This document shows, one piece after another, positions 1 to 64,000 of a stretch of 64,000 bases of DNA (the stretch's first letter is position 1; each line of letters begins with the position of its first letter). The position numbers and the translations under genes are program-made. The stretch is from Inhella inkyongensis (GTDB lineage Bacteria; Pseudomonadota; Gammaproteobacteria; Burkholderiales; Burkholderiaceae_C): positions 496,001-560,000 of the forward strand of contig NZ_CP040709.1 in the NCBI RefSeq assembly GCF_005952805.1, in the 5' to 3' direction. The notes under the pieces are model-generated. The model made no database searches and was not told where the DNA came from. It was given only the letters and a program-made list of their open reading frames with translations.

Positions 1-17
1 CGCCCAGGCCGCCGCAA

Positions 18-1151
18 TCAGGCGCAGCCGGCGAGCAGGCGTTGGCGCAGGGTCTCGGCGTCCAAGCCGCCCAGGCCCTGTTGGGCCAGGTGGTCAAGCA
101 GGGGGCCCAGCTCGGCCGGCAGATCGGCGGGCGCGCGGCGGTGCAGCGCGTCGAAGATTTGCGCCACCACTTGGACGAAGCGCCCCTGAGCCTGTCGCAT
201 GGCATCCAGCGCGTGCAAGTTGTCGAAGGCCCAGCCGATCTTGTCGCAGAAGGTTTCGAGCAGCTGGCGCTGCAAATCGGCCAAGGGCAAGGGGGGCGTG
301 ACCAGGACGACGAATTCGTGCTGCTCGGGCGTGCCGACAAACAGCACGGCGCTGCGCGGCTCGATGCGGCTGCGCTTCTCTGCAAAGGCCTGCTGCACTT
401 CGCGCCAGAAAGGCTGCTGTGACAGCTCGGCCCCCTGGGGCTCGGCCATATGGGCATAGGCCCCGGTGGCCGCCACCACCACGGGCAGATTGGTGCCGGT
501 GGCCTCGGCTTCGTTCAATACACAGAGCACGCCGTCGGCGCCGACGTCGAGGATGGCGCTCACTTGATTGAGCACGCCGGAGGCAAATTCACGCAGCGAG
601 CGCACGTGATAAAGATCGGTGGAGGCCTCCAGGATGCGTTCCAGACCTGCGCGGTTGCGCTCGATCATCAGCAGGCCTTCATAGGCTCGCAGCGAGGCAA
701 TCACGGTGGTGAAGAGCTTCTGGCTGCTCAGCTCGGTTTTGTTCTTGTAGTCGTTGATGTCGTACTGCAGCACGACTTCGCGCTCGGGTGCCTGTCCCGG
801 CTGGCCGGTGCGCAGCACCACCCGCACCAGGTGGTTGCCGAGGTCTTCGCGGATTTGCCGGGCCAAGCGCAATCCGGCGTCCTCGGTTTCCATCACCACG
901 TCCAGCAGCACCAGGGCGATGTCGGCTTCGCGCCGCAACATCATCAGGCCCTCTTTGCCGGAGTAGGCCGAGAGCACCTGCACCGGGCGCTCCTTGTAGA
1001 CCACATTGGAGAGGGCCAGCCGGGTGGCCGAGTGGACATCGGGTTCGTCGTCCACCACCAGCACGCGCCAGGGCGGCAGGGCCGCGCTGTCTGCGCAGTC
1101 GCTGTCGTCAATCAACCAGTCGTCGTCGCTGGTGGTGTTGGCGGTGTTCAT
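18..1151 (-). CDS. Response regulator with DUF3369 domain, no output domain
   Basis: A 377-residue cytoplasmic signalling protein. After a short acidic N-terminal extension, a receiver domain covers roughly residues 28-155, with the acidic pair D34-D35, the phospho-acceptor D84 in VLLDVVM, and a conserved Thr (VVLRTGQPG) and Lys (DYKNKT). The rest (about 170-350) resembles DUF3369, which in many proteobacterial regulators sits between a receiver and an HD-GYP domain. Here the protein stops after DUF3369, so no HD-GYP, GGDEF, EAL or DNA-binding output is visible. It probably works by protein contact or pairs with a kinase outside the window. A purine-rich GGGAGG lies just before the ATG. Its partner and signal are unknown. 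Confidence 0.85.
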   Translation of the reverse strand: MNTANTTSDDDWLIDDSDCADSAALPPWRVLVVDDEPDVHSATRLALSNVVYKERPVQVLSAYSGKEGLMMLRREADIALVLLDVVMETEDAGLRLARQIREDLGNHLVRVVLRTGQPGQAPEREVVLQYDINDYKNKTELSSQKLFTTVIASLRAYEGLLMIERNRAGLERILEASTDLYHVRSLREFASGVLNQVSAILDVGADGVLCVLNEAEATGTNLPVVVAATGAYAHMAEPQGAELSQQPFWREVQQAFAEKRSRIEPRSAVLFVGTPEQHEFVVLVTPPLPLADLQRQLLETFCDKIGWAFDNLHALDAMRQAQGRFVQVVAQIFDALHRRAPADLPAELGPLLDHLAQQGLGGLDAETLRQRLLAGCA

Positions 1152-1306
1152 GGGGGCCCTCCCGGTGGCATTTCATTCGGCGGCCGACTCGCACCGCTGC
1201 GTTCGCAGTTGAGCTTATAGGCCAGGATGCGGAACTCACCAAGCCGGGGAAAGTGCGGTTCACGGGCGGATAAACAATCGCGGCCCCTGCATGTTTTGCA
1301 ATTGCC

Positions 1307-3013
1307 ATGTTGCCCACGCCCGATTTCGAGCAGTTCTACTCGCACAGTGCCCTCACCGAACTGCTGCAGGCCTACGCCACGGCCCGGCCTGAGTTGGTGC
1401 AGAAGTTCAGCATCGGGCTCAGCCGCGAGGGGCGCGAAATTTGGGTGTTGGCACTGACCAACCAGGCCACCGGAGCGCACCCCGACAAACCCGCGCTCTG
1501 GGTGGACGGCAATATCCACGCGGCCGAGTTGCTGGCCTCGACCGCCTGCCTGAACTACTTGCATCAGCTGCTGAGCCGCTATGGCAGCGATCCAGCCATC
1601 ACGCGCCTGTTGGATACCCGTACCGTCTACCTGGCGCCGCGCCTCTGCCCCGATGGCGCCGAACTGGCCCTGGCCGAGCGGCCGCGGCACATCCGTTCGG
1701 CCACCCGCCCCTATCCCTTTGAGGATGCGCCGTTGGACGGACTGACGCCCGAGGACATCGACGGCGATGGCCGCATCCTGACGATGCGCGTGCCCGACCC
1801 GAATGGAGGTTGGCGCCCACACCCGGAAGACGCACGCCTGCTGGTACCGCGTCAGCCGGGCGAGTTCGGTGGGCCTTACTACCGCCTGATGCCCGAAGGG
1901 CTGATCCAGGGCTTCGATGGCGTGCAGGTCAAGGTCAATCGGGATGTTGAGGGCCTGGACCTGAATCGCAACTTTCCGGCCGATTGGCGCCAGGAGGTGG
2001 ATCAGCTGGGGGCTGGCCCCTACCCCACCAGCGAGCCGGAGGTGCGTGCGGTGGTGGACTTCGTGGTGCGCCACCCCAATATCGGTGCGGCCATCAGTTA
2101 TCACACGCATTCAGGAGTGATCCTGCGCCCCAGCGGCAATCGCAGCGATGACGATCTGATTCCCGAGGACCTCTGGCAGATCAAGCGCTTCAGCGAGCTG
2201 GCGACCCAGCACACCGGCTATCCCAGCGTCAGCACCTGGCATGAGTTCCGCTATCACCCCAAGGAAACCATCACCGGCACTCAGCAATGGTTCTACGACC
2301 ATCTGGGCGCCCTGTTCTGGGTGGTGGAGCTGTGGAGTCCCAACCGCGAGGCCGGTATTCAGGGCTACAAATGGATCGACTGGTACCGCGAGCACCCGGC
2401 CGAGGACGACCTCAAGCTGCTGCGCTGGAGCGAGACCTTGGGCCCCGACGCCGCCTTTGTGAATTGGCGCCCCTTCCAACACCCGCAGCTCGGGGCGGTG
2501 GAGATCGGGGGCTGGGACTTGATGAACTTCTGGCGCAACCCGCCCATCGGCCTGCGTGAAAAGGAAGTGGCGCGCTTCCCGGCCTGGATGAACCAATTGG
2601 CGCTTTCATTGCCGCGCCTGGAGTTGCTGCAGGCCAGTGCCGAAGCCGTGGGTGAAGATTGCTGGCGGGTGCGGCTGGCGGTGTGCAATAGCGGCTACTT
2701 GCCCAGCCACGTCACCGAGCAGGCGCTGGCGCGCGAGGTGGTGCGCGGCGTGGTGTTTGAGATCGACCTGCCCGAGGGCGCGGAGTTGATGAGCGGCTGC
2801 GCCCGCGTGCAGGGGCCGCAACTGGCCGGGCACGCGCCCAAGACCAGCGCCCATCACTTCGTGCCCAGCCGCGAGGTCACGGCCGACCGGGCGCAAGTTG
2901 AGTGGTGGGTGCGCGCGCCGGCTGGCGCGACGCTTGGCTTGAAGGCGAGGCACGAACGCGCCGGACGCATTGAGCTGCCGCTCACCTTGAGGGCTGCCGC
3001 GCCCCAGGGATAG
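1307..3013 (+). CDS. M14 family zinc carboxypeptidase
   Basis: A 568-residue metallopeptidase of the M14 (carboxypeptidase A-like) family, expected to release C-terminal residues from peptides. The zinc motif HxxE is seen at H71-E74 (GNIHAAEL), the third zinc His in SYHTHSGVILRP, an Arg/Asn substrate-binding region in DLNRNFPADW, and the catalytic Glu in WVVELWSPN. No signal peptide is apparent, so a cytoplasmic location is inferred. The C-terminal 150 residues look like an added beta-rich domain. The gene stands alone between a divergent regulator and a chemoreceptor; the ATG at 1307 is the first plausible start. The substrate cannot be read from the sequence. Confidence 0.87.
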   Translation: MLPTPDFEQFYSHSALTELLQAYATARPELVQKFSIGLSREGREIWVLALTNQATGAHPDKPALWVDGNIHAAELLASTACLNYLHQLLSRYGSDPAITRLLDTRTVYLAPRLCPDGAELALAERPRHIRSATRPYPFEDAPLDGLTPEDIDGDGRILTMRVPDPNGGWRPHPEDARLLVPRQPGEFGGPYYRLMPEGLIQGFDGVQVKVNRDVEGLDLNRNFPADWRQEVDQLGAGPYPTSEPEVRAVVDFVVRHPNIGAAISYHTHSGVILRPSGNRSDDDLIPEDLWQIKRFSELATQHTGYPSVSTWHEFRYHPKETITGTQQWFYDHLGALFWVVELWSPNREAGIQGYKWIDWYREHPAEDDLKLLRWSETLGPDAAFVNWRPFQHPQLGAVEIGGWDLMNFWRNPPIGLREKEVARFPAWMNQLALSLPRLELLQASAEAVGEDCWRVRLAVCNSGYLPSHVTEQALAREVVRGVVFEIDLPEGAELMSGCARVQGPQLAGHAPKTSAHHFVPSREVTADRAQVEWWVRAPAGATLGLKARHERAGRIELPLTLRAAAPQG

Positions 3014-3092
3014 TCCCAGCCTGCTCCTTCGGGTGGAGGAGGCAGAGTGGCCTTCTTGGCCGCGTCTCCCCGCCCTGCCTTAGGAGCGTTTC

Positions 3093-5042
3093 ATGACCCG
3101 CTTGTTCCTGCCGCTGATGCGCTTGATGCGCCGGCTGCCGATGGCCCAGAAGTTCGCCATCATCTGTGTGGCCTTCGCGATTCCGGTGCTCTATCTCTTG
3201 ATAACGCTGGTGAACGACCGGCGTGAGGCGGCCGAGTTCTCGCGCAAAGAGTTGCGGGGCATCACTGAGCTCAGGCAGGCCGATAAATTGCTGGAACAGG
3301 CCCTGAACCTTCGGGGCTCCAGCATGGGGCAAGCCAGCGGTCGCGAGGGGGCCGAAGGGATGCGGCAACAGGCGGCGGCCGGCTTCCAGTCTCAATTGGC
3401 ATCCTGGGATCAGGCCCTGAGCGCAGCAGGTGATCCCCTGGGCTTGCGGGCCGAGTTGGGCAAATTGCGCGAACCCTCGACGGCGCTGGCGGGCCTCAAG
3501 ACCGATGCCCTGGAGCCGGTGATGGAGGCCGGCAATACTTTGGTGGAGGGGGTGCTCGACCTCTATGAAACCATTGCGAGCAATAGCAATCTGGCGCTCG
3601 ATCCGGATGCCGATAGCTACTACTTGATGGTCGCAGCCGTCGATGACTTGCCGCGCCTGATCAATGCGGTCAGTCGTGCCCGCGGCGTGGGGGCGGCGAT
3701 TGCGAGGATCGGGGATGTGGCCCAGGTGCCCCCGGACGTCATGATGGCCATGCACAACGCCGATGCCATGACCGATGAGTATCTGGGGCGTGCGCGTGAC
3801 GATTTGGTCCGGGTGGAGCGGGCCAACTCAGACGTCGTGGCCGGGTTGAAGCGGGAGGTCTTTGAGGCCTTGGAAACTCAATTCGTCTCTCGCATCGATG
3901 CCGAGTTTCCATTTGCGGGCCCCATCACGGCCAAATCGGAAGAGTGGTTCGCCACCGGCACGCGTTTTCAGCATGAGTTGGAGGCGTTGGAGAGTGACGT
4001 CGCCGAGCGCCTGACCACGTTGATCCAGGCGCGCGTGCAGCGCCTGGAGCGGCAAATGTGGACCGCTGTGGTGGTGGCGGTGCTGTCGGTGGGCTTGGGC
4101 ATGGTGCTGCTGGCGTCCTACTACATGGCCGCTCAATCCACTTACCAGGCCTTGGGGCGACGCATCGCCCGGCTGGGCGGTGGCGACCTGAGCAGCAGCG
4201 AAAGCCTTGCGGGCCGCGATGAGTTGGTGCTGGCGGGCAATGAGTTGCGCGAGGCCATCGACAACCTGGTGATGCTGGTGCTGCAGGTGCGATCCAGTGC
4301 CGAAGAAATCGAGGGCAGTGCGGCCGAGATTGCCGCCGGCAACCACGACCTGGCGAATCGTGGCGCACAGATGGCGGCCGTGGTGGAGCAAACCAGCGCG
4401 AGTACGGCGACCCTGGAAGAGACCGTGGGCCACAACCTGGGCAGCGCTGGAGAAGCCAACAGCCTGGTGCAGAACGCGGCGGCTGTGGCGGGCAAGGGCG
4501 GCGCCATCGTCGAACAGGCGGTGCGCTCGATGGAAGAGATCACCGCCAGCAGCAAGAAGATCGGCGACATCATTCAGGTCATCGACAGCATCGCCTTCCA
4601 GACCAATATCTTGGCCTTGAATGCGGCGGTGGAGGCGGCTCGGGCGGGCGAGCAGGGGCGGGGATTTGCCGTGGTGGCCGGCGAGGTACGCGCCCTGGCC
4701 GGGCGCAGCGCGGCGGCGGCGCGCGAGATCAAGACCCTGATTCAAAGTTCGATCGAGACCGTGAGTCAGGGCGGTCAATACGTGAACCAGGCCGGCGCGA
4801 CCATGCACGAGATGGTGCAGGCGATTGAGCGGGTCACCGGCATCATGAGTGACATCACGCGGGAATCCAACTCGCAAGCGGAGCAGATTCGTCAGCTGGC
4901 AGCGGCGATTCGCGAGGTGGACAGCGCGACGCAACAGAACGCCGCCTTGGTCGAGGAGACGGCGGCCTCGGCCGCGCAGTTGTCGGACCGGGCGCGCTCG
5001 TTGAGTGAGTCGGCCAAGCAGTTCAAGACGGATGCCGACTGA
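3093..5042 (+). CDS. Methyl-accepting chemotaxis protein
   Basis: A 649-residue transmembrane chemoreceptor. One membrane helix lies at about residues 20-40 and a second at about 314-340. The roughly 270-residue periplasmic stretch between them is helical and should be the sensor. A HAMP-like region follows ([12 protein letters not shown]), then the long helical signalling domain. The hairpin tip that contacts CheA/CheW is clearly conserved ([25 protein letters not shown]). No CheR-binding pentapeptide is seen at the C terminus (ends QFKTDAD). A TAGGAG ribosome site precedes the ATG. The ligand is unknown, and no che genes are nearby. Confidence 0.93.
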
Positions 5043-5056
5043 ACCGGGCTCGGTGC

Positions 5057-5836
5057 TTAGGTCAGCTGCTGAGCGAGCCGGCTGAGCGCCTCGGCGATGC
5101 GGTCGGTGGTGGTGGCCACTTCGGGTAGGCGATCGGGCGACTTCACCAGCCCCGAGGGGCTGAGCGCGGCGCGGAATAGCACCCATTGGTGCTGGGCCAG
5201 TTCCAGGTTTTGCGTGGCACGCTCGCCCAGGCGTTGACGCCCGAGTGATTGCAGGGCGGATTCGAACTCGATCACCGACTGTTGTGCGGCCACGGCCACC
5301 GAGGCACTGCCGCGGCCGGTCTCCATGGCCGCTGCGAAGTTCAGCTTGCCGACTCGTAGCGCGGTGGTGCCGGCACGGGCCAACAGGTCCACCAGGGCGG
5401 CGCGCTCGGGGTCGGGGGCAAGGCCGGAAAGCGTGGTGGTGACGAAGCCCAGCCGCACCGCCACCGCCTCGCTGTCGCCCAGCAAGGTGCCGGGCGTGCG
5501 CTGCAGATCGGCCACCAGGTCCGCGGCCTCGTCGGTGGCGCGCAGGACTTGGGCTTGGCGGCGTTCGTTGAGCTGCGGCCACGGGCGGCGCAGATGTTGC
5601 AGGGCCGCGCCCACGCGCGGGCGCTCGCGCTCACTTTCTTGCAGGGCCCGTGTCAGGCGCGGCAGGGCGCGACGTTCCAATTCCAGCTTCACCAGGCGCT
5701 CCACGCCCAGGCGCAACTGGGTGGCGGCCAGCAGGGCATCCGCACCGGTTTGCGACCAGGCCGGCAAGATGGTGAACAGGCCGCTCAGCACCAGGGTGCG
5801 ACGCGGCAAGTGGGTCAATCGAGGAGTGGCAGACAT
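5057..5836 (-). CDS. PilJ-N-like (type IV pili methyl-accepting transducer N-terminal) protein
   Basis: A 259-residue exported or membrane-anchored protein with an N-terminal hydrophobic signal (residues 13-28, ending in WSQ), followed by two similar all-helical segments of about 110 residues. Spacing and composition (LAATQLRLGVERLVKLELE..., and again FAAAMETGRGS...) resemble the paired four-helix PilJ-type N-terminal domain of some chemoreceptors and nitrate sensors. There is no HAMP or signalling domain, so it would act as a free-standing periplasmic binding or regulatory protein. It converges on the chemoreceptor gene with a 14-bp gap. The assignment rests on fold-like composition and is moderate. 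Confidence 0.6.
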   Translation of the reverse strand: MSATPRLTHLPRRTLVLSGLFTILPAWSQTGADALLAATQLRLGVERLVKLELERRALPRLTRALQESERERPRVGAALQHLRRPWPQLNERRQAQVLRATDEAADLVADLQRTPGTLLGDSEAVAVRLGFVTTTLSGLAPDPERAALVDLLARAGTTALRVGKLNFAAAMETGRGSASVAVAAQQSVIEFESALQSLGRQRLGERATQNLELAQHQWVLFRAALSPSGLVKSPDRLPEVATTTDRIAEALSRLAQQLT

Positions 5837-5861
5837 GATGGACGCGCATGCTGCCGGCCAA

Positions 5862-5881
5862 CTGTCACGGCTTGATGACAG
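5862..5881. promoter_or_regulatory. Inverted repeat in the divergent PilJ-N-like/ubiA promoter gap
   Basis: CTGTCA and TGACAG form a perfect 6-bp inverted repeat with an 8-bp spacer in the 65-bp gap between two divergent genes, close to the ubiA start. It has the size of a dimeric regulator site. I do not recognise the regulator and it could be chance. Confidence 0.3.
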
Positions 5882-5901
5882 GGCTTTCCCATAATGGCGA
5901 A

Positions 5902-6801
5902 ATGTCGCTTTCCTTCGCGCGCTGGCGCCTCTATCTCGATTTGATCCGCTGGGATCGTCCCGCCGGCTGGCTGCTGCTGCTGTGGCCCACGCTCTCCGCC
6001 TTGTGGCTGGCGGCGGATGGGTTTCCGGGTTGGCATCTGTTGTTCGTGTTCATCGGCGGCACCATCTTGATGCGCTCGGCCGGTTGCTGCATCAACGACG
6101 TGGCCGACCGGGAGTTTGACCGCCATGTCGCGCGCACCGCAAAGCGGCCCGTCACCACCGGCGCCATTCCGGTCAAGGAGGCCTTGCAGCTGGGGGCGCT
6201 GCTGGCGGTTCTGGCCTTCCTTCTGGTGCTGAGCACCAATCCGCCCACCATCTGGCTCTCGCTGCCGGCGTTGGCCGTGGCCCTGCTCTATCCCTATGCC
6301 AAGCGGGTCTTGGCGATGCCGCAGGCGGTGTTGGGCGTGGCCTTTAGCTTTGGCATTCCGATGGCCTTTTCCGCTGTGCTGGGTGCGGATGATTGGCGCC
6401 TGCAGGCCATCCCCGATGCCATCCCCCTGGCGGCCTGGGGTCTGATGGCTGCCAATCTGTTCTGGGTACTGGCTTACGACACCGAGTACGCCATGGTCGA
6501 CCGCGAGGATGATCTCAAGATCGGCATCAAGACCAGTGCCATCACCCTGGGGGCCTGGGATGTGCGAGGTATCGCGCTGTTCTATCTGGTCTTTCTGGGC
6601 GGCTGGGCGGGGCTCGCCTTGAGCTTCTTTGGCATGGGCTGGGGATTCGTGGCGGGCTGGGGGCTGGCCCTGGCCCAGGTGCTGTGGCACTTGCGCTTGA
6701 TTGCGCCCCGTGAACGGGCCGGGTGCTTCCAAGCCTTTCGGCTCAATCACTGGGTGGGCGCAGCGCTGTTCGCCGGTACTGCGCTCGATCTGATGCTTTA
6801 A
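5902..6801 (+). CDS. ubiA: 4-hydroxybenzoate octaprenyltransferase
   Basis: Integral membrane prenyltransferase that joins a polyprenyl chain to 4-hydroxybenzoate, the first committed membrane step of ubiquinone synthesis. Both Asp-rich, Mg-diphosphate-binding motifs are present ([10 protein letters not shown] and [11 protein letters not shown]), and hydrophobic helices fill the rest, about eight to nine in all. Length (299 aa) is normal. The ATG at 5902 ([20 protein letters not shown]) is preferred over the upstream in-frame ATG because family homology begins there. It converges on pssA with a 1-bp gap. 4-Hydroxybenzoate is also a typical aryl polyene starter, so the pigment cluster at the right edge may compete for the same precursor (inference). 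Confidence 0.95.
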
Positions 6802-6802
6802 G

Positions 6803-7420
6803 TCAGAGCTTGGGAATCCGGATCCGGCTGATCATCAACGAGCCGGACAGCAGATAGAGCAGGGCTTGTGGGTGCAGGCGGTAGCCACCCAGTTCCACTA
6901 CCCCGCCCCAGAGCGTCGGGCCGACCGCACCTTGCCAAATGCCGGCAGCCAACAGGGCCACCAGGAGGACGGAGGTCGGAATGGGCGTGCCTTCAAAATA
7001 GGCAACTTTGTCAGTGCCCGCGCTGAGTTGCTCTGCCGTGACGTTGTAACGCGCCAGGCGAGAGACGCCACAGGTGACGAAGAACACCAGGATGATGCGG
7101 TCCCACAAGCCTTGCATTCCGGCTGCGTAGGCGATGGCGGCGGGCACCACGCCGAAGGAGATCACGTCGGCCAGCGAATCCAGCTCCCTGCCCATGGCGC
7201 TGCTGGCCTGGCGCCAGCGGGCGATGCGGCCGTCCAGCATGTCGAAGATCAGCGCCAACGGCACCAAGCCACAGGCCAGCAGCAAGTGCCAGCTCTCCTG
7301 AGTTTGTAGGTAACTCATGGTGGCAAACAGGGCGGCAACGCCACAAATGGCATTGCCCAGCGTGAACCAATCGGCGAGATGAAACTCGCGGATCATCGAA
7401 AAAGGCTTGGGGGCGGACAT
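6803..7420 (-). CDS. pssA: CDP-diacylglycerol--serine O-phosphatidyltransferase
   Basis: Inner-membrane phospholipid enzyme of the CDP-alcohol phosphatidyltransferase family; it makes phosphatidylserine, the precursor of phosphatidylethanolamine. The full signature DGxxAR(x8)GxxxDxxxD is visible as DGRIARW...MGRELDSLAD. Several hydrophobic helices follow and the length is about 205 residues, normal for the PssA type II branch. The start at 7420 (MSAPKPFSMIREF) is chosen over an upstream in-frame codon because it gives the usual short N terminus. Phosphatidylglycerophosphate synthase shares the motif, but the serine enzyme fits the sequence better. Confidence 0.88.
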   Translation of the reverse strand: MSAPKPFSMIREFHLADWFTLGNAICGVAALFATMSYLQTQESWHLLLACGLVPLALIFDMLDGRIARWRQASSAMGRELDSLADVISFGVVPAAIAYAAGMQGLWDRIILVFFVTCGVSRLARYNVTAEQLSAGTDKVAYFEGTPIPTSVLLVALLAAGIWQGAVGPTLWGGVVELGGYRLHPQALLYLLSGSLMISRIRIPKL

Positions 7421-7564
7421 AGGCCGCAAGGATAGGGCAGGCCCCACCCGTTTGAGGGGCCGGACCGGTCTGGACCCCCACCTACAATCTGTTTCGCTTG
7501 CGCGCCCGGGGGTCGCCCGATTCCTGGTGTGGTGCGCCGGTCAGGCCAGAACAAAGGAAGGCAT

Positions 7565-8251
7565 ATGGACTCGAACCCGCAAACCCAGAAGGCACAGCCC
7601 GCTGGCGCACCGGCGAATGCGCCGCGGCGTCGTTTGTTCGGTGGTGTGGCCGGTGGGGTGTTGGTGGCCGTGCCGGCCAAGACGGCCCTGGGTGCCGTCT
7701 GCAAGAGCCCTTCGGCCATGATCAGCGGCAACACCAGCCCGCGCACGGGCGATGGCAGTACCTGTTCGGGTGGCTTGTCGCCAGGATTCTGGATGACCCC
7801 ACAACACTCCCCGCACTGGACGGTGGCTGGCGCCAAGTTCCCGACTTTCAAGTCCGTGCCGGTGCTCTGTGGGGCCAAGCCGCCTGATCTGTCGGAAACC
7901 GACATCCTGACCCCGGGCACGTTGTTGACCGAGGCCGGCTTCGTCGGTGCGCCCGCTGGCATCGGCTTGTGGCAGGCCCTGGCCTATGAGACGAAGTACA
8001 CGCAGTTGCTGCGCCATCTGTCAGCAGCCTGGCTGAATGCCGGTTACTTTGATTCGCAGAGCCAGAACTACCCGCTCAGCCGGCCACAGATCGTCGAGAT
8101 GTGGATGGCGGTGAAGAACGGTGGCACCTACTGCCCCTCGGCGTTGTTGAGCTGCGGCAACAACGGTTGGACCGCCTCGGATGTGATTGCCTACATCTCC
8201 GGGATGTACGACGTTCAGGCAGCGGTGCCGAATCTCTGTAAGGGCACTTGA
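7565..8251 (+). CDS. Exported six-cysteine protein of the HprK-rel-A cassette
   Basis: A 228-residue protein of unknown function. The N terminus looks like a twin-arginine or Sec signal: RRR at 21-23, then a hydrophobic run GGVAGGVLVAVPA ending near ALGA (residue 44). The mature part has exactly six cysteines (46, 67, 102, 190, 197, 225), suggesting disulfides outside the cytoplasm. It also has the motif CSGGLSPGFW (67-76), close to the SPGxWKNxPxxW motif of many secreted bacterial proteins. The start at 7565 follows an AAGGAAGG ribosome site. It is immediately followed by PqqD-like, kinase and nucleotidyltransferase genes, which makes it the likely substrate or product of that cassette (inference). 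Confidence 0.7.
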   Translation: MDSNPQTQKAQPAGAPANAPRRRLFGGVAGGVLVAVPAKTALGAVCKSPSAMISGNTSPRTGDGSTCSGGLSPGFWMTPQHSPHWTVAGAKFPTFKSVPVLCGAKPPDLSETDILTPGTLLTEAGFVGAPAGIGLWQALAYETKYTQLLRHLSAAWLNAGYFDSQSQNYPLSRPQIVEMWMAVKNGGTYCPSALLSCGNNGWTASDVIAYISGMYDVQAAVPNLCKGT

Positions 8252-8548
8252 TTGGCGGCTTTGCCGTGCCTCGGCCTGGCGCCGGGGCGGCGCTTGATTT
8301 GGGCGCCGGACTGGAACTGCTCGGACGGGCGTATCGCCTTTGATGCGACCTCGGGCGATTATTGGATCCTGTCGCCGCTGGCGGCGGCCCTCGTGAGGGC
8401 CCTTGCCGAACAGGCTTGTACGCCGGATGAGACCTGGATGGCCGCACGGGTCGCACAGGTTCAGGCGGATACCGGTGAAGTCCCTGAAGAACTGCCGGAA
8501 CAGGTGTTGGAGACCTTGATGCGGGAGCATCTGTTGGCCGCCGCATGA
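8252..8548 (+). CDS. PqqD-like peptide chaperone, HPr-rel-A system type
   Basis: A 98-residue protein resembling the PqqD/RRE fold, which binds leader peptides of modified peptides. The typical pattern of a strand followed by DxxSGxxWxLxxxAxxL is seen as FDATSGDYWILSPLAAALVRAL, then a Glu-rich helical tail ending EHLLAAA. The start is a TTG directly after the stop of the upstream gene; no other start gives a full N-terminal strand. It overlaps the kinase gene by 4 nt. PqqD-family members paired with HprK-related kinase A form a recognised but uncharacterised pairing; the role given is by family analogy. Confidence 0.72.
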   Translation: MAALPCLGLAPGRRLIWAPDWNCSDGRIAFDATSGDYWILSPLAAALVRALAEQACTPDETWMAARVAQVQADTGEVPEELPEQVLETLMREHLLAAA

Positions 8549-9408
8549 CCGACCTGCAGATTGACATCGCGCCCTTTCGGGTGCGGCTGCGCTCGTCCTA
8601 CCCCGGCGTGGCCGCGCATGTGTCACGCTTCTATGCCGATTACCCACAAAGCCCAGGCTCGGCCGGCGGATTTGTGGACTTCGATATCGAGATCCTGCCG
8701 GGCAAAGGCTTGCGGCGCTGGTGGGCGCCCCAGGCGCGTTTTCTGCTTGATGGGGTCGAGCCCTTTCATCCGCTACCGGGTGAGCAGGCCGGGCCACTGT
8801 TCGAGTGGGGGTTGAATTGGTCGGTGGCGCATCGCGCGCTGGGCTTTCTTGTGATGCATGCCGCTGTGCTGGCGCGCAACGGCCGCGCGCTGATGCTGCC
8901 TGGCTTTCCCGGCGCGGGCAAAAGTACCCTGTGTGCGTCGCTGACCTTCATGCGCGGCTGGCAGTTGTTCTCGGATGAGCTGGCCATCTACGACCCCGCA
9001 CGCGCCCAGTTGCTGCCACACCCGCGCCCCATCAGCTTGAAGAACGAGTCGATTGCGCGGGTCCAGGCCATGCCGGGTGCGCAGTTGGGGCCGGTGTTCC
9101 GAGCCACCCGCAAAGGCGATATCGCCCATGCGGCTTGTCCCCAGGCTTCGGTTCAGGCCGCTCACCGTCCCGCCGAATTGGCTTGGTTGGTGTTTCCTCG
9201 CTTTGAGGCGGGGGCTGAGTCCTCGGTCGAGGAAATCAGCCGGGTCGAGGCCTTTGTGTTGCTCTCGGAGCAGAACTTCAATCAGGAACGCATGGGGGAG
9301 GCGGGCTTTACCGCGGCCTGTGCGCTACTGGATGGGGCGCGTTGCTTCCAGATTCGCTATGGCAGCACCGAGGCCGGTCTGGCCCTGATCGACGAGCTGT
9401 GCCGCTGA
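8545..9408 (+). CDS. HprK-related kinase A
   Basis: A 287-residue P-loop protein related to the C-terminal domain of HPr serine kinase. The Walker A loop is GFPGAGKST at residues 120-128, preceded by the conserved His (VMHAAVLARNGRALMLPG). SDELAIYD follows at the usual position of the metal/phosphate Asp. The N-terminal 100 residues do not resemble the HprK regulatory domain, and no PTS genes are nearby, so phosphorylation of HPr is unlikely. A kinase acting on the product of the cassette is the working inference. Translation is coupled on both sides (ATGA overlap upstream, TGATG overlap downstream). Confidence 0.82.
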   Translation: MTDLQIDIAPFRVRLRSSYPGVAAHVSRFYADYPQSPGSAGGFVDFDIEILPGKGLRRWWAPQARFLLDGVEPFHPLPGEQAGPLFEWGLNWSVAHRALGFLVMHAAVLARNGRALMLPGFPGAGKSTLCASLTFMRGWQLFSDELAIYDPARAQLLPHPRPISLKNESIARVQAMPGAQLGPVFRATRKGDIAHAACPQASVQAAHRPAELAWLVFPRFEAGAESSVEEISRVEAFVLLSEQNFNQERMGEAGFTAACALLDGARCFQIRYGSTEAGLALIDELCR

Positions 9409-10490
9409 TGAGCGCCCTCCCGCTGTCCTTCTTGCTGCAGCATCTGGCCCAGCCCGAGCGGGTGCGTGCCCTGGATGAGACCGGCTGGGGCCGGCTGATT
9501 GCGCAGGCGCGCGCGGCCAATCTTCTGGGCACGTTGGCGCAGCGCATGGGCGATGCCGGTATCCACGCCGCACCGGCGCCTGAGCGCCACTTGGAGGGGG
9601 CGCGTCAGCTGGCGGCGCGGCAGCGCTTGTCGGTGGCCTGGGAAGCGCAGCTGTTGCAGCGCACGCTCGGTGGGCTCGGGGTGCCGGTGTTGCTGCTCAA
9701 GGGGGCGGCCTATGTGCTGGGCAACTACCCGGCCAGTGAAGCCCGCATGTTTGGCGACATCGATATCTTGGTGTCTCGCACTGCCCTGGGCCAGGTGGAA
9801 AGCACCCTGATGCTGGCCGGTTGGGTCAGCGCCAAACAGGAAGCCTATGACCAGCACTACTACCGGGAGTGGATGCACGAGCTGCCGCCGATGGTGCAGG
9901 TGCGCCGCGGTACGGTGCTGGATGTCCATCACAGCCTATTGCCGCTCACCGGTCGCTTGCACCCGCGCCCCGAGGCGCTGATTGCCCGCGCTCGTGCGTT
10001 GCCGGATTTGCCGGGTTTGAGCGTGCCGGCGCCCGAGGATCTGGTGATTCATTCCCTGGTGCATCTGGCCCACGAAGGCGAGCAGCACCACGGGCTGCGA
10101 GATCTTTGTGATGTGGACCGCCTGTTGCGCCACTTCGCACGGACCGAGCCCGATTTTTGGATTCGCTTGCTGCAGGCCTGTGCCGAACATGGCGTGGCCG
10201 AGCCGGTGCTTTTGGGGCTCCAACTCTTGCAGCGCAGTTGGCAAACGCCGCTGCCGCAGGACTTTGTTTCGGCCTTGAGCGAGCGGGCGGGTGGCCCGGC
10301 CCCAGAGCGATTGCTGCGTCGCTTCGAGCGCGCCATGCACGCGCTGCAAAGCGCAGGGGCCCTGGACCGGTGGGCTCAGTGGCGGCTCTATGTGCGGGCG
10401 CACGCGCTGCGCATGCCGCCGGGCATGCTGTTGCGCCACCTGACGATCAAGGCTTGGATGGGTTTGCGGCGCGAGAGCGACTCCGACTGA
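9408..10490 (+). CDS. Nucleotidyltransferase family protein (PF14907-like)
   Basis: A 360-residue protein with the Pol-beta-like nucleotidyltransferase signature of the NTP_transf_5 group: LLLKGAAYVLGNYP, then MFGDIDILVSR, whose two Asp residues should bind metal. Such enzymes recur beside HprK-like kinases and PqqD-like proteins, including in some lasso-peptide clusters. The likely reaction is transfer of a nucleotide or similar group to a protein, peptide or small molecule; the acceptor is unknown. The start at 9408 overlaps the kinase stop by 1 nt, which rules out the upstream in-frame start. Its stop codon directly abuts the stop of the convergent protease gene. Confidence 0.78.
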   Translation: MSALPLSFLLQHLAQPERVRALDETGWGRLIAQARAANLLGTLAQRMGDAGIHAAPAPERHLEGARQLAARQRLSVAWEAQLLQRTLGGLGVPVLLLKGAAYVLGNYPASEARMFGDIDILVSRTALGQVESTLMLAGWVSAKQEAYDQHYYREWMHELPPMVQVRRGTVLDVHHSLLPLTGRLHPRPEALIARARALPDLPGLSVPAPEDLVIHSLVHLAHEGEQHHGLRDLCDVDRLLRHFARTEPDFWIRLLQACAEHGVAEPVLLGLQLLQRSWQTPLPQDFVSALSERAGGPAPERLLRRFERAMHALQSAGALDRWAQWRLYVRAHALRMPPGMLLRHLTIKAWMGLRRESDSD

Positions 10491-11354
10491 TCAGGGCTGT
10501 GCCGCCGCAAAGGTGTCGCAGGCTTCGATGCGGCCTTGTTGCATGCCCACGCTGAACCAGCGCTGGCGCTGTGCCGCGCTGCCATGCGTAAAGCTCTCCG
10601 GCACCACCTGCCCATTGGCGGCCTTTTGCAGCACGTCGTCGCCGATGCGGCTGGCTGCATTCAGGGCGGCCTCCACATCACTGCGCTCCAACCACTGTTT
10701 GCCCTTTTGGGAATGGTGGGTCCACACACCGGCCAGGCAATCGGCCTGCAACTCCAAGCGCACGCTGAGCTGATTGCCCGCTACCTCGGACAGGCGGCTG
10801 CGCGCCTGTTGCACCTTGGCGCTGATGCCCAGCTGTTGCTGCAGGTGGTGGGCCACCTCATGGGCCACGACATAGGCTGCCGCGAATTCGCCCGGTGCAC
10901 CCAATTGCTTCGACAGGGTGTCAAAGAAGTCTAGATCCAGGTAGATGTGCTGGTCGCCTGGGCAGTAGAAGGGCCCCATGGCTGAATCGCCCGTGCCGCA
11001 GGCGGTCTCGGTCTGGCCGCGGAACAGTCGCAGGCGCGGCGGCGTGTAAGGCTGCTGGCGCTGCTTGAAAAGGGTTTGCCAGACGTCTTCGGTGTCGGCC
11101 AACACCACCCTGACGAAGCGGGTTGCGGGGTCGCGTGCCGGGTCGTCACCTGCGCTCCCTGGGTCCACTTGAACGGGAGCGCCACTGCCATCGTCCAGCG
11201 CGCTGAGCACCGTCATGGGATTGATACCGAACAGCCAGGCTGCGACCAAGGCCAACACGATGCCGCCCAGTCCCAGGCCACGTCGGCCCGCGCCGCTGGG
11301 CCTGCCGCGCAGGTCCTCGACCCGGTCGCTCTCTCGATGCCCTTCCCACTTCAT
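10491..11354 (-). CDS. ypfJ: Neutral zinc metallopeptidase, YpfJ family
   Basis: A 287-residue membrane-anchored protease of the zinc-metallopeptidase group that includes E. coli YpfJ. A single membrane helix lies at about residues 28-44 (GLGGIVLALVAAWLFGI), followed by an extracytoplasmic catalytic domain with HEVAH at 165-169. Motifs shared across the family include YCPGDQHIYLDLDFF, the polar stretch ADCLAGVW and the C-terminal GSAAQRQRWFSVG. The start at 11354 (MKWEGHRESDRVEDLRG) matches the strongly conserved family N terminus; the earlier in-frame ATG does not. The substrate is unknown for the family. Confidence 0.9.
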   Translation of the reverse strand: MKWEGHRESDRVEDLRGRPSGAGRRGLGLGGIVLALVAAWLFGINPMTVLSALDDGSGAPVQVDPGSAGDDPARDPATRFVRVVLADTEDVWQTLFKQRQQPYTPPRLRLFRGQTETACGTGDSAMGPFYCPGDQHIYLDLDFFDTLSKQLGAPGEFAAAYVVAHEVAHHLQQQLGISAKVQQARSRLSEVAGNQLSVRLELQADCLAGVWTHHSQKGKQWLERSDVEAALNAASRIGDDVLQKAANGQVVPESFTHGSAAQRQRWFSVGMQQGRIEACDTFAAAQP

Positions 11355-11482
11355 GCCGCTCTCCGGATCGTCGCGCAAAACGGCAGTCTATGGCCCTCCG
11401 CATGCATCCGGTCACCCGCCGCTGGTGGGCGGGCGAAGGGGTTCGCAAACTGCCTCAATTCCACTGCCCTCAGGAGTTCTCC

Positions 11483-12298
11483 ATGCGTCGCTCATCCCTG
11501 CCTGTTCGTGCCCTTGCGCTTTGCTGTGCGCTGACCGTGTCCGGTCTGGCCATGGCCGAGGAACAGGAATGGGTGTTGCGCATCAAGAATGAGGCCAAGC
11601 ATCTCTCCATCACGCTGGGGGGCACCACGCTCTATGGTTCAGGCGGTCAGCGCGCCAAGGGCTCGGGCCAGCTGGTAGACAGGGCGCGCAGTGTGGCGCC
11701 CTTCACCCGGGTGCGCGTTGATGGCCCGCTGGATGTGCATCTGCACGCGGCCGCTGCCGAGGGCCTGCGGGTGCAGGCTGATGACAACATCGAGCCCCTG
11801 ATCCAAACCTCGGTGGAGGGCGATACCTTGGTGATTGGCGTGCGCGCCGGCGCCAGCTTCAGCAGCCGCCAGTCATTGCGGGTGGCGGTGGATTTCAAGC
11901 GGCTCCAAGGCCTGATGGTGCGCGGTTCTGGCGATGTGCGGCTGGATCAGTACAAGGGCGATCGCCTGGAACTCGACATGAGCGGTTCGGGCGATGTGGC
12001 GGTGGGCCTGGTGGAGGCCCGCGAGCTGTCAGCGCGCCTGAGCGGCTCCGGAGACTTGCGCGTCGCAGGCGCCGTCGAGCGCCAGGACTTCCATCTCAGC
12101 GGCAGCGGCGATGTGGACGCGGCCTCTCTAAGTGGTCAGCAGGTGCGGGCCAAGCTGTCGGGCAGTGGCGATCTGCGCCTGGGCGTGGCCCAGGAACTGG
12201 ATGCCGACCTGTCTGGCAGCGGTGACCTGGCGTATGCCGGCCGCCCCAAGGTGAAGAGCCAGGTCAGCGGCTCGGGCGAGTTGATCGCCCGCCGCTGA
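11483..12298 (+). CDS. Exported GIN-domain (DUF2807) beta-helix protein
   Basis: A 271-residue protein with a Sec signal peptide (residues 1-25, cleavage near AMA-EE). A right-handed beta-helix-like domain is built of repeats around SGSGDV, at least seven copies between about 145 and 270. This is the head GIN/DUF2807 family found on cell surfaces or in the periplasm of many bacteria; its role is unknown. The start at 11483 follows a good CAGGAG ribosome site 7 nt away and begins the signal peptide, so the longer in-frame start at 11390 is rejected. It converges on the yidB-like gene with a 9-bp gap. Confidence 0.85.
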   Translation: MRRSSLPVRALALCCALTVSGLAMAEEQEWVLRIKNEAKHLSITLGGTTLYGSGGQRAKGSGQLVDRARSVAPFTRVRVDGPLDVHLHAAAAEGLRVQADDNIEPLIQTSVEGDTLVIGVRAGASFSSRQSLRVAVDFKRLQGLMVRGSGDVRLDQYKGDRLELDMSGSGDVAVGLVEARELSARLSGSGDLRVAGAVERQDFHLSGSGDVDAASLSGQQVRAKLSGSGDLRLGVAQELDADLSGSGDLAYAGRPKVKSQVSGSGELIARR

Positions 12299-12307
12299 GT
12301 CGCAGCT

Positions 12308-12709
12308 TCAGCGCTGCAACAGGCCGCTCAGCTGCCCCAGCAAATCGTCGATGCCGCCGGTGGGCAGCTGGCCTTGCGGGGTCAGCCCATCCACCACCTG
12401 CGGCAGCTGCTGGGCCAGCTGCTGGCTGAGTTGAGCCGGGTTGAGGCCAAATTGCTGAGCCAGCTGGCCAATCAAATCGCCGCCCAGACCTTGTTCGATC
12501 TGCTGCGCACTGATGGGCAGATTGGCGCCGGTGCCGACCCAACTCTGAACGATCTCGCCCAAGCCGCCTCGGCTGAGCTGTTCCACCAAGCCGGCCAGGC
12601 CTTGGCCGCCTCCGACCTGACGCAGCAGGCTGCCGATCAGGTCCGCGCCGCCGCCCTGGCCTTGGAGTTGTCCGCTGACCGCGCCGACGATTGAATCCAG
12701 CAATCCCAT
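12308..12709 (-). CDS. yidB: YidB-like DUF937 protein
   Basis: A 133-residue low-complexity protein rich in Gly, Leu and Gln, starting MGLLDSIVGAVSGQ. It has the pattern of the YidB/DUF937 family (two helical hairpins with IGSLLRQVGGGQGLAGLVEQ and WVGTGANLPISAQQIEQGLG). The molecular function is unknown for the family. It starts at 12709, 43 bp after the end of yifB on the same strand, so the two may be co-transcribed. A longer in-frame start upstream would run into yifB and has no homology support. Confidence 0.82.
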   Translation of the reverse strand: MGLLDSIVGAVSGQLQGQGGGADLIGSLLRQVGGGQGLAGLVEQLSRGGLGEIVQSWVGTGANLPISAQQIEQGLGGDLIGQLAQQFGLNPAQLSQQLAQQLPQVVDGLTPQGQLPTGGIDDLLGQLSGLLQR

Positions 12710-12752
12710 GGCCGTGCTCCAAGTTCGTATGAGGACGGCGATTGTGCGCGGC

Positions 12753-14255
12753 TCAGCGCGGCAGGGCGCGGTGCATCTGAATGGCCTGGGCGATGTCGCT
12801 GGCCTCGATCTGGGGGCGCCGGCCCAGATCTGCCAGCGTGCGCGCCACCCGCTGCACGCGGTGCAGCGCGCGGCCCGACCACGCCAGGCGCTGGGCGGCC
12901 TGCTGGAGCAGTTGCGCCGCGGCAGCTTGAAGCGGTGCAAAGCGCTCTAACTGACCGACCGGGAGTTGCGCATTCAGGCAGCCCTGTCGCTCCAGCGCCA
13001 ATGCCTGTGCCTCGGCCACGCGCGCGGCCACTTCGGCACTGCCCTCGCCGTCGGGCGCAGCCGCCAGCTCCGTCGGATGCAGAAGGGGAACCTCCACCAG
13101 CAAGTCCAGGCGGTCGAGCAGGGGGCCTGAAAGTCGCCCCTGGTAGCGCGAGACTTGCTCCGGACTGCAGCGGCAGGCCTTGAGCGGATTGCCCAAATGG
13201 CCACAGGGGCAGGGGTTCATGGCAGCCACCAGTTGGAAGCGAGCAGGGAACTCGCTGCTGCGGGCCGCGCGGGCGATGTGAATCCGGCCGGTCTCCAGTG
13301 GCTCGCGCAGGGCCTCCAACGCGGCACGGGGGAACTCGGGCAGTTCGTCCAGAAACAGAACACCGTGGTGCGCCAGTGAAATTTCGCCCGGCCGCGGCGG
13401 CGAGGCCCCGCCTACCAGGGCCACGGCCGAGGCACTGTGGTGCGGACAGCGGAACGGACGCTGGGCAAAGGTCTCGGCGGCAAAGCTGCCCACCAGAGAC
13501 TGCAAGGCGGCGACTTCGAGCGCGGCCTCCAGCGGCAGGGGTGGCAGCAGACCTGGCAGGCGCTGCGCCAGCATGGATTTGCCGGTGCCTGGTGGACCGA
13601 CCAACAGCAGATGGTGGGCTCCTGCTGCGGCCACCTCCAGTGCGCGCTTGGGGCCGGCCTGGCCGCGCACATCGCGCAGGTCCAAGGGCAGCTCCAGCGG
13701 CGCCGGCCGTGCCTGGCGCGGCAAGGTAGGCAGACTGCCGTCCTGCAAGGCGGCGACCAGGCCGAGCAGATCCTGGGCCACATGAAGTCGCACGCCCTCC
13801 ACCCAGGCGGCCTCTTGGGCGCTGGCGGCTGGCAGAACCAGGCCACGCGACGCGCCTTCGCGGCGCAGCGCCAAAGCCTGCGCCAGCGCTCCGCGCACCG
13901 GGCGCAACTCGCCGCTCAATGAGAGTTCGCCGGCCCACTCCAATTGATCCAGGCCGCTGGCCGGCAGCTGCCCGCTGGCCACCAACAGGCCCAGCGCGAT
14001 GGGCAGGTCAAAGCGCGCCCCTTCCTTGGGCAGGTCGGCCGGCGCCAGATTCACGGTGATGCGGCGGTCATGTGGGAACTGCAGTCCGCTGCTGGTGAGC
14101 GCTGCGCGGACTCGTTCGCGCGCTTCCTTGACCTCGGTGTCCGCCAGGCCCACCAGGGTGAAGCTGGGCAGGCCGGGGGCCAGATGAACCTCAACGGTCA
14201 CCGGCAGGGCCGCGAGGCCGCAGAGGGCACGACTGTGAAGCAGGGCCAGGCTCAT
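12753..14255 (-). CDS. yifB: YifB/ComM family AAA+ ATPase
   Basis: A 500-residue ATPase of the Mg-chelatase-like group. Members called ComM are branch-migration helicases that help integrate transforming DNA. Domain order: N-terminal Lon-like/ChlI domain (GLADTEVKEARERVRAAL, NLAPADLPKEG), AAA+ core with Walker A LLVGPPGTGKSML and Walker B GVLFLDELPEF, and C-terminal Mg-chelatase domain with the arginine-rich RAARSSEFPARF region. A CPCG...CRC cysteine cluster (CPCGHLGNPLKACRCS) matches the family's four-Cys motif. The start at 14255 (MSLALLHSRALCG) gives the family N terminus. It is divergent from the glnK promoter region. It hints at natural competence, but no other com gene lies in the window. 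Confidence 0.92.
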   Translation of the reverse strand: MSLALLHSRALCGLAALPVTVEVHLAPGLPSFTLVGLADTEVKEARERVRAALTSSGLQFPHDRRITVNLAPADLPKEGARFDLPIALGLLVASGQLPASGLDQLEWAGELSLSGELRPVRGALAQALALRREGASRGLVLPAASAQEAAWVEGVRLHVAQDLLGLVAALQDGSLPTLPRQARPAPLELPLDLRDVRGQAGPKRALEVAAAGAHHLLLVGPPGTGKSMLAQRLPGLLPPLPLEAALEVAALQSLVGSFAAETFAQRPFRCPHHSASAVALVGGASPPRPGEISLAHHGVLFLDELPEFPRAALEALREPLETGRIHIARAARSSEFPARFQLVAAMNPCPCGHLGNPLKACRCSPEQVSRYQGRLSGPLLDRLDLLVEVPLLHPTELAAAPDGEGSAEVAARVAEAQALALERQGCLNAQLPVGQLERFAPLQAAAAQLLQQAAQRLAWSGRALHRVQRVARTLADLGRRPQIEASDIAQAIQMHRALPR

Positions 14256-14333
14256 GGTGGGTCTCCCTGCACCGATTCTGATCCCGAGCCGGCGCCCCGT
14301 AACGGTGCATGGGGTCGAAAGTGAGCCCAAAGC

Positions 14334-14348
14334 GCACCGGGACGGTGC
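14334..14348 (+). promoter_or_regulatory. NtrC binding site upstream of glnK
   Basis: GCACC-N5-GGTGC matches the core of the NtrC operator. It is centred about 50 nt upstream of the sigma-54 -12 element, a normal enhancer distance. Single half-sites (TGCACC at 14268 and GGTGCA at 14304) lie further upstream. This predicts activation of glnK-amtB under nitrogen limitation. Confidence 0.72.
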
Positions 14349-14378
14349 GGCAAGGCGATCTTTGTGCCGGCTTGGCGC

Positions 14379-14394
14379 TGGCACGGAAGCTGCA
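14379..14394 (+). promoter_or_regulatory. Sigma-54 (-24/-12) promoter of glnK-amtB
   Basis: TGGCACGGAAGCTGCA fits the sigma-54 consensus TGGCAC-N5-TTGCA with one mismatch. It sits 54 nt before the glnK ATG and just downstream of an NtrC site, the standard arrangement for this operon. Confidence 0.82.
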
Positions 14395-14406
14395 AAACCG
14401 GGTTGA

Positions 14407-14787
<381 letters not shown>

Positions 14788-14800
14788 ACCGGAGTCTGTG

Positions 14801-16336
14801 ATGAAGAAATTCCTTGCCTGCCTGGCCCTTTGCGGTCTGGGCCTGATGGCGTCCGTTGGGGCGCAGGAGCCGGCGGCTTCAGCTGCGCCGCTGATGGATG
14901 CTGCCGCCTCGGCCGTCCCCGCCCTGGAGGCATCCGCTGCGGCTCAGGTTGCCACGGGCGGGGCCGCAGTGGACGCCCAGGCGACGGCACCCACGCCGCC
15001 CAAGTTCGACAAGGGCGACAACGCCTGGATGATGGTGGCCACTCTGCTGGTCATCTTGATGACCGTGCCGGGCCTGGCGCTGTTCTATGGCGGCCTGGTG
15101 CGCGCCAAAAACATGCTCAGCGTGTTGATGCAGGTGCTGGTGACCTTCTCGCTGATCGTGGTGTTGTGGGTGATCTATGGCTACAGCCTGGCCTTCACGG
15201 AAGGGAGCAGCCTGATCGGCGGGTTGGATCGCCTGATGCTCAAGGGCATCTGGGATCCCGTGGCCGGCAGCTTTGCGCCTGCCGCCACTTTCAGCAAGGG
15301 GGTCTACATCCCGGAGTTGCTGTTCGCCGCCTTCCAAGCCACTTTCGCCGGCATCACCTGCTGCCTGATCGTGGGAGCCTTTGCTGAGCGCATCCGCTTC
15401 AGTGCCGTGTTGGCCTTCAGCGTGCTGTGGTTCACCTTCAGCTACCTGCCCGTCGCCCATATGGTGTGGTTCTGGATGGGGCCGGATGCCTACGCGACGG
15501 CCGATGTGGCTGCATCCATGAATGACAAGGCCGGTCTGATTTGGCAGTGGGGTGCGCTGGACTTTGCTGGCGGCACCGTGGTGCACATCAATGCGGCCGT
15601 GGCCGGTCTTGTGGGGGCCTATGTGGTGGGCAAGCGGATCGGGTACGGGCGCGATGCCATCGTGCCGCACAACCTGCCCCTGACCATGACCGGTGCCGCC
15701 CTGCTGTGGGTGGGCTGGTTCGGCTTCAACGCCGGCTCGGCGCTGGAGGCCAATGGCTTTGCGGCGCTGGCCTTCATCAATACCTTCATTGCCACGGCAG
15801 CGGCGGTGCTGAGCTGGTGCCTGGGCGAAGCCCTGCATCGCGGCAAGGCTTCGATGCTCGGTGCGGCATCGGGTGCGGTGGCGGGTCTGGTGGCCATCAC
15901 CCCGGCCTGCGGCAACGTGGGTCTGGGTGGGGCGCTGGCCATCGGCTTCATCGCCGGTCTGGCGGGCCTGTGGGGGGTGAGCTGGCTCAAGCGGAAGCTG
16001 GGCGCCGATGACTCGTTGGATGTGTTCGGCGTGCACGGCGTGTGCGGCATCGTCGGTGCGCTGCTGACGGGTGTGTTCAACAGTCCCAATCTGGGCGGTG
16101 TGAGCAGCGTGGCCGATTGGGTCACAGCCGGCATGGTGGCGCCGGATGCCTATTCGATTGGCACCCAGTTCCTGGCGCAGGCCAAGGCCGTGGGGCTGAC
16201 GGTGGTGTGGAGCGCCGTGGTCTCGCTGGTGGCCTTCAAGCTGGTGGACTGGACCATCGGTCTGCGCGTCAGCGAAGAGGAAGAGCGCGAGGGCCTGGAC
16301 ATCGCCAGCCACGGCGAGACGGCCTACACCAAGTGA
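14801..16336 (+). CDS. amtB: Ammonium transporter AmtB
   Basis: A 511-residue inner-membrane ammonium channel. A cleavable signal (residues 1-20, ending ASVGA) is followed by an unusually long Ala-rich linker to about residue 68. Eleven membrane helices follow, with family motifs PGLALFYGGLVRAKN, AGITCCLIVGAFAERI, DFAGGTVVHINAAVAGLVGAYV (first pore His) and DVFGVHGVCGIVGALLTGVF (second pore His). It lies 13 nt after glnK, the usual operon. The long signal-plus-linker N terminus is common in betaproteobacterial AmtB. A strong terminator follows 20 nt after the stop. Confidence 0.96.
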   Translation: MKKFLACLALCGLGLMASVGAQEPAASAAPLMDAAASAVPALEASAAAQVATGGAAVDAQATAPTPPKFDKGDNAWMMVATLLVILMTVPGLALFYGGLVRAKNMLSVLMQVLVTFSLIVVLWVIYGYSLAFTEGSSLIGGLDRLMLKGIWDPVAGSFAPAATFSKGVYIPELLFAAFQATFAGITCCLIVGAFAERIRFSAVLAFSVLWFTFSYLPVAHMVWFWMGPDAYATADVAASMNDKAGLIWQWGALDFAGGTVVHINAAVAGLVGAYVVGKRIGYGRDAIVPHNLPLTMTGAALLWVGWFGFNAGSALEANGFAALAFINTFIATAAAVLSWCLGEALHRGKASMLGAASGAVAGLVAITPACGNVGLGGALAIGFIAGLAGLWGVSWLKRKLGADDSLDVFGVHGVCGIVGALLTGVFNSPNLGGVSSVADWVTAGMVAPDAYSIGTQFLAQAKAVGLTVVWSAVVSLVAFKLVDWTIGLRVSEEEEREGLDIASHGETAYTK

Positions 16337-16355
16337 ACCCCGCGCACTGAACAGC

Positions 16356-16379
16356 AGGCCGCCTTCGGGCGGCCTTTTT
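16356..16379 (+). terminator. Rho-independent terminator of glnK-amtB
   Basis: AGGCCGCC-TTCG-GGCGGCCT is an 8-bp GC-rich stem with a stable UUCG loop, followed by TTTTT. It lies right after amtB. Its end touches the stop of the convergent regulator gene, but there is no T-run on that side, so it acts mainly on the + strand. Confidence 0.92.
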
Positions 16380-16765
16380 CATTGTTGCGGTGGCCGCGCC
16401 TTGAGCATGATGGTGATCAGGTCGCCCAGCTTGGCCGGCGCAAAGGGCTTGGTCAGGAAGTAGTTCGCCCCGGCACTCAGGGCGGCCTGCTTGTCCCGCT
16501 CCTCGGCATTGCCGGTCAGCATCAGCACCAGGGCGTGGGACAACTCGGCATCGGCCTTAAGGGCCTGCAACACCTGCAGGCCATCCAGGCCGCCGGGCAT
16601 CACCTGATCCAAGATCACCAGATCGGGCTTGATGGCCTTTGCGATCTGCAGGGCCAGCGCGCCATTGGCGGCCTCGAACAAAGTGTGCCCGCCTCCCTCC
16701 AACGCGAAGCGGATCAACCGGCGAATGTCGGCCTGGTCATCGACGATCAGGATTTTTGACTTCAT
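16379..16765 (-). CDS. Single-domain CheY-like response regulator
   Basis: A 128-residue receiver domain with no output. All key residues are present: D9-D10, phospho-acceptor D53 (LVILDQVMPGG), Thr in LMLTGNAEE and Lys in FLTKPFAP. It lies alone between amtB and gshA on the opposite strand, so its kinase is elsewhere. It could serve a phosphorelay or chemotaxis-like system; nothing in the sequence decides which. Confidence 0.9.
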   Translation of the reverse strand: MKSKILIVDDQADIRRLIRFALEGGGHTLFEAANGALALQIAKAIKPDLVILDQVMPGGLDGLQVLQALKADAELSHALVLMLTGNAEERDKQAALSAGANYFLTKPFAPAKLGDLITIMLKARPPQQ

Positions 16766-16857
16766 GGAGGCCCAGCATAGCTGGGCTTGTGAAGTCCGGC
16801 TCCTGCCCCATTTGAGGCCGGTTGTTCGGTCAGAATCCGCCGCAGGAGTGTGTGTCC

Positions 16858-18135
16858 ATGGTTCCCCATCTCATTACCGCGCAAAGCGGCCCCATCAACG
16901 AACTGGAGGAACGCATCCTGGAGTCCATGCCGGCCATCGAGCGCTGGTTTCGGCTGGAATGGATGGAGCACACGCCGCCCTTCTACAGCGCCGTGGATGT
17001 GCGCAATGCCGGTTTCAAGCTGGCACCGATGGATACCGTTCTGCATCCACAGGCCTTCAACCAACTGGATCGGGCCATGTTGCCCCTGGCCGTGCAGGCG
17101 GCCATGGCGGCCATTGAGAAGATCTGCCCCGAGGCCAAGAACCTGCTGCTGATCCCGGAAGCGCAGGTGCGCGATGCCGGCTATCTGAGCCATCTGTCGA
17201 CTCTGGTGCGCATCTTTCGGCAGGCGGGGCTGAATGTGCGACTGGGCAGTTTGGATGCCGATATTCAAAGCCCGACCCCGCTTCGCACCCTGGAGGGTGA
17301 GGACCTGGTGCTGGAGCCCTTGCTGCGCCAGCGGGGGCGGCTGGGGCTGAAGGACTTTGACCCCTGCACCATCTTGCTCAATAGCGAGCTGGCCGGCGGC
17401 GTGCCGCAGCTGCTCAAGCATCTGGATGAGCAATACCTGCTTCCCCCTTTGCATGCGGCCTGGGCGGTGCGGCGGCGCAGTCAGCACTTCAGGGCCTATG
17501 ACGAGTTGGCCAAGCGCTTTGCCAAGCTGCTGGGCATGGACCCCTGGCTGATCAACCCCATGTTTGGCCAATGCGATCGCGTCAATGAAGGCGATGGCAG
17601 TGGCCTGGCCTGTGCGCAGACTCAGGTGGACGCGGTGCTCAGCAAGATCCGACGCAAGTACAAGGACTACGGCATCACCGAGCGGCCCTTTGTGGTGCTC
17701 AAGGCCGACGATGGCTCGCAACGCCTAGCGGGCGTGACCGTCTACGACGCCAAGGACCTGGAGGCGCTGAATCTGGGCCAAGGGGCGCCCAGCGAGATGC
17801 TGATCCAGGAGGGCGTGCCAACGCGGGAGCGGGTGGATGCGGCCGCCGCAGAACCCGTCGTGTACATGATGGATCGCTATGTGGTCGGGGGCTTCTATCG
17901 CTTGCACGCTGAGCGTCGCCCCGACGAGGACTTGAATGTGGCTGGCGCTCGCTTCGAACCTCTGGCCTTTGCACAAGCGGCCCAGTTGCCCCGCCCGGGG
18001 GGGCAGCCAGGCGCCAGCGTGCCCAACCGCTTCTACATGTACGGCGTGGTGGCGCGCTTGGCCATGCTGGCGGCCAGCTACGAGCTGGAAGCTGCCGACC
18101 CCGAGCGTGAGGAGCTGGAGGCCAGCGCATCCTGA
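16858..18135 (+). CDS. gshA: Glutamate--cysteine ligase (ferroxidans/Ralstonia-type GshA)
   Basis: A 425-residue cytoplasmic enzyme catalysing the first step of glutathione synthesis, of the class found in betaproteobacteria and Acidithiobacillus rather than the E. coli or plant-like classes. Recognised by family-specific stretches such as LNSELAGGVPQLLKHL, NPMFGQCDRVNEGDGSGLACAQTQVDAVLSKI-like sequence and the C-terminal ANRFYMYGVVARLAMLAA-type segment (here VPNRFYMYGVVARL). The start at 16858 follows a CAGGAG site; an upstream in-frame TTG is less likely. gshB is not adjacent but lies at 24978, past transport genes. Confidence 0.92.
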   Translation: MVPHLITAQSGPINELEERILESMPAIERWFRLEWMEHTPPFYSAVDVRNAGFKLAPMDTVLHPQAFNQLDRAMLPLAVQAAMAAIEKICPEAKNLLLIPEAQVRDAGYLSHLSTLVRIFRQAGLNVRLGSLDADIQSPTPLRTLEGEDLVLEPLLRQRGRLGLKDFDPCTILLNSELAGGVPQLLKHLDEQYLLPPLHAAWAVRRRSQHFRAYDELAKRFAKLLGMDPWLINPMFGQCDRVNEGDGSGLACAQTQVDAVLSKIRRKYKDYGITERPFVVLKADDGSQRLAGVTVYDAKDLEALNLGQGAPSEMLIQEGVPTRERVDAAAAEPVVYMMDRYVVGGFYRLHAERRPDEDLNVAGARFEPLAFAQAAQLPRPGGQPGASVPNRFYMYGVVARLAMLAASYELEAADPEREELEASAS

Positions 18136-18140
18136 ACCGC

Positions 18141-18881
18141 ATGGCCTACGCTCGCCTTGCTTTGCTGCTGCTGTGGCCTTGGTTGGCCTGCGCTCAGGGG
18201 CCGGGGCTGCGTGTGTGCATTGCCAATCTGGCGTATCCGCCGTCTATCACCTTGGATCCTGCCAACCCGGGGACGCGCGAGCGCCAGTTCCTGGAGGCCG
18301 GGCGCCGTGCGGGTGTGGCAGTGAGCCTGCACTATTGGCCCATCAAGCGCTGCCACCGCATGGTGCTGGAGGGCGAGTTGGATGCGGTCTATCTGGCGGC
18401 CACCCCCGAAAGCCTGGCCGATTTCCGCTTCCCCTTGGACCGCCAAGGGCGGCCCGACTCTCGGCTGCGCATCAAAGAAGAGCGGGTGGTGCTGGTGCGT
18501 CGGCGCGGGGCCAGCCTGGGTTGGGATGGGCGCCAGTTTGCGGTGCCCCCGCGCCTGGGAACCCGAGCTGGACTGCGCATGGCCCGCGAAGCCGCCCGGC
18601 TGCGCGGACTGGACATCGACGACACAGCCTTTGACACCCCCCAGGTGCTGCGCAAGCTGCACGCCGGGCGGCACGACTTTGCGGTGCTGCTGGAGGTCGA
18701 TCTGCGCGGGCAGGACGCGCTGTTGAATGACTTGGCGTTGGAGCGGCTGCCGATCCCACTGGCGCGTTTCGATGGCTTCATGGCGGGGTCTCCCGCGCTC
18801 TCCGGCCCAGCCCTGGCCTCGCTGCAGGCTTGGTGGCGAGAACTGCCGAGCGCGGTGACGCCTGCGGCCAAGCCGATTTGA
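18141..18881 (+). CDS. Periplasmic amino-acid-type solute-binding protein
   Basis: A 246-residue exported protein with a signal peptide (residues 1-19, LALLLLWPWLACAQ). The body has the pattern of the SBP family 3 fold: LRVCIANLAYPP at the first strand, LEGELDAVYLAATPESLADFRFP, and a hinge-and-return domain FAVPPRLGTRAG...VLRKLHAGRHDFAVLLEV. No permease or ATPase gene accompanies it, so it may be an orphan binding protein or feed a sensor. It begins 5 nt after gshA and is probably co-transcribed with it. Confidence 0.75.
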   Translation: MAYARLALLLLWPWLACAQGPGLRVCIANLAYPPSITLDPANPGTRERQFLEAGRRAGVAVSLHYWPIKRCHRMVLEGELDAVYLAATPESLADFRFPLDRQGRPDSRLRIKEERVVLVRRRGASLGWDGRQFAVPPRLGTRAGLRMAREAARLRGLDIDDTAFDTPQVLRKLHAGRHDFAVLLEVDLRGQDALLNDLALERLPIPLARFDGFMAGSPALSGPALASLQAWWRELPSAVTPAAKPI

Positions 18882-18942
18882 TTGCTGCGCTGCAACATGC
18901 ATGGTGACAAACCGGCGCACAATGCACCCACCTATTGATTTG

Positions 18943-18962
18943 ACGGCGCCCCATGGCGCCGT
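18943..18962 (+). promoter_or_regulatory. Stem-loop directly before kup
   Basis: ACGGCGCC-CCAT-GGCGCCGT is a perfect 8-bp stem with a 4-nt loop, ending 9 nt before the kup GTG. No Shine-Dalgarno sequence is visible between stem and start. It could be a weak terminator of the upstream gene (followed by TCTGCCTTT) or control kup translation. Confidence 0.45.
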
Positions 18963-18971
18963 TCTGCCTTT

Positions 18972-20861
18972 GTGAGTGATTCACACCAACCGCCCGCGCG
19001 CACCTTGGCTGCGCATGCCGGCCTGACCCTGGGCGCCCTGGGCGTCGTTTACGGTGATATCGGCACCAGCCCGCTCTATGCGCTGCGCGAGGTGTTCCAT
19101 TCGGCCCATCTGCCGGTCACGCCGGGCAATGTGCTGGGCGTGCTGTCGCTGCTGTTCTGGACCATGACCGTGGTGGTCTCGTTCAAGTACGTGCTGCTCA
19201 TCCTGCGAGCCGACAACAATGGCGAGGGCGGGCTCATCGCCATGCTGGCTCTGGCCACCCAGGCGGTGAAGAGCAAACCGGTGCTGCGCGCTCGCCTGAT
19301 GCTGCTGGGCCTGTTCGGGACGGCGATCTTTTTTGGTGACGCCGTCATCACACCGGCGATGACGGTGCTCGGTGCGGTCGAGGGCATCGATGTCTATGCA
19401 CCGGCCTATCACGGACTGATCCTGCCCCTGACCCTGTTGATCCTGGCGGGCTTGTTTGCCTTTCAGCGTTTGGGCACCGGCACGGTGGGCAAGAGCTTCG
19501 GTCCCATCATGCTGGTCTGGTTTGTGGCCCTGGTGGCCTTGGGCCTGCCCCAAGTGTGGGCCCACCCCGAGGTGCTTGCCGCACTGGACCCGCGCTACGC
19601 CATCGACTTCGGCCTGACGCACAAGACCATCGCCTTTGTGGCGCTGGGCGCGGCGGTGCTGGTGGTGACGGGCGGCGAGGCGCTCTATGCCGATATGGGG
19701 CACTTCGGCAAGCGCCCGATCCGCTGGGCCTGGTATGGCCTGGTGATGCCGGCCTTGGCCGTCAATTACTTTGGCCAGGGCGCGCTGCTGCTCAGCAACC
19801 CCGAGGCCATCAAAAACCCCTTCTTCCTGCTGGCGCCGGATTGGGCTGAGATCCCGCTGTTTGGCCTTGCCACGCTGGCGGCGGCGGTGGCCTCGCAGGC
19901 GCTCATCACGGCCAGCTTCTCGGTCAGCAAACAGGCCATGCAGCTGGGCATCCTGCCGCGCATGCGCATCCACCACACCTCGGTCAAGGAGGTCGGCCAG
20001 ATCTATGTGCCGGCGGTCAACTGGGCGCTGTTTGCCTTTGTGGTGGTGGCCGTGGTGTTCTTTGGCTCCAGCAGCAAGATGGCCGGGGCCTATGGCGTGG
20101 CGGTGACGATGGACATGACCATCACCACCATCCTGACCTTCTTTGTGATCCGCCACGGCTGGGGCTATCCGCTGGCCCTGTGCGTCGCCGCCACCGGCGC
20201 CTTCTTCGTCATCGACGTGACCTTCCTGGCCTCCAACCTGCTCAAGGTGCCCAGTGGCGGTTGGTTCCCGCTCGCCATCGGCATTTGGATGTTCACGTTG
20301 ATGCTGACTTGGAAGCAGGGCCGGCGCCTGCTGTCCGACAAGCTGCGCGAGGACTCGATCGACCTGAAGAGCTTCCTGCAGGCCGTCTTTGTCAGCCCGC
20401 CCACGCGGGTGGCTGGCACGGCGGTGTTCCTTTCGGGCGAGCCCGGCATCACGCCCAATGCGCTGCTGCACAACCTCAAGCACAACAAGGTGCTGCACGA
20501 GGAGAACGTGTTCGTCACCGTGCGGCATCACGAGCGGCCTTGGATCGGTTTCGACCGCCGCGTCGAGGTTGAAAGCCTGGGCAACAACTGCTGGCAGGCC
20601 ACCCTGCACTTCGGTTTCAAGAACGAGCCGGATGTTCCTGAGGCCTTGGCCCTGTTGCGTCAGCATGGCATCCAGCTGGATGACATGGACACCAGCTACT
20701 TCCTGAGCCGCGACATCGTGATTCCGACCATCGGCTCGGGCATGGCCCTGTGGCGGGAAAAGCTGTTTGCCAGCATGCATCGCAACGCGGCCGGGATTGC
20801 CGACTTCCTGCATTTGCCGGCGAATCGGGTGGTGGAGTTGGGTTCAAAAGTCGAGATCTGA
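18972..20861 (+). CDS. kup: Kup-family potassium transporter
   Basis: A 629-residue K+ uptake protein with about 12 membrane helices and a cytoplasmic C-terminal tail. Family signatures: [18 protein letters not shown] at residues 20-37, [36 protein letters not shown] and [18 protein letters not shown]. The GTG at 18972 gives the usual short N terminus. Its TGA overlaps the ATG of benE by one base, so the two are translationally coupled, an uncommon pairing. No cyclic-di-AMP type riboswitch is recognised upstream. Confidence 0.94.
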
Positions 20862-22012
20862 TGCCACTCTCGCGCCAGGATCTCCCCGCCCTGGTCGCCG
20901 GCTTCGTGGCCGTGCTGGTGGGCTTCACCAGCTCGGTGGCCCTGGTGTTCCAAGCGGCCCAGGCCCTAGGCGCCACGTCGGCGCAGACGGCGTCCTGGAT
21001 CTGGGCCCTGGGCCTGGGCACGGGCCTCACATCCATCGCGCTTTCGTGGGCCACGCGCCAGCCGGTGCTGACCGCCTGGAGCACGCCGGGTTCTGCCCTG
21101 ATTGCGGCCAGCGCGGGCTTGAGCCTGGCCGAAGGGGTGGGCGCCTTTGTGGTCTGTGGGGCGCTCATCGCGGTGGCAGGCTTCAGCGGCTTGTTCGAGC
21201 GCCTGATGAACCGCATCCCTGCCAGCATCGCCGCCAGTTTGTTGGCGGGGGTGTTGGCCCGCTTCGGCTTGGATGCCGTCACGGCTGCGCCCGCCGCCTT
21301 GCCCCTGGTGGGCGCCATGCTGCTGGCCTATCTGGCAGGGCGGCGTTGGTGGCCGCGCTATGCCGTGCCCGGGGTGTTGGTGCTGGGCTTGGTGCTGGCT
21401 GCCAGCTGGGGTCAGATCGGCCCCATGACGCTGAAGGGTGGGTGGGCGAGCCCGGAGTGGGTGAGCCCGCGCTTTAGCTTGCAGGGCCTGGTGGGGCTGG
21501 CCCTGCCCTTGTTCGTCGTCACCATGGCCTCGCAGAACCTGCCCGGGGTGGCAGCCCAGCGGGCGGCGGGCGTGCGGGTGCCGCTGTCGCCGGTGATCGG
21601 GGCGACCGGTGTGGTCACCCTGGTGCTGGCGCCCTTTGGGGCCTTCGCCATCAACCTGGCCGCCATCACCGCGGCGATCTGCATGGGTCGCGAGGCGCAT
21701 GAGGACCCAGCGCGGCGCTGGCTCGCACCCGTGGCTGCGGGTCTGTTCTACATCTTGCTGGGTTTGGCCGGGGGCGCGGTGGTGACCTTGTTTGCTGCCC
21801 TGCCCAAAGCCCTGGTGCTGGCGGTGGCGGCCCTGGCCTTGCTGGGCGCCATCGGCAATGGTCTGGCCGCCGGCATGAAGGAGGAGGGCGAGCGCGACGC
21901 GGCGGTGCTGACCTTTCTGATCACGCTCTCGGGCGTGCAGATCGCCGGCATTGGCGCGCCCTTCTGGGCGGTGCTGGTGGGCCTGCTGGCGCTGGCCCTG
22001 CGCCGGACTTGA
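20861..22012 (+). CDS. benE: BenE-family benzoate/H+ symporter
   Basis: A 383-residue membrane protein with about 12 helices that matches the benzoate transporter BenE family (LVAGFVAVLVGFTSS, QPVLTAWSTPGSALIA, ASQNLPGVAAQRAAG). Family members move benzoate or related anions with protons, but many distant members are untested. No ben or other aromatic catabolic genes are in the window, so the true substrate is uncertain. The start overlaps the kup stop, which rules out longer in-frame starts inside kup. Confidence 0.88.
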   Translation: MPLSRQDLPALVAGFVAVLVGFTSSVALVFQAAQALGATSAQTASWIWALGLGTGLTSIALSWATRQPVLTAWSTPGSALIAASAGLSLAEGVGAFVVCGALIAVAGFSGLFERLMNRIPASIAASLLAGVLARFGLDAVTAAPAALPLVGAMLLAYLAGRRWWPRYAVPGVLVLGLVLAASWGQIGPMTLKGGWASPEWVSPRFSLQGLVGLALPLFVVTMASQNLPGVAAQRAAGVRVPLSPVIGATGVVTLVLAPFGAFAINLAAITAAICMGREAHEDPARRWLAPVAAGLFYILLGLAGGAVVTLFAALPKALVLAVAALALLGAIGNGLAAGMKEEGERDAAVLTFLITLSGVQIAGIGAPFWAVLVGLLALALRRT

Positions 22013-22020
22013 TGCAGGAC

Positions 22021-22041
22021 AAATGCGAAGGATTCGCATTT
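22021..22041. promoter_or_regulatory. Fur box upstream of feoAB
   Basis: AAATGCGAA-N3-TTCGCATTT is a perfect 9-bp inverted repeat 36 nt before feoA and closely resembles the Fur consensus built on AATGNNAAT half-sites. It predicts iron repression of feoAB. Confidence 0.85.
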
Positions 22042-22077
22042 AAGTAGACTGGCGGCCTCACCGCTTGCCGTCCTGCC

Positions 22078-22311
22078 ATGACCCTGGATCGACTTCCCCT
22101 GCTGCAGCCTGCCACCGTGCGCGCCCTGGGCGGCGCGGCCATGGGTTGGGCGCAGCAGTTGCAGGACCTGGGCTTCGAGCCGGGCGAGACCGTGCGGGTG
22201 CTGCGCCGTGCGCCCTGGGGCGGCGACCCGTTGGTGGTGCAGGTGGGGGCCACCCGCTTCGCCCTGCGTCGCGCCGAGGCGGCCTGCGTCGAACTGCAGC
22301 CGCAGAAATGA
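22078..22311 (+). CDS. feoA: Ferrous iron transport protein A
   Basis: A 77-residue cytoplasmic SH3-like protein that supports FeoB. The FeoA core pattern is present: LGFEPGETVRVLRRAPWGGDPLVVQVGATRFALRRAEA. It starts 36 nt after a Fur box and overlaps feoB by 4 nt (ATGA). No feoC is seen. Confidence 0.93.
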   Translation: MTLDRLPLLQPATVRALGGAAMGWAQQLQDLGFEPGETVRVLRRAPWGGDPLVVQVGATRFALRRAEAACVELQPQK

Positions 22312-24173
22312 ATTCCGCCATTGTTCATGTGCACCCGCCGGGCCGCCTGCTGGCTCTGCTGGGCAACCCCAACTGCGGCAAGACGGCGCTCTTCAATCGC
22401 CTGACCGGCAGCCGCCAGAAGGTGGCGAATTACGCCGGCGTGACCGTGGAGCGCAAGGAAGGCCGCCTGCAGACCGAGGCCGGCGAGCGCCTGCGCCTGC
22501 TGGATCTGCCCGGCACCTACAGCCTGCATCCGCGCAGCCCCGACGAGCGCGTGACCCGCGATGTCCTGGCTGGCCAGGCGGTGGGTGAAAAGCGCCCCGA
22601 CCTGCTGCTCTGTGTGGTGGATGCGAGCAATCTGCGCCGGCATCTGCGCCTGGTGCTGGCCGCGCAGCGCCAGGGTCTGCCCTGTGTGCTGGTGCTGAAC
22701 ATGGCCGATGTGGCCGAGCGTCGCGGTCTGCAGATTGACCCCCAGGCCTTGAGTCATGAACTGGGCCTGCCGGTGGTGCGGGCGGTGGCCGTGCAGGGCC
22801 AGGGGGTGGCCGAATTGCGGGCCCTGCTGGACGATCCGGCGGTTTGGCGCCCGGCGCCGCCGCCGCCCAGCGACGCCGACGACGGCCAGCGCATCGCCGC
22901 GATGCTGACGCGCCTGGGCCTGGACCGTGCGCTGCCGCCTGGGCCCACCGAGCGCATCGACCGCTGGGTGCTGCACCCCTGGCTGGGCCCCTTGTTGATG
23001 GCTCTGCTGATGTTCGCCATGTTCCAGGCCGTGTTCGCCTGGGCGGAGGCGCCCAAGGCGCTGATTCAGGCCGGTGCCAACGCGCTGGGCCAATGGCTGG
23101 GCCCGGCCCTGGAGGGGCTGGGCGCACCCGGCTGGCTGCGCAGCTTGGCCGTCGACGGCCTGGTGGCCGGCCTGGGCGGGGTGCTGGTGTTTCTGCCGCA
23201 GATCCTGATCCTGTTCGCCTTCATCCTGGTGCTGGAGGAAAGCGGCTATCTGCCGCGCGCGGCCTATCTGCTGGACCGCTGGATGGGCGGCCTGGGCCTG
23301 TCGGGCCGCAGCTTCATTCCGCTGCTTTCGAGCTTCGCCTGCGCCATCCCCGGCATCATGGCCACGCGCTCGATTGCCAACCCGCGCGACCGCAAGGTCA
23401 CCATGGCCCTGGCGCCGCTGATGACCTGTTCGGCGCGCTTGCCGGTCTACGCCTTGCTGATCGGCGCCTTTGTTCCGGCGCGCCCGCTGGCTGGCGGGGT
23501 GGAGTTGCAGGGTCTGGTGCTGTTTGCCCTCTATCTGGCGGGCATCCTCAGCGCGGCGGCGGTGGCCTGGGTGCTCAAGCGTTTGACCGCGCGCGGCGAG
23601 GTGCGCACGCTGATGATGGAACTGCCCGAATACCACTGGCCGCGTGTGCGCAATCTGGGCATCGGCCTGCTGCAGCGGGCCTGGATCTTTCTGCGCCGCG
23701 TGGGCGGCATCATCCTGCTGCTCACCCTGGCGATGTGGCTGCTGGCCAGCTTTCCCGGGGCGCCCGAGGGGGCCACGCGGCCGGCCATTGAATACAGCCT
23801 GGCCGGTCAGATCGGCCGTGCGTTGGCCGGGCTGTTCGAGCCCATCGGCTTCAATTGGCAGATCGCCATCGCCCTGGTGCCCGGGCTGGCGGCGCGCGAG
23901 GTGGCCGTGGGCGCTCTGGCCACGGTCTATGCGCTATCGGCCGAGGGCGATGCGCTCTCGCAGGCCCTGGCCCAGCAGTGGTCGCTCGCCACCGCCCTGG
24001 CCTTGCTGGCCTGGTATGTGGTGGCGCCGCAATGCCTGAGCACCTTGGCCGCCATCCGCCGCGAGTCGGGCAGCTGGCGCATGCCGCTGGGCGTGGCCGC
24101 GGCCTATTTCGGCCTGGCCTACCTGGTGGCCGGGCTCACCTACCGCATGGCCTTGCGGCTCAGCGGATCGTGA
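22308..24173 (+). CDS. feoB: Ferrous iron transporter FeoB
   Basis: A 621-residue Fe2+ transporter. The N-terminal G domain has G1 GNPNCGKTALFN (about 20-31), G2 in NYAGVTVERKEG, G3 DLPGTYSL and NMADV as a G4-like motif. Two Gate regions follow in the membrane domain (IPLLSSFACAIPGIMATR and APLMTCSARLPVYALLIGAF), with about eight helices. It is shorter than the E. coli protein (about 770 aa) but normal for the short betaproteobacterial form. The last 14 nt overlap the end of the convergent amidotransferase gene. Confidence 0.95.
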   Translation: MNSAIVHVHPPGRLLALLGNPNCGKTALFNRLTGSRQKVANYAGVTVERKEGRLQTEAGERLRLLDLPGTYSLHPRSPDERVTRDVLAGQAVGEKRPDLLLCVVDASNLRRHLRLVLAAQRQGLPCVLVLNMADVAERRGLQIDPQALSHELGLPVVRAVAVQGQGVAELRALLDDPAVWRPAPPPPSDADDGQRIAAMLTRLGLDRALPPGPTERIDRWVLHPWLGPLLMALLMFAMFQAVFAWAEAPKALIQAGANALGQWLGPALEGLGAPGWLRSLAVDGLVAGLGGVLVFLPQILILFAFILVLEESGYLPRAAYLLDRWMGGLGLSGRSFIPLLSSFACAIPGIMATRSIANPRDRKVTMALAPLMTCSARLPVYALLIGAFVPARPLAGGVELQGLVLFALYLAGILSAAAVAWVLKRLTARGEVRTLMMELPEYHWPRVRNLGIGLLQRAWIFLRRVGGIILLLTLAMWLLASFPGAPEGATRPAIEYSLAGQIGRALAGLFEPIGFNWQIAIALVPGLAAREVAVGALATVYALSAEGDALSQALAQQWSLATALALLAWYVVAPQCLSTLAAIRRESGSWRMPLGVAAAYFGLAYLVAGLTYRMALRLSGS

Positions 24174-24936
24174 GCGCGTGGGCGCTGCTGCGCCCATCGG
24201 CATGCAGGCACAGGGCCTGGCCGGGCTCCAGCAAATCCCAGCCCTGCGGGTCGCCCTCCAGCGGCTCGCTGGCCACCATCTGCCCATAGGCCGCGCGGTG
24301 GTGGTACAGCGTGGGGGGCTGCTGGTCGCTGGCCCAGCGGAAGGCGAACACATCGTCACCGTCGGCCAGCGCGGCAGAAAAACGCAGCGGCGCCTCGACA
24401 CCCGCGCTCTTCATGCGGCCCCAGATGTCGCTGAGCACCGCGCAGGTGGCCTCCACCGGGCCATAGCCGTTCACCAGTTGCTGCACGATGAGCAGGAAGA
24501 TGAGCTCCGAGTCCGTACCGCCGCGGCGCTGGTGCCATAGGGTGTCGGGCAGCTGCGCCTCCAGCTCGCGGTGCACCTCGCCAAAGCCGCCGACCTGACC
24601 GTTGTGCATGAAGAGAAAGGATGCCGCCGTGAACGGGTGGCAGTTGGCCAGCGAGATGCCGCCGCCCGTAGCCGCCCGCACATGGGCAAAGAACAGGTGC
24701 GAGCGCACATGGGCGGCCAGCGCTTTGAGGTTCTCGTCGCTCCAGGCCGGGGTCACCTGGCGGTAGAGGCCGGGCGTGTCGCGGTCGCCATACCAGCCCA
24801 CGCCAAAGCCATCGCCATTGGTCACCAGCACCGACTGCTCGGCGCGCAGGCTCTGCCGCACCAGCGAGTGCTTGGGTCGGCAGACCAGATCCTCCAGGTA
24901 GATGGAGTCCCCACGGTAAGCCAGGAATCGACACAT
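24160..24936 (-). CDS. Class II glutamine amidotransferase (YafJ-like)
   Basis: A 258-residue Ntn-hydrolase-type glutamine amidotransferase. Translation from 24936 gives MCRFLAYRG, so removal of Met leaves the catalytic Cys at the N terminus; this fixes the start against a longer in-frame option. Other conserved parts are GDGFGVGWYGDRD, RAATGGGISLANCHPF and FMHNGQVGG, where Asn and Gly form the oxyanion hole. E. coli YafJ is the best-known relative and its physiological acceptor is unknown. It is divergent from gshB with a 41-bp gap and convergent with feoB. Confidence 0.88.
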   Translation of the reverse strand: MCRFLAYRGDSIYLEDLVCRPKHSLVRQSLRAEQSVLVTNGDGFGVGWYGDRDTPGLYRQVTPAWSDENLKALAAHVRSHLFFAHVRAATGGGISLANCHPFTAASFLFMHNGQVGGFGEVHRELEAQLPDTLWHQRRGGTDSELIFLLIVQQLVNGYGPVEATCAVLSDIWGRMKSAGVEAPLRFSAALADGDDVFAFRWASDQQPPTLYHHRAAYGQMVASEPLEGDPQGWDLLEPGQALCLHADGRSSAHALTIR

Positions 24937-24977
24937 GAGTTGCGTACCTCCTGGGCCAGTCTGACACACTGGCGCGC

Positions 24978-25949
24978 ATGGACCTGCTCTTCATCGTCGA
25001 TCCGCTCGACCACTTCAAGACCCACAAGGACAGCAGCTTCGCGATGATGCGCGAGGCGGCCCGGCGCGGCCATCGCCTGTGGACCTGTGAGACCCCGCGG
25101 CTGCACTGGCAACGCGGCCAGCAAGTGCAGGCGCGCGGCGCACAGCGCATCGAGCTCAGCGCCGCAGCGCTGACCAGCACCTATGGCACCGCCCTGAAGG
25201 ACTGGTTTGCGGGGGTCGAATCTGCCGACTTGGCCCTGTGCGAAGTGGGCGCCGTGCTGATGCGCAAGGATCCGCCCTTTGACGCCGAGTTCATTTACGC
25301 CACCCATCTGCTGAGCCAGGCCGAGCGCGAGGGCGCCAAGGTCTTCAACAAGCCCAGCGCCTTGCGCGAGCACCCCGAAAAGCTCGCGCTGATGGAGTTC
25401 CCCGAATTCATCGCGCCCACCCTGGTGAGCCGCGATTCGGCGGCGCTGCGGGCCTTCCATGCCGAGCAGCGTGATGTGATCTTCAAGCCCCTGGACGGCA
25501 TGGGCGGCATGGGCATCTTCCGCGTGCGCGAGGACGGCCTGAACCTGGGCGCCATCTTGGAGCAACTGACGCAGTACGGCAGTCAGACCATCATGGCGCA
25601 GCGCTACCTGCCCGAGATCGTGGAGGGCGACAAGCGCGTGCTCTTGATCGACGGCGTGCCGGTGTCGCACAGCCTCGCGCGCATTCCCCAGGGCGGTGAG
25701 GTGCGCGGTAACTTGGCGGCTGGTGGCAAGGGTGTGGCCATGCCGCTGACGGCGCGCGAGCGCGAGGTGGCGGAGGCCTTGGGTCCGACCTTGGCCGCGC
25801 GCGGCCTGCTGCTGGTGGGCCTGGACTTGATCGGTGGCTTCCTCACCGAGATCAACGTCACCAGCCCGACCTGCTTCCAGGAGATCAGCGCGCAGGCCGG
25901 GCTGGATGTGGCTGCGCAGTACCTGGACGCCCTTGAGCGTTGCTGTTGA
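24978..25949 (+). CDS. gshB: Glutathione synthetase
   Basis: A 323-residue ATP-grasp enzyme that adds glycine to gamma-glutamylcysteine. It shows the prokaryotic GshB N terminus (MDLLFIVDPLDHFKTHKDSSFAMM), the FNKPSALREHPEKLALMEFPEFIAPTLVS-type segment in the middle, the ATP-grasp loop KPLDGMGGMGIFRV and the C-terminal GLDLIGGFLTEINVTSPT. Length is normal. The next gene begins 16 nt after the stop. Confidence 0.95.
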   Translation: MDLLFIVDPLDHFKTHKDSSFAMMREAARRGHRLWTCETPRLHWQRGQQVQARGAQRIELSAAALTSTYGTALKDWFAGVESADLALCEVGAVLMRKDPPFDAEFIYATHLLSQAEREGAKVFNKPSALREHPEKLALMEFPEFIAPTLVSRDSAALRAFHAEQRDVIFKPLDGMGGMGIFRVREDGLNLGAILEQLTQYGSQTIMAQRYLPEIVEGDKRVLLIDGVPVSHSLARIPQGGEVRGNLAAGGKGVAMPLTAREREVAEALGPTLAARGLLLVGLDLIGGFLTEINVTSPTCFQEISAQAGLDVAAQYLDALERCC

Positions 25950-25965
25950 GCTCCGAGGCGTGCCG

Positions 25966-28260
25966 GTGAATTGGATCCGGCGCGCGGCGCTGGCGCTGGT
26001 CTGTGCGGGACTGCTAGGTCCGGCGGCGGCGCAGCCCGCTGCCAGCACGGCGCAGGCCAGCGCAACCCTGACCTTGGCGCAGGCCCTGCCCACGGAGGTG
26101 GGCGAAGCGCTGGAGGCGCCGCTTCGCGATCTGGCGCAACGCCTGTTGGATGCGCCCAGCCCCGAGAACCTCCCACTGCCCCTGGCGCAGCGCTTTCGCT
26201 TGCAACTGGTGGCGCAACGCTATGAAGAGGCGTTGGCAAGCATCGAGGCCTTGCGCGCGCAGCAGGGTAGGTTGGCGCCCGGTCAGACGCCCATGTTCCT
26301 GCAGTACGAGCTCTATGCACGCGCCAAGGCGGTGCAAGCCGCGCAGGGCGTGGACTTTGCCGAGGCCTGGCGGGCGGTGTTTCTGAGCCGCTTTGCCGCC
26401 CTGGATGACCGCAGCGCCTGGGCTGCCGAGTTCGGCTTCGGGGGTTCGCTGCCCCGTTGGCGCGCCGAGCTGGAGGCTGCGTTGGCCAAGGCGAGTGGCC
26501 GCGCAACCCTGCCGCATGCCGATGCCCTGGCCCTGTTGCGAGCCTGGCAGGTCCATGCCAGCTATGCCGCGTTCCAGCCCCTGTTTCAAGCCGAGCTGCA
26601 GGCCGACGATGCGCGCCGCTACGCGGTGCAACGCGAACAGTTGCGCACGCCGGACGGCGCCGAGCTCTCGGTGCGGGTGGTGCGGCCGCGTCAAGCCGCG
26701 GCCTTGCCGGCGCTGCTGCAGCACACCATTTACGCGCGCGAGGACTGGGCCTTTGGCGATGCCAAGCGTGCCGCCGCCCATGGCTATGTGGGGGTGGTGT
26801 CCTTTTCGCGAGGCAAGGGCGAGAGTCGAGGGGCAGTCCAGCCCTATCGACATGACGGCGCGGATGCCCACGCGGTGATCGATTGGATCGCCGCCCAGCC
26901 CTGGAGCGACGGCCGGGTGGGCATGTATGGCGGCAGCTACAGCGGCTTCACCGCCTGGGCGGCAGCCAAGCGCCGGCCGCCGGCCCTAAAGGCCATCGCC
27001 GCCTCGGCCACGGCGGCGCCGGGCATCGACGTGCCGATGGAAGGGGGGGTATTCATGAACTTCCTCTTCCCCTGGCCGCACTACGTGGCGTCCGGGCCGG
27101 GCTTGGACGAGGCCCGTTATGGCGACAGCGCGCGCTGGGCCGAATTGAATCGGCGCTGGTGGGCCAGTGGCCGCGCCTATCGCGACCTGCCGGCCTTGGA
27201 CGGCGAGCCCAATCCCCTCTTCAGCGAGTGGCTGCGCCATCCGGTTTATGACCGCTACTGGTCAACGCTGATTCCCCAGGGCACCGAGTACGCGGGCATT
27301 GACATCCCGGTGCTGGCCACCACCGGTTACTTCGACGGTGCCCAAATCGGGGCCCTGCACTACTTCCGTGAGCACCTGCGCCACCATCCGCAGGCCGATC
27401 ACCGCCTGCTGATCGGACCCTTCGAGCACTTCAGCATGCAGGCCGGTGTGCCGCCGGTGGTGCGTGGATACCTGACCGACCCGGTCGCGCGGGTGGATCT
27501 GCAGGCCCTGCGCCTGCAATGGTTTGACCATGTCCTCAAGGGTGGACCTCGTCCCGCGCTGCTGGCCGGGCGCGTGAATTGGCAGGTGATGGGTGCCAAC
27601 CGCTGGCGCCATGGCGACAGCCTGGATGCCATGGCGAACCAGCGGCAGCGTCTGTACCTGGTGCCTGACCCCCTGGGTGGGTCCCACCGCCTTGCCGGGC
27701 ACGCCGAGGCGGCGGCGCGCGTGGTTCTGCAGCTGAGTTTCCGCGACCGCAGCGGCGCGGGCTGGCGTGCGCCTGAAGGCGTGTTGCATCGTCAGCTCGA
27801 TCCCCGCGCCGGACTGGTGTTTGTCGGCCCAGTGCTGGATAAGGCCGCTGAACTCGCCGGGGAACTGAGGGGTGAACTGCACTTTCGCGTGAACAAGCGC
27901 GATGTGGACCTGAGCCTGTCGGTCTACGAATTGAATGCTCAGGGCGAATACCTGGAGTTGGGCTACTGGGTGCAGCGCGCCAGCCAGGCGGCCGACCGGC
28001 GTCAGCGCCGCTTGCTGAAGCCCGGTGCGCTCCAACGCCTGCCCGTGCGCGACACCCGTTTGTTGGGGCGGCAGTTGGCTGCGGGTAGCCGCTTGGTCGT
28101 GACCTTGGGCGTTATTCAGCAGCCCGATACCCAGTTCAATCTGGGCAGTGGCAAAGACCCATCCGATGAAACTCTGGCCGATGCGGGCGCGCCGATGCGG
28201 GTGCAGTGGTTGGGCAGCAGCTTCTTGGATTGGCCCTGGCGCGCGGCCGATGCGGATTGA
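25966..28260 (+). CDS. Exported CocE/NonD-family hydrolase
   Basis: A 764-residue alpha/beta hydrolase of the X-Pro dipeptidyl-peptidase/CocE group. A signal peptide is clear (residues 1-22, cleavage after AAAQ). An unusual helical region of about 200 residues precedes the catalytic domain. The nucleophile is Ser324 in MYGGSYSGFTAW, and the C-terminal jelly-roll domain holds FRVNKRDVDLSLSVYELNAQGEY. The GTG at 25966 has GAGG 7 nt upstream; earlier in-frame starts run into gshB. The substrate may be acyl esters or Xaa-Pro peptides; the family name does not decide. Confidence 0.85.
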   Translation: MNWIRRAALALVCAGLLGPAAAQPAASTAQASATLTLAQALPTEVGEALEAPLRDLAQRLLDAPSPENLPLPLAQRFRLQLVAQRYEEALASIEALRAQQGRLAPGQTPMFLQYELYARAKAVQAAQGVDFAEAWRAVFLSRFAALDDRSAWAAEFGFGGSLPRWRAELEAALAKASGRATLPHADALALLRAWQVHASYAAFQPLFQAELQADDARRYAVQREQLRTPDGAELSVRVVRPRQAAALPALLQHTIYAREDWAFGDAKRAAAHGYVGVVSFSRGKGESRGAVQPYRHDGADAHAVIDWIAAQPWSDGRVGMYGGSYSGFTAWAAAKRRPPALKAIAASATAAPGIDVPMEGGVFMNFLFPWPHYVASGPGLDEARYGDSARWAELNRRWWASGRAYRDLPALDGEPNPLFSEWLRHPVYDRYWSTLIPQGTEYAGIDIPVLATTGYFDGAQIGALHYFREHLRHHPQADHRLLIGPFEHFSMQAGVPPVVRGYLTDPVARVDLQALRLQWFDHVLKGGPRPALLAGRVNWQVMGANRWRHGDSLDAMANQRQRLYLVPDPLGGSHRLAGHAEAAARVVLQLSFRDRSGAGWRAPEGVLHRQLDPRAGLVFVGPVLDKAAELAGELRGELHFRVNKRDVDLSLSVYELNAQGEYLELGYWVQRASQAADRRQRRLLKPGALQRLPVRDTRLLGRQLAAGSRLVVTLGVIQQPDTQFNLGSGKDPSDETLADAGAPMRVQWLGSSFLDWPWRAADAD

Positions 28261-28284
28261 GGCGTGCTGGGACAATGGCCGGCT

Positions 28285-30156
28285 ATGGCTCTCTTGTCCC
28301 TTTCCCAAGCCCACCTGGCCTATGGCCACTGGCCGCTGCTCGACGCAGCCGATCTTTCCCTGGAGGCCGGCGAGCGCGTCGGTCTGATTGGGCGCAATGG
28401 CAGCGGCAAGAGTTCGCTGCTCAAGGTGCTGGCCGGCCTGGAGAAACTCGATGACGGGCTGCTGCAGCGCGAGAAGGGCGTGCGCATCGTCTACGTGCCG
28501 CAGGAGCCGGTGTTCGAGCGCGATGCCACGGTCTTTGATGCCGTGGCCGAAGGCGTGGCCGAAGCGCGTGATTTGCGCGCCCGCTACGAGGCCCATGCCG
28601 AAGGCGAGGACCTGGATGCGCTGCAGACGCGCATCGAGCAACTCGAAGGCTGGACCTGGGAACAGCGTGTGGACGAGGCCCTGCACCGCCTGGGTCTGGA
28701 TGGCGAGCGGCCGGTGGCCGAGCTGAGCGGCGGCTACAAGAAGCGCGTGGCCCTGGCCCAGGCCTTGGTGGCCCAGCCCGAGGTACTGCTCTTGGACGAG
28801 CCCACCAACCACCTGGACCTGGATGCCATCCTTTGGTTGGAGGAGCTGCTGCGCAGCTTCAACGGCAGCCTGCTGGTCATCACCCACGACCGTGCCTTTT
28901 TGGATGCCGTGTGCAACCGCATCGTCGAACTGGACCGCGGTCAGCTGCGGGGCTATCCGGGCAACTTCGCCGCCTTCGAGGCCGCCAAGCAGCGCGAGCT
29001 GGAGAATGAGGCCCTGGCCAATGCCCGCGCCGACAAGGTGCTGGCGCAGGAAGAGGTGTGGATCCGCAAGGGCGTGGAGGCCCGGCGCACGCGGTCTGTG
29101 GCGCGCATTGCGCGTTTGGTCAAGCTGCGCGAGGAGCATGCGCAGCGCCGCAATCTGCAAGGCGGGGCGCGCCTGCAGGTGGATGTGGGCGAGCGCAGCG
29201 GCAAGCTGGTGGCCGATCTGGAAGACGTGCGCAAGGCCTTTGGCGAGCGTGTCATCGTGGACGGACTGACGGCCACCTTCATGCGCGGCGACAAGGTGGG
29301 CTTGATCGGCCCGAACGGCGCGGGCAAGACCACGCTGCTCAAGCTCATCCTGGGCGAGTTGCAGCCCGATGGCGGCCGTCTGCAGACTGGCACGCGCCTC
29401 ACGGTGGCGCATTTCGACCAGATGCGGGCCGGCCTAGATCTGGATGCCACCCTGGCTGACACCATCAGCCCGGGCTCCGAGTACGTCGAGGTCGGCGGGC
29501 AGCGTCAACATGTGAACAGCTACATGGTGAACTTCCTGTTCAGTCCGGCGCGCGCCAACAGCCCGGTGCGCACGCTCTCGGGCGGTGAGCGCAACCGTCT
29601 GCTGCTGGCCCGCCTGTTTGCTCGCCCCGCCAATGTGCTGGTGCTGGACGAACCCACCAACGACCTCGACATCGAGACCCTCGATCTGCTCGAAGAAATG
29701 CTGATCGACTACCCCGGCACGGTCTTCCTGGTCAGCCACGATCGTCGCTTTCTGGACCGCGTGGTCACCAGCACTCTGGTGCACGAAGGCCCGGGGCAGT
29801 GGCGCGAGTTCGAGGGCAGCGTGCAGGACTGGCTGACTCAGTCCGCGCGCAGCGCGGCGGCGGCCAAGGCCCGCAGCGAAAAGAAGGTAGAGCCGGTGGC
29901 GGCGCCAGCCCCCCCGCCCGCCGCGTCGGCCCAGCCCAAGCGCAAACTCAGCTACAAGGAGCAGCGCGAGCTGGAGGCGCTGCCCCAGCAGATCGAGACC
30001 CTGGAGGCCGAGCAGGCCGAGCTGCATGCGCTGCTCAACGGCAGCGAGCTGTACACCCAGGGTGCCGAACGCATCGCCCAGGTGACTGCGCGCGCGGCGG
30101 CCATTGACGATGAGTTGATGGCGTTGATGGAGCGCTGGACCGCGCTCAGTGACTGA
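28285..30156 (+). CDS. uup: ABC-F ATPase Uup
   Basis: A 623-residue soluble tandem ABC protein. The first ATPase has Walker A GRNGSGKSS, signature LSGGYKKRVALAQ and Walker B VLLLDEPTNHLDL; the second has GPNGAGKTT, LSGGERNRLLLAR and VLVLDEPTNDLDI. Between them is the ABC-F linker, and the C-terminal 90 residues form a coiled coil after an Ala/Pro-rich spacer, the Uup layout. ABC-F proteins act on ribosomes; Uup also affects transposon excision in E. coli. The start at 28285 (MALLSLSQAHLAYG) is the family start. Its stop lies inside a large palindrome. Confidence 0.93.
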   Translation: MALLSLSQAHLAYGHWPLLDAADLSLEAGERVGLIGRNGSGKSSLLKVLAGLEKLDDGLLQREKGVRIVYVPQEPVFERDATVFDAVAEGVAEARDLRARYEAHAEGEDLDALQTRIEQLEGWTWEQRVDEALHRLGLDGERPVAELSGGYKKRVALAQALVAQPEVLLLDEPTNHLDLDAILWLEELLRSFNGSLLVITHDRAFLDAVCNRIVELDRGQLRGYPGNFAAFEAAKQRELENEALANARADKVLAQEEVWIRKGVEARRTRSVARIARLVKLREEHAQRRNLQGGARLQVDVGERSGKLVADLEDVRKAFGERVIVDGLTATFMRGDKVGLIGPNGAGKTTLLKLILGELQPDGGRLQTGTRLTVAHFDQMRAGLDLDATLADTISPGSEYVEVGGQRQHVNSYMVNFLFSPARANSPVRTLSGGERNRLLLARLFARPANVLVLDEPTNDLDIETLDLLEEMLIDYPGTVFLVSHDRRFLDRVVTSTLVHEGPGQWREFEGSVQDWLTQSARSAAAAKARSEKKVEPVAAPAPPPAASAQPKRKLSYKEQRELEALPQQIETLEAEQAELHALLNGSELYTQGAERIAQVTARAAAIDDELMALMERWTALSD

Positions 30157-30170
30157 GCGCGGTCACTGAG
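30138..30170. repeat. Overlapping palindromes at the uup 3' end
   Basis: Two perfect hairpins share bases. GACCGCGCTCAG/CTGAGCGCGGTC (30138-30149 with 30153-30164) has a 12-bp stem and a 3-nt loop; CTCAGTGAC/GTCACTGAG (30145-30153 with 30162-30170) has a 9-bp stem and an 8-nt loop. Only one can form at a time. They span the uup stop codon and the short gap to the convergent regulator gene. No T-run follows on either strand. Confidence 0.75.
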
Positions 30171-30171
30171 T

Positions 30172-30804
30172 TCAGCGGCTGAGTTTGTCCGCCGCCACGA
30201 AGCCGGCCACACCTTCCAACTGCGCCAACTGCTCGCCGTGGCGAATCACCACGGCCAATACCTTGCGGCTCTTGCCGTCGTGCTTGACGGCGTCACCGGC
30301 CTTGAGTGCCGGGGGCAGAGCGACCGGCGGCAACTCGATGCGGCGGCCGGCGCGTGGGTCCAGGCGGCCGCCGCTTTGCTGGGCCATGCGGGCCATCAAG
30401 CCCGGATGGCGCAGTGCAATGTCCTCCAGACTGCGCTGCAGCGTGGCGCGCAGGGCCTCGGCGTCAAACGGCTTCTTGAGCAGGAAGCGCGCGCCCAGGG
30501 CCTGGGCACGGCTCTCGTGGCTGGCATCGACCTCGAAGCTCGTCAGGCCGATGCGGCAATCGGGATACTGGGCCCGCACCTGTTCGCACAAGCTGGGGCC
30601 ATCCGGTGTTTGCCGGGCGAACCAATCGGTCAGCAGAAAGTCGGGGGCCTGCCGCGCCACTTGTTGCAGAGCCTCGGAAGGACTGGCCACACAGACGATT
30701 TGCTCGGGTCGAAAACCATAGCCCTCGAGCAGCTTGCGGGCGAAACGCTGCACTCCCTCCAGCTTGTCGACGATGAGGAAATGCAGTTGCGCGGAATCAG
30801 ACAT
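30172..30804 (-). CDS. Response regulator with atypical receiver and C-terminal SH3-like tail
   Basis: A 210-residue protein whose first 125 residues form a receiver domain. The phospho-acceptor is D60 (FLLTDWFA) and the Lys is present (LLKKPF). The usual acidic pair is reduced to one Asp (LIVDK, D13), and the switch Thr is T in GLTSF. Residues 160-210 (KAGDAVKHDGKSRKVLAVVIRHGEQLAQLEGVAGFVAADKL) look like a small beta barrel of unknown role; no DNA-binding domain is visible. It is divergent from a diguanylate cyclase gene with 79 bp between, so they may form a functional pair. The start at 30804 is preferred over one four codons upstream. Confidence 0.78.
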   Translation of the reverse strand: MSDSAQLHFLIVDKLEGVQRFARKLLEGYGFRPEQIVCVASPSEALQQVARQAPDFLLTDWFARQTPDGPSLCEQVRAQYPDCRIGLTSFEVDASHESRAQALGARFLLKKPFDAEALRATLQRSLEDIALRHPGLMARMAQQSGGRLDPRAGRRIELPPVALPPALKAGDAVKHDGKSRKVLAVVIRHGEQLAQLEGVAGFVAADKLSR

Positions 30805-30883
30805 GGGGCCGATCAAAAAAGGGCGGGCGTGTCTCTATTATTGGCACGCTCCGGGAGTGAAACGCCATGGCCATTCGATAGCA

Positions 30884-32452
30884 ATGGGACTTCGTTCGCA
30901 CAGCTTGGGTTGGGTTTTGCTGTTCACCTTCGGTGTGGGCGGTCTCGGTGCCTTTGGGCTCGACCACTTCCTCACGGACAGCTTTGAGCGCATTGAGCAG
31001 ACCGCCATGCGCAAGGATTTCCAGCGCTTGCTGGGTACCTTGGATGACGCCGTGGCCCAACGCGCCCGTGGCGCGCGCGAGTGGAGCCAGTGGACCGAGT
31101 TGCGCAACCACTTGCGCAAGCCTCAGCCCGGCTTTACTGAAGAGAATCTGGGCCCCCATTCACTGACGGCATCGGGTTTGGTGTGGCTGGCTCTGCTGGA
31201 TCTGCAGGGACGGGTGGTGCACACCGTGGTCACCGATCCGAGCCAGGACGCGCAGGCCATCGCCCGCATGGTGCTGAGTTCCGCCAAGCCCTCGGGACGT
31301 GAGGCCCGCCAGGTGCCCACTGAGCGGGGTCGCTGCGCCTTGGTCTTTGAGCCGGCTTTGGGGCCGGATCTGGTGGTGCTCTGCCATCTGAGCGTGCTCG
31401 ATAGCAACGGACAAGGCCCTTCCGCCGGTGTGCTGCTGACGGCCGAACGTCTGGGGCCTAGCAAGCTGCGGGAGATGGGCGAACGTGCAGCGCTGGACTT
31501 CAACTTGCTGCCGCTGGAGCGGGGCGGCACCCAGGATTGGAGGCGTTTGGAGTCGCTGGCATCGTCCACCGGTCAGACCACCCTGTGGATTCAGCCGGGT
31601 GAGCCGCAGCATCGGCTGCGTGCCCAGGTGCGCGATCTGGGGGGGGAGCCGGTGGCCTGGCTGGAACTGAGCTGGCCGCGTGAGATGCGACTGCAGGTGG
31701 ACGAGGTGCTGCGCGGGGCGCATCGCCTCTTCATCGTGATGGCGGTGCTGCTGGCCCTGGGCTCGTATTGGGTGGTGGACTGGCGCCTGGTGCGCCGCTT
31801 GCGCAGCCTCAAACGCCAGATGGCCGCCGCGCGGGTGGGCGAGGACTGGACGCCGCGCCTGAGCGTGAGCGGCAAGGACGAGATTTCCGAGTTGGCCGAC
31901 GAAGGCAACCACCTGCTGCAGCGCATCGAGTTGCAGGTGCAGATCCTGGCTGAGTCGGCGCAGACCGATCCGCTGACCCAGTTGGCCAACCGGCGCGGTT
32001 TCGATCCGCGACTGGAAGCGGCGCTGGGGCGCTGCGCGCGCAATGCGGCGCCGCTGTGCCTGCTCCTGATCGACGCCGATCACTTCAAGCGCTTCAACGA
32101 TGACCATGGCCATGCGGCCGGCGACCGTGCCTTGCAGGTGCTGGCCGCGGCGCTGCGCCAGGTCAGTCGGCGCGGCGGCGATCTGGCCGCCCGCATCGGC
32201 GGCGAGGAGTTCGTGCTGCTGCTCGAGGGCAGCACCGCGCAAGTGGCGCAGGACTGCGGAGCGGCCCTGCAGGCCTGGTTGGCCAAGCAGCCGTCGGGCG
32301 AGACGGCGCTGCTGGCGCGCCCACTCACAGTCTCCATCGGCGCGGCGCAGGCACGGCCGGGCGACACCCCGCAGACCTTGATGGCGCGCGCAGACACGGC
32401 GCTCTATCAGGCCAAGTCGGCCGGGCGCAATCGCCTGGAGTGGGCCGAATAA
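30884..32452 (+). CDS. Membrane diguanylate cyclase with CHASE4-like sensor
   Basis: A 522-residue c-di-GMP synthase. The first membrane helix (about residues 8-27, GWVLLFTFGVGGLGAFGL) and the second (about 275-300) enclose a periplasmic region whose REWSQWTELRNHL pattern resembles CHASE4. A HAMP-like linker follows, then a GGDEF domain from about 360. The active-site motif is GGEEF, and RGGD five residues upstream is an intact product-inhibition site. TDPLTQLANRRGF and DADHFKRFNDDHGHAAGD are typical. The start at 30884 is chosen; GTG at 30857 would extend it by nine residues. Its stop is 4 bp from the convergent MocR gene. Confidence 0.88.
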   Translation: MGLRSHSLGWVLLFTFGVGGLGAFGLDHFLTDSFERIEQTAMRKDFQRLLGTLDDAVAQRARGAREWSQWTELRNHLRKPQPGFTEENLGPHSLTASGLVWLALLDLQGRVVHTVVTDPSQDAQAIARMVLSSAKPSGREARQVPTERGRCALVFEPALGPDLVVLCHLSVLDSNGQGPSAGVLLTAERLGPSKLREMGERAALDFNLLPLERGGTQDWRRLESLASSTGQTTLWIQPGEPQHRLRAQVRDLGGEPVAWLELSWPREMRLQVDEVLRGAHRLFIVMAVLLALGSYWVVDWRLVRRLRSLKRQMAAARVGEDWTPRLSVSGKDEISELADEGNHLLQRIELQVQILAESAQTDPLTQLANRRGFDPRLEAALGRCARNAAPLCLLLIDADHFKRFNDDHGHAAGDRALQVLAAALRQVSRRGGDLAARIGGEEFVLLLEGSTAQVAQDCGAALQAWLAKQPSGETALLARPLTVSIGAAQARPGDTPQTLMARADTALYQAKSAGRNRLEWAE

Positions 32453-32456
32453 GCGA

Positions 32457-33854
32457 TCAGCGCAAGGCGTCGCGTGCCTTTGCCAGCGCCTGCCAATAGC
32501 GGGCATCTTGCGCGCTGGCGAAGTTCACGCGCAGGTGCGGGCCGCTGCGCCGGCTGGGGCTGAACAGGCGCTCGGGCGCGCTGGCCCAGCCACTGGGGTG
32601 CAGCGCTTGCGCCAGTTGCTCGCTGTCCACGCCGGTGTTCAGCCATCCGAACAGGCCTTGTGGCGGGGCCGCGAATTCAAAGCCATGCTGTTCGGCCAGG
32701 CGCGCGCAGCGGTTGCGCGCTGCTTGCAGGCGCACTTGCAGGCGCTCGGCCTGTTTGCGCAGGCCACCGCGCGTGAGCAGATGCGCCAGCGCGCGCTCGA
32801 GCACGGCGCTGCTGCACAGCTCATGCACCAGCTTGCGCTCGGTCAGGCGGGCGATCAGCGCCGGCGCACCGGCCACATAGCCCACCCGCAACCCCGCTCC
32901 CAGGATCTTGGCAAAGCCCGATACATAAAGCGTGCGCCGCAGTCCATCCAGTGCGGCCAGGCGCGGGCTGTGGGCCGGGGCAAAGGCGGCATAGGTGTCG
33001 TCTTCCACGATCAAGGTGTCACCGCTCTCGCACAGGCGCACCACTTCATGGGCCTGGGCCAGGTTCAGGCAATGCCCGGTCGGGTTGTGCAGCACCGACA
33101 CCGTCACATACAAGCGCGGCCGATGCTGCTGAATCAGTTGCGCCATGTGCGCCAGGTCCGGGCCTTGGGGCCCGCGCGCCACGGGCAGCAAGCGGAGCCC
33201 GGCTTGCGTCAGGCGGGCGTACTCGATGGGCCAGCCCGGTTCGTCCACCAGCACCGCATCGCCGGGTTGAGCCAGGCTGTGGGCGATCAGGTCCAGGGCC
33301 TGGGTGGCGCCAACCGTTGTGAGCAGCTGATCGGCATTGGCATGCACACCAATCTCGGCCAGGCGCGCGGCCAGCACGGCGCGCAGTTCGGGGTCGCCAG
33401 CCGGGTCGGCATAGCGCAACAGCAGCGCGTCCTGGCCGGGCGCCAGTACAGCGCGCAGGGCTTGGCGCAGCGGCGTGGCGTCCAGCCAGCTCAGCGGCAA
33501 GGTGCCGTGGGCGGGGGAGTCCTGCTGCTCGCTGCGCAGCAGGCTGCGGATCAGGGTCAGCGAATCAAAGGGTGCGGGGCCGGCAGCGGCCGTGGCGCGC
33601 GCTGCACTGCGGGCCGGCGTGTTGCCGGCCGGCCGGGTCTCGCGCACGAAGAAGCCGCGCTGGGCGCGGGCCTCTACCAGGCCCTGGGCTTGCAAGCGGT
33701 CGTAGGCGGCCACCACGGTCGAGGGGCTGAGCCCGTGCAAGCGCGCGGCCTCGCGCACCGAAGGCAGGCGGGCGCCGGGTAGCAGCAGGCGTTGGTCGAT
33801 GCGCAGGGCCAGGGTCTGCGCCAGGCCGTCTGCGCGGCCCACTGTGTGGTTCAT
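32457..33854 (-). CDS. MocR/PdxR-type GntR regulator with aminotransferase domain
   Basis: A 465-residue transcription factor. An N-terminal GntR winged helix (residues 5-75; LPSVREAARLHGLSPSTVVAAYDRLQAQGLVEAR) is fused by a linker to a fold-type I aminotransferase domain. The PLP lysine lies in YVSGFAKILGAGLRVGY. Such proteins sense PLP or amino-group compounds and bind direct-repeat operators. The start at 33854 (MNHTVGRADGL) is preferred because it leaves the operator free. It faces an EamA-LysE-racemase-aminotransferase operon across a 77-bp gap containing tandem 11-bp repeats, so it probably controls that operon and itself. Confidence 0.9.
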   Translation of the reverse strand: MNHTVGRADGLAQTLALRIDQRLLLPGARLPSVREAARLHGLSPSTVVAAYDRLQAQGLVEARAQRGFFVRETRPAGNTPARSAARATAAAGPAPFDSLTLIRSLLRSEQQDSPAHGTLPLSWLDATPLRQALRAVLAPGQDALLLRYADPAGDPELRAVLAARLAEIGVHANADQLLTTVGATQALDLIAHSLAQPGDAVLVDEPGWPIEYARLTQAGLRLLPVARGPQGPDLAHMAQLIQQHRPRLYVTVSVLHNPTGHCLNLAQAHEVVRLCESGDTLIVEDDTYAAFAPAHSPRLAALDGLRRTLYVSGFAKILGAGLRVGYVAGAPALIARLTERKLVHELCSSAVLERALAHLLTRGGLRKQAERLQVRLQAARNRCARLAEQHGFEFAAPPQGLFGWLNTGVDSEQLAQALHPSGWASAPERLFSPSRRSGPHLRVNFASAQDARYWQALAKARDALR

Positions 33855-33856
33855 GG

Positions 33857-33910
33857 CATCAATACAGATCGGTTGCTTGTTCTTCAAAGTGTATTGGTCG
33901 TGTATTGGTC
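33857..33910. promoter_or_regulatory. Candidate MocR operator: tandem plus inverted repeats
   Basis: GTGTATTGGTC occurs twice head to tail (33889-33899 and 33900-33910). An inverted copy matching 8 of 11 positions (CATCAATACAG) lies at 33857-33867. Two direct repeats plus one inverted copy between a MocR gene and its divergent target is the arrangement known for PdxR and related regulators. Confidence 0.75.
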
Positions 33911-33931
33911 TGTCGACCCAGAATCGAGACC

Positions 33932-34837
33932 ATGCATTCCGCCAGTCCTCCGATTCCCCGCCGTGCCTGGTTGTTGGCTGCCTTGGGCGTGCTGGCCTTT
34001 GCGCTCAGCATCCCCATGACGCGCCTAGCCAGTGGCAGCTCGGCCGAGCCGGCGCTGCCACCGATGTTTGTGGCGATCGGGCGCGCAGTCGTGGCGGGGC
34101 TGCTGGCTTCGGTTTATCTGCTTTACGTGCGGGCACAGCGTCCGAGCCCGGCGCAGTGGCGCAGCCTGGCCGCCATGGCGGCGGGTGTGGTGTTTGGTTG
34201 GCCGCTGTTCCTGGGCTGGGCGGTGCGTGAGGTGGATGCCATCCATGCCGCTGTGATCTCAGGTCTGTTGCCCTTGGGCACGGCGGTGGCCGCCAGCTGG
34301 GCGCTGGGCCAGCGCGCCGGGCTGCGTTTCTGGACCTGTGCCTTGCTGGGCCTGGTCTGGGTGCTGCTGTTTGCCGCCTGGCGCGGCGCCGGTGCGCTGG
34401 CGGTGGCCGATTTGCTGCTGTTGGCGGCCGTGGCCTGCTCTTCCTTCGGCTATGTGCATGGCGCCCGACTGTCGGGCCAGATGCCGCCCGAGCAGGTGAT
34501 CTCCTGGGCCCTGGTCCTGTGCCTGCCCCTGACCCTGCCGCTGGCGGCCTGGGTCTGGCTGGTGCAGGGCGTGGGCCTGAACGTGCCCGCGCCGGCGTGG
34601 GGAGGCTTCGCTTATGTGGCGGTGGTCTCGATGTGGATGGGCTTCTTCCCTTGGTACCGCGCGTTGGCCCTGGGCGGCGCGTTGCGGGTGGGCCAGGTGC
34701 AGACCCTGCAACCCTTTCTTTCGGTGCTGCTGGCTGTGCCGTTGCTGGGGGAGCAGTTGGATCTGGCCGTGCTGGGCTTCTTGGTACTGGTGCTTGCAAC
34801 GGTTGTCATGGGGCAACGCAGTAGGAGCCTGGCATGA
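33932..34837 (+). CDS. EamA/DMT-family transporter
   Basis: A 301-residue inner-membrane protein with about ten helices in two EamA repeats (first half starting LLAALGVLAFALSIPMTRLA, second half SFGYVHGARLSGQMP onward). Members export amino acids or other metabolites. It is the first gene opposite the MocR regulator and overlaps the LysE-type gene by 4 nt, which suggests amino-acid-like efflux. The start at 33932 keeps the operator outside the coding region. Confidence 0.87.
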   Translation: MHSASPPIPRRAWLLAALGVLAFALSIPMTRLASGSSAEPALPPMFVAIGRAVVAGLLASVYLLYVRAQRPSPAQWRSLAAMAAGVVFGWPLFLGWAVREVDAIHAAVISGLLPLGTAVAASWALGQRAGLRFWTCALLGLVWVLLFAAWRGAGALAVADLLLLAAVACSSFGYVHGARLSGQMPPEQVISWALVLCLPLTLPLAAWVWLVQGVGLNVPAPAWGGFAYVAVVSMWMGFFPWYRALALGGALRVGQVQTLQPFLSVLLAVPLLGEQLDLAVLGFLVLVLATVVMGQRSRSLA

Positions 34838-35433
34838 GCGGGGAAGTCCTGTTGGCGTTCTGCCTGTTCGCCTGCGTGTCCTCGGTGACGCCGGGGCCGA
34901 ACAATCTGATGGTGTTGGCCTCGGGCGTGAACCACGGCTTTCGGGCTTCGATCCCGCATGTGCTGGGCATCGGCATCGGCTTTGGGGTGATGCTGGTGGC
35001 GGTGGGGCTGGGGCTCGGGCAGTTGTTCGAGCGCTGGCCTCTAGCCTATGAGTTGCTGAAGTGGCTGGGTGCGGCCTATCTGGTCTATCTGGCATGGGCG
35101 ATCGCGCGCTCCGGCGCCCCCGAACTCCAGTCGAGCAAAAGCGGCCGGCCGATGACCTTTCTGGAGGCCGCTGCCTTTCAGTGGGTCAATCCCAAGGCCT
35201 GGATCATGGCCGTGGGCGCCTTCAGCACCTATGTGCCCGGGCATGGTTTGTGGGCGGTGCTGCTGGCCACGGGGGTGTTTGTGATGATCAATATCCCCTC
35301 GGTCTCGCTGTGGGCCTGGTGCGGCAGCGCGCTGCGCGCTTGGATGGCGGTGGGGGTGCGGCAGCGCTTGTTCAATTTGGGGATGGCGCTCTTGTTGCTG
35401 CTGTCCCTGGTGCCCCTCTTTTTGGAGCGGTGA
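34834..35433 (+). CDS. LysE-family translocator
   Basis: A 199-residue membrane protein with about six helices and the LysE/RhtB pattern TPGPNNLMVLASGVNHGFRAS near the N terminus, LGAAYLVYLAWAIARSG in the middle and FQWVNPKAWIMAVGAFSTY, another family hallmark. Members export amino acids such as lysine, homoserine or threonine. It is coupled to EamA (ATGA overlap) and to the racemase (TGATG overlap). Confidence 0.9.
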   Translation: MSGEVLLAFCLFACVSSVTPGPNNLMVLASGVNHGFRASIPHVLGIGIGFGVMLVAVGLGLGQLFERWPLAYELLKWLGAAYLVYLAWAIARSGAPELQSSKSGRPMTFLEAAAFQWVNPKAWIMAVGAFSTYVPGHGLWAVLLATGVFVMINIPSVSLWAWCGSALRAWMAVGVRQRLFNLGMALLLLLSLVPLFLER

Positions 35434-36188
35434 TGAGTCGGATGTTGGGGATGCTGGGGGGCATGAGCTGGGTCTCGACCGCTCAGCTCTATGCGCAGAT
35501 CAATCAAGGCGTGGCCGAGGCCCGAGGGGGCCTGCACAGTGCCCGCCTGCTGATCCATAGCGTGGACTTCGCGCCGCTGGCGGCCGCCCAGGCGGGCGGT
35601 GATTGGGCGGGCATTGCCCAGGCGCTGGGAGAGGCCGGCGCCGGCCTGCGCCGGGCGGGTGCCGAGGCCCTGATCCTGGCCACCAACACCATGCATGCCG
35701 TGGCCGATGACATCGAACAGCGGGCCGGCTTGCCGCTGCTGCATCTGGTGGACATCACCGCCCAATCCTTGAGCGAGCGGGGCATGGAGCGCGTCGGCCT
35801 GCTCGGAACCCGATTCACGATGGAGCTGCCCTTCTATGGCGAGCGATTGCAGCGGCATGGCATGACGGTGCGGGTTCCTGGGCCGTCAGGGCGCGAGGCT
35901 GTCCATCGCGCGATCTACGAGGAGCTCTGCCACGGCCGCGTCAGCCCGCAGACCACCGCGCTATTGCAAGCGCAGGTGGAGCACCTGGCCGAGGCGGGCG
36001 CCCAGGCGGTGGTGCTGGGCTGTACCGAGTTGATGCTGGCGCTGCCGCCTGATACGCCAGCGGCCCTGCCTCTGCTGGACAGCACATCGCTGCAAGCTCA
36101 GGCGGCGGTGCGCTGGTTGCTGGCGGATGACCCCCGCAACCCGGTGCCGACCGCTCGGTCGGGCGCCGTCGCACAATCCGCACCCTGA
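35433..36188 (+). CDS. Aspartate/glutamate racemase, Thr/Cys type
   Basis: A 251-residue PLP-independent racemase. The second catalytic Cys is C197 in VVLGCTEL, but the first position reads Thr (T84 in ATNTMH) instead of Cys. The same Thr/Cys pair is known in E. coli YgeA, which acts preferentially on L-aspartate and L-glutamate, so this enzyme may also be one-directional (inference). Two exporter genes lie upstream and an aminotransferase downstream, consistent with D-amino acid or acidic amino acid handling. The start at 35433 overlaps the previous stop by one base. Confidence 0.88.
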   Translation: MSRMLGMLGGMSWVSTAQLYAQINQGVAEARGGLHSARLLIHSVDFAPLAAAQAGGDWAGIAQALGEAGAGLRRAGAEALILATNTMHAVADDIEQRAGLPLLHLVDITAQSLSERGMERVGLLGTRFTMELPFYGERLQRHGMTVRVPGPSGREAVHRAIYEELCHGRVSPQTTALLQAQVEHLAEAGAQAVVLGCTELMLALPPDTPAALPLLDSTSLQAQAAVRWLLADDPRNPVPTARSGAVAQSAP

Positions 36189-36210
36189 ATTCCACCAACC
36201 GCCTCCCATC

Positions 36211-37425
36211 ATGAACAGCCCCTGGAACCTGGCGCACCGTGCTGCGCGCATGAACCCCTCGATCATTCGCGAGATCCTCAAGGTCACCGAGAAGCCCGGC
36301 ATCCTGTCGATGGCGGGTGGTCTGCCCAGCAGCGACACCTTCCCCATCGAAGAACTCAAGGCCGCCTGCGACAAGGTGCTGACCGACAACCCGCGCGAGG
36401 CCCTGCAGTACGCCGCCAGCGAGGGATTCGCGCCCCTGCGTGAATGGGCGGCCGCGCGCGTGAATGCCGAGTTGGGCATGAATGTCACGCCGGACCAGGT
36501 GCTGGTGACCAGCGGCTCCCAGCAGGGCCTGGACTTGGTGGGCAAGATCCTGTGCGACCAGGGCGCTCCCGTGGCCGTCGAGACCCCGACCTATCTGGGC
36601 GCGCTGCAGGCCTTCACGCCCTATGAGCCGCTGTTCCACAGCCTGGCCAGCGATCACCAGGGCCCGCTGCCGGAGGCGCTGGCCGAATGCCCCAAGGTGG
36701 CGCCGGGCACCCGCTTTGCGTACCTGCTGCCCAACTTCCAAAACCCCACCGGCCGTGTGATGCCGGCCGCGCGCCGCGATGCGCTGATGGCTGCGGCGCA
36801 GTCGGCCGGCGTGCCCGTGGTGGAAGACAACCCCTATGGCGATCTGTGGTTTGACGAGCATCCGGGCGCTTCGCTCTCCAGCCGTTGGGCCGAGGGCTCG
36901 ATCTATCTGGGCAGCTTCTCCAAGATCCTGACGCCGGGCTTCCGCCTGGGCTATGCCATCGCGCCCAAGAGCCTCTACCCCAAGCTGCTGCAGGCCAAGC
37001 AGGCCGCCGACCTGCACACCCCGGGCTTCAACCAGCGCGTGGTCTACGAGGTCATCAAGGACGGCTTCCTGGACCGCCATATCCCCAGCATTCGCGCGCG
37101 CTACAAGGCCAATCGCGATGCCATGGCCAAGGCCATCAAGGCACACCTGCCGGCCGGCTGCGAGTACGAGGTTCCGAAGGGCGGCATGTTCTTCTGGATC
37201 CGCCTGCCCGAGGGCCTGAACGCCATCGAACTGCTGCCTTTGGCGGTGGACGCAGGCATCGCCTTCGTGCCCGGCGCGGCCTTCTATGCCAACAACCCGG
37301 ACCCGCGCGCGCTGCGCCTGAGCTTTGTCACTCTGACGCCGGAGCAGATCGAGAAGGGCGTGGCCATCCTGGGTCAGGTGCTGCACAACGCCCTGAATAG
37401 CACCCACGTCATTCCGACGCCTTGA
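36211..37425 (+). CDS. PLP-dependent aminotransferase, 2-aminoadipate/LysN-like
   Basis: A 404-residue fold-type I aminotransferase without a DNA-binding domain. The PLP lysine is in YLGSFSKILTPGFRLGY. Other signs are the N-terminal substrate loop GILSMAGGLPSSDTFP, TSGSQQGLDLVGKIL for phosphate binding, and the conserved Asn/Pro in LPNFQNPTGR. This subgroup includes 2-aminoadipate and aromatic or branched-chain aminotransferases; the exact substrate is not decided by sequence. The start at 36211 follows the racemase by 22 nt; an in-frame start inside the racemase gene is rejected. Confidence 0.88.
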   Translation: MNSPWNLAHRAARMNPSIIREILKVTEKPGILSMAGGLPSSDTFPIEELKAACDKVLTDNPREALQYAASEGFAPLREWAAARVNAELGMNVTPDQVLVTSGSQQGLDLVGKILCDQGAPVAVETPTYLGALQAFTPYEPLFHSLASDHQGPLPEALAECPKVAPGTRFAYLLPNFQNPTGRVMPAARRDALMAAAQSAGVPVVEDNPYGDLWFDEHPGASLSSRWAEGSIYLGSFSKILTPGFRLGYAIAPKSLYPKLLQAKQAADLHTPGFNQRVVYEVIKDGFLDRHIPSIRARYKANRDAMAKAIKAHLPAGCEYEVPKGGMFFWIRLPEGLNAIELLPLAVDAGIAFVPGAAFYANNPDPRALRLSFVTLTPEQIEKGVAILGQVLHNALNSTHVIPTP

Positions 37426-37426
37426 T

Positions 37427-37861
37427 ATGACGCTGGGCTTCAAGTTCAGTGCGTTGCTGGCGTTGACCTTGTGTGGGGTGGTTGCCCAAGCGGGATCAGC
37501 CACTCCGCGCGCGGCCTTGCAGGCTTTTCTGCAAGCCGAACTGGCAGGCGCGCGCTTGGACAGTGACGGTTGGCGTCGCTTGATCGCGAACCATGTGGAA
37601 GCGGGCAGCGACTATGAGGAGCCCGGTTGGGACTCTGTGACGCTGGTGCGCAAGGCCCAGATCGGCCGAATTCAGTGTTCACGTGGCCGCGAATGTCGGG
37701 CCAAGGTGCGCTTTGAATTGGAGGGCGCCGATGTGCATCCTGCTGATGAGCAGGAAGACTATGTGCTGCACAAGGGCGCTGATGGGTGGCGAGTAGCAAC
37801 CTGGCCACATGCCAAGCCGTTCGGGCGACCTCGCGTGCAGTCGACTGCGCATCTCCCATGA
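37427..37861 (+). CDS. Small exported protein of unknown function
   Basis: A 144-residue protein with a signal peptide (residues 1-22, ALLALTLCGVVAQAG). The mature part begins TPRAALQAFLQAELAGARLDSDGW and contains one Cys pair (CSRGRECRAK). The end (YVLHKGADGWRVATWPHAKPFGRPRV) has a pattern often seen in NTF2-like folds, but I do not claim this. The start lies one base after the aminotransferase stop and the end overlaps the GNAT gene by 4 nt, so it is a genuine operon member. Confidence 0.65.
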   Translation: MTLGFKFSALLALTLCGVVAQAGSATPRAALQAFLQAELAGARLDSDGWRRLIANHVEAGSDYEEPGWDSVTLVRKAQIGRIQCSRGRECRAKVRFELEGADVHPADEQEDYVLHKGADGWRVATWPHAKPFGRPRVQSTAHLP

Positions 37862-38319
37862 GCGTTGGCCTTGAGCGCGGCGGTCGTCGCTATTCCTTGA
37901 GCAGCGACCCCGCCGCGCTCGATGTTGACGCGGTGCACGCCATGCTCAGCCGTGCCTACTGGTGCCGGGGCATTCCGCGTGACACCGTGGCCAAGGCGAT
38001 GGCGCACTCCCTGGCATTCAGTTTGTGGTGCGAAGAGGCGCCTCGCCGTCAGGTGGGGATCGCCCGCTGGGTCACCGACCGCGCCACGTTTGCCTACCTC
38101 TGCGATGTGTTCTTGCATGAGGATCACCGCGGGCTGGGCCTGGGTGACTGGATGGTGGGCGAGGGGCTCAAACATCCGGATTTGCAGGGCCTGCGCCGCC
38201 AGGTCCTGTTCACCGCCGACATGCATGGGCTCTATGCCCGCCACGGCTTCACCGCGCTGAAGACGCCGGAGCGCGGCATGGAGATCGTGCGCCCCAACCT
38301 CTACCAGGACCTCGCGTGA
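37858..38319 (+). CDS. GNAT family N-acetyltransferase
   Basis: A 153-residue acetyltransferase-fold protein. The acetyl-CoA loop appears as DVFLHEDHRGLGLGDWMVGEGLKHP, with the R/QxxGxG pattern DHRGLGLG, followed by a terminal LFTADMHGLYARHGFTAL segment. It resembles small stand-alone GNATs of unknown substrate. The start at 37858 overlaps the preceding stop (ATGA); an earlier in-frame ATG lies inside that gene and is rejected. Confidence 0.85.
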   Translation: MSVGLERGGRRYSLSSDPAALDVDAVHAMLSRAYWCRGIPRDTVAKAMAHSLAFSLWCEEAPRRQVGIARWVTDRATFAYLCDVFLHEDHRGLGLGDWMVGEGLKHPDLQGLRRQVLFTADMHGLYARHGFTALKTPERGMEIVRPNLYQDLA

Positions 38320-39146
38320 AGCGCCGATTCTTCGAGGTCGATGTCTTCGCCAGCGAGGCCTTGCGAGGCAACCCGCTGGCGGTGGTGGTCGATGCCCAGG
38401 GCCTGAGCGACGCCCAGATGCAAGACCTGGCGCGCTGGACCAATTTCAGCGAGACCAGCTTCATCCTGCCGCCCACCGATGCGCGCGCCGATTACTGGGT
38501 GCGCATCTTCACGCCGGGTGGCGAACTGCCCTTTGCGGGGCACCCCACTTTGGGAACGGCCTATGCCTATCTGGCCAGTGGCGCGCAGCCACGTCAGGCG
38601 GGCTGCCTGGTCCAGCAGTGCGGCGTCGGCCTGGTGCGGGTCAAGCTGCAGGGGCCGGGGCGATTCGCCTTTGATGCCCCGCCGCTGAAGCGCCAGGGCG
38701 CCGTCACCGGGAGTGAGCGCCAGCAGGCGCTGGACAGCCTGGGCCTGCAGTCGGTGCTGGATCTGCAATGGGTGGACAACGGCCAGGGCTGGATGGCCGC
38801 GCGCCTGGACACGGCGGAGCAGGTGTTGGCGCTGCGTCCGGACTTTCAGCGCATGCGTGGACTCAAGCTGGGCGTGATTGCCCCGCATGCGAAGGGAGCT
38901 GATGCGGACTTTGAGGTGCGCGCCTTTGTGCCGGCCCTGGGCATCCCGGAGGATCCGGTGACAGGCGGCCTGCAGGCCAGCCTGGCACGGTGGTTGATCC
39001 CGGCGGGCTTGGCGCCCGATCACTATGTCGCCGCGCAGGGTGCGGCTTTGGGGCGTGCCGGCCGCGTCAGTGTGGATCGCGAGGGCGACGCGATCTGGAT
39101 CGGCGGCCAAGTGCTGCCGGTGGTGGAAGGCCTGCTGACGCTATGA
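38316..39146 (+). CDS. PhzF-family isomerase-like protein
   Basis: A 276-residue protein of the PhzF/diaminopimelate-epimerase fold. The catalytic Glu is E46 in NFSETSFIL, and family motifs EVDVFASEALRGNPLAVV, FAGHPTLGTAYAY and the C-terminal PEDPVTGGLQASLARWL are present. No phenazine genes accompany it, so a phenazine role is not implied; many such proteins act on unknown small molecules. The GTG start overlaps the GNAT stop by 4 nt. Confidence 0.9.
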   Translation: MKRRFFEVDVFASEALRGNPLAVVVDAQGLSDAQMQDLARWTNFSETSFILPPTDARADYWVRIFTPGGELPFAGHPTLGTAYAYLASGAQPRQAGCLVQQCGVGLVRVKLQGPGRFAFDAPPLKRQGAVTGSERQQALDSLGLQSVLDLQWVDNGQGWMAARLDTAEQVLALRPDFQRMRGLKLGVIAPHAKGADADFEVRAFVPALGIPEDPVTGGLQASLARWLIPAGLAPDHYVAAQGAALGRAGRVSVDREGDAIWIGGQVLPVVEGLLTL

Positions 39147-39502
39147 GTCGGTCTTCCGTCCGCTATACAGGGAGCTGCCACTGTGGCGGGGTGCGCTTCG
39201 CCATCACCAGCGACTTTCCGGAGCTGACGCAGTGCGATTGCTCGATGTGCAAGCGCCGCAGTGCCACCATTGTCAAGGTGCACGAGTCGGCCTTTGAGCT
39301 GCTGGCAGGCGCCGAGCTGCTGACAGAGTACCAATTCCACACCCACACCGCGCGCCACTTCTTCTGCAAGGTCTGCGGCATTTATCCCTTCCACCGCAAG
39401 CGCGTCACGCCCGATTTCTTCGGGGTCAACGTGGCCTGCCTGGAACACTTTGATCCGCAGGGCATCCCCTTGCGTCAGGCCGTCGGAGCGGCCATGCCAT
39501 GA
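39143..39502 (+). CDS. GFA-family zinc protein
   Basis: A 119-residue protein of the glutathione-dependent formaldehyde-activating (GFA/Mss4-like) family. The zinc-binding cysteines are all visible: SCHCGGVRF, CDCSMCKRR and FFCKVCGIYPF. Relatives bind glutathione adducts or small thiols; function here is unproven. It overlaps the PhzF gene and the AlaX gene by 4 nt each, in the middle of a coupled series. Confidence 0.9.
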   Translation: MSRSSVRYTGSCHCGGVRFAITSDFPELTQCDCSMCKRRSATIVKVHESAFELLAGAELLTEYQFHTHTARHFFCKVCGIYPFHRKRVTPDFFGVNVACLEHFDPQGIPLRQAVGAAMP

Positions 39503-40248
39503 ATCTGCCCGCCACCGAAGAGCTGTTTCGCGAGGATTCCACGCTGCTTCACTGTGAGGCTGTGGTGCTGGCGCAGGAGGAGGGCGGTGGCTTGATCCTG
39601 GATCGCACCGTGGCTTATCCACTGGGCGGCGGCCAGGCCGGGGATGCCGGCGAGATTCGCGCCGGATCGTTGAGCTGGCGCTTTTCCGACACGCGCAAGA
39701 GCAAGCTGCATCCGGGGGCCATCCTGCACCTCATCGAGGGCGAGGGGCCGACGCCGGAGACGCGAGTGACGGTGGCCATCGACGCGCCGCGGCGGGAAGC
39801 GCATCGGCGCTTTCATACCGCCACCCATCTGCTGTGTGCGCTGCTGCCCTATCCGGTGGATGGCTGCTCCATCACCGAGACCACTGCGCGCCTGGACTTT
39901 CACACCGACGAGGCCTTCGACAAGGCGGCGATCGAGTCGGGGTTGCGGCGACTGGTGGCGGAAGCCCGCCCGGTGCGTCAGCGCTGGATCAGCGAGGATG
40001 AGCTGGATGCCAACCCCGGCCTGGTGCGCAGCATGAGCGTGCAGCCGCCGCGTGGATTGGGGCGTGTGCGGGTGATCGAGGTCGAAGGGGTGGATCTCCA
40101 GCCCTGCGGCGGTACGCATGTGAACAACACCGCCGAGATCGGCGCCCTTGTCGTCACAAAGATTGAGAAAAAGTCCGCGAAGACCCGCAGGGTCGTCCTG
40201 GGCTTTGCCCAGGTCGGCGCAGCCGGGAGCGGACTTTCTCCGGCGTAG
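39499..40248 (+). CDS. AlaX-type alanyl-tRNA editing protein with repeat-derived C terminus
   Basis: A 249-residue trans-editing protein that should remove mischarged amino acids from tRNA-Ala. It has an N-terminal beta barrel (VAYPLGGGQAGDAG), the zinc/catalytic motif HTATH in the middle, and CGGTHVNN near the end, as in the second domain of AlaRS. Family homology runs through VVTKIEKKSAKTRRV. The last 12 or so residues (QVGAAGSGLSPA) are encoded by a foldback repeat that begins at about 40165, so the native end was probably replaced or extended. The gene still looks functional. Confidence 0.88.
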   Translation: MNLPATEELFREDSTLLHCEAVVLAQEEGGGLILDRTVAYPLGGGQAGDAGEIRAGSLSWRFSDTRKSKLHPGAILHLIEGEGPTPETRVTVAIDAPRREAHRRFHTATHLLCALLPYPVDGCSITETTARLDFHTDEAFDKAAIESGLRRLVAEARPVRQRWISEDELDANPGLVRSMSVQPPRGLGRVRVIEVEGVDLQPCGGTHVNNTAEIGALVVTKIEKKSAKTRRVVLGFAQVGAAGSGLSPA

Positions 40249-40436
40249 GCTCATGTCGCGCAGCGACGTGAAGGCCGCAAAGCGGCCAGGCCGTAGCCAA
40301 AAGAAATCGGCCAAGACCCGCAGGGCTGAGGCCGGACAGGAGGGCGCACCAATGGGCGGCCTCCCGCCTGCCGAAGGGAGCCGGCATGCAGGCCGGCTCG
40401 ACGTGCTTGGCTTTGCCGAGTCGGGCGCAGCCTGAA
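40165..40436. repeat. Foldback repeat array overlapping the alaX 3' end
   Basis: GAGAAAAAGTCCGC (40165-40178) is mirrored by GCGGACTTTCTC (40229-40240). Inside lies CCTGGGC-TTT-GCCCAGG (40197-40213). Further hairpins are GGCCGC-AAA-GCGGCC (40273-40287) and GAGCCGGC-N6-GCCGGCTC (40378-40399). The end of the region (40403-40434) is a diverged second copy of the first segment: both contain AAGACCCGCAGGG, then TGGGCTTTGCC or TTGGCTTTGCC and GGCGCAGCC. It fills the 214-bp gap between alaX and the next gene. Confidence 0.75.
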
Positions 40437-40462
40437 GGCCTGACTACACTGCGGCGCTCATC

Positions 40463-40972
40463 ATGAACGCCCCCGAGATACAACTGCTCCCGCCGGCTGA
40501 CACCGCACAGTGGAGCGAAGCCCGTCAGATCTTGCGCGAGTACGCCGAGCAATTGGGCGTGGACCTTTGTTTCCAGGGCTTCGAGGCCGAGCTGGTCGAG
40601 TTGCCGAATCACTACGGCCCGCCTCAGGGCTTCTTCCTGCTGGCCTGGCTGGACGGCGCCCTGGCCGGTTGTGTGGGCTTTCGTGCCCTGGCAGATGTGG
40701 ACTACCCCAACGCATGCGAGATGAAGCGGCTGTTCGTGCGGCCGGCATTTCGGCGTTTCGGGCTGGGCCGACTGCTGGCGCAGGCCTTGATCGAGCGAGC
40801 CCAAGAGGCGGGCTACTCCACCATGCTGCTCGACACCCTGGACGACATGGAGGCCGCGCGCGGCCTGTATGAAACCCTGGGTTTCGAAGAGGTGCCGCCC
40901 TACTACTACAACCCCATCCCAGGTGCCCACTACCTGAAGGTGGACCTGCTGGCGCCGCGCACCAGCTTCTAG
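40463..40972 (+). CDS. GNAT family N-acetyltransferase
   Basis: A 169-residue acetyltransferase. The acetyl-CoA loop is MKRLFVRPAFRRFGLGRLLAQALIERA, with the expected R-R-F-G-L-G pattern, and the C-terminal LYETLGFEEVPPYYYNPIPGAHYLKVDL matches a common small-GNAT ending. Acidic or aliphatic acceptor groups cannot be told from sequence. It is separated from the alaX operon by the repeat region and probably has its own promoter. Confidence 0.9.
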   Translation: MNAPEIQLLPPADTAQWSEARQILREYAEQLGVDLCFQGFEAELVELPNHYGPPQGFFLLAWLDGALAGCVGFRALADVDYPNACEMKRLFVRPAFRRFGLGRLLAQALIERAQEAGYSTMLLDTLDDMEAARGLYETLGFEEVPPYYYNPIPGAHYLKVDLLAPRTSF

Positions 40973-41021
40973 GCGCCTGCCGGCTTTGGGTTACGGCGGA
41001 TTACCGCCCTACAGTGCCCGG

Positions 41022-41912
41022 ATGGAATTTCAAGCACTGGGCACGCACCGATGCGAGCTGGGCGAGTCGCCGCTGTGGCATGCGCAAGAGCAAGCCCTAT
41101 ACGCCGTCGACATTGCTCGGCGCGAACTGCTGCGCTGGTCCTTCGGGCGGGAGTCTCCTGCGGTGTGGGCGTTGCCCTCGGAGCCGGGGTGCATTGCGCT
41201 ACGCGCGGCCGGTGGCTTGTGGGTGGCGTGTCGGGATGGGCTCTTTGCTTTTGATCCTGCCAGCGGTCACAGCACCCTCTGCCAGCCTCCGCCGTTTGAC
41301 CCGGCCCGGCAGCGCTACAACGATGGCCGGGTGGATGTCGCAGGTCGGCTGTGGGTCGGCAGCATTGACGATGCCCGCGAGCCGCAGGCGGCGCTCTACC
41401 GGCTCGATGCCCCGGGCCCACAGCGCGTGGCGGATGGCATCACGACCTCCAATGGTCTGGCCTGGAGCCCCGACGGGCGATGGATGTATTGGGCTGACAC
41501 CAAGGCGCACGCGGTCTATCGGCTGCCTTTTGATGCCGGGCGAGCTCAAGTGGGCGACCGGCAGACCTGGTTGAAATTTGCGCCGCGAGCACCGGGGCAG
41601 TCGCTGGAGCACTACGGCGGGCGCCCCGATGGGGCGGCAGTCGATGCGGAGGGCTGCTACTGGGTGGCGATGTACGAGGGGCAGCGGCTGTTGCGCTTCT
41701 CGCCCCGGGGGGAGTTGTTGCGAGAGTGCGCGCTACCGGTGCGCTGCCCCACCATGCCCTGCCTGGGCGGGCCGGATTTGAGAACGCTCTACCTGACCAC
41801 CGCCCGCCAGGGGCGTCCAGCGGAGGAGTTGGCGCGCCAGCCGCTGGCCGGTGCGGTCTTGAGCCTGCGGGTTGACGTACCGGGCTTACCGGCTACGGCC
41901 TGCGCGCTCTAA
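41022..41912 (+). CDS. SMP-30/gluconolactonase-family hydrolase
   Basis: A 296-residue six-bladed beta-propeller. The four metal ligands of the family are visible: Glu in CELGESPLW, Asn in RYNDGRVD, Asn in TTSNGLAWSPDG and Asp in RPDGAAVDAEG. Such enzymes open sugar lactones such as gluconolactone or arabinonolactone. There is no signal peptide, and no sugar operon is nearby. The start at 41022 (MEFQALGTHRCELGESP) is typical. Confidence 0.9.
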   Translation: MEFQALGTHRCELGESPLWHAQEQALYAVDIARRELLRWSFGRESPAVWALPSEPGCIALRAAGGLWVACRDGLFAFDPASGHSTLCQPPPFDPARQRYNDGRVDVAGRLWVGSIDDAREPQAALYRLDAPGPQRVADGITTSNGLAWSPDGRWMYWADTKAHAVYRLPFDAGRAQVGDRQTWLKFAPRAPGQSLEHYGGRPDGAAVDAEGCYWVAMYEGQRLLRFSPRGELLRECALPVRCPTMPCLGGPDLRTLYLTTARQGRPAEELARQPLAGAVLSLRVDVPGLPATACAL

Positions 41913-41993
41913 GGCAGCCCTAAATAAGTCCTCGCTTGGGCCGCATTCCTGCCACGGCAGCGTCGGTCGCAAGCTGCGTTCGATCAAAAGTCA

Positions 41994-42024
41994 TGGACAG
42001 AAACCACAGGTTTCCACCTATACT
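41994..42024 (+). promoter_or_regulatory. Possible sigma-70 promoter of the atp operon
   Basis: TGGACA (41994-41999) and TATACT (42019-42024) resemble -35 and -10 boxes, but the spacing of 19 bp is slightly long. The palindrome GAAACC-ACA-GGTTTC lies between them at 42000-42014. The atpI start is 55 nt downstream. Confidence 0.5.
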
Positions 42025-42037
42025 CCCAGGGTTTTGC

Positions 42038-42057
42038 CGACCGGTGTGAGCCGGTCG
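42038..42057 (+). promoter_or_regulatory. Leader hairpin upstream of atpI
   Basis: CGACCGG-TGTGAG-CCGGTCG is a perfect 7-bp stem in the predicted leader, 21 nt before the atpI ATG. It is not followed by a T-run, so mRNA stability or translational control is more likely than termination. Confidence 0.5.
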
Positions 42058-42078
42058 TGTCATTTCTCAAGGGTCTGC

Positions 42079-42561
42079 ATGTCGGAATCTTCATCACCTG
42101 CTGCCGATCCCTGGGATGCCGACGCGGCCGAGTCGCAACCCGCAGCCCCTTGGACCCGGGAACAGGTTCAGGTGCTGGAGCGTGAGCAGCCTTCGCTCTC
42201 GCCCTGGCGTGTGGTGGGGTTGCAGGCACTGGTGGGTGCGGTGCTGGTGGTCTTGTGGGCGCTGTGGGGCTCGCGAGGTCAGACCCAGGCGGCTTCTGCC
42301 CTCTGGGGTGCTGCTGCGGTGGTGTTGCCTTCGGCTGCAATGGCCTGGGGTATGCGCCGGCGCAGTGCGCAAGCAGCCGCAGCGCTTCTGGCCTTCATGG
42401 TCTGGGAGCTGGTGAAGATTGTGTTGACCGTGGCCATCCTGGTGGCGGCGGTGAAGTTGCAGCCTGATCTGAGTTGGCCAGCTCTGCTGGTGGGTCTGAT
42501 CGGCTGTTTGAAGGTGCATCTGTGGGGTCTTTGGGCCCTACGTGTGAAGACTAACGAATAA
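42079..42561 (+). CDS. atpI: ATP synthase subunit I
   Basis: A 160-residue membrane protein heading the atp operon. The first 45 residues are hydrophilic; four membrane helices follow (from LQALVGAVLVVLWALWG on). AtpI helps assemble the c-ring in some bacteria but is not needed for catalysis. The start at 42079 (MSESSSPAADPW) lies after an AAGGGT site; a longer in-frame start would run through the promoter. atpB follows 12 nt later. Confidence 0.9.
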   Translation: MSESSSPAADPWDADAAESQPAAPWTREQVQVLEREQPSLSPWRVVGLQALVGAVLVVLWALWGSRGQTQAASALWGAAAVVLPSAAMAWGMRRRSAQAAAALLAFMVWELVKIVLTVAILVAAVKLQPDLSWPALLVGLIGCLKVHLWGLWALRVKTNE

Positions 42562-42573
42562 GAGCGAGCGACG

Positions 42574-43443
42574 ATGAGCAGCGAACAGCACGCGCCCAGC
42601 GCCGGTGAGTACATCCAGCACCACCTGCAACACCTCCAGAAGGACTTTTCCTTCAACAGCGTGAAGCAGACCGACATCGTCGACTTCAGCCTGTTTAACT
42701 TTGACTCGCTGTTCTTCTCCGTCACGCTGGGCATGCTGGTGCTGTTCCTGCTGTGGCGCGGTGCGCGCAAGGCCAGCTCGGGGGTGCCCGGTCGCGCTCA
42801 GGCCTTCGTCGAGATGCTGGTCGAGCTGGTGGATGGTCAGGCCAAGGGCGTGATCCACAACGAAGGCAGCCGTCGTTTCGTCGGCCCGGTCGCCCTGACC
42901 GTGTTCGTCTGGATCTTTGCCATGAACTTCATGGACATGTTGCCGGTCGACTTCCTGCCGCTGATCTGGCACAGCGCCGGTCCGGCCCTGGGCTTCAAGG
43001 ACTACCTGCGCGTTGTGCCTTCGGCCGACCTGAGCACCACGCTCGGCATGTCGACCATGGTGCTGCTGCTGTGCATCTACTACAACATCAAGATCAAGGG
43101 CCTGGGCGGCTGGGGTCATGAGCTGATCTCGGCGCCGTTCGGCAACCACTTCCTGCTGTGGCCCTTCAACTTCCTCATGCAGATGATCGAGTTCGTCGCC
43201 AAGACGGTCTCTCATGGCATGCGACTGTTCGGCAACATGTTTGCCGGCGAACTGGTGTTCATGCTGATCGCCCTGATGGGCGGCGCGTGGGCGCTCAATG
43301 CCACCGGCATCAGCCTGGCATTGGGTCATGTGGTGGCTGGCACGATCTGGACTTTGTTCCACATCCTCGTGATCGTTCTGCAAGCCTTCATCTTCATGAT
43401 GCTGACGCTGATCTATATCGGCCAGGCTCACGACGCCCACTAA
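42574..43443 (+). CDS. atpB: ATP synthase Fo subunit a
   Basis: A 289-residue membrane protein forming the proton path. The essential Arg is in SHGMRLFGNMFAGELV, followed by the last helices ILVIVLQAFIFMMLTLIYIGQA. The long N-terminal segment (HLQHLQKDFSFNSVKQTDIVDFS) is usual in betaproteobacteria. Confidence 0.97.
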   Translation: MSSEQHAPSAGEYIQHHLQHLQKDFSFNSVKQTDIVDFSLFNFDSLFFSVTLGMLVLFLLWRGARKASSGVPGRAQAFVEMLVELVDGQAKGVIHNEGSRRFVGPVALTVFVWIFAMNFMDMLPVDFLPLIWHSAGPALGFKDYLRVVPSADLSTTLGMSTMVLLLCIYYNIKIKGLGGWGHELISAPFGNHFLLWPFNFLMQMIEFVAKTVSHGMRLFGNMFAGELVFMLIALMGGAWALNATGISLALGHVVAGTIWTLFHILVIVLQAFIFMMLTLIYIGQAHDAH

Positions 43444-43743
<300 letters not shown>

Positions 43744-43779
43744 TCACTGCTCCCTTTCACGCTTGAAAGGAATTAAGCC

Positions 43780-44250
43780 GTGAACATCAACGCAACCCTG
43801 TTCATTCAGTGGATTCCGTTCCTGGTTCTGGCCTGGTTTACGGCGCGCTTCATTTGGCCGCCGATCACCAAGGCCTTGGACGAGCGGGCGGCCAAGATCG
43901 CTGACGGACTGGCGGCTGCCGACAAGGCCCGTGCCGAGTTGGCCAACGCCAACAAGGCCGCTGGCGACCAAATGGCGCAAGCCCGGGTCGAGACGACCAA
44001 GCTGATCGGCGACGCCGAGAAGCGTGCCGCTGCCATCGTCGAAGAAGCCAAGCGCCGTGCCGAAGAGGAAGGCGCCAAGATCCTCGCGCAAGCCAAGGCG
44101 GACGCCGACCAGCAGGTCGTGCGTGCCCGAGAGGCCCTGCGCGACCAGGTCGCGGTGCTGGCCGTCAAAGGTGCCGAGCAAATTCTGCAGCGCGAAGTCA
44201 ACGCCGGCGTCCACGCCGAGCTGTTGGGCCGCCTGAAGACGGAGCTCTGA
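43780..44250 (+). CDS. atpF: ATP synthase Fo subunit b
   Basis: A 156-residue stator protein: one N-terminal membrane helix ([20 protein letters not shown]) then a long charged coiled coil rich in Ala, Glu and Lys. GTG is the start codon (43780), giving MNINATLF. atpH begins 2 nt after its stop. Confidence 0.96.
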
Positions 44251-44252
44251 GC

Positions 44253-44786
44253 ATGGCCGAACTCGCCACCATCGCCCGCCCCTATGCGGAGGCGCTGTTT
44301 CAAGTCGCGCAGAAGCACGACTTGAACGCTTGGCGCGAGCAGATCGACGCCCTGGCCCTGGTGGCGGGTGACGAAGGCCTGCGCCAATTCGCCGATCACC
44401 CGAAGACCAGCGCCTCGCAGGTCTTCGACGTGATCGTCGAAGCCGCCAAGCTGCCTTTGGCCGACGGCATGCGCAATTTCCTGCGCGCCGCCATCGACAA
44501 CGGACGCCTGGATGCATTGCCCGCCGTGGCTCAGCAATTCCATGCGCTGGCCAGCCAGGCACAAGGCGTGGCCGAGGCCCGTGTGGAGTCCGCCTTCGCG
44601 CTGGACGCCGCGCAGCTGACCGACCTGATCGCCGTGCTGGAGAAGCGCTTCGGCCGCAAGCTCAAGGCCGAAGTGACGCTGCAGCCCGAGCTGATCGGTG
44701 GCGTGCGCGTCACCGTCGGTGATGAGGTGCTGGACACCTCGGTGCGCGCCCGCCTCGAGCGCATGAAGACCACGCTGACCGCCTAA
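44253..44786 (+). CDS. atpH: ATP synthase F1 subunit delta
   Basis: A 177-residue stator subunit with the family start [19 protein letters not shown] and a C-terminal signature [23 protein letters not shown]. It links subunit b to the alpha3beta3 head. Confidence 0.96.
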
Positions 44787-44829
44787 AAATTCCAACGCCC
44801 GGGGTGCAAGCCTCGGGCGGGAGACCAAG

Positions 44830-46383
<1,554 letters not shown>

Positions 46384-46438
46384 TCTGACGACGTGACGGC
46401 GGTGCCTCGGCGGCACCGCCCTCCAAACAGGAGAAGAC

Positions 46439-47317
46439 ATGGCGGCAGGCAAGGAAATCCGCACCAAGATCAAGTCGGTCGAGAACACCAAGAAGATCAC
46501 CAAGGCCATGGAGATGGTCGCGGCGGCCAAGATGCGCAAGGCGCAGGACCGCATGCGTACCGCCCGTCCCTACAGTGACAAGGTGGCGGCGATCGCCGGG
46601 CATCTGTCGATGGCCAACCCCGAGTACGTGCATCCCTTCATGGTGTCCAACGACGCCAAGAAGCCGGTTGGCATCGTGCTGGTGACGACCGACAAGGGCC
46701 TGTGCGGCGGCTTGAACACCAATATGTTGCGCGCGGTGACGACCAAGCTGCGCGAGATCGACGCCGCGGGCAATAAGGCCCAGGTGGTGGCGATCGGCAA
46801 CAAGGGCTTCGGCTTCATGAACCGCATCGGCGCCAACGTGGTGGCCCATGCGACCCAGCTCGGCGACACCCCGCATCTGGACAAGCTGATCGGCCCGGTC
46901 AAGGTGCTGTTGGACAAGTACGCTGCGGGCGAGTTGTCGGCGGTCTATCTGTGCTTCACCCGCTTCATCAACACGATGAAGCAGGAGCCGGTGCTGCAGC
47001 AATTGCTGCCGCTGTCGGCTGAAAGCCTGAAGGACAAGGCCAAGCAGAGTCACGCCTGGGACTATCTGTACGAGCCGGACGCACCCACCGTCATCGACGA
47101 ACTACTGGTGCGCTACACCGAATCGTTGGTCTACCAGGCCGTGGCCGAGAACATGGCATCCGAGCAGTCGGCTCGCATGGTGGCCATGAAGTCGGCCACC
47201 GACAACGCCGGCAACCTGATCAAGGAACTCAAGCTGGTCTACAACAAGACCCGCCAGGCCGCGATCACCAAGGAACTGTCGGAAATCGTGTCCGGCGCTG
47301 CTGCCATCGGCGGCTGA
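46439..47317 (+). CDS. atpG: ATP synthase F1 subunit gamma
   Basis: A 292-residue central-shaft protein. The N-terminal helix [32 protein letters not shown] and the C-terminal helix ([20 protein letters not shown]) are the coiled-coil shaft; both are highly conserved. The C-terminal tail GAAAIGG is slightly shorter than in some relatives. Confidence 0.97.
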
Positions 47318-47325
47318 TGAACTGA

Positions 47326-48765
<1,440 letters not shown>

Positions 48766-48793
48766 GCGGCGCCTGCGGGCCCGGGGCGTTGTT

Positions 48794-48830
48794 GCCGTAC
48801 TCGCTGGACATCAGTCCAGCTCCGTGCGGC
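48794..48830 (+). promoter_or_regulatory. Intercistronic two-step hairpin between atpD and atpC
   Basis: GCCGTAC (48794-48800) pairs with GTGCGGC (48824-48830) using one G-U pair, and GCTGGAC (48803-48809) pairs with GTCCAGC (48814-48820) around an ATCA loop. No T-run follows. The position suggests mRNA processing or lower epsilon expression. Confidence 0.6.
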
Positions 48831-48891
48831 GCTTAGCCCCAGACCCGCATGCTTGCTTCTTGCACCTCTTGGAATTAAAGGAAGAAATTCA

Positions 48892-49314
48892 ATGGCAACG
48901 ATTCACGTCGATGTGGTTTCCGCCGAAGAGAGCATCTTTTCGGGCGAGGCCAAGTTCGTCGCGCTGCCGGGCGAGAACGGCGAGTTGGGCATCCTGCCCC
49001 AGCACACGCCGCTGATCACCCGCATCAAGCCCGGCGCGGTGCGCATCCAGCGCGCCGACAACGACCAGGAAGAGTTCGTGTTCGTCGCCGGCGGCATTTT
49101 GGAAGTGCAGCCTCATGGCGTGACCGTGCTCGCCGACACCGCCATCCGCGGCAAGGACCTGGACGAAGCCAAGGCCTCTGAGGCCAAGGCCGCTGCCGAA
49201 GAGGCCTTGAAGAATGCCAAGAGCGATCTCGATCTGGCTTCTGCTCAGGCCGAACTCGCCTCGCTGGCGGCTCAGATCGCTGCGGCGCGCAAGTTGCGTG
49301 GTATGAAGGCCTGA
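48892..49314 (+). CDS. atpC: ATP synthase F1 subunit epsilon
   Basis: A 140-residue rotor subunit: N-terminal beta sandwich ([38 protein letters not shown]) and a C-terminal helical hairpin from about 88 on that can inhibit ATP hydrolysis. The start at 48892 follows AAAGGAAG; a longer in-frame start inside the hairpin region is rejected. It is the last gene of the operon. Confidence 0.96.
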
Positions 49315-49359
49315 GCCGGCTTCGAACCCGCTAGACCCGTGGCCTCCACGGCCACCACA

Positions 49360-49378
49360 AGCCCGCCTCTGGCGGGCT
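49360..49378 (+). terminator. Terminator of the atp operon
   Basis: AGCCCGCC-TCT-GGCGGGCT is an 8-bp stem with a 3-nt loop followed by TTCTCCTTTCTC. It lies 45 nt after atpC and 31 nt before the pigment cluster. Confidence 0.88.
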
Positions 49379-49409
49379 TTCTCCTTTCTCAAGCACGCAC
49401 CTTTCGCCC

Positions 49410-50159
49410 ATGCCCGCCGACACCGCACTGACCATCGCGCGCTGGTCCGCCTGGGCGCCCGGGCTGGAATCGCAGTCGGACTGGCTGCAGTGGCTGGCTG
49501 CGCCCTGTGAGTCGCCGCCCCAGGCCGACAAAGGCCCGCCGCTCACCGAGGTGCCGGCCATGGTGCGCCGGCGCATCGAACCTCTGGGGCGCGCCGCCTT
49601 GCAGGTGGCGTATTGGGCGCAGGAAGGACTGCCCACCGAGCAAGTCCAGGCCACTCCGCTGGTGTTTGCTTCGCGCTGGGGCGAACTGGCGCGCTCGCTG
49701 GGCCTGCTGCAGGACCTGGCGCAGGGGCAACCGCTGTCACCGACGGCGTTCAGCCATTCCGTGCACAACGCCATTGGGGCCCTGTACTCAATTCAGCGGG
49801 GCATCCGTGCCAACGTCAGCGCGGTGGCGGCGGGTGCATTCAGCGCCGAGTCGGCTTGGTTGGAGGCCTCGGCCTTGATCGCCGAGGGCGCGCCCGAGGT
49901 GCTGCTGGTGGTCTTCGAAGCTCCATTGCCCGAGCCCTATGCCGAGTCGAGCCTGGCCGGCTTGCGTGCTTTTGCGCTGCGCCTGTGTGCCGCTCCAGCG
50001 GGCGGGGTTCGGTTAAGCCGCGATGCGGCGCTCGCTGATGAGGGCCAGGATCATGGCCAAGGCGCCTGCGGCTTGCCGGCTGATCTGGGCGCCCTGCGCT
50101 TCCTGCTCGGCGACGCGCCCGAACTGCGTCAGGGCGGTTGGCGGTGGGTCCGTTCATGA
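49410..50159 (+). CDS. Aryl polyene chain length factor (KS-like, ApeC type)
   Basis: A 249-residue ketosynthase-like protein with only the N-terminal half of a thiolase fold. FSHSVHNAIGALYSI and the later FSAESAWLEASALIAEG match the chain-length-factor family of aryl polyene clusters. The catalytic Cys of true ketosynthases is missing. It should pair with an active KS and set the polyene length. It is the first gene of the cluster in this window and overlaps the acyltransferase gene by 4 nt. Confidence 0.87.
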   Translation: MPADTALTIARWSAWAPGLESQSDWLQWLAAPCESPPQADKGPPLTEVPAMVRRRIEPLGRAALQVAYWAQEGLPTEQVQATPLVFASRWGELARSLGLLQDLAQGQPLSPTAFSHSVHNAIGALYSIQRGIRANVSAVAAGAFSAESAWLEASALIAEGAPEVLLVVFEAPLPEPYAESSLAGLRAFALRLCAAPAGGVRLSRDAALADEGQDHGQGACGLPADLGALRFLLGDAPELRQGGWRWVRS

Positions 50160-50920
50160 CCTGGTCCAGGCTTTGGCGCATTCCGGTCACTGGCTTGCTG
50201 TTTGCGGCCTTTGGTCTGGGGGGCGTGTTGCTGGGCCTGTTGGCCTTTCCGCTGGTGCGTCTGCTCGTGCAAGATCCGGCGCGCCGCGCGCGATGGTCGC
50301 GCGCCTTGGTTCAAAGGGCGATGGCCGCCTTCGTTTGGTCCATGCGGGCCGGGGGCATCGTCGATACGCGCATCATTGGCGCCGAGCGGCTGCGTCGAAG
50401 GGGCCTGCTGATCCTGGCCAGTCACCCGACCTTGGTCGATGTCGTGGCTTTGATTTCCGTCACGGAAAACGCCGATTGCGTGGTCAAAGCCAGTCTGGCC
50501 GATAACCCGTTCACACGTTGGCCGGTACGCTCCTGCAACTACATCCTGAACAATGGCGGCCCTGATCTGTTGGATGCCTGCGCGGCGGGTTTGCGCGCCG
50601 GCAGCAACCTGATCATCTTTCCCGAAGGCACCCGCAGTCGCCCGGGCCAGCCCCTGCAGCTGCAACGTGGCGCTGCCCAGCTGGCGCTGCGCGCTGGTGT
50701 GGATGTGACCCCGGTGCGCATCCATTGCGAACCGCTGGGCTTGACCAAGGGGAGACCGTGGTGGCATACCCACGGCCGCCCGATGGTGCTGACCCTGGAG
50801 GTGGGCGAGGACCTGCGGGTGGCCGACTTTCTAGAGCAGTCGCACGGCGAATACCCGCTGGCGGCGCGGCGCCTGACGGGATACTTGACGGCTTTTTTTT
50901 CGCGGGAGTGCAAGGCATGA
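50156..50920 (+). CDS. 1-acyl-glycerol-3-phosphate acyltransferase-like protein
   Basis: A 254-residue membrane-bound acyltransferase. One N-terminal membrane helix is followed by the PlsC motifs: HPTLVD (ASHPTLVDVVAL) as HxxxxD, and FPEGTRSR. In aryl polyene clusters this enzyme is thought to help place the polyene on a lipid carrier. The start at 50156 overlaps the preceding stop (ATGA). Confidence 0.88.
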   Translation: MTWSRLWRIPVTGLLFAAFGLGGVLLGLLAFPLVRLLVQDPARRARWSRALVQRAMAAFVWSMRAGGIVDTRIIGAERLRRRGLLILASHPTLVDVVALISVTENADCVVKASLADNPFTRWPVRSCNYILNNGGPDLLDACAAGLRAGSNLIIFPEGTRSRPGQPLQLQRGAAQLALRAGVDVTPVRIHCEPLGLTKGRPWWHTHGRPMVLTLEVGEDLRVADFLEQSHGEYPLAARRLTGYLTAFFSRECKA

Positions 50921-51180
50921 ACGAAGCCTTGGAGTTGGAGATCAAGAACTTGCTGATCGAGGCCCTGAACCTCGAAGACATGGCGCCTGCGGATATCGAT
51001 CCGGAGGCTGCGCTGTTCGTCGAAGGCCTGGGTCTGGATTCGATCGATGCCCTGGAGTTGGGCATGGCGCTGCAAAAGCGCTTTGGTGTGACGCTGTCCG
51101 CAGACTCCGAAGAGACCCGCCGCCATTTCCGTTCCATCCGCGCGCTGGCCAGCTTCGTGGCTTCGGCGCGCAAGGCCTGA
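50917..51180 (+). CDS. Acyl carrier protein 1 (aryl polyene)
   Basis: An 87-residue ACP. The phosphopantetheine site is S42 in LGLDSIDALEL. An acidic first helix (MNEALELEIKNLL) is typical. It is followed 12 nt later by a second ACP gene; such pairs are a hallmark of aryl polyene clusters. Confidence 0.92.
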   Translation: MNEALELEIKNLLIEALNLEDMAPADIDPEAALFVEGLGLDSIDALELGMALQKRFGVTLSADSEETRRHFRSIRALASFVASARKA

Positions 51181-51192
51181 GGAGGCCTCGCC

Positions 51193-51471
51193 ATGACCGA
51201 GCAAGAAATCTTTGCGCGCCTGCGCACCATCCTGATCGAGACCTTTGACATCGAGGCCGAGCGCATCCGCCCCGACGCCAAGCTGTACGAGGATTTGGAC
51301 ATTGACTCCATCGATGCGGTGGACCTGATCGTCAAACTCAAACCCTTGGTGGGTCGCCGTCTGCAGCCAGAGGCCTTCAAGGCCGTGCGCACCTTGGATG
51401 ACGTCACGCGGGCGCTGCAGAGCCTGCTGGCCGAGGCCGCAGCGGAAGGCTCGCTCGCCACCGCCGCCTGA
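51193..51471 (+). CDS. Acyl carrier protein 2 (aryl polyene)
   Basis: A 92-residue ACP with S39 in DLDIDSIDAVDL as the phosphopantetheine site. Its loop and helix 2 sequence differs from ACP1, so the two probably serve different partners. A GGAGG site precedes the ATG. Confidence 0.92.
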   Translation: MTEQEIFARLRTILIETFDIEAERIRPDAKLYEDLDIDSIDAVDLIVKLKPLVGRRLQPEAFKAVRTLDDVTRALQSLLAEAAAEGSLATAA

Positions 51472-51479
51472 TCGCGGGC

Positions 51480-52016
51480 GTGTCCAAGCTGCTGGGGCTG
51501 GCCGTCATGGCCAGCTACCCCCTGCTGGTCTATCTGGGCCTGGCCCATGCGGAGCCGCGCGCGCTCGCGCTGCTATTGCTGGCTTTGGGCCTGGCGCGCT
51601 ACTTGACAGCACGCAGCCAGGCCGCCCTGGGCATGGCCCTGGCGGGGTTGGTGTTGGCCGCTTTGACCGCCTGGTCCAACCAGTTGCTGCCGCTCAAGCT
51701 CTACCCCGTGGCGATGAATGCCGCCTTGTTGCTGGTGTTCGCCGGCAGTCTCTTCAAGGGCCCGCCGGTGGTGGAGCGCATCGCACGCCTGCGCGAGCCA
51801 GAGTTGGACGCGCGTGGCCAGCACTACACACGCCGGGTGACCCAGGTCTGGTGCCTGTTCTTCATCGGCAATGGCAGCCTGGCCTTGGTGACGGCGCTTT
51901 GGGCCGACGAGCGCACCTGGGCGCTCTACAACGGGTTGATTGCCTACGTCCTGATGGCGACCTTGATGGGCGGCGAATGGCTGGTGCGTCGCCGTTGGCG
52001 CGCGGCCGCGCCCTAA
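51480..52016 (+). CDS. Small membrane protein of the aryl polyene cluster
   Basis: A 178-residue protein with about five membrane helices, starting at GTG 51480. It matches the COG4648-type membrane protein usual at this place in aryl polyene clusters. Function is unknown; a role in placing the product in the membrane is only a guess. Confidence 0.75.
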   Translation: MSKLLGLAVMASYPLLVYLGLAHAEPRALALLLLALGLARYLTARSQAALGMALAGLVLAALTAWSNQLLPLKLYPVAMNAALLLVFAGSLFKGPPVVERIARLREPELDARGQHYTRRVTQVWCLFFIGNGSLALVTALWADERTWALYNGLIAYVLMATLMGGEWLVRRRWRAAAP

Positions 52017-52022
52017 TTAGCG

Positions 52023-53720
52023 ATGTGGCGTGAATTGAGCCTGGGCCTGAGCGGCCCGATCAGCCCCATGCGTGCGGCCCAGCCTGTGGGTTGGCGTGCC
52101 GGGCAGGCCCTGAGCTGGGCCGACTGGTGCGCCGAGGCGGCGCAGTGGTATGCCACCTTCGCCGCGCAGCCGGGGCGCGAATTGGCGCTGTACTTTGAAG
52201 ACAGCCTGGCCGCCGCCGCCGCCCTGATGGCGGCCTGGCATGCCGGAAAGCAGGTCTGGTGGCCCGGCGACACCCTGCCAGCAACCTGCCTGGCCCTGAG
52301 CACTTCTGTACAGGCCTTTGCAGGCGACTGGCCCAGTGTGTCTCTGGGCGGCCGCCCCTTGTTGCGGCCCGCACGGGCCACTGCGGTGGATTGGCAGCCG
52401 CTGGACATCCGGGCCGAAGGGCTGGTGGTGTTTACCTCCGGCAGCACCGGCGCGCCCACGGCCATTCGCAAGCGATTGCAGCAACTCTTCGATGAGGTGC
52501 ATGCCTTGGAAGCCGCCTTCGGTGCGCGGCTGCAGGGCGCCAGCGTGCAGGGCACGGTCAGCCACCAACACATCTACGGGCTGCTGTTTCGCCTGCTGTG
52601 GCCCTTGGCGGCGGGGCGGCCGCTGGCCGCTCAGCGTGTGGGCTATCTGGAAGACCTGGCGACTGCCTCTGGCCGCCTGGCCGTGGTGGCCAGCCCGGCC
52701 CACCTCAAGCGCTTGCAAGCCAGCCGCTTGGACGGCCTGGCGCCGCGTTTGGCGGCGCTGTTCTCTTCGGGCGGGCCCTTGCCCGATGAGGCCCTGGCAC
52801 CTTGCCGGGCGCAACTCGGCCAGACCCCCATCGAGGTCTACGGCAGCAGCGAGACCGGCGGCGTGGCCTGGCGCCAGCGCGCGCCCGGGGCGCAGGAAGA
52901 TCCAAGTTGGCAGCCACTCCCGGGGGTCGAGTGGCGACTGGAGGGCGAGCTGCTGCATTTGCGTTCGCCTCAGATCGGCGGCGACGCCTGGTTCCAGGCC
53001 CAGGACCGCGCGCGCGCCGAGGGCCAGGGCTTTGTGTTGCTGGGGCGAGCCGACCGCATCGTCAAGATCGAGGAAAAGCGGGTCTCGATCGCGGCGGTGG
53101 AGCAGGCCTTGCGCGCCTGTGGGGGCGTTGAGGCCCTGGCCCTGCCGCTGCTGCCGGGCGCACGCCAAGAATTGGGCGTGGTGCTGGTGCCCGACGCCGC
53201 GGCCTGGTCCGAGATCGAGACCCAGGGCCGCAGCGCTTGGTTGGCGCCGCGCCGTGCTGCGTTGGCGGCCTTGCTGGAGCCGACCGTGCGGCCACGCCGC
53301 TGGCGCCTGGTGGGAGAGCTGCCCGCCAATGTTCTGGGCAAGAGCACCCAAGCCGCCCTCTGCGCCCTGTTCGACCCCCTGCGGCCGCCAGCCCGGCTGC
53401 GGCGCACGGAGGCCACGAGTGCGAGCTTTGAGATCGAAGTGGAACCCGGGCACCCCGGATTTGCCGGGCACTTCCCTGAGCACCCGGTGTTGCCCGGCGT
53501 GGTCCAGCTGGACTGGGCCGAACGATTGGCACGCGAGGCCTTTGCCGAGATGCCGGCCCAGTTCGCCGGCATGGAGCAGCTGAAGTTCCAGCAGGTGATC
53601 CAACCTGGCACCCGCTTGCTGCTGGAGCTGAACTGGGACGCCGCACGCGGCCAGCTGCGATTTGCCTTCACGAGTGCGCGCGGCGCCCATTCCAGCGGAC
53701 GCCTGCTCTTCCAAGCATGA
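52023..53720 (+). CDS. Acyl-ACP/CoA ligase fused to an ApeI-type dehydratase
   Basis: A 565-residue two-domain protein. Residues 1 to about 455 are an adenylating enzyme: P-loop VFTSGSTGAPTAIRK (137-150), YGSSETGG, the hinge GRADRIVKIEEKRVS and the C-terminal catalytic Lys in NVLGKST. Residues about 468-565 are a hotdog dehydratase with GHFPEHPVLPGVVQLDW, whose His is the expected catalytic base. The N-terminal half should activate the aryl starter or load an ACP; the C-terminal half should dehydrate the growing chain. Its ATG is 6 nt after the previous gene, and its stop overlaps the next start. Confidence 0.87.
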   Translation: MWRELSLGLSGPISPMRAAQPVGWRAGQALSWADWCAEAAQWYATFAAQPGRELALYFEDSLAAAAALMAAWHAGKQVWWPGDTLPATCLALSTSVQAFAGDWPSVSLGGRPLLRPARATAVDWQPLDIRAEGLVVFTSGSTGAPTAIRKRLQQLFDEVHALEAAFGARLQGASVQGTVSHQHIYGLLFRLLWPLAAGRPLAAQRVGYLEDLATASGRLAVVASPAHLKRLQASRLDGLAPRLAALFSSGGPLPDEALAPCRAQLGQTPIEVYGSSETGGVAWRQRAPGAQEDPSWQPLPGVEWRLEGELLHLRSPQIGGDAWFQAQDRARAEGQGFVLLGRADRIVKIEEKRVSIAAVEQALRACGGVEALALPLLPGARQELGVVLVPDAAAWSEIETQGRSAWLAPRRAALAALLEPTVRPRRWRLVGELPANVLGKSTQAALCALFDPLRPPARLRRTEATSASFEIEVEPGHPGFAGHFPEHPVLPGVVQLDWAERLAREAFAEMPAQFAGMEQLKFQQVIQPGTRLLLELNWDAARGQLRFAFTSARGAHSSGRLLFQA

Positions 53721-54460
53721 AGCTCACCGCCCTCATCCCCGTTTACAACCATGGCGCCCAGGTCGGTGCGGTGGTGGCACGGCTGCGCGCCCAGGGCTTG
53801 CCGGTGCTGCTGGTGGACGATGGCTCGGACGCCGCCACCGCCCGTGTGCTCGACGACTTGGCGCGCCAACCCGAGGTGCGCCTGCAGCGACTGCCGCGTA
53901 ACCAGGGCAAGGGCGGCGCCATGCTGGCCGGCCTCCGCGCTGCGCAGGCTGCCGGTTTCAGCCATGCCCTGCAGATCGATGCCGATGGCCAGCATGCGGT
54001 CGAGGACGCGCGGAGCTTTGCCGAGCTGGCGCAGGCCCATCCTGATCACCTGATCTGCGGCAACCCCGTCTATGACGCCTCGGTGCCCAAGGGGCGGCTC
54101 TATGGCCGCTACGCCACCCACATCTGGGTCTGGATCAACACCCTGGGCTTCGAGTTGCGCGACTCGATGTGCGGCTTCCGCGTCTATCCGCTGGCCCCGA
54201 CGGTGGCCCTGATCGATGCGGAGAAGGTTGGTCTGCGCATGGACTTCGACACCGAGATCGCCGTGCGCCTGATGTGGCGTGGCCTGCGGGTGATCAATGT
54301 GCCGACCCAGGTTCGTTACCCCGAGGACGGGCTGTCGCACTTCGATGTGTGGCGCGACAACCTGCTCATCACCTGGATGCACACGCGGCTGTTCTTCGGC
54401 ATGCTTTGGCGCCTGCCTCGTCTGTTGTCCCGCCGCCTGGGGCGCCTATGGAGCGCTTGA
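53717..54460 (+). CDS. Glycosyltransferase family 2
   Basis: A 247-residue cytoplasmic or membrane-associated GT-A enzyme. The donor-site patterns LIPVYNHGAQV, LLVDDGSD and the DxD-like QIDADGQH are present, and MCGFRVYP plus a C-terminal hydrophobic stretch (LLITWMHTRLFFGMLWRLP) suggest work on a lipid acceptor. It probably decorates the polyene or its lipid anchor. It overlaps the following gene by 13 nt. Confidence 0.88.
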   Translation: MKLTALIPVYNHGAQVGAVVARLRAQGLPVLLVDDGSDAATARVLDDLARQPEVRLQRLPRNQGKGGAMLAGLRAAQAAGFSHALQIDADGQHAVEDARSFAELAQAHPDHLICGNPVYDASVPKGRLYGRYATHIWVWINTLGFELRDSMCGFRVYPLAPTVALIDAEKVGLRMDFDTEIAVRLMWRGLRVINVPTQVRYPEDGLSHFDVWRDNLLITWMHTRLFFGMLWRLPRLLSRRLGRLWSA

Positions 54461-55392
54461 ACACCCGCCACTGGGCGATGCTGGGCGAGACCACCTTTGT
54501 CGGCGGCGTCTGGTTGCTCTATGCCGTCCACCGTTTGTTGGGCCGGGCCTTTTTCCGCGGCCTGATGCTGCCGGTGGCGCTGGTTCACTGGCTCACGCGT
54601 CCGGCGCTGCGGGCGGCATCCTTGCAGTACCTGCAGCGCTTGCATGTGGCACAGCCCGGCCTGTTTACGCGAGCGCCAGGCTGGCGCGAGGGCCTGCGCC
54701 ATGTCGCCTTGTTCGCCGAGACCCTGCTCGACAAGCTGCTCGCCATTGCCGGGCGCTATCCCTTTGAGCGGGTGCGTGAGCAGGGGCTGGAGCACCTGCA
54801 GCGGGCGCGTGCCCAGGGGCGTGGCGGGCTCTTCGTGACCGCTCACATGGGCTGCCTGGAACTGTGCCGGGTGATGGGCCAGCGCAAGGCCCAACTCGAC
54901 GTCACGGTACTGGTCCACACCCGCCATGCCCAGGCCTTCAACCGCATCCTGCAGCGCCTGGATCCGCAGACCCGCGTCCGTCTGCTGGAGGTCAGCGACT
55001 TCGGCCCGGCCACGGCCGTGCAGTTGGCCGCCATCGTCGACGCCGGCGGTTGGGTGGCCATTGCGGGAGACCGCGTGCCCTTGAATTCGCAGCAAGTGGC
55101 GCAGGTGGATTTCTTGGGCCACAGCGCCCCGCTGCCGGTCGGTCCCTATGTGCTAGCCAGCCTGCTGCGCTGCCCCTTGCTGCTGCTGGCCTGTGTGCAT
55201 GCGGGCGACGGCTATGTCATCCACTTCGACACCCTGGCCGAGCGGGTGCAACTGCCCCGCGCCGAGCGCCAGGCCGCGCTGGCTCAGCATGCTCAGGCCT
55301 TCGCGGATGCACTGGCGATCCTGCTGCGTACAGCGCCTTATGACTGGTTCAACTTCTATGCCTTCTGGGATCACGCCGATGCCCCTGCCTGA
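54448..55392 (+). CDS. LpxL-like lauroyl/acyltransferase
   Basis: A 314-residue membrane-anchored acyltransferase of the LpxL/HtrB type. The HxxxxE motif is HMGCLE (TAHMGCLELCR), and GDRVPLNSQQVAQVDFLG is a second family block. Near the N terminus there is one membrane segment. In aryl polyene clusters such enzymes are thought to acylate the lipid-linked product. The ATG at 54448 starts inside the previous gene, and its end overlaps the lyase gene by 14 nt. Confidence 0.87.
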   Translation: MERLNTRHWAMLGETTFVGGVWLLYAVHRLLGRAFFRGLMLPVALVHWLTRPALRAASLQYLQRLHVAQPGLFTRAPGWREGLRHVALFAETLLDKLLAIAGRYPFERVREQGLEHLQRARAQGRGGLFVTAHMGCLELCRVMGQRKAQLDVTVLVHTRHAQAFNRILQRLDPQTRVRLLEVSDFGPATAVQLAAIVDAGGWVAIAGDRVPLNSQQVAQVDFLGHSAPLPVGPYVLASLLRCPLLLLACVHAGDGYVIHFDTLAERVQLPRAERQAALAQHAQAFADALAILLRTAPYDWFNFYAFWDHADAPA

Positions 55393-56929
55393 AATCTTGT
55401 TCGACGGTCAGCCGCTGCGGCTGGAGGCGGTGGTCGCCCTCGCACGCGGTCAGGCCGTGGCGCGCCTGAGTGATGCGCCGACCTTTGTGCGTCGCATCGA
55501 CGCGGGTGCCGAATTCGTGGCCCGACTGCTGGCCGAGGACGGCGTGGTCTATGGCATCACCACCGGCTATGGCGACAGCTGCACCGTCAGCATCCCGCCG
55601 GCTCTGGTGGAGCAGTTGCCCACGCATCTCTACACCTATCACGGCTGCGGCGCCGGCGCCTTGCTCACGCCCGAGCAGACTCGCGCGGTGCTGGCGGTGC
55701 GCCTGCAGTCCCTGGCCCAGGGTGTGTCGGGTGTCAGTTATGCGCTCTTGAAGCAGCTTGCGGCCCTGCTGGCGCACGACATCCTGCCGCAGATCCCCTC
55801 CGAGGGCTCGGTGGGCGCCAGTGGTGACCTGACCCCGCTCAGCTATGTGGCGGCGGTGCTTTGCGGCGAGCGCCAGGTGTGGTTCCGGGGGGAGTCGATG
55901 CCGGCTGCGCAGGCGCTGGCCGCCGTGGGCCTGCAGCCGCACAAGCTGCGCCCCAAGGAGGGCCTGGCCATCATGAATGGCACCGCCGTGATGACGGCGC
56001 TGGCCTGCCTGGCCTGGGATCGTGCCGATCAGCTCGGTCGCCTGGCCACACGCTGCACGGCTGCCAATGTGGTGGCCAGTCAGGGCAATGCGCACCACTT
56101 TGACGAGACCTTGTTTGCCGCCAAGCCGCATCCGGGGCAGCAGCGCGTGGCCGCGCGTCTGCGCGCCGACCTGGCCAGCGACCGGCCGACGCGCAATGAA
56201 CAGCGTCTGCAGGACCGCTATTCGCTGCGCTGCGCCCCCCATGTGATCGGCGTGCTGGAGGACAGCCTGCCCTGGCTGCGTCAGCTGATCGAGAACGAAC
56301 TCAACAGCGCCAACGACAACCCGCTGATCGACGCCGAGGGCGAACGCGTGCTCCATGGCGGCCATTTCTATGGTGGCCACATCGCCATGGCGATGGATAC
56401 GCTGAAGACGGCGGTGGCCAATGTGGCCGATCTGCTGGACCGTCAATTGGCCTTGCTGGTGGACACGCGCTTCAACCACGGTCTGCCGTCCAATCTGAGT
56501 GGCGCTTTGGGCGAACGTGCGGCCATCAACCATGGCCTGAAGGCGCTGCAGATTTCGGTCTCGGCCTGGACTGCCGAGGCCCTCAAGCAAACCATGCCGG
56601 CCTCGGTCTTCAGCCGCAGCACCGAGTGCCATAACCAGGACAAGGTCAGCATGGGCACCATCGCCGCACGCGACTGCCTGCGCGTGCTCGATTTGAGCGA
56701 GCAGGTGCTGGTCGCGATGCTGATTGCCGCCCGCCAGGCTCTGGGTTTGCGCGAGCGCCTGGCCCCGCTGAACCTCACGCCGGTTCTGTCGCAGTGGCTG
56801 GCCGATTTGTGCGCACGCATCCCCTTGATCGAGGAGGATCGGGCGCTGGATCGCGAGTTGCAGCAGTTGTTGCAGGCACTGCGAGCCCAGGCCTGGAATC
56901 CTTATGGAGAGGCCGATGCCGGGGCGTGA
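55379..56929 (+). CDS. Histidine/tyrosine ammonia-lyase-like protein
   Basis: A 516-residue MIO-type ammonia-lyase. The self-forming MIO triad is A147-S148-G149 in GASGDLTPLS, with catalytic Y58 in VYGITTGYG. The C-terminal NSANDNPLID and QDKVSMGTIAARD blocks are conserved. At the substrate-specificity position, HAL proteins carry Ser-His and known TALs His-Leu, but here the pair is Y87-H88 (LYTYHGCGAG). A lyase on tyrosine or a related amino acid for aryl precursor supply is likely; simple histidine catabolism is not. There are no other hut genes. Confidence 0.87.
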   Translation: MPLPEILFDGQPLRLEAVVALARGQAVARLSDAPTFVRRIDAGAEFVARLLAEDGVVYGITTGYGDSCTVSIPPALVEQLPTHLYTYHGCGAGALLTPEQTRAVLAVRLQSLAQGVSGVSYALLKQLAALLAHDILPQIPSEGSVGASGDLTPLSYVAAVLCGERQVWFRGESMPAAQALAAVGLQPHKLRPKEGLAIMNGTAVMTALACLAWDRADQLGRLATRCTAANVVASQGNAHHFDETLFAAKPHPGQQRVAARLRADLASDRPTRNEQRLQDRYSLRCAPHVIGVLEDSLPWLRQLIENELNSANDNPLIDAEGERVLHGGHFYGGHIAMAMDTLKTAVANVADLLDRQLALLVDTRFNHGLPSNLSGALGERAAINHGLKALQISVSAWTAEALKQTMPASVFSRSTECHNQDKVSMGTIAARDCLRVLDLSEQVLVAMLIAARQALGLRERLAPLNLTPVLSQWLADLCARIPLIEEDRALDRELQQLLQALRAQAWNPYGEADAGA

Positions 56930-57344
56930 GGACCCTCGCCTGGTGCACGAGGTCGAGCTGACGCCGGCCTTCCATGACCTGGACCCGATGGACGTGGTCT
57001 GGCATGGGCGCTATGTGCAGTACCTGGAGATCGCGCGCTGCGCACTGCTGCAGAAGTTCGACTACGACTACCCGCAGATGCGCGACAGCGGCTATGCCTG
57101 GCCGGTCGTGGACCTGCAGATCAAGTACGTCGGTGCCATCGAGTACGGCATGAAGCTGCGCGTGCGCGCCGCCATCACCGAGTGGGAGAACCGGCTGCGC
57201 ATCGATTACCAAATTCGCGACGCCGCCACGGACAAGGTGATCACCAAGGCCCACACCACCCAGGTGGCGGTGCGCTGGGAGAGCCGCGAGTTGCAGTTCG
57301 TCTGCCCGCCGGTGCTGTGGGAACGGCTGGGGGTGACGCGATGA
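56916..57344 (+). CDS. Acyl-CoA/ACP thioesterase (4-hydroxybenzoyl-CoA type)
   Basis: A 142-residue hotdog thioesterase of the YbgC/4-HBT family. The catalytic Asp is in DLDPMDVVWHGRYVQYLEIAR. It probably frees blocked ACPs or releases the aryl polyene chain. The start at 56916 follows GGAGAGG; an earlier ATG at 56904 is also possible. It overlaps the LolA-like gene by 4 nt. Confidence 0.87.
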   Translation: MPGREDPRLVHEVELTPAFHDLDPMDVVWHGRYVQYLEIARCALLQKFDYDYPQMRDSGYAWPVVDLQIKYVGAIEYGMKLRVRAAITEWENRLRIDYQIRDAATDKVITKAHTTQVAVRWESRELQFVCPPVLWERLGVTR

Positions 57345-57925
57345 AGCGCCGTCATCTGCTGATGGCGCTGGTCCCGCTGCCGCTGGCCGCCAACCCTGTG
57401 GCCGAGGTGCAGCGCCGCCTGCAGCAGGCCGCCCTGGTGCGCGGTCGGTTCGAGCAGGACAAGCACATCGCCGGCTTTGCCAAGCCTCTGCGCAGCAGTG
57501 GCGATTACCTGCTGCTGCGCGGCAAGGGACTGCTGTGGCGCACACGCCAGCCCTTCGCGTCGCAGTTGGCCTTGACCCGCGACGCCATCCGGGGCGACGG
57601 CGTGCAACTCGATGCCAACAAGGAGCCGGGCGTGCGCGTCGTCACCCAGCTGATGCTGGCCCTGCTGGATGGCAATCTGGCCGCGCTGGAGGCGCAGTTC
57701 ACGCTGCAGGCCGAGGCCGTGGGCGCCCAGGCCTGGCGCGCCCAGGCCCAGCCGCGTGCGGGTGCCTTGGCCAAGCTGTTTCAACGCATCGAGCTGGAGG
57801 GCGATCGCCAGTTGCGGCGCATCCAGCTGATCGAAGCCCAGGGGGATCGCACCACGATCCGCTTTGACGAACAGCAGCGCGAGCCCGCCGCCGCCACGCC
57901 CGAGGAGGCGCAGGCGCTTGGCTGA
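57341..57925 (+). CDS. LolA-like outer membrane lipoprotein carrier protein
   Basis: A 194-residue exported protein with a short Sec signal (MKRRHLLMALVPLPLAANP) and a LolA/B-type fold pattern: VRGRFEQDKHIAGFAKPLRSSGDYLLLRGKGLLWRT. In aryl polyene clusters this type is thought to carry the lipid product through the periplasm. It is coupled to both neighbours. Confidence 0.85.
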   Translation: MKRRHLLMALVPLPLAANPVAEVQRRLQQAALVRGRFEQDKHIAGFAKPLRSSGDYLLLRGKGLLWRTRQPFASQLALTRDAIRGDGVQLDANKEPGVRVVTQLMLALLDGNLAALEAQFTLQAEAVGAQAWRAQAQPRAGALAKLFQRIELEGDRQLRRIQLIEAQGDRTTIRFDEQQREPAAATPEEAQALG

Positions 57926-60236
57926 TTTGCGCGCTTCTGCAGCGGCTCTCCGCGCGGCCTGGCCGGCTTGGATCTGGGCCGCCTCGCTGCTGCTCCTGGC
58001 CCTGGCATTGGCCTGGGCGGCGGGCAACGGGCGCCTGCGCCTGAACACCGATGTGTTGGCCATGCTGCCCAAGGACGAACGTCGCCCCGAGGTGGAGCAG
58101 GCCCTCCAGGGTCTGGCTCGTGCGGGCGAAGGCCGGCTGGTGGTGCTGGTTCAGGCCGGCGATGGCGGGCAGGCGGCGGATCGCTTTGCCACGGCCTTTG
58201 CGGCGGCGGAGCCGCAGGCCCGTTTGCGCCACCGCGTCAGCGAGGCCGAGGCCGGCGCCTGGTTCGATCTGTTTGCCGCACAGCGCGGCGCCTTGGTGAG
58301 TGAGGCGCAGCGCCAGCAGCTGAGCGCGGGCCCGACGGCGGCGCTCGGGCAGCAGGTGCTGCAGGGCCTGCTGCAACCCATGGGTCTGCCGCGCGTGGGT
58401 GCTTGGGGGCAAGATCCACTCAATACCTTGGGCAGCTGGCTGGCCGAGCGCGCCCAGAGCAGCCGCGTTCGCGTGCAGCAGGGGCGCTTGAGCGTGCAGG
58501 CCGAGGACGGCGAATGGGCGCTGCTGATGATCGACAGCGAGGGCAGTGCCTTTGCGCTGGCCTACAACCAGGCCCTGGCGGACGCTCTGGCGCAGGCGCG
58601 CGCAGCGGCCGCTCCGGCGCGGGTGCTGGCCGCCGGCGTGCCCCTGCATGCGCATGCCGCCGCCACCACGGCCCAGCGCGAAATGCATGTCATCGGCCTG
58701 GGCTCCCTGCTGGGGGTGTTCGTGCTCAGCTGGCTCGCTTTTGCACGTCTGCGCCCGCGTCTGCTGGTTCTTCTGTCGGTGGGCAGTGGCCTGTTGGTGG
58801 CGGCAGCCCTGACCACCTGGGTCTTCGGCGAACTGCACCTGATCACCCTGGTCTTCGGCGCCAGTCTGGTGGGCGTGGCCGAGAACTACGCCAGCAGCTA
58901 TTACGCGGCCCGTATCAACACCGCGCCGGCCGCGCGCTTCGAGGTGATGCGGGCGCAGCTGCCCACCATGGCCCTGGCCCTCGCCACCACCCTGGCCGGC
59001 TACGGCTTGCTGGCGGCCACGCCCTTCCCGGGCCTGCAGCAGGTGGCCTTGTTCTCGGCGGCGGGTTTGCTGGCGGCCTTGGTCTCGACCTGGCTGTGGT
59101 TCCCGCACCTGGACCGTGGTGCCGTGCCTGAGCGCCCGCTGACCCAGGCCTTGGCGCGTGGCTGGGCGCGTTGGCCCGCACCGCGCGCCAAGCGGTTGGT
59201 GGGGTGGCTGCTGCCGTTGGTGTTGCTGGTCGGCCTCGGGCTGACCCGCCTGCAGGCCAATGACGACATCCGTTTGCTGCAGTCCACGCCGCCCGCCTTG
59301 TTGACGGATCAGATCGAGATCAACCGCCGCCTCGACCTGCCCAGCCCGGCCCAGTTCTATCTGCTCAGCGCCGCCAGCGCGGAGTCACTCCTGGTGGCCG
59401 AGGAGGCGCTGAAGGCGCGCTTGCAGCCCTTGGTGGCGCAGGGGCTGCTGGGGGGCTGGCAGGCGGTGTCGGATTGGGTGCCCTCCGCCGCGCGCCAGGC
59501 CGGCGACTTCGCGCTCGTCCAGTCGCGCTGGGCGGCACTCGCGCCCAGCTTGTCGGAGGCTCTGGGCCAGGCGCCGCCGCCGGCCTATGCCAGCGCGCCG
59601 TCGCCGCTGCGGGTCCAGGACTGGCTGGCCGCTCCGGTGTCTGAAAGTGCGCGGCATCAATGGATCGGCGAGCAGGCCAACGGCCGTTGGCAGTCCGTGC
59701 TGCTGCTGCGCGGCGTGCAGCCCGCCGCCTTGCCGGCGTTGGCCGCGCTGGGCCAGGGGGATGCGCTGCGCTGGGTCGACAAGGTGGCCGATGTGAGCGA
59801 GTTGTTGGCCCGTCAGCGTGAGCGCATGCTGGCCTTGCTGGGGGTGGCGGTGCTGGCGGTGGCCGCGTTGTTGGTCTGGCGCTTTGGGCGCAGCGGCTGG
59901 CGTGCGCTGCTGCCCACCGTGTTGGCCGGGGCATTGACCCTGACTCAGTTAAGCCTGCTGGGGCAGCCGCTGCAGCTCTTTCATGTGCTCGCCCTGCTGC
60001 TGCTCCTGGGGGTGGGTGTGGACTACGGCATCTTCCTGCTGGCCCAGCCGCAGCGGCGTGACGGTCGCAGCTTTGTGGCCGTGACCCTGGCGGCTGCCAG
60101 CACCTGGCTGGCCTTTGGCCTGCTGGCGTTTTCGGCCACGCCGGCCCTGCAGGCCTTTGGCTGGACCCTCGGATGGGGCGTGGCCCTGTCCTGGGTGCTG
60201 ACGCCCTTCTTCATTCCTGACCCGGACGCCGCATGA
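57918..60236 (+). CDS. MMPL/RND-family exporter
   Basis: A 772-residue inner-membrane exporter with about 12 helices: one near the N terminus (WIWAASLLLLALALAWAAG), a large periplasmic domain, a block of five, then a repeat of the same plan. GVAENYASSYYAAR and GVGVDYGIFLLAQPQ are the conserved proton-relay helices. TTG at 57918 is chosen because AGGAGG lies 9 nt upstream; a TTG at 57864 would overlap the previous gene by 62 nt. It probably moves the aryl polyene lipid across the inner membrane. Confidence 0.87.
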   Translation: MADLRASAAALRAAWPAWIWAASLLLLALALAWAAGNGRLRLNTDVLAMLPKDERRPEVEQALQGLARAGEGRLVVLVQAGDGGQAADRFATAFAAAEPQARLRHRVSEAEAGAWFDLFAAQRGALVSEAQRQQLSAGPTAALGQQVLQGLLQPMGLPRVGAWGQDPLNTLGSWLAERAQSSRVRVQQGRLSVQAEDGEWALLMIDSEGSAFALAYNQALADALAQARAAAAPARVLAAGVPLHAHAAATTAQREMHVIGLGSLLGVFVLSWLAFARLRPRLLVLLSVGSGLLVAAALTTWVFGELHLITLVFGASLVGVAENYASSYYAARINTAPAARFEVMRAQLPTMALALATTLAGYGLLAATPFPGLQQVALFSAAGLLAALVSTWLWFPHLDRGAVPERPLTQALARGWARWPAPRAKRLVGWLLPLVLLVGLGLTRLQANDDIRLLQSTPPALLTDQIEINRRLDLPSPAQFYLLSAASAESLLVAEEALKARLQPLVAQGLLGGWQAVSDWVPSAARQAGDFALVQSRWAALAPSLSEALGQAPPPAYASAPSPLRVQDWLAAPVSESARHQWIGEQANGRWQSVLLLRGVQPAALPALAALGQGDALRWVDKVADVSELLARQRERMLALLGVAVLAVAALLVWRFGRSGWRALLPTVLAGALTLTQLSLLGQPLQLFHVLALLLLLGVGVDYGIFLLAQPQRRDGRSFVAVTLAAASTWLAFGLLAFSATPALQAFGWTLGWGVALSWVLTPFFIPDPDAA

Positions 60237-60796
60237 AAGTCTGGTTCTGCCTGTTCGCGCTGTGCTTGAGCGCCTGCGCCACCCCCTTGCCGCCCAGCCC
60301 CTTGCCGAGCTTGCGCGTGCTGCCGGCGGACTACGCGCGCCCGCTGCAATTGGCCCAGGCCTTGACGGTGGAGGAGGCCCCGGCCGATTCTTCGCTGCCG
60401 GGCGTGGAACGCCGCCTTGATCTGCTGTTGCAGGTGGACGCCCACACCCTGCGCCTGGCGGCTCTGGCGCTGAACCAGCGCGTGCTCAGTGTGGTCTGGG
60501 ACGGCGCGCAACTGCAGGTGCAGCGCCACGCCCTGCTGCCAGCGGTGGTGGATCCCGAGCGCGTCTTGCGGGACATTGCGCTGGTCTACGCGCCGCTGGC
60601 GGCCCTGCGGGCCAGCCTGCCGCCGGGCTGGCACCTTGACGAGCAACATGACGAGCAGGGCCAGCAGCGCCGCCTCAGCCACCAAGGCCAGTTGCGCGTG
60701 CAGGTGCAGGGCCTGGGGACGAGCACGGTGCGCATCGACAACCTGGCAGAACACTATCGGCTGCGCATTGAGTCGCGCCCGATGGAGGACGGCTGA
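60233..60796 (+). CDS. DUF3261-type lipoprotein
   Basis: A 187-residue predicted lipoprotein. The lipobox LSAC gives a lipidated Cys at about residue 15. The rest is a beta-rich domain of unknown function that accompanies the exporter in aryl polyene clusters, presumably at the outer membrane. It is coupled by 4-nt and 1-nt overlaps. Confidence 0.83.
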   Translation: MKVWFCLFALCLSACATPLPPSPLPSLRVLPADYARPLQLAQALTVEEAPADSSLPGVERRLDLLLQVDAHTLRLAALALNQRVLSVVWDGAQLQVQRHALLPAVVDPERVLRDIALVYAPLAALRASLPPGWHLDEQHDEQGQQRRLSHQGQLRVQVQGLGTSTVRIDNLAEHYRLRIESRPMEDG

Positions 60797-61992
60797 TGAC
60801 GCCCGCAAACCATTCCATGAGTTATCTGAACCATCTGGGCCTCATCTGCGCCGCCGGCCAGGGCGCGGAAGCGTTTTGGCAGGCCCTGGTGGCCGAGGCC
60901 CCGAGCGGTGTGGCCCCCGAGCGCTGGCGCGACGGCCGCGAGCTGCATCTGGGCCGGGTGCGCACTGAGTTGCCAATGCCCAGCGGCGCGCTCCATCTGC
61001 GCAGTCGCAATAACCAATTGCTGGCGGCGGCGCTGGAGCCCCTTCAGCAGCCTTTGCAGCAGGCCTTGGCCCGCCATGGCGCGGCCCGGGTGGCGGTGGT
61101 GCTGGGCACCAGCACCTCAGGGGTGGGGGACTCGGAGGCCGATTGGCAGCATTGGGCCGCACACAGCGAGCTGCCCGCCACGCACGATCTGCGCCGCCAG
61201 GAGATTGGCAACCCCGCCGAATGGCTGGCCCAGGCCAGCGGCGCGCAGGGGCCGGCCTATGTGATCTCAACCGCCTGTTCATCCAGCGCCAAGGCCCTGG
61301 CCAGCGCCGCACGGTTGTTGCGCGCCGGTCTGGCCGATGCCGTGCTGTGTGGCGGCGCCGACAGCCTGTGCGACTTCACCGTGGCCGGATTCGCCGCGTT
61401 GGAAGCCGTCAGTGCGGCACGTTGCCGGCCTCTGGCAGCGGACCGCAGCGGCATCAATATCGGCGAGGCCGCCGCCCTCTTTTTGATGGAGCGCGAGCCC
61501 GCCGGACCTGGCGCCGTGCGCCTGGCCGGCTGGGGCGAAACCAGCGACGCCCACCACATCTCGGCCCCCGAGCCCAGTGGTGCCGGCGCCGAGGCCGCGA
61601 TGCGCGAAGCCCTGGCGCGCGCCGGTTTGCGGCCGGCCGACATCGGCTATCTGAACCTGCACGGCACCGCGACGCCGCACAACGATGCGATGGAGAGCCA
61701 GGCGGTAGCGCGCCTCTTTGGCTTGGACCTGCCCTGCAGTTCCACCAAGCCGCTCACCGGCCACACCCTGGGCGCCGCGGGTGCGCTGGAAGCCGCTGTG
61801 GCTTGGCTGACGCTCAAAGGTGACGGCCGCCTGCCGGTCCACCATCTGGGCGGTGCGCGGGATCCGGCCCTGCCGGCCATCCGCTTGGTGGGAGCGGGCG
61901 AGCGTCTGGTCGCCGCCCCCCGTGCGGTGCTGTCCAATTCCTTTGCCTTCGGCGGCAGCAATGCCGCGCTCGTCTTGACCCGCGATGACTGA
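60796..61992 (+). CDS. Beta-ketoacyl-ACP synthase (aryl polyene, ApeO type)
   Basis: A 398-residue condensing enzyme. The catalytic triad is intact: C161 (ISTACSSSAKAL), His in NLHGTATPHND and His in TGHTLGAAG. It has a shortened N-terminal segment compared with FabF. It is one of two complete or nearly complete KS genes beside the inactive chain length factor. The ATG at 60796 overlaps the previous stop; a second ATG at 60817 is possible. Confidence 0.9.
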   Translation: MTPANHSMSYLNHLGLICAAGQGAEAFWQALVAEAPSGVAPERWRDGRELHLGRVRTELPMPSGALHLRSRNNQLLAAALEPLQQPLQQALARHGAARVAVVLGTSTSGVGDSEADWQHWAAHSELPATHDLRRQEIGNPAEWLAQASGAQGPAYVISTACSSSAKALASAARLLRAGLADAVLCGGADSLCDFTVAGFAALEAVSAARCRPLAADRSGINIGEAAALFLMEREPAGPGAVRLAGWGETSDAHHISAPEPSGAGAEAAMREALARAGLRPADIGYLNLHGTATPHNDAMESQAVARLFGLDLPCSSTKPLTGHTLGAAGALEAAVAWLTLKGDGRLPVHHLGGARDPALPAIRLVGAGERLVAAPRAVLSNSFAFGGSNAALVLTRDD

Positions 61993-62431
61993 GATCCATG
62001 ACCTGGTGCCGCATCGCGGCACGATGAGCTGGCTGAGCCGCGTGATCGAGGTGGGGCCGGAGCACCTGGTGGCCGAGGCCGACATCGGCCCCGATCATCT
62101 GCTGTTGCGCGATGGCCGCTTGAGCGCCGCCACCGGCGTCGAGTTCATGGCCCAGACCGTGGCCGCCTGGGCCGGCGTGCAGCGTCGTGCCCAGGGCGGG
62201 CAGCCCTTGATCGGCTTCCTGCTCGGCACCCGGCGTTATCAGTGCAGCCGCAGCCATTTCGCGTTGGGCAGCACACTGCGCATCGAGGTGCGCCGCAGCT
62301 TCCAGGCCGAGAACGGCCTGAGCCAGTTCGAGGCCCGCATCGCCATCGAGGGCGAGGCCGTCGCCAGCGCCAATCTGAATGTGTTCGGCCCTGACGACCC
62401 CGAGGCCTTTCTGGCCGGTCACGCCCTTTGA
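61985..62431 (+). CDS. apeP: ApeP-type hotdog dehydratase
   Basis: A 148-residue dehydratase. LVPHRGTMSWLSRVIEV carries the catalytic His (H10) as in the ApeP family. GVEFMAQTVAAWAGVQ forms the central helix of the hotdog fold. Together with the ApeI-like domain fused to the ligase it should give the trans polyene. It overlaps the KS gene by 8 nt. Confidence 0.88.
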   Translation: MTEIHDLVPHRGTMSWLSRVIEVGPEHLVAEADIGPDHLLLRDGRLSAATGVEFMAQTVAAWAGVQRRAQGGQPLIGFLLGTRRYQCSRSHFALGSTLRIEVRRSFQAENGLSQFEARIAIEGEAVASANLNVFGPDDPEAFLAGHAL

Positions 62432-62451
62432 ACTCCGACTCTTTGAATCCA

Positions 62452-63186
62452 ATGAATGCTGACAACACCATCCTTGTGACCGGCTCCAGCCGGGGCATTG
62501 GCAAGGCCATCGCGCTGCGCCTGGCCGCCACGGGCTACGACCTGGTGATTCATTGCCGCAGCCGGCGCGACGAAGCAGAGGCCGTTGCCGAAGCCGTCCG
62601 CGGACTGGGCCGCGGCGCCCGGGTGCTGCAATTCGATGTGGCCGACCGTGCCGCCTGCGCCGCCGCGCTGGAGGCCGATATCGAGCAGCATGGCTGCCCC
62701 TATGGCGTGGTGGCCAATGCCGGCATCGCGCGCGACAACGCCTTCCCCGCCATGCCCGGCGAAGACTGGGACGCGGTGATCCACACCAATCTGGATGCTT
62801 TCTACAACGTGCTGCACCCGCTGACCATGCCCCTGGTGCGCCGCCGCAAGCCCGGGCGCATCGTCACCCTGGCTTCGGTGTCGGGGATCATGGGCAATCG
62901 CGGCCAGGTGAACTACAGCGCGGCCAAGGCCGGCATCATCGGCGCGACCAAGGCCCTGGCCGTTGAGCTGGCCAGCCGCGCCATCACGGTGAACTGCGTG
63001 GCGCCGGGTCTGATCGAGACCGATATGGTGGACCCCGAGCTGCTGTCCGAGGCGCTGAAAATCATCCCCGCCAAGCGGGTGGGGCAGCCCGAGGAAGTGG
63101 CCGCCCTGGTGGCCTTCTTGATGAGCAAGGACGCGGCCTACATCACGCGTCAAGTGATCTCGGTGAATGGGGGGATGGTGGGATGA
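62452..63186 (+). CDS. 3-ketoacyl-ACP reductase (FabG-like)
   Basis: A 244-residue short-chain dehydrogenase. The NAD(P) site is TGSSRGIG (10-17); NAG is present (VANAGIARDN), as is the YxxxK catalytic pair (YSAAKAG). C-terminal TDMVD and SVNGGM are typical of FabG. It is ApeQ-like in its cluster position. A possible TTG at 62428 would overlap ApeP, so 62452 is preferred. Confidence 0.92.
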   Translation: MNADNTILVTGSSRGIGKAIALRLAATGYDLVIHCRSRRDEAEAVAEAVRGLGRGARVLQFDVADRAACAAALEADIEQHGCPYGVVANAGIARDNAFPAMPGEDWDAVIHTNLDAFYNVLHPLTMPLVRRRKPGRIVTLASVSGIMGNRGQVNYSAAKAGIIGATKALAVELASRAITVNCVAPGLIETDMVDPELLSEALKIIPAKRVGQPEEVAALVAFLMSKDAAYITRQVISVNGGMVG

Positions 63187-64000
63187 CAAACAAAAAGCGA
63201 GTGGTCTGTACCGGCGTCGGGGCGCTCAGCCCGCTGGGTCACGACTGGGACAGCGTGCGGGCCCATTTGCAAAACGGACGCAGCGCCGTGCAACGCATTG
63301 CTGAGTGGGACGAGATCACCGGCCTGAACACCCGCGTGGGAGCACGGGTGCAGGCCTTTGAGCTGCCGCGCGAGCGCTACAACCGCAAGACCCTGCGCTC
63401 GATGGGGCGTGTGGCCTCGATGGCCTGCTTCGCCACGGAGCGTGCGCTCACCCAGGCCGGGCTGCTGGACGACCCGCTGGTGCGCAGCGGGCAGATGGGC
63501 ATCAGCTGGGGCAGCTGCTCCGGCGAGCCGGCGGCCTTTGCCGACTTTGCGCTGATGATCAAGGACAAGAACACCGAGGGCATCAACGCCAACACCTACA
63601 TCAAGATGATGGCGCACACCGCGCCGGTCAACATCGGGGTGTTCTTCGGCATCACGGGCCGCATCATCACCACCAGCAGCGCCTGCACCTCGGGCTCGCA
63701 GGGTATCGGCTACGCCTTCGAGGCCATCCAGGCCGGCAAGCAGGTGGCCATGGTGGCCGGTGGGTCGGAAGAGCTGGATGCCAGCCAGGCGGCGGTGTTC
63801 GACACCTTGTTCGCCACCAGCACCCGGCACAACGATCACCCGACCGTCACCCCCAGCCCCTACGACGTGAACCGCGATGGCCTGGTGCTGGGCGAGGGCG
63901 CCTGCGCGCTGATCCTGGAAGAGCGCGAGCACGCGCTGGCGCGCGGCGCCAAGGTGCTGTTCGAGGTGGTGGGTTACGGCACCAATAGCGATGGCGCCCA
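63183..64000 (+). CDS. Beta-ketoacyl-ACP synthase, 3' end outside the window (ApeR type)
   Basis: The first 272 residues of a FabF-like condensing enzyme, cut by the right edge. The N terminus MTNKKRVVCTGVGALSPLG and the nucleophile C168 in TTSSACTSGSQGIG are visible, followed by AGGSEELDASQAAVFDTLFATS; the two catalytic His residues lie in the missing part. It starts 4 nt inside the reductase gene. The cluster therefore continues past 64000. Confidence 0.92.
   Translation, partial: MTNKKRVVCTGVGALSPLGHDWDSVRAHLQNGRSAVQRIAEWDEITGLNTRVGARVQAFELPRERYNRKTLRSMGRVASMACFATERALTQAGLLDDPLVRSGQMGISWGSCSGEPAAFADFALMIKDKNTEGINANTYIKMMAHTAPVNIGVFFGITGRIITTSSACTSGSQGIGYAFEAIQAGKQVAMVAGGSEELDASQAAVFDTLFATSTRHNDHPTVTPSPYDVNRDGLVLGEGACALILEEREHALARGAKVLFEVVGYGTNSDGA

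Follow-up and report, generated by a model that had tools for sequence, protein, structure and literature searches.

The 64,000-nucleotide window of the Inhella inkyongensis genome analysed here (contig NZ_CP040709.1) carries a compact forward-strand cassette at positions 7565-10490, in which the four coupled genes described by an earlier, sequence-only reading were all found at their positions, each overlapping or abutting the next. Gene A (7565-8251, +) specifies a predicted secreted protein of 228 aa, with a Tat-like leader and six cysteines, and is the proposed substrate of the system. Gene B (8252-8548, +) encodes a PqqD/RRE-like protein of 98 aa, with a TTG start immediately 3' of the stop codon of A, and is joined by an ATGA overlap to gene C (8545-9408, +), for an HprK-related kinase A of 287 aa that retains the P-loop and the catalytic His/Asp. 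A TGATG overlap joins C to gene D (9408-10490, +), the product of which (360 aa) is a PF14907 nucleotidyltransferase retaining the KG, the DxD and a third Asp. The same four-gene grouping occurs in many proteobacteria.

The product of A does show the twin-arginine-like signal and six cysteines first read in it, with RRR at residues 21-23 and Cys at positions 46, 67, 102, 190, 197 and 225. Its leader (residues 1-43; 7565..7693, +) includes RRRLF and finishes with AKTALG, giving an SPase-I-like A-L-G end, so that the sequence of A combines three features of Tat substrates (twin arginine, hydrophobic stretch, signal-peptidase site); TatC is encoded in the host genome. Across 64 sequences, residues R21, R22, A41, L42 and G43 of the leader were invariant, as were S50, S54, N56 and S58, and in the close subfamily of A conserved residues were spread along the entire protein. 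The segment SAMISGNTS (residues 50-58; 7712..7738, +) lies near the mature N-terminus and is a candidate modification site. No Pfam or NCBIfam model matched A at E <= 1, and no solved chain matched the A profile at the same threshold.

The enzyme assignments of the sequence-only reading, an HprK-type kinase with an intact P-loop and a PF14907-like nucleotidyltransferase, were both borne out. C scored 349.9 bits with TIGR04352 (HprK_rel_A; cut-off 200); its residues H105, G125, K126, T128, D144, E145, K166 and N246, and with them the P-loop, were conserved at 100% in 126 rows, and the C profile matched HPrK (1jb1) over the P-loop core (E 4.4e-4). D, scanned from an earlier in-frame start, matched PF14907 at 190.4 bits (cut-off 31.2), with K98, G99, R113, D117, D119, E131 and D172 at 100% in 112 rows. 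B, which adjoins the kinase, aligned with 70 of the 74 model positions of TIGR04353 (PqqD_rel_X) at 27.3 bits, below the cut-off of 35, and a B-like ORF was found in 100/125 loci using a lenient profile and ORFs preselected by position. Two loci, L096 and L127, encode the kinase and the transferase as a single fusion.

The sequence-only reading named lack of conservation of the six-cysteine protein beside the other three genes as a ground for its own rejection, and the loci did not bear this out. Of 81 loci (the window's own counted), 78 have an A-like ORF upstream of the kinase, and in 40 of the 44 loci outside the training set of the A profile such an ORF adjoins the kinase; the gene set is therefore far beyond chance. 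None of six HprK-like loci scoring below the family cut-off had an A-like ORF. Loci in which A went unrecognised are L020, L098, L123, L124, L130, L161, L172 and L176. What is nearly constant is a secreted partner; the leader is kept across lineages but the six cysteines are not, and are a mark of the close subfamily of A rather than of the partner protein generally. Among loci missed by the profile, a third kind of cargo was read upstream of the kinase in 7/10 (a sphingomonad-like group, the identity of the group being a guess). These sphingomonad-like kinase matches had been considered as lasso kinases, a possibility rejected on the same upstream reading.

Between lineages, A keeps its leader while the cargo changes. 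The consensus of the leader is RR...PVxLTLxS..A-x-A/G, and between cargo classes I and II identity is 36% for the leaders and 23% for the mature parts, the latter equal to the value obtained when mature parts are shuffled; across the full set of 81 representatives, leader identity is 39%, against 26% in shuffled leaders. Most cargos read are ~100-250 residues long, with short cargos in L026 and L056 (~30-40 residues after the signal). The rule for leader placement found no leader in 14 of 118 A-like ORFs; of the 104 placed, 95 have a permissive [AV]x[AG] pattern and 73 a P-x-hydrophobic, which by eye is absent from A of the window. An SGNxS-type motif is present in 42 of the placed leaders and a C-terminal SCWxS-type in 32, with both in 1 and neither in 31, so that no single acceptor serine serves all loci; a universal one was sought among the loci and none was found.

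Genome-wide, the sole good match to the leader profile was A, which is itself part of the profile. For leave-out tests twelve leaders were named, of which five were left after dereplication and run, and A ranked first among 19,075 ORFs in all five, while the window's own A reached only E 0.051; a Tat-like control set (12 ORFs, several probably spurious) was not used. In 40 genomes, matches at E <= 1e-8, always at the cassette, were obtained in 11/20 that bear the kinase and 0/20 that are kinase-free, with 9 of these 11 leaders belonging to the training set of the profile. A was missed in eight of the kinase-bearing genomes (G001, G002, G016, G031, G032, G078, G372 and G392), where G078 and four others gave no match at E <= 0.01 and three gave off-cassette matches only. 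Weak matches (E 3e-5 to 1e-2) occurred in 5/20 kinase-free genomes; two were inspected by eye (L149, L152), one of which seems antisense to a pseudopilin-like gene while the other resembles an ordinary Tat protein. The leader is not uniform across cassettes.

Three flanking genes, all of uncertain role, recur beside related cassettes. They encode a PssA-like CDP-alcohol phosphatidyltransferase (6803..7447, -; PF01066; TIGR00473, 115 bits), also present beside cassettes in L189, L192, L193, L194 and L195, a YpfJ-type neutral zinc metallopeptidase (10491..11378, -; PF04228; NF050010, 358 bits), also beside those of L191-L194, and a DUF2807 (head GIN domain) protein (11390..12298, +; PF10988), also near those of L189 and L191-L194. 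A second, distant PssA-like match was found elsewhere in the genome. In the source genome, the cassette has most likely taken the place of the one native to the genus, at the same site and in inverted orientation. On the kinase tree, a single change suffices between the class II cargos and the rest, and kinase and cargo are co-inherited by cargo class.

The cassette probably makes a single, phosphate-modified exported protein. Observations behind this reading are the conserved gene set, a leader kept while the cargo changed, co-inheritance, fusion, and intact active sites; from these we infer every binding, modification and export step. The RRE-type protein B would bind the leader of A, its signal-peptide region doubling as a recognition sequence, and C would phosphorylate A on a serine, the likeliest candidates in this lineage being S50, S54 or S58, which sit just past the presumed signal-peptidase site. 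D would then add a nucleotide or sugar onto the phosphate. A would next be exported, probably via Tat, and cleavage after A-L-G would leave the modified segment near the mature N-terminus. The enzyme set matches one that phosphorylates a leader-guided precursor in the linear polyphosphorylated peptides (LPPs; PMC13381572) recently described from the Gram-positive Bacillota, which supports leader-guided phosphorylation here. Against this reading, the split of the tree could arise from co-inheritance of neighbouring genes alone.

An unlikely alternative, but one with points in its favour, is that A is a strict RiPP precursor, its leader guiding modification and later proteolysis freeing a small modified peptide as the product. 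The short cargos of L026 and L056, a trypsin-like protease gene in 27/81 fetched loci, and the zinc metallopeptidase adjoining the window's cassette all suit such a scheme; most cargos, however, are of protein size, the near subfamily of A is conserved along its whole length, and the protease, variable in position, was not found in 54 of the 81, among which some loci are truncated. We think it similarly improbable that A is a partner and not a substrate, with kinase and transferase acting on an envelope polysaccharide, lipid or small molecule and A functioning downstream. Markers of an XrtA/PEP-CTERM exopolysaccharide locus do occur in the fetched flanks of 31/81 loci, XrtA was present in 13/13 same-class genomes with a kinase over cut-off (among 398; hand count), and a PssA-like enzyme lies next to several cassettes. 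Yet the RRE-type protein, together with a leader more constant than its cargo, suggests that the substrate is a peptide, cargo class divides the kinase tree, and of the 48 genomes outside the class that have the kinase, 36 are without XrtA over cut-off (hand count). By the same count, XrtA was rejected as an obligatory partner.

That C serves the phosphotransferase system as a regulatory HPr kinase was already disfavoured and is very improbable. Its profile does match HPrK over the P-loop core, but a separate gene of the genome codes for a canonical HprK/P (316.6 bits, cut-off 240), which makes HPr an unlikely target, and C scores over the TIGR04352 cut-off, has no TIGR00679 match at E <= 1, and is clustered with A, B and D. 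A toxin-antitoxin or anti-phage role, in which D would be the AbiEii-like toxin, is just as improbable: D matches AbiEii weakly (17.5 bits, cut-off 22.5) but PF14907 at 190 bits, A has an export signal, and none of the four proteins matched PADLOC at E <= 0.01.

An extension of the preferred reading, in which the signal peptide is the RiPP leader of a widespread proteobacterial system that varies and swaps protein-sized cargos and A is anchored by a PssA-like phosphodiester chemistry, is put forward only as a speculative and doubtful proposal. Here, C would make phosphoserine on A, D would convert it to a nucleotide-activated phosphate, such as CMP-phosphoserine, and a lipid or sugar alcohol might then take the place of the nucleotide through the neighbouring PssA-like CDP-alcohol transferase, which would anchor A to the envelope or exopolysaccharide through a phosphodiester. 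If true, this would be a new kind of protein anchoring. The preferred reading itself gives an NCBI-annotated kinase family a proposed substrate, and would tie leader-guided phosphate modification to exopolysaccharide and exosortase loci; with a leader, candidate serines and natural fusions to hand, the question is directly testable.

C and B are already named in NCBIfam as the HPr-rel-A system (TIGR04352 and TIGR04353); by model names and scores, C is over its cut-off, B matches below its own, and A and D have no NCBIfam match at E <= 1. In the literature searched, no published account of a substrate of the HPr-rel-A kinase was found, nor any paper naming the family as 'HprK-related kinase' or 'HPr-rel-A'. 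C matches ScmC of SynChlorMet (TIGR04249) weakly, at 21.1 bits, far under the cut-off of 125. Lasso peptides of the paeninodin/pseudomycoidin type (PadeK, ThcoK, PsmK, PsmN) have a serine-phosphorylating HprK-like kinase (PMC9266682, PMC8498205) and a transferase acting on the phosphate, PsmK and then PsmN placing a phosphate and then a hexose on the peptide (PMC9266682); a scan of window proteins near the cassette showed no lasso macrolactam cyclase or B2/leader peptidase. The sequence-only reading knew of no characterised pathway of this composition, a statement that is weakened, though not overturned in full, by the LPPs of Bacillota. These share an RRE, an HprK-like kinase and an NTP transferase (PMC13381572); LppK places phosphate on Ser3 of a precursor that is guided by the RRE and has a constant N-terminus and a highly variable C-terminus, signal-peptidase-type cleavage falls directly before the modified serine, and the loci often lie beside polysaccharide loci. 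The LPPs are further described as having the leader motif YxxPxVLxHQxIxFETxxS together with an MsbA-like exporter and an SpI-like peptidase, and as restricted to Bacillota. The cassette resembles them in its RRE-type protein, HprK-like kinase, NTP transferase, N-terminally constant, C-terminally variable precursor and frequent position near polysaccharide loci, but differs in its Tat-like leader and in cargos of up to ~250 residues. The LPP leader motif is absent from A as read in its sequence, the A-like leaders did not show the aromatic residue that belongs to the lasso/LPP leader motif, and no SpI-like peptidase or MsbA-like exporter was found among the window proteins scanned (1.3-14.8 kb, chemoreceptor 3093-5042 excepted). 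By analogy, the best reading is that the cassette works like the LPPs of Bacillota but without their leader motif, peptidase and exporter, and, if true, leader-guided phosphate modification, as in these LPPs and the lasso peptides, would reach entire proteins that Gram-negative bacteria secrete.

The cassette occupies 7565-10490 on the + strand of the window and comprises four genes, each overlapping or abutting the next. Gene A, judged by eye, has a good ribosome site and encodes a secreted protein of 228 aa with an RRRLF twin-arginine motif, a hydrophobic stretch running to TALG, and six Cys. Gene B (98 aa, +), encoding a PqqD/RRE-like protein that matched TIGR04353 below the cut-off, starts immediately past the stop of A; C (287 aa, +), which overlaps B by ATGA, specifies an HprK-related kinase A above the NCBIfam TIGR04352 cut-off, and D (360 aa, +), with a TGATG overlap to C, a PF14907 nucleotidyltransferase. 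Protein A had no Pfam or NCBIfam match at E ≤ 1 and no PADLOC match at E ≤ 0.01, and no Pfam family matched six of its diverse relatives (E ≤ 0.1) or two cargos of the other kinds (E ≤ 0.001). A separate canonical HprK/P and a TatC are encoded in the same genome.

Both the gene set and the secreted protein that goes with it are genuine and are conserved. The sequence-only reading had proposed the exported protein as partner and possible target of the other three, and its conservation beside the kinase was borne out by a neighbourhood comparison of 81 loci, consisting of that of the window and the best 80 of 93 relatives retrieved by kinase from named genomes. A profile of A, iterated on the same 81 loci in which A was then counted, found exactly one A ORF in 78, on the same strand and upstream of the kinase; it had no match in L020, L073, and L078, the contigs of the latter two starting too close to the kinase. 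The frozen profile recovered A in 40 of 44 other loci with the kinase above cut-off (L084-L098 and L105-L133, some cut by contig ends), in none of six loci with HprK-like genes below cut-off, and in neither of two exosortase loci. Among 20 further stretches (two repeat earlier loci, leaving 18 new), the A profile found A in 10, and seven of the remaining 10 had a third type of protein with an RR leader; 11 over-cut-off genomes of the kinase survey lie outside these counts of A. D was present in at least 111 of 125 loci (single-sequence search), B in at least 100 (lenient profile, ORFs preselected by position), and all four genes together in at least 88, these being lower bounds because contig ends or short flanks cut some loci. 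The kinase is patchily distributed, scoring above cut-off in 16/60 genomes, including five of the six of the window's genus. No A was recognised at kinase loci L020, L098, L123, L124, L130, L161, L172, and L176, where the cargo may have diverged, lie elsewhere, or have been cut off or lost. At L121, one of the 40 loci recovered with the frozen profile, the A-like gene (737-1240) and the kinase gene are on different strands.

The six cysteines by which the sequence-only reading had described this partner held up less well: it is the leader (residues 1-43 in the window's A) that persists between lineages, with its RR and a PV(I/V)LTLxS-like stretch. Within the near subfamily (64 sequences, including that of the window), RR, ALG, S50, S54, N56, and S58 were invariant, as were four of the six Cys. 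A signal-peptidase-like pattern, permissively defined, was found in 95 of 104 placed leaders. The cargos are of at least three kinds: class I has an S...SGNxS-type motif at the mature N-terminus, often with SPGFW/TPGYW, class II an SCW(T/S)S motif at the C-terminus, and the third kind CEIPVP; 31/104 had neither the class I nor the class II motif. Between classes I and II, leader identity was 36%, and identity of the mature parts (23%) equalled that of shuffled ones. A leader profile that included A gave A the only good score in its genome (E 3.7e-7; next 0.086). Leave-out profiles ranked A first among 19,075 ORFs in five of five tests run, with an E of only 0.051 for the window's own A. At E ≤ 1e-8 the leader profile matched in 11 of 20 kinase genomes, always at the cassette (nine of the 11 were in the training set), and in 0/20 kinase-free genomes. 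At E ≤ 0.01 it missed the cassette's A in eight of the 20 kinase genomes, including two congeners, and found some match in five of the 20 kinase-free ones. The leader is therefore recognisable in most lineages, not all. Cassettes at L166-L171, L173, and L174 carried secreted cargo of the third kind, unrelated to the other two (RRALMLGAVGASAIVSIRPALAQ ... CEIPVP-like), and the cargos of L026 and L056 were very short (~30-40 residues past the signal) and Gly/Arg- or Thr/Arg/Trp-rich, with SGNxS kept.

On a FastTree tree of the kinases (116 rows), one change was enough to set class II cargos apart from all others, whereas shuffled labels required about 28; class II included genomes of the window's own taxonomic class and of other classes. 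Catalytic residues were invariant in 126 rows of C and 112 of D (the window being counted twice in each), and a profile of C matched HPrK 1jb1 across the P-loop core (E 4.4e-4). Kinase and PF14907 transferase form one open frame at L096 (295-2685), from the window's own genus, and at L127 (1438-3561).

Four congeners (L188-L191) carry a different cassette at the same ubiA-comM site (5848-14549 in the window), in the opposite orientation. Comparable flanking genes share 59-86% identity with those of the window, and the kinases only 37-40%; identity to the kinases of AAP65, an Azonexaceae MAG, and Aromatoleum was 56-63%, and at E ≤ 1e-5 the window's A matched nothing in the congeners. Judging from these comparisons, a foreign cassette most likely replaced the native one in place, although two ancestral cassettes followed by differential loss may also account for the pattern. 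The window's cassette is flanked by a PssA-like gene (6803-7447, adjoining it), a zinc metallopeptidase gene, and a DUF2807 gene. Three further genera (L192-L194) have the same set of genes, arranged PssA-D-C-B-A-metallopeptidase-DUF2807, with ubiA and comM absent from the fetched flanks. Within the genus, a close PssA copy occurs in only two of six genomes (G000, G002) and the metallopeptidase in only two (G000, G004), beside the cassette in each. PssA-like genes also adjoin cassettes L189 and L192-L195, in varying relative orientation. A 2020 paper (PMC7157517) reportedly describes lipid anchoring of archaeosortase substrates, which bears on the rather unlikely idea that the PssA-like enzyme might link A to a lipid or sugar alcohol.

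PrsT, PrsK, or a glycosyltransferase of the exosortase (XrtA) system, with membership assigned only from single-sequence searches (E ≤ 1e-15), was present in the fetched flanks of 31/81 loci, and in 22 of the 53 that were at least 14 kb. Across 398 genomes of the phylum, the kinase was above cut-off in 61 and XrtA in 35, with both in 25 against about five expected (kinship disregarded). By hand count, all 13 kinase genomes of the window's class, which we take to be Gammaproteobacteria in the GTDB sense, had XrtA (16 genomes of the class had it), and 36 of the 48 kinase genomes outside that class had none above cut-off. The XrtA gene of the window's genome lies ~2 Mb from the window. A trypsin-like protease gene (PF13365) was seen, in varying position, at 27/81 fetched loci.

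The mechanism of the cassette is unproven, and what may be proposed for it draws on analogy and comparative evidence. In the literature searched, from which most subscription papers were absent, no paper was found on HprK-related kinase or HPr-rel-A, or on an exosortase coupled with HPr kinase or PqqD. Twin-arginine with RiPP recognition element returned only a hot-spring paper (by title), PqqD with HPr kinase and nucleotidyltransferase returned lasso-peptide papers, and RRE-Finder with HPr returned PMC13381572 only. In the lasso-peptide system, phosphate and then hexose are added to the peptide by PsmK and PsmN, and PsmN may first transfer a nucleotide (PMC9266682, PMC8498205). PMC13381572 describes linear polyphosphorylated peptides (LPPs) of Bacillota, and its text does not mention Proteobacteria, Pseudomonadota, Tat, twin-arginine, exosortase, or Gram-negative. 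LPP clusters, which are frequently near capsule loci, combine an RRE (leader-binding element) with a kinase of the HprK-like type and an NTP transferase. The core residue Ser3 is the site phosphorylated by LppK, no visible change followed when lppN was deleted, and the precursors have a constant N-terminus and a variable C-terminus (PMC13381572).
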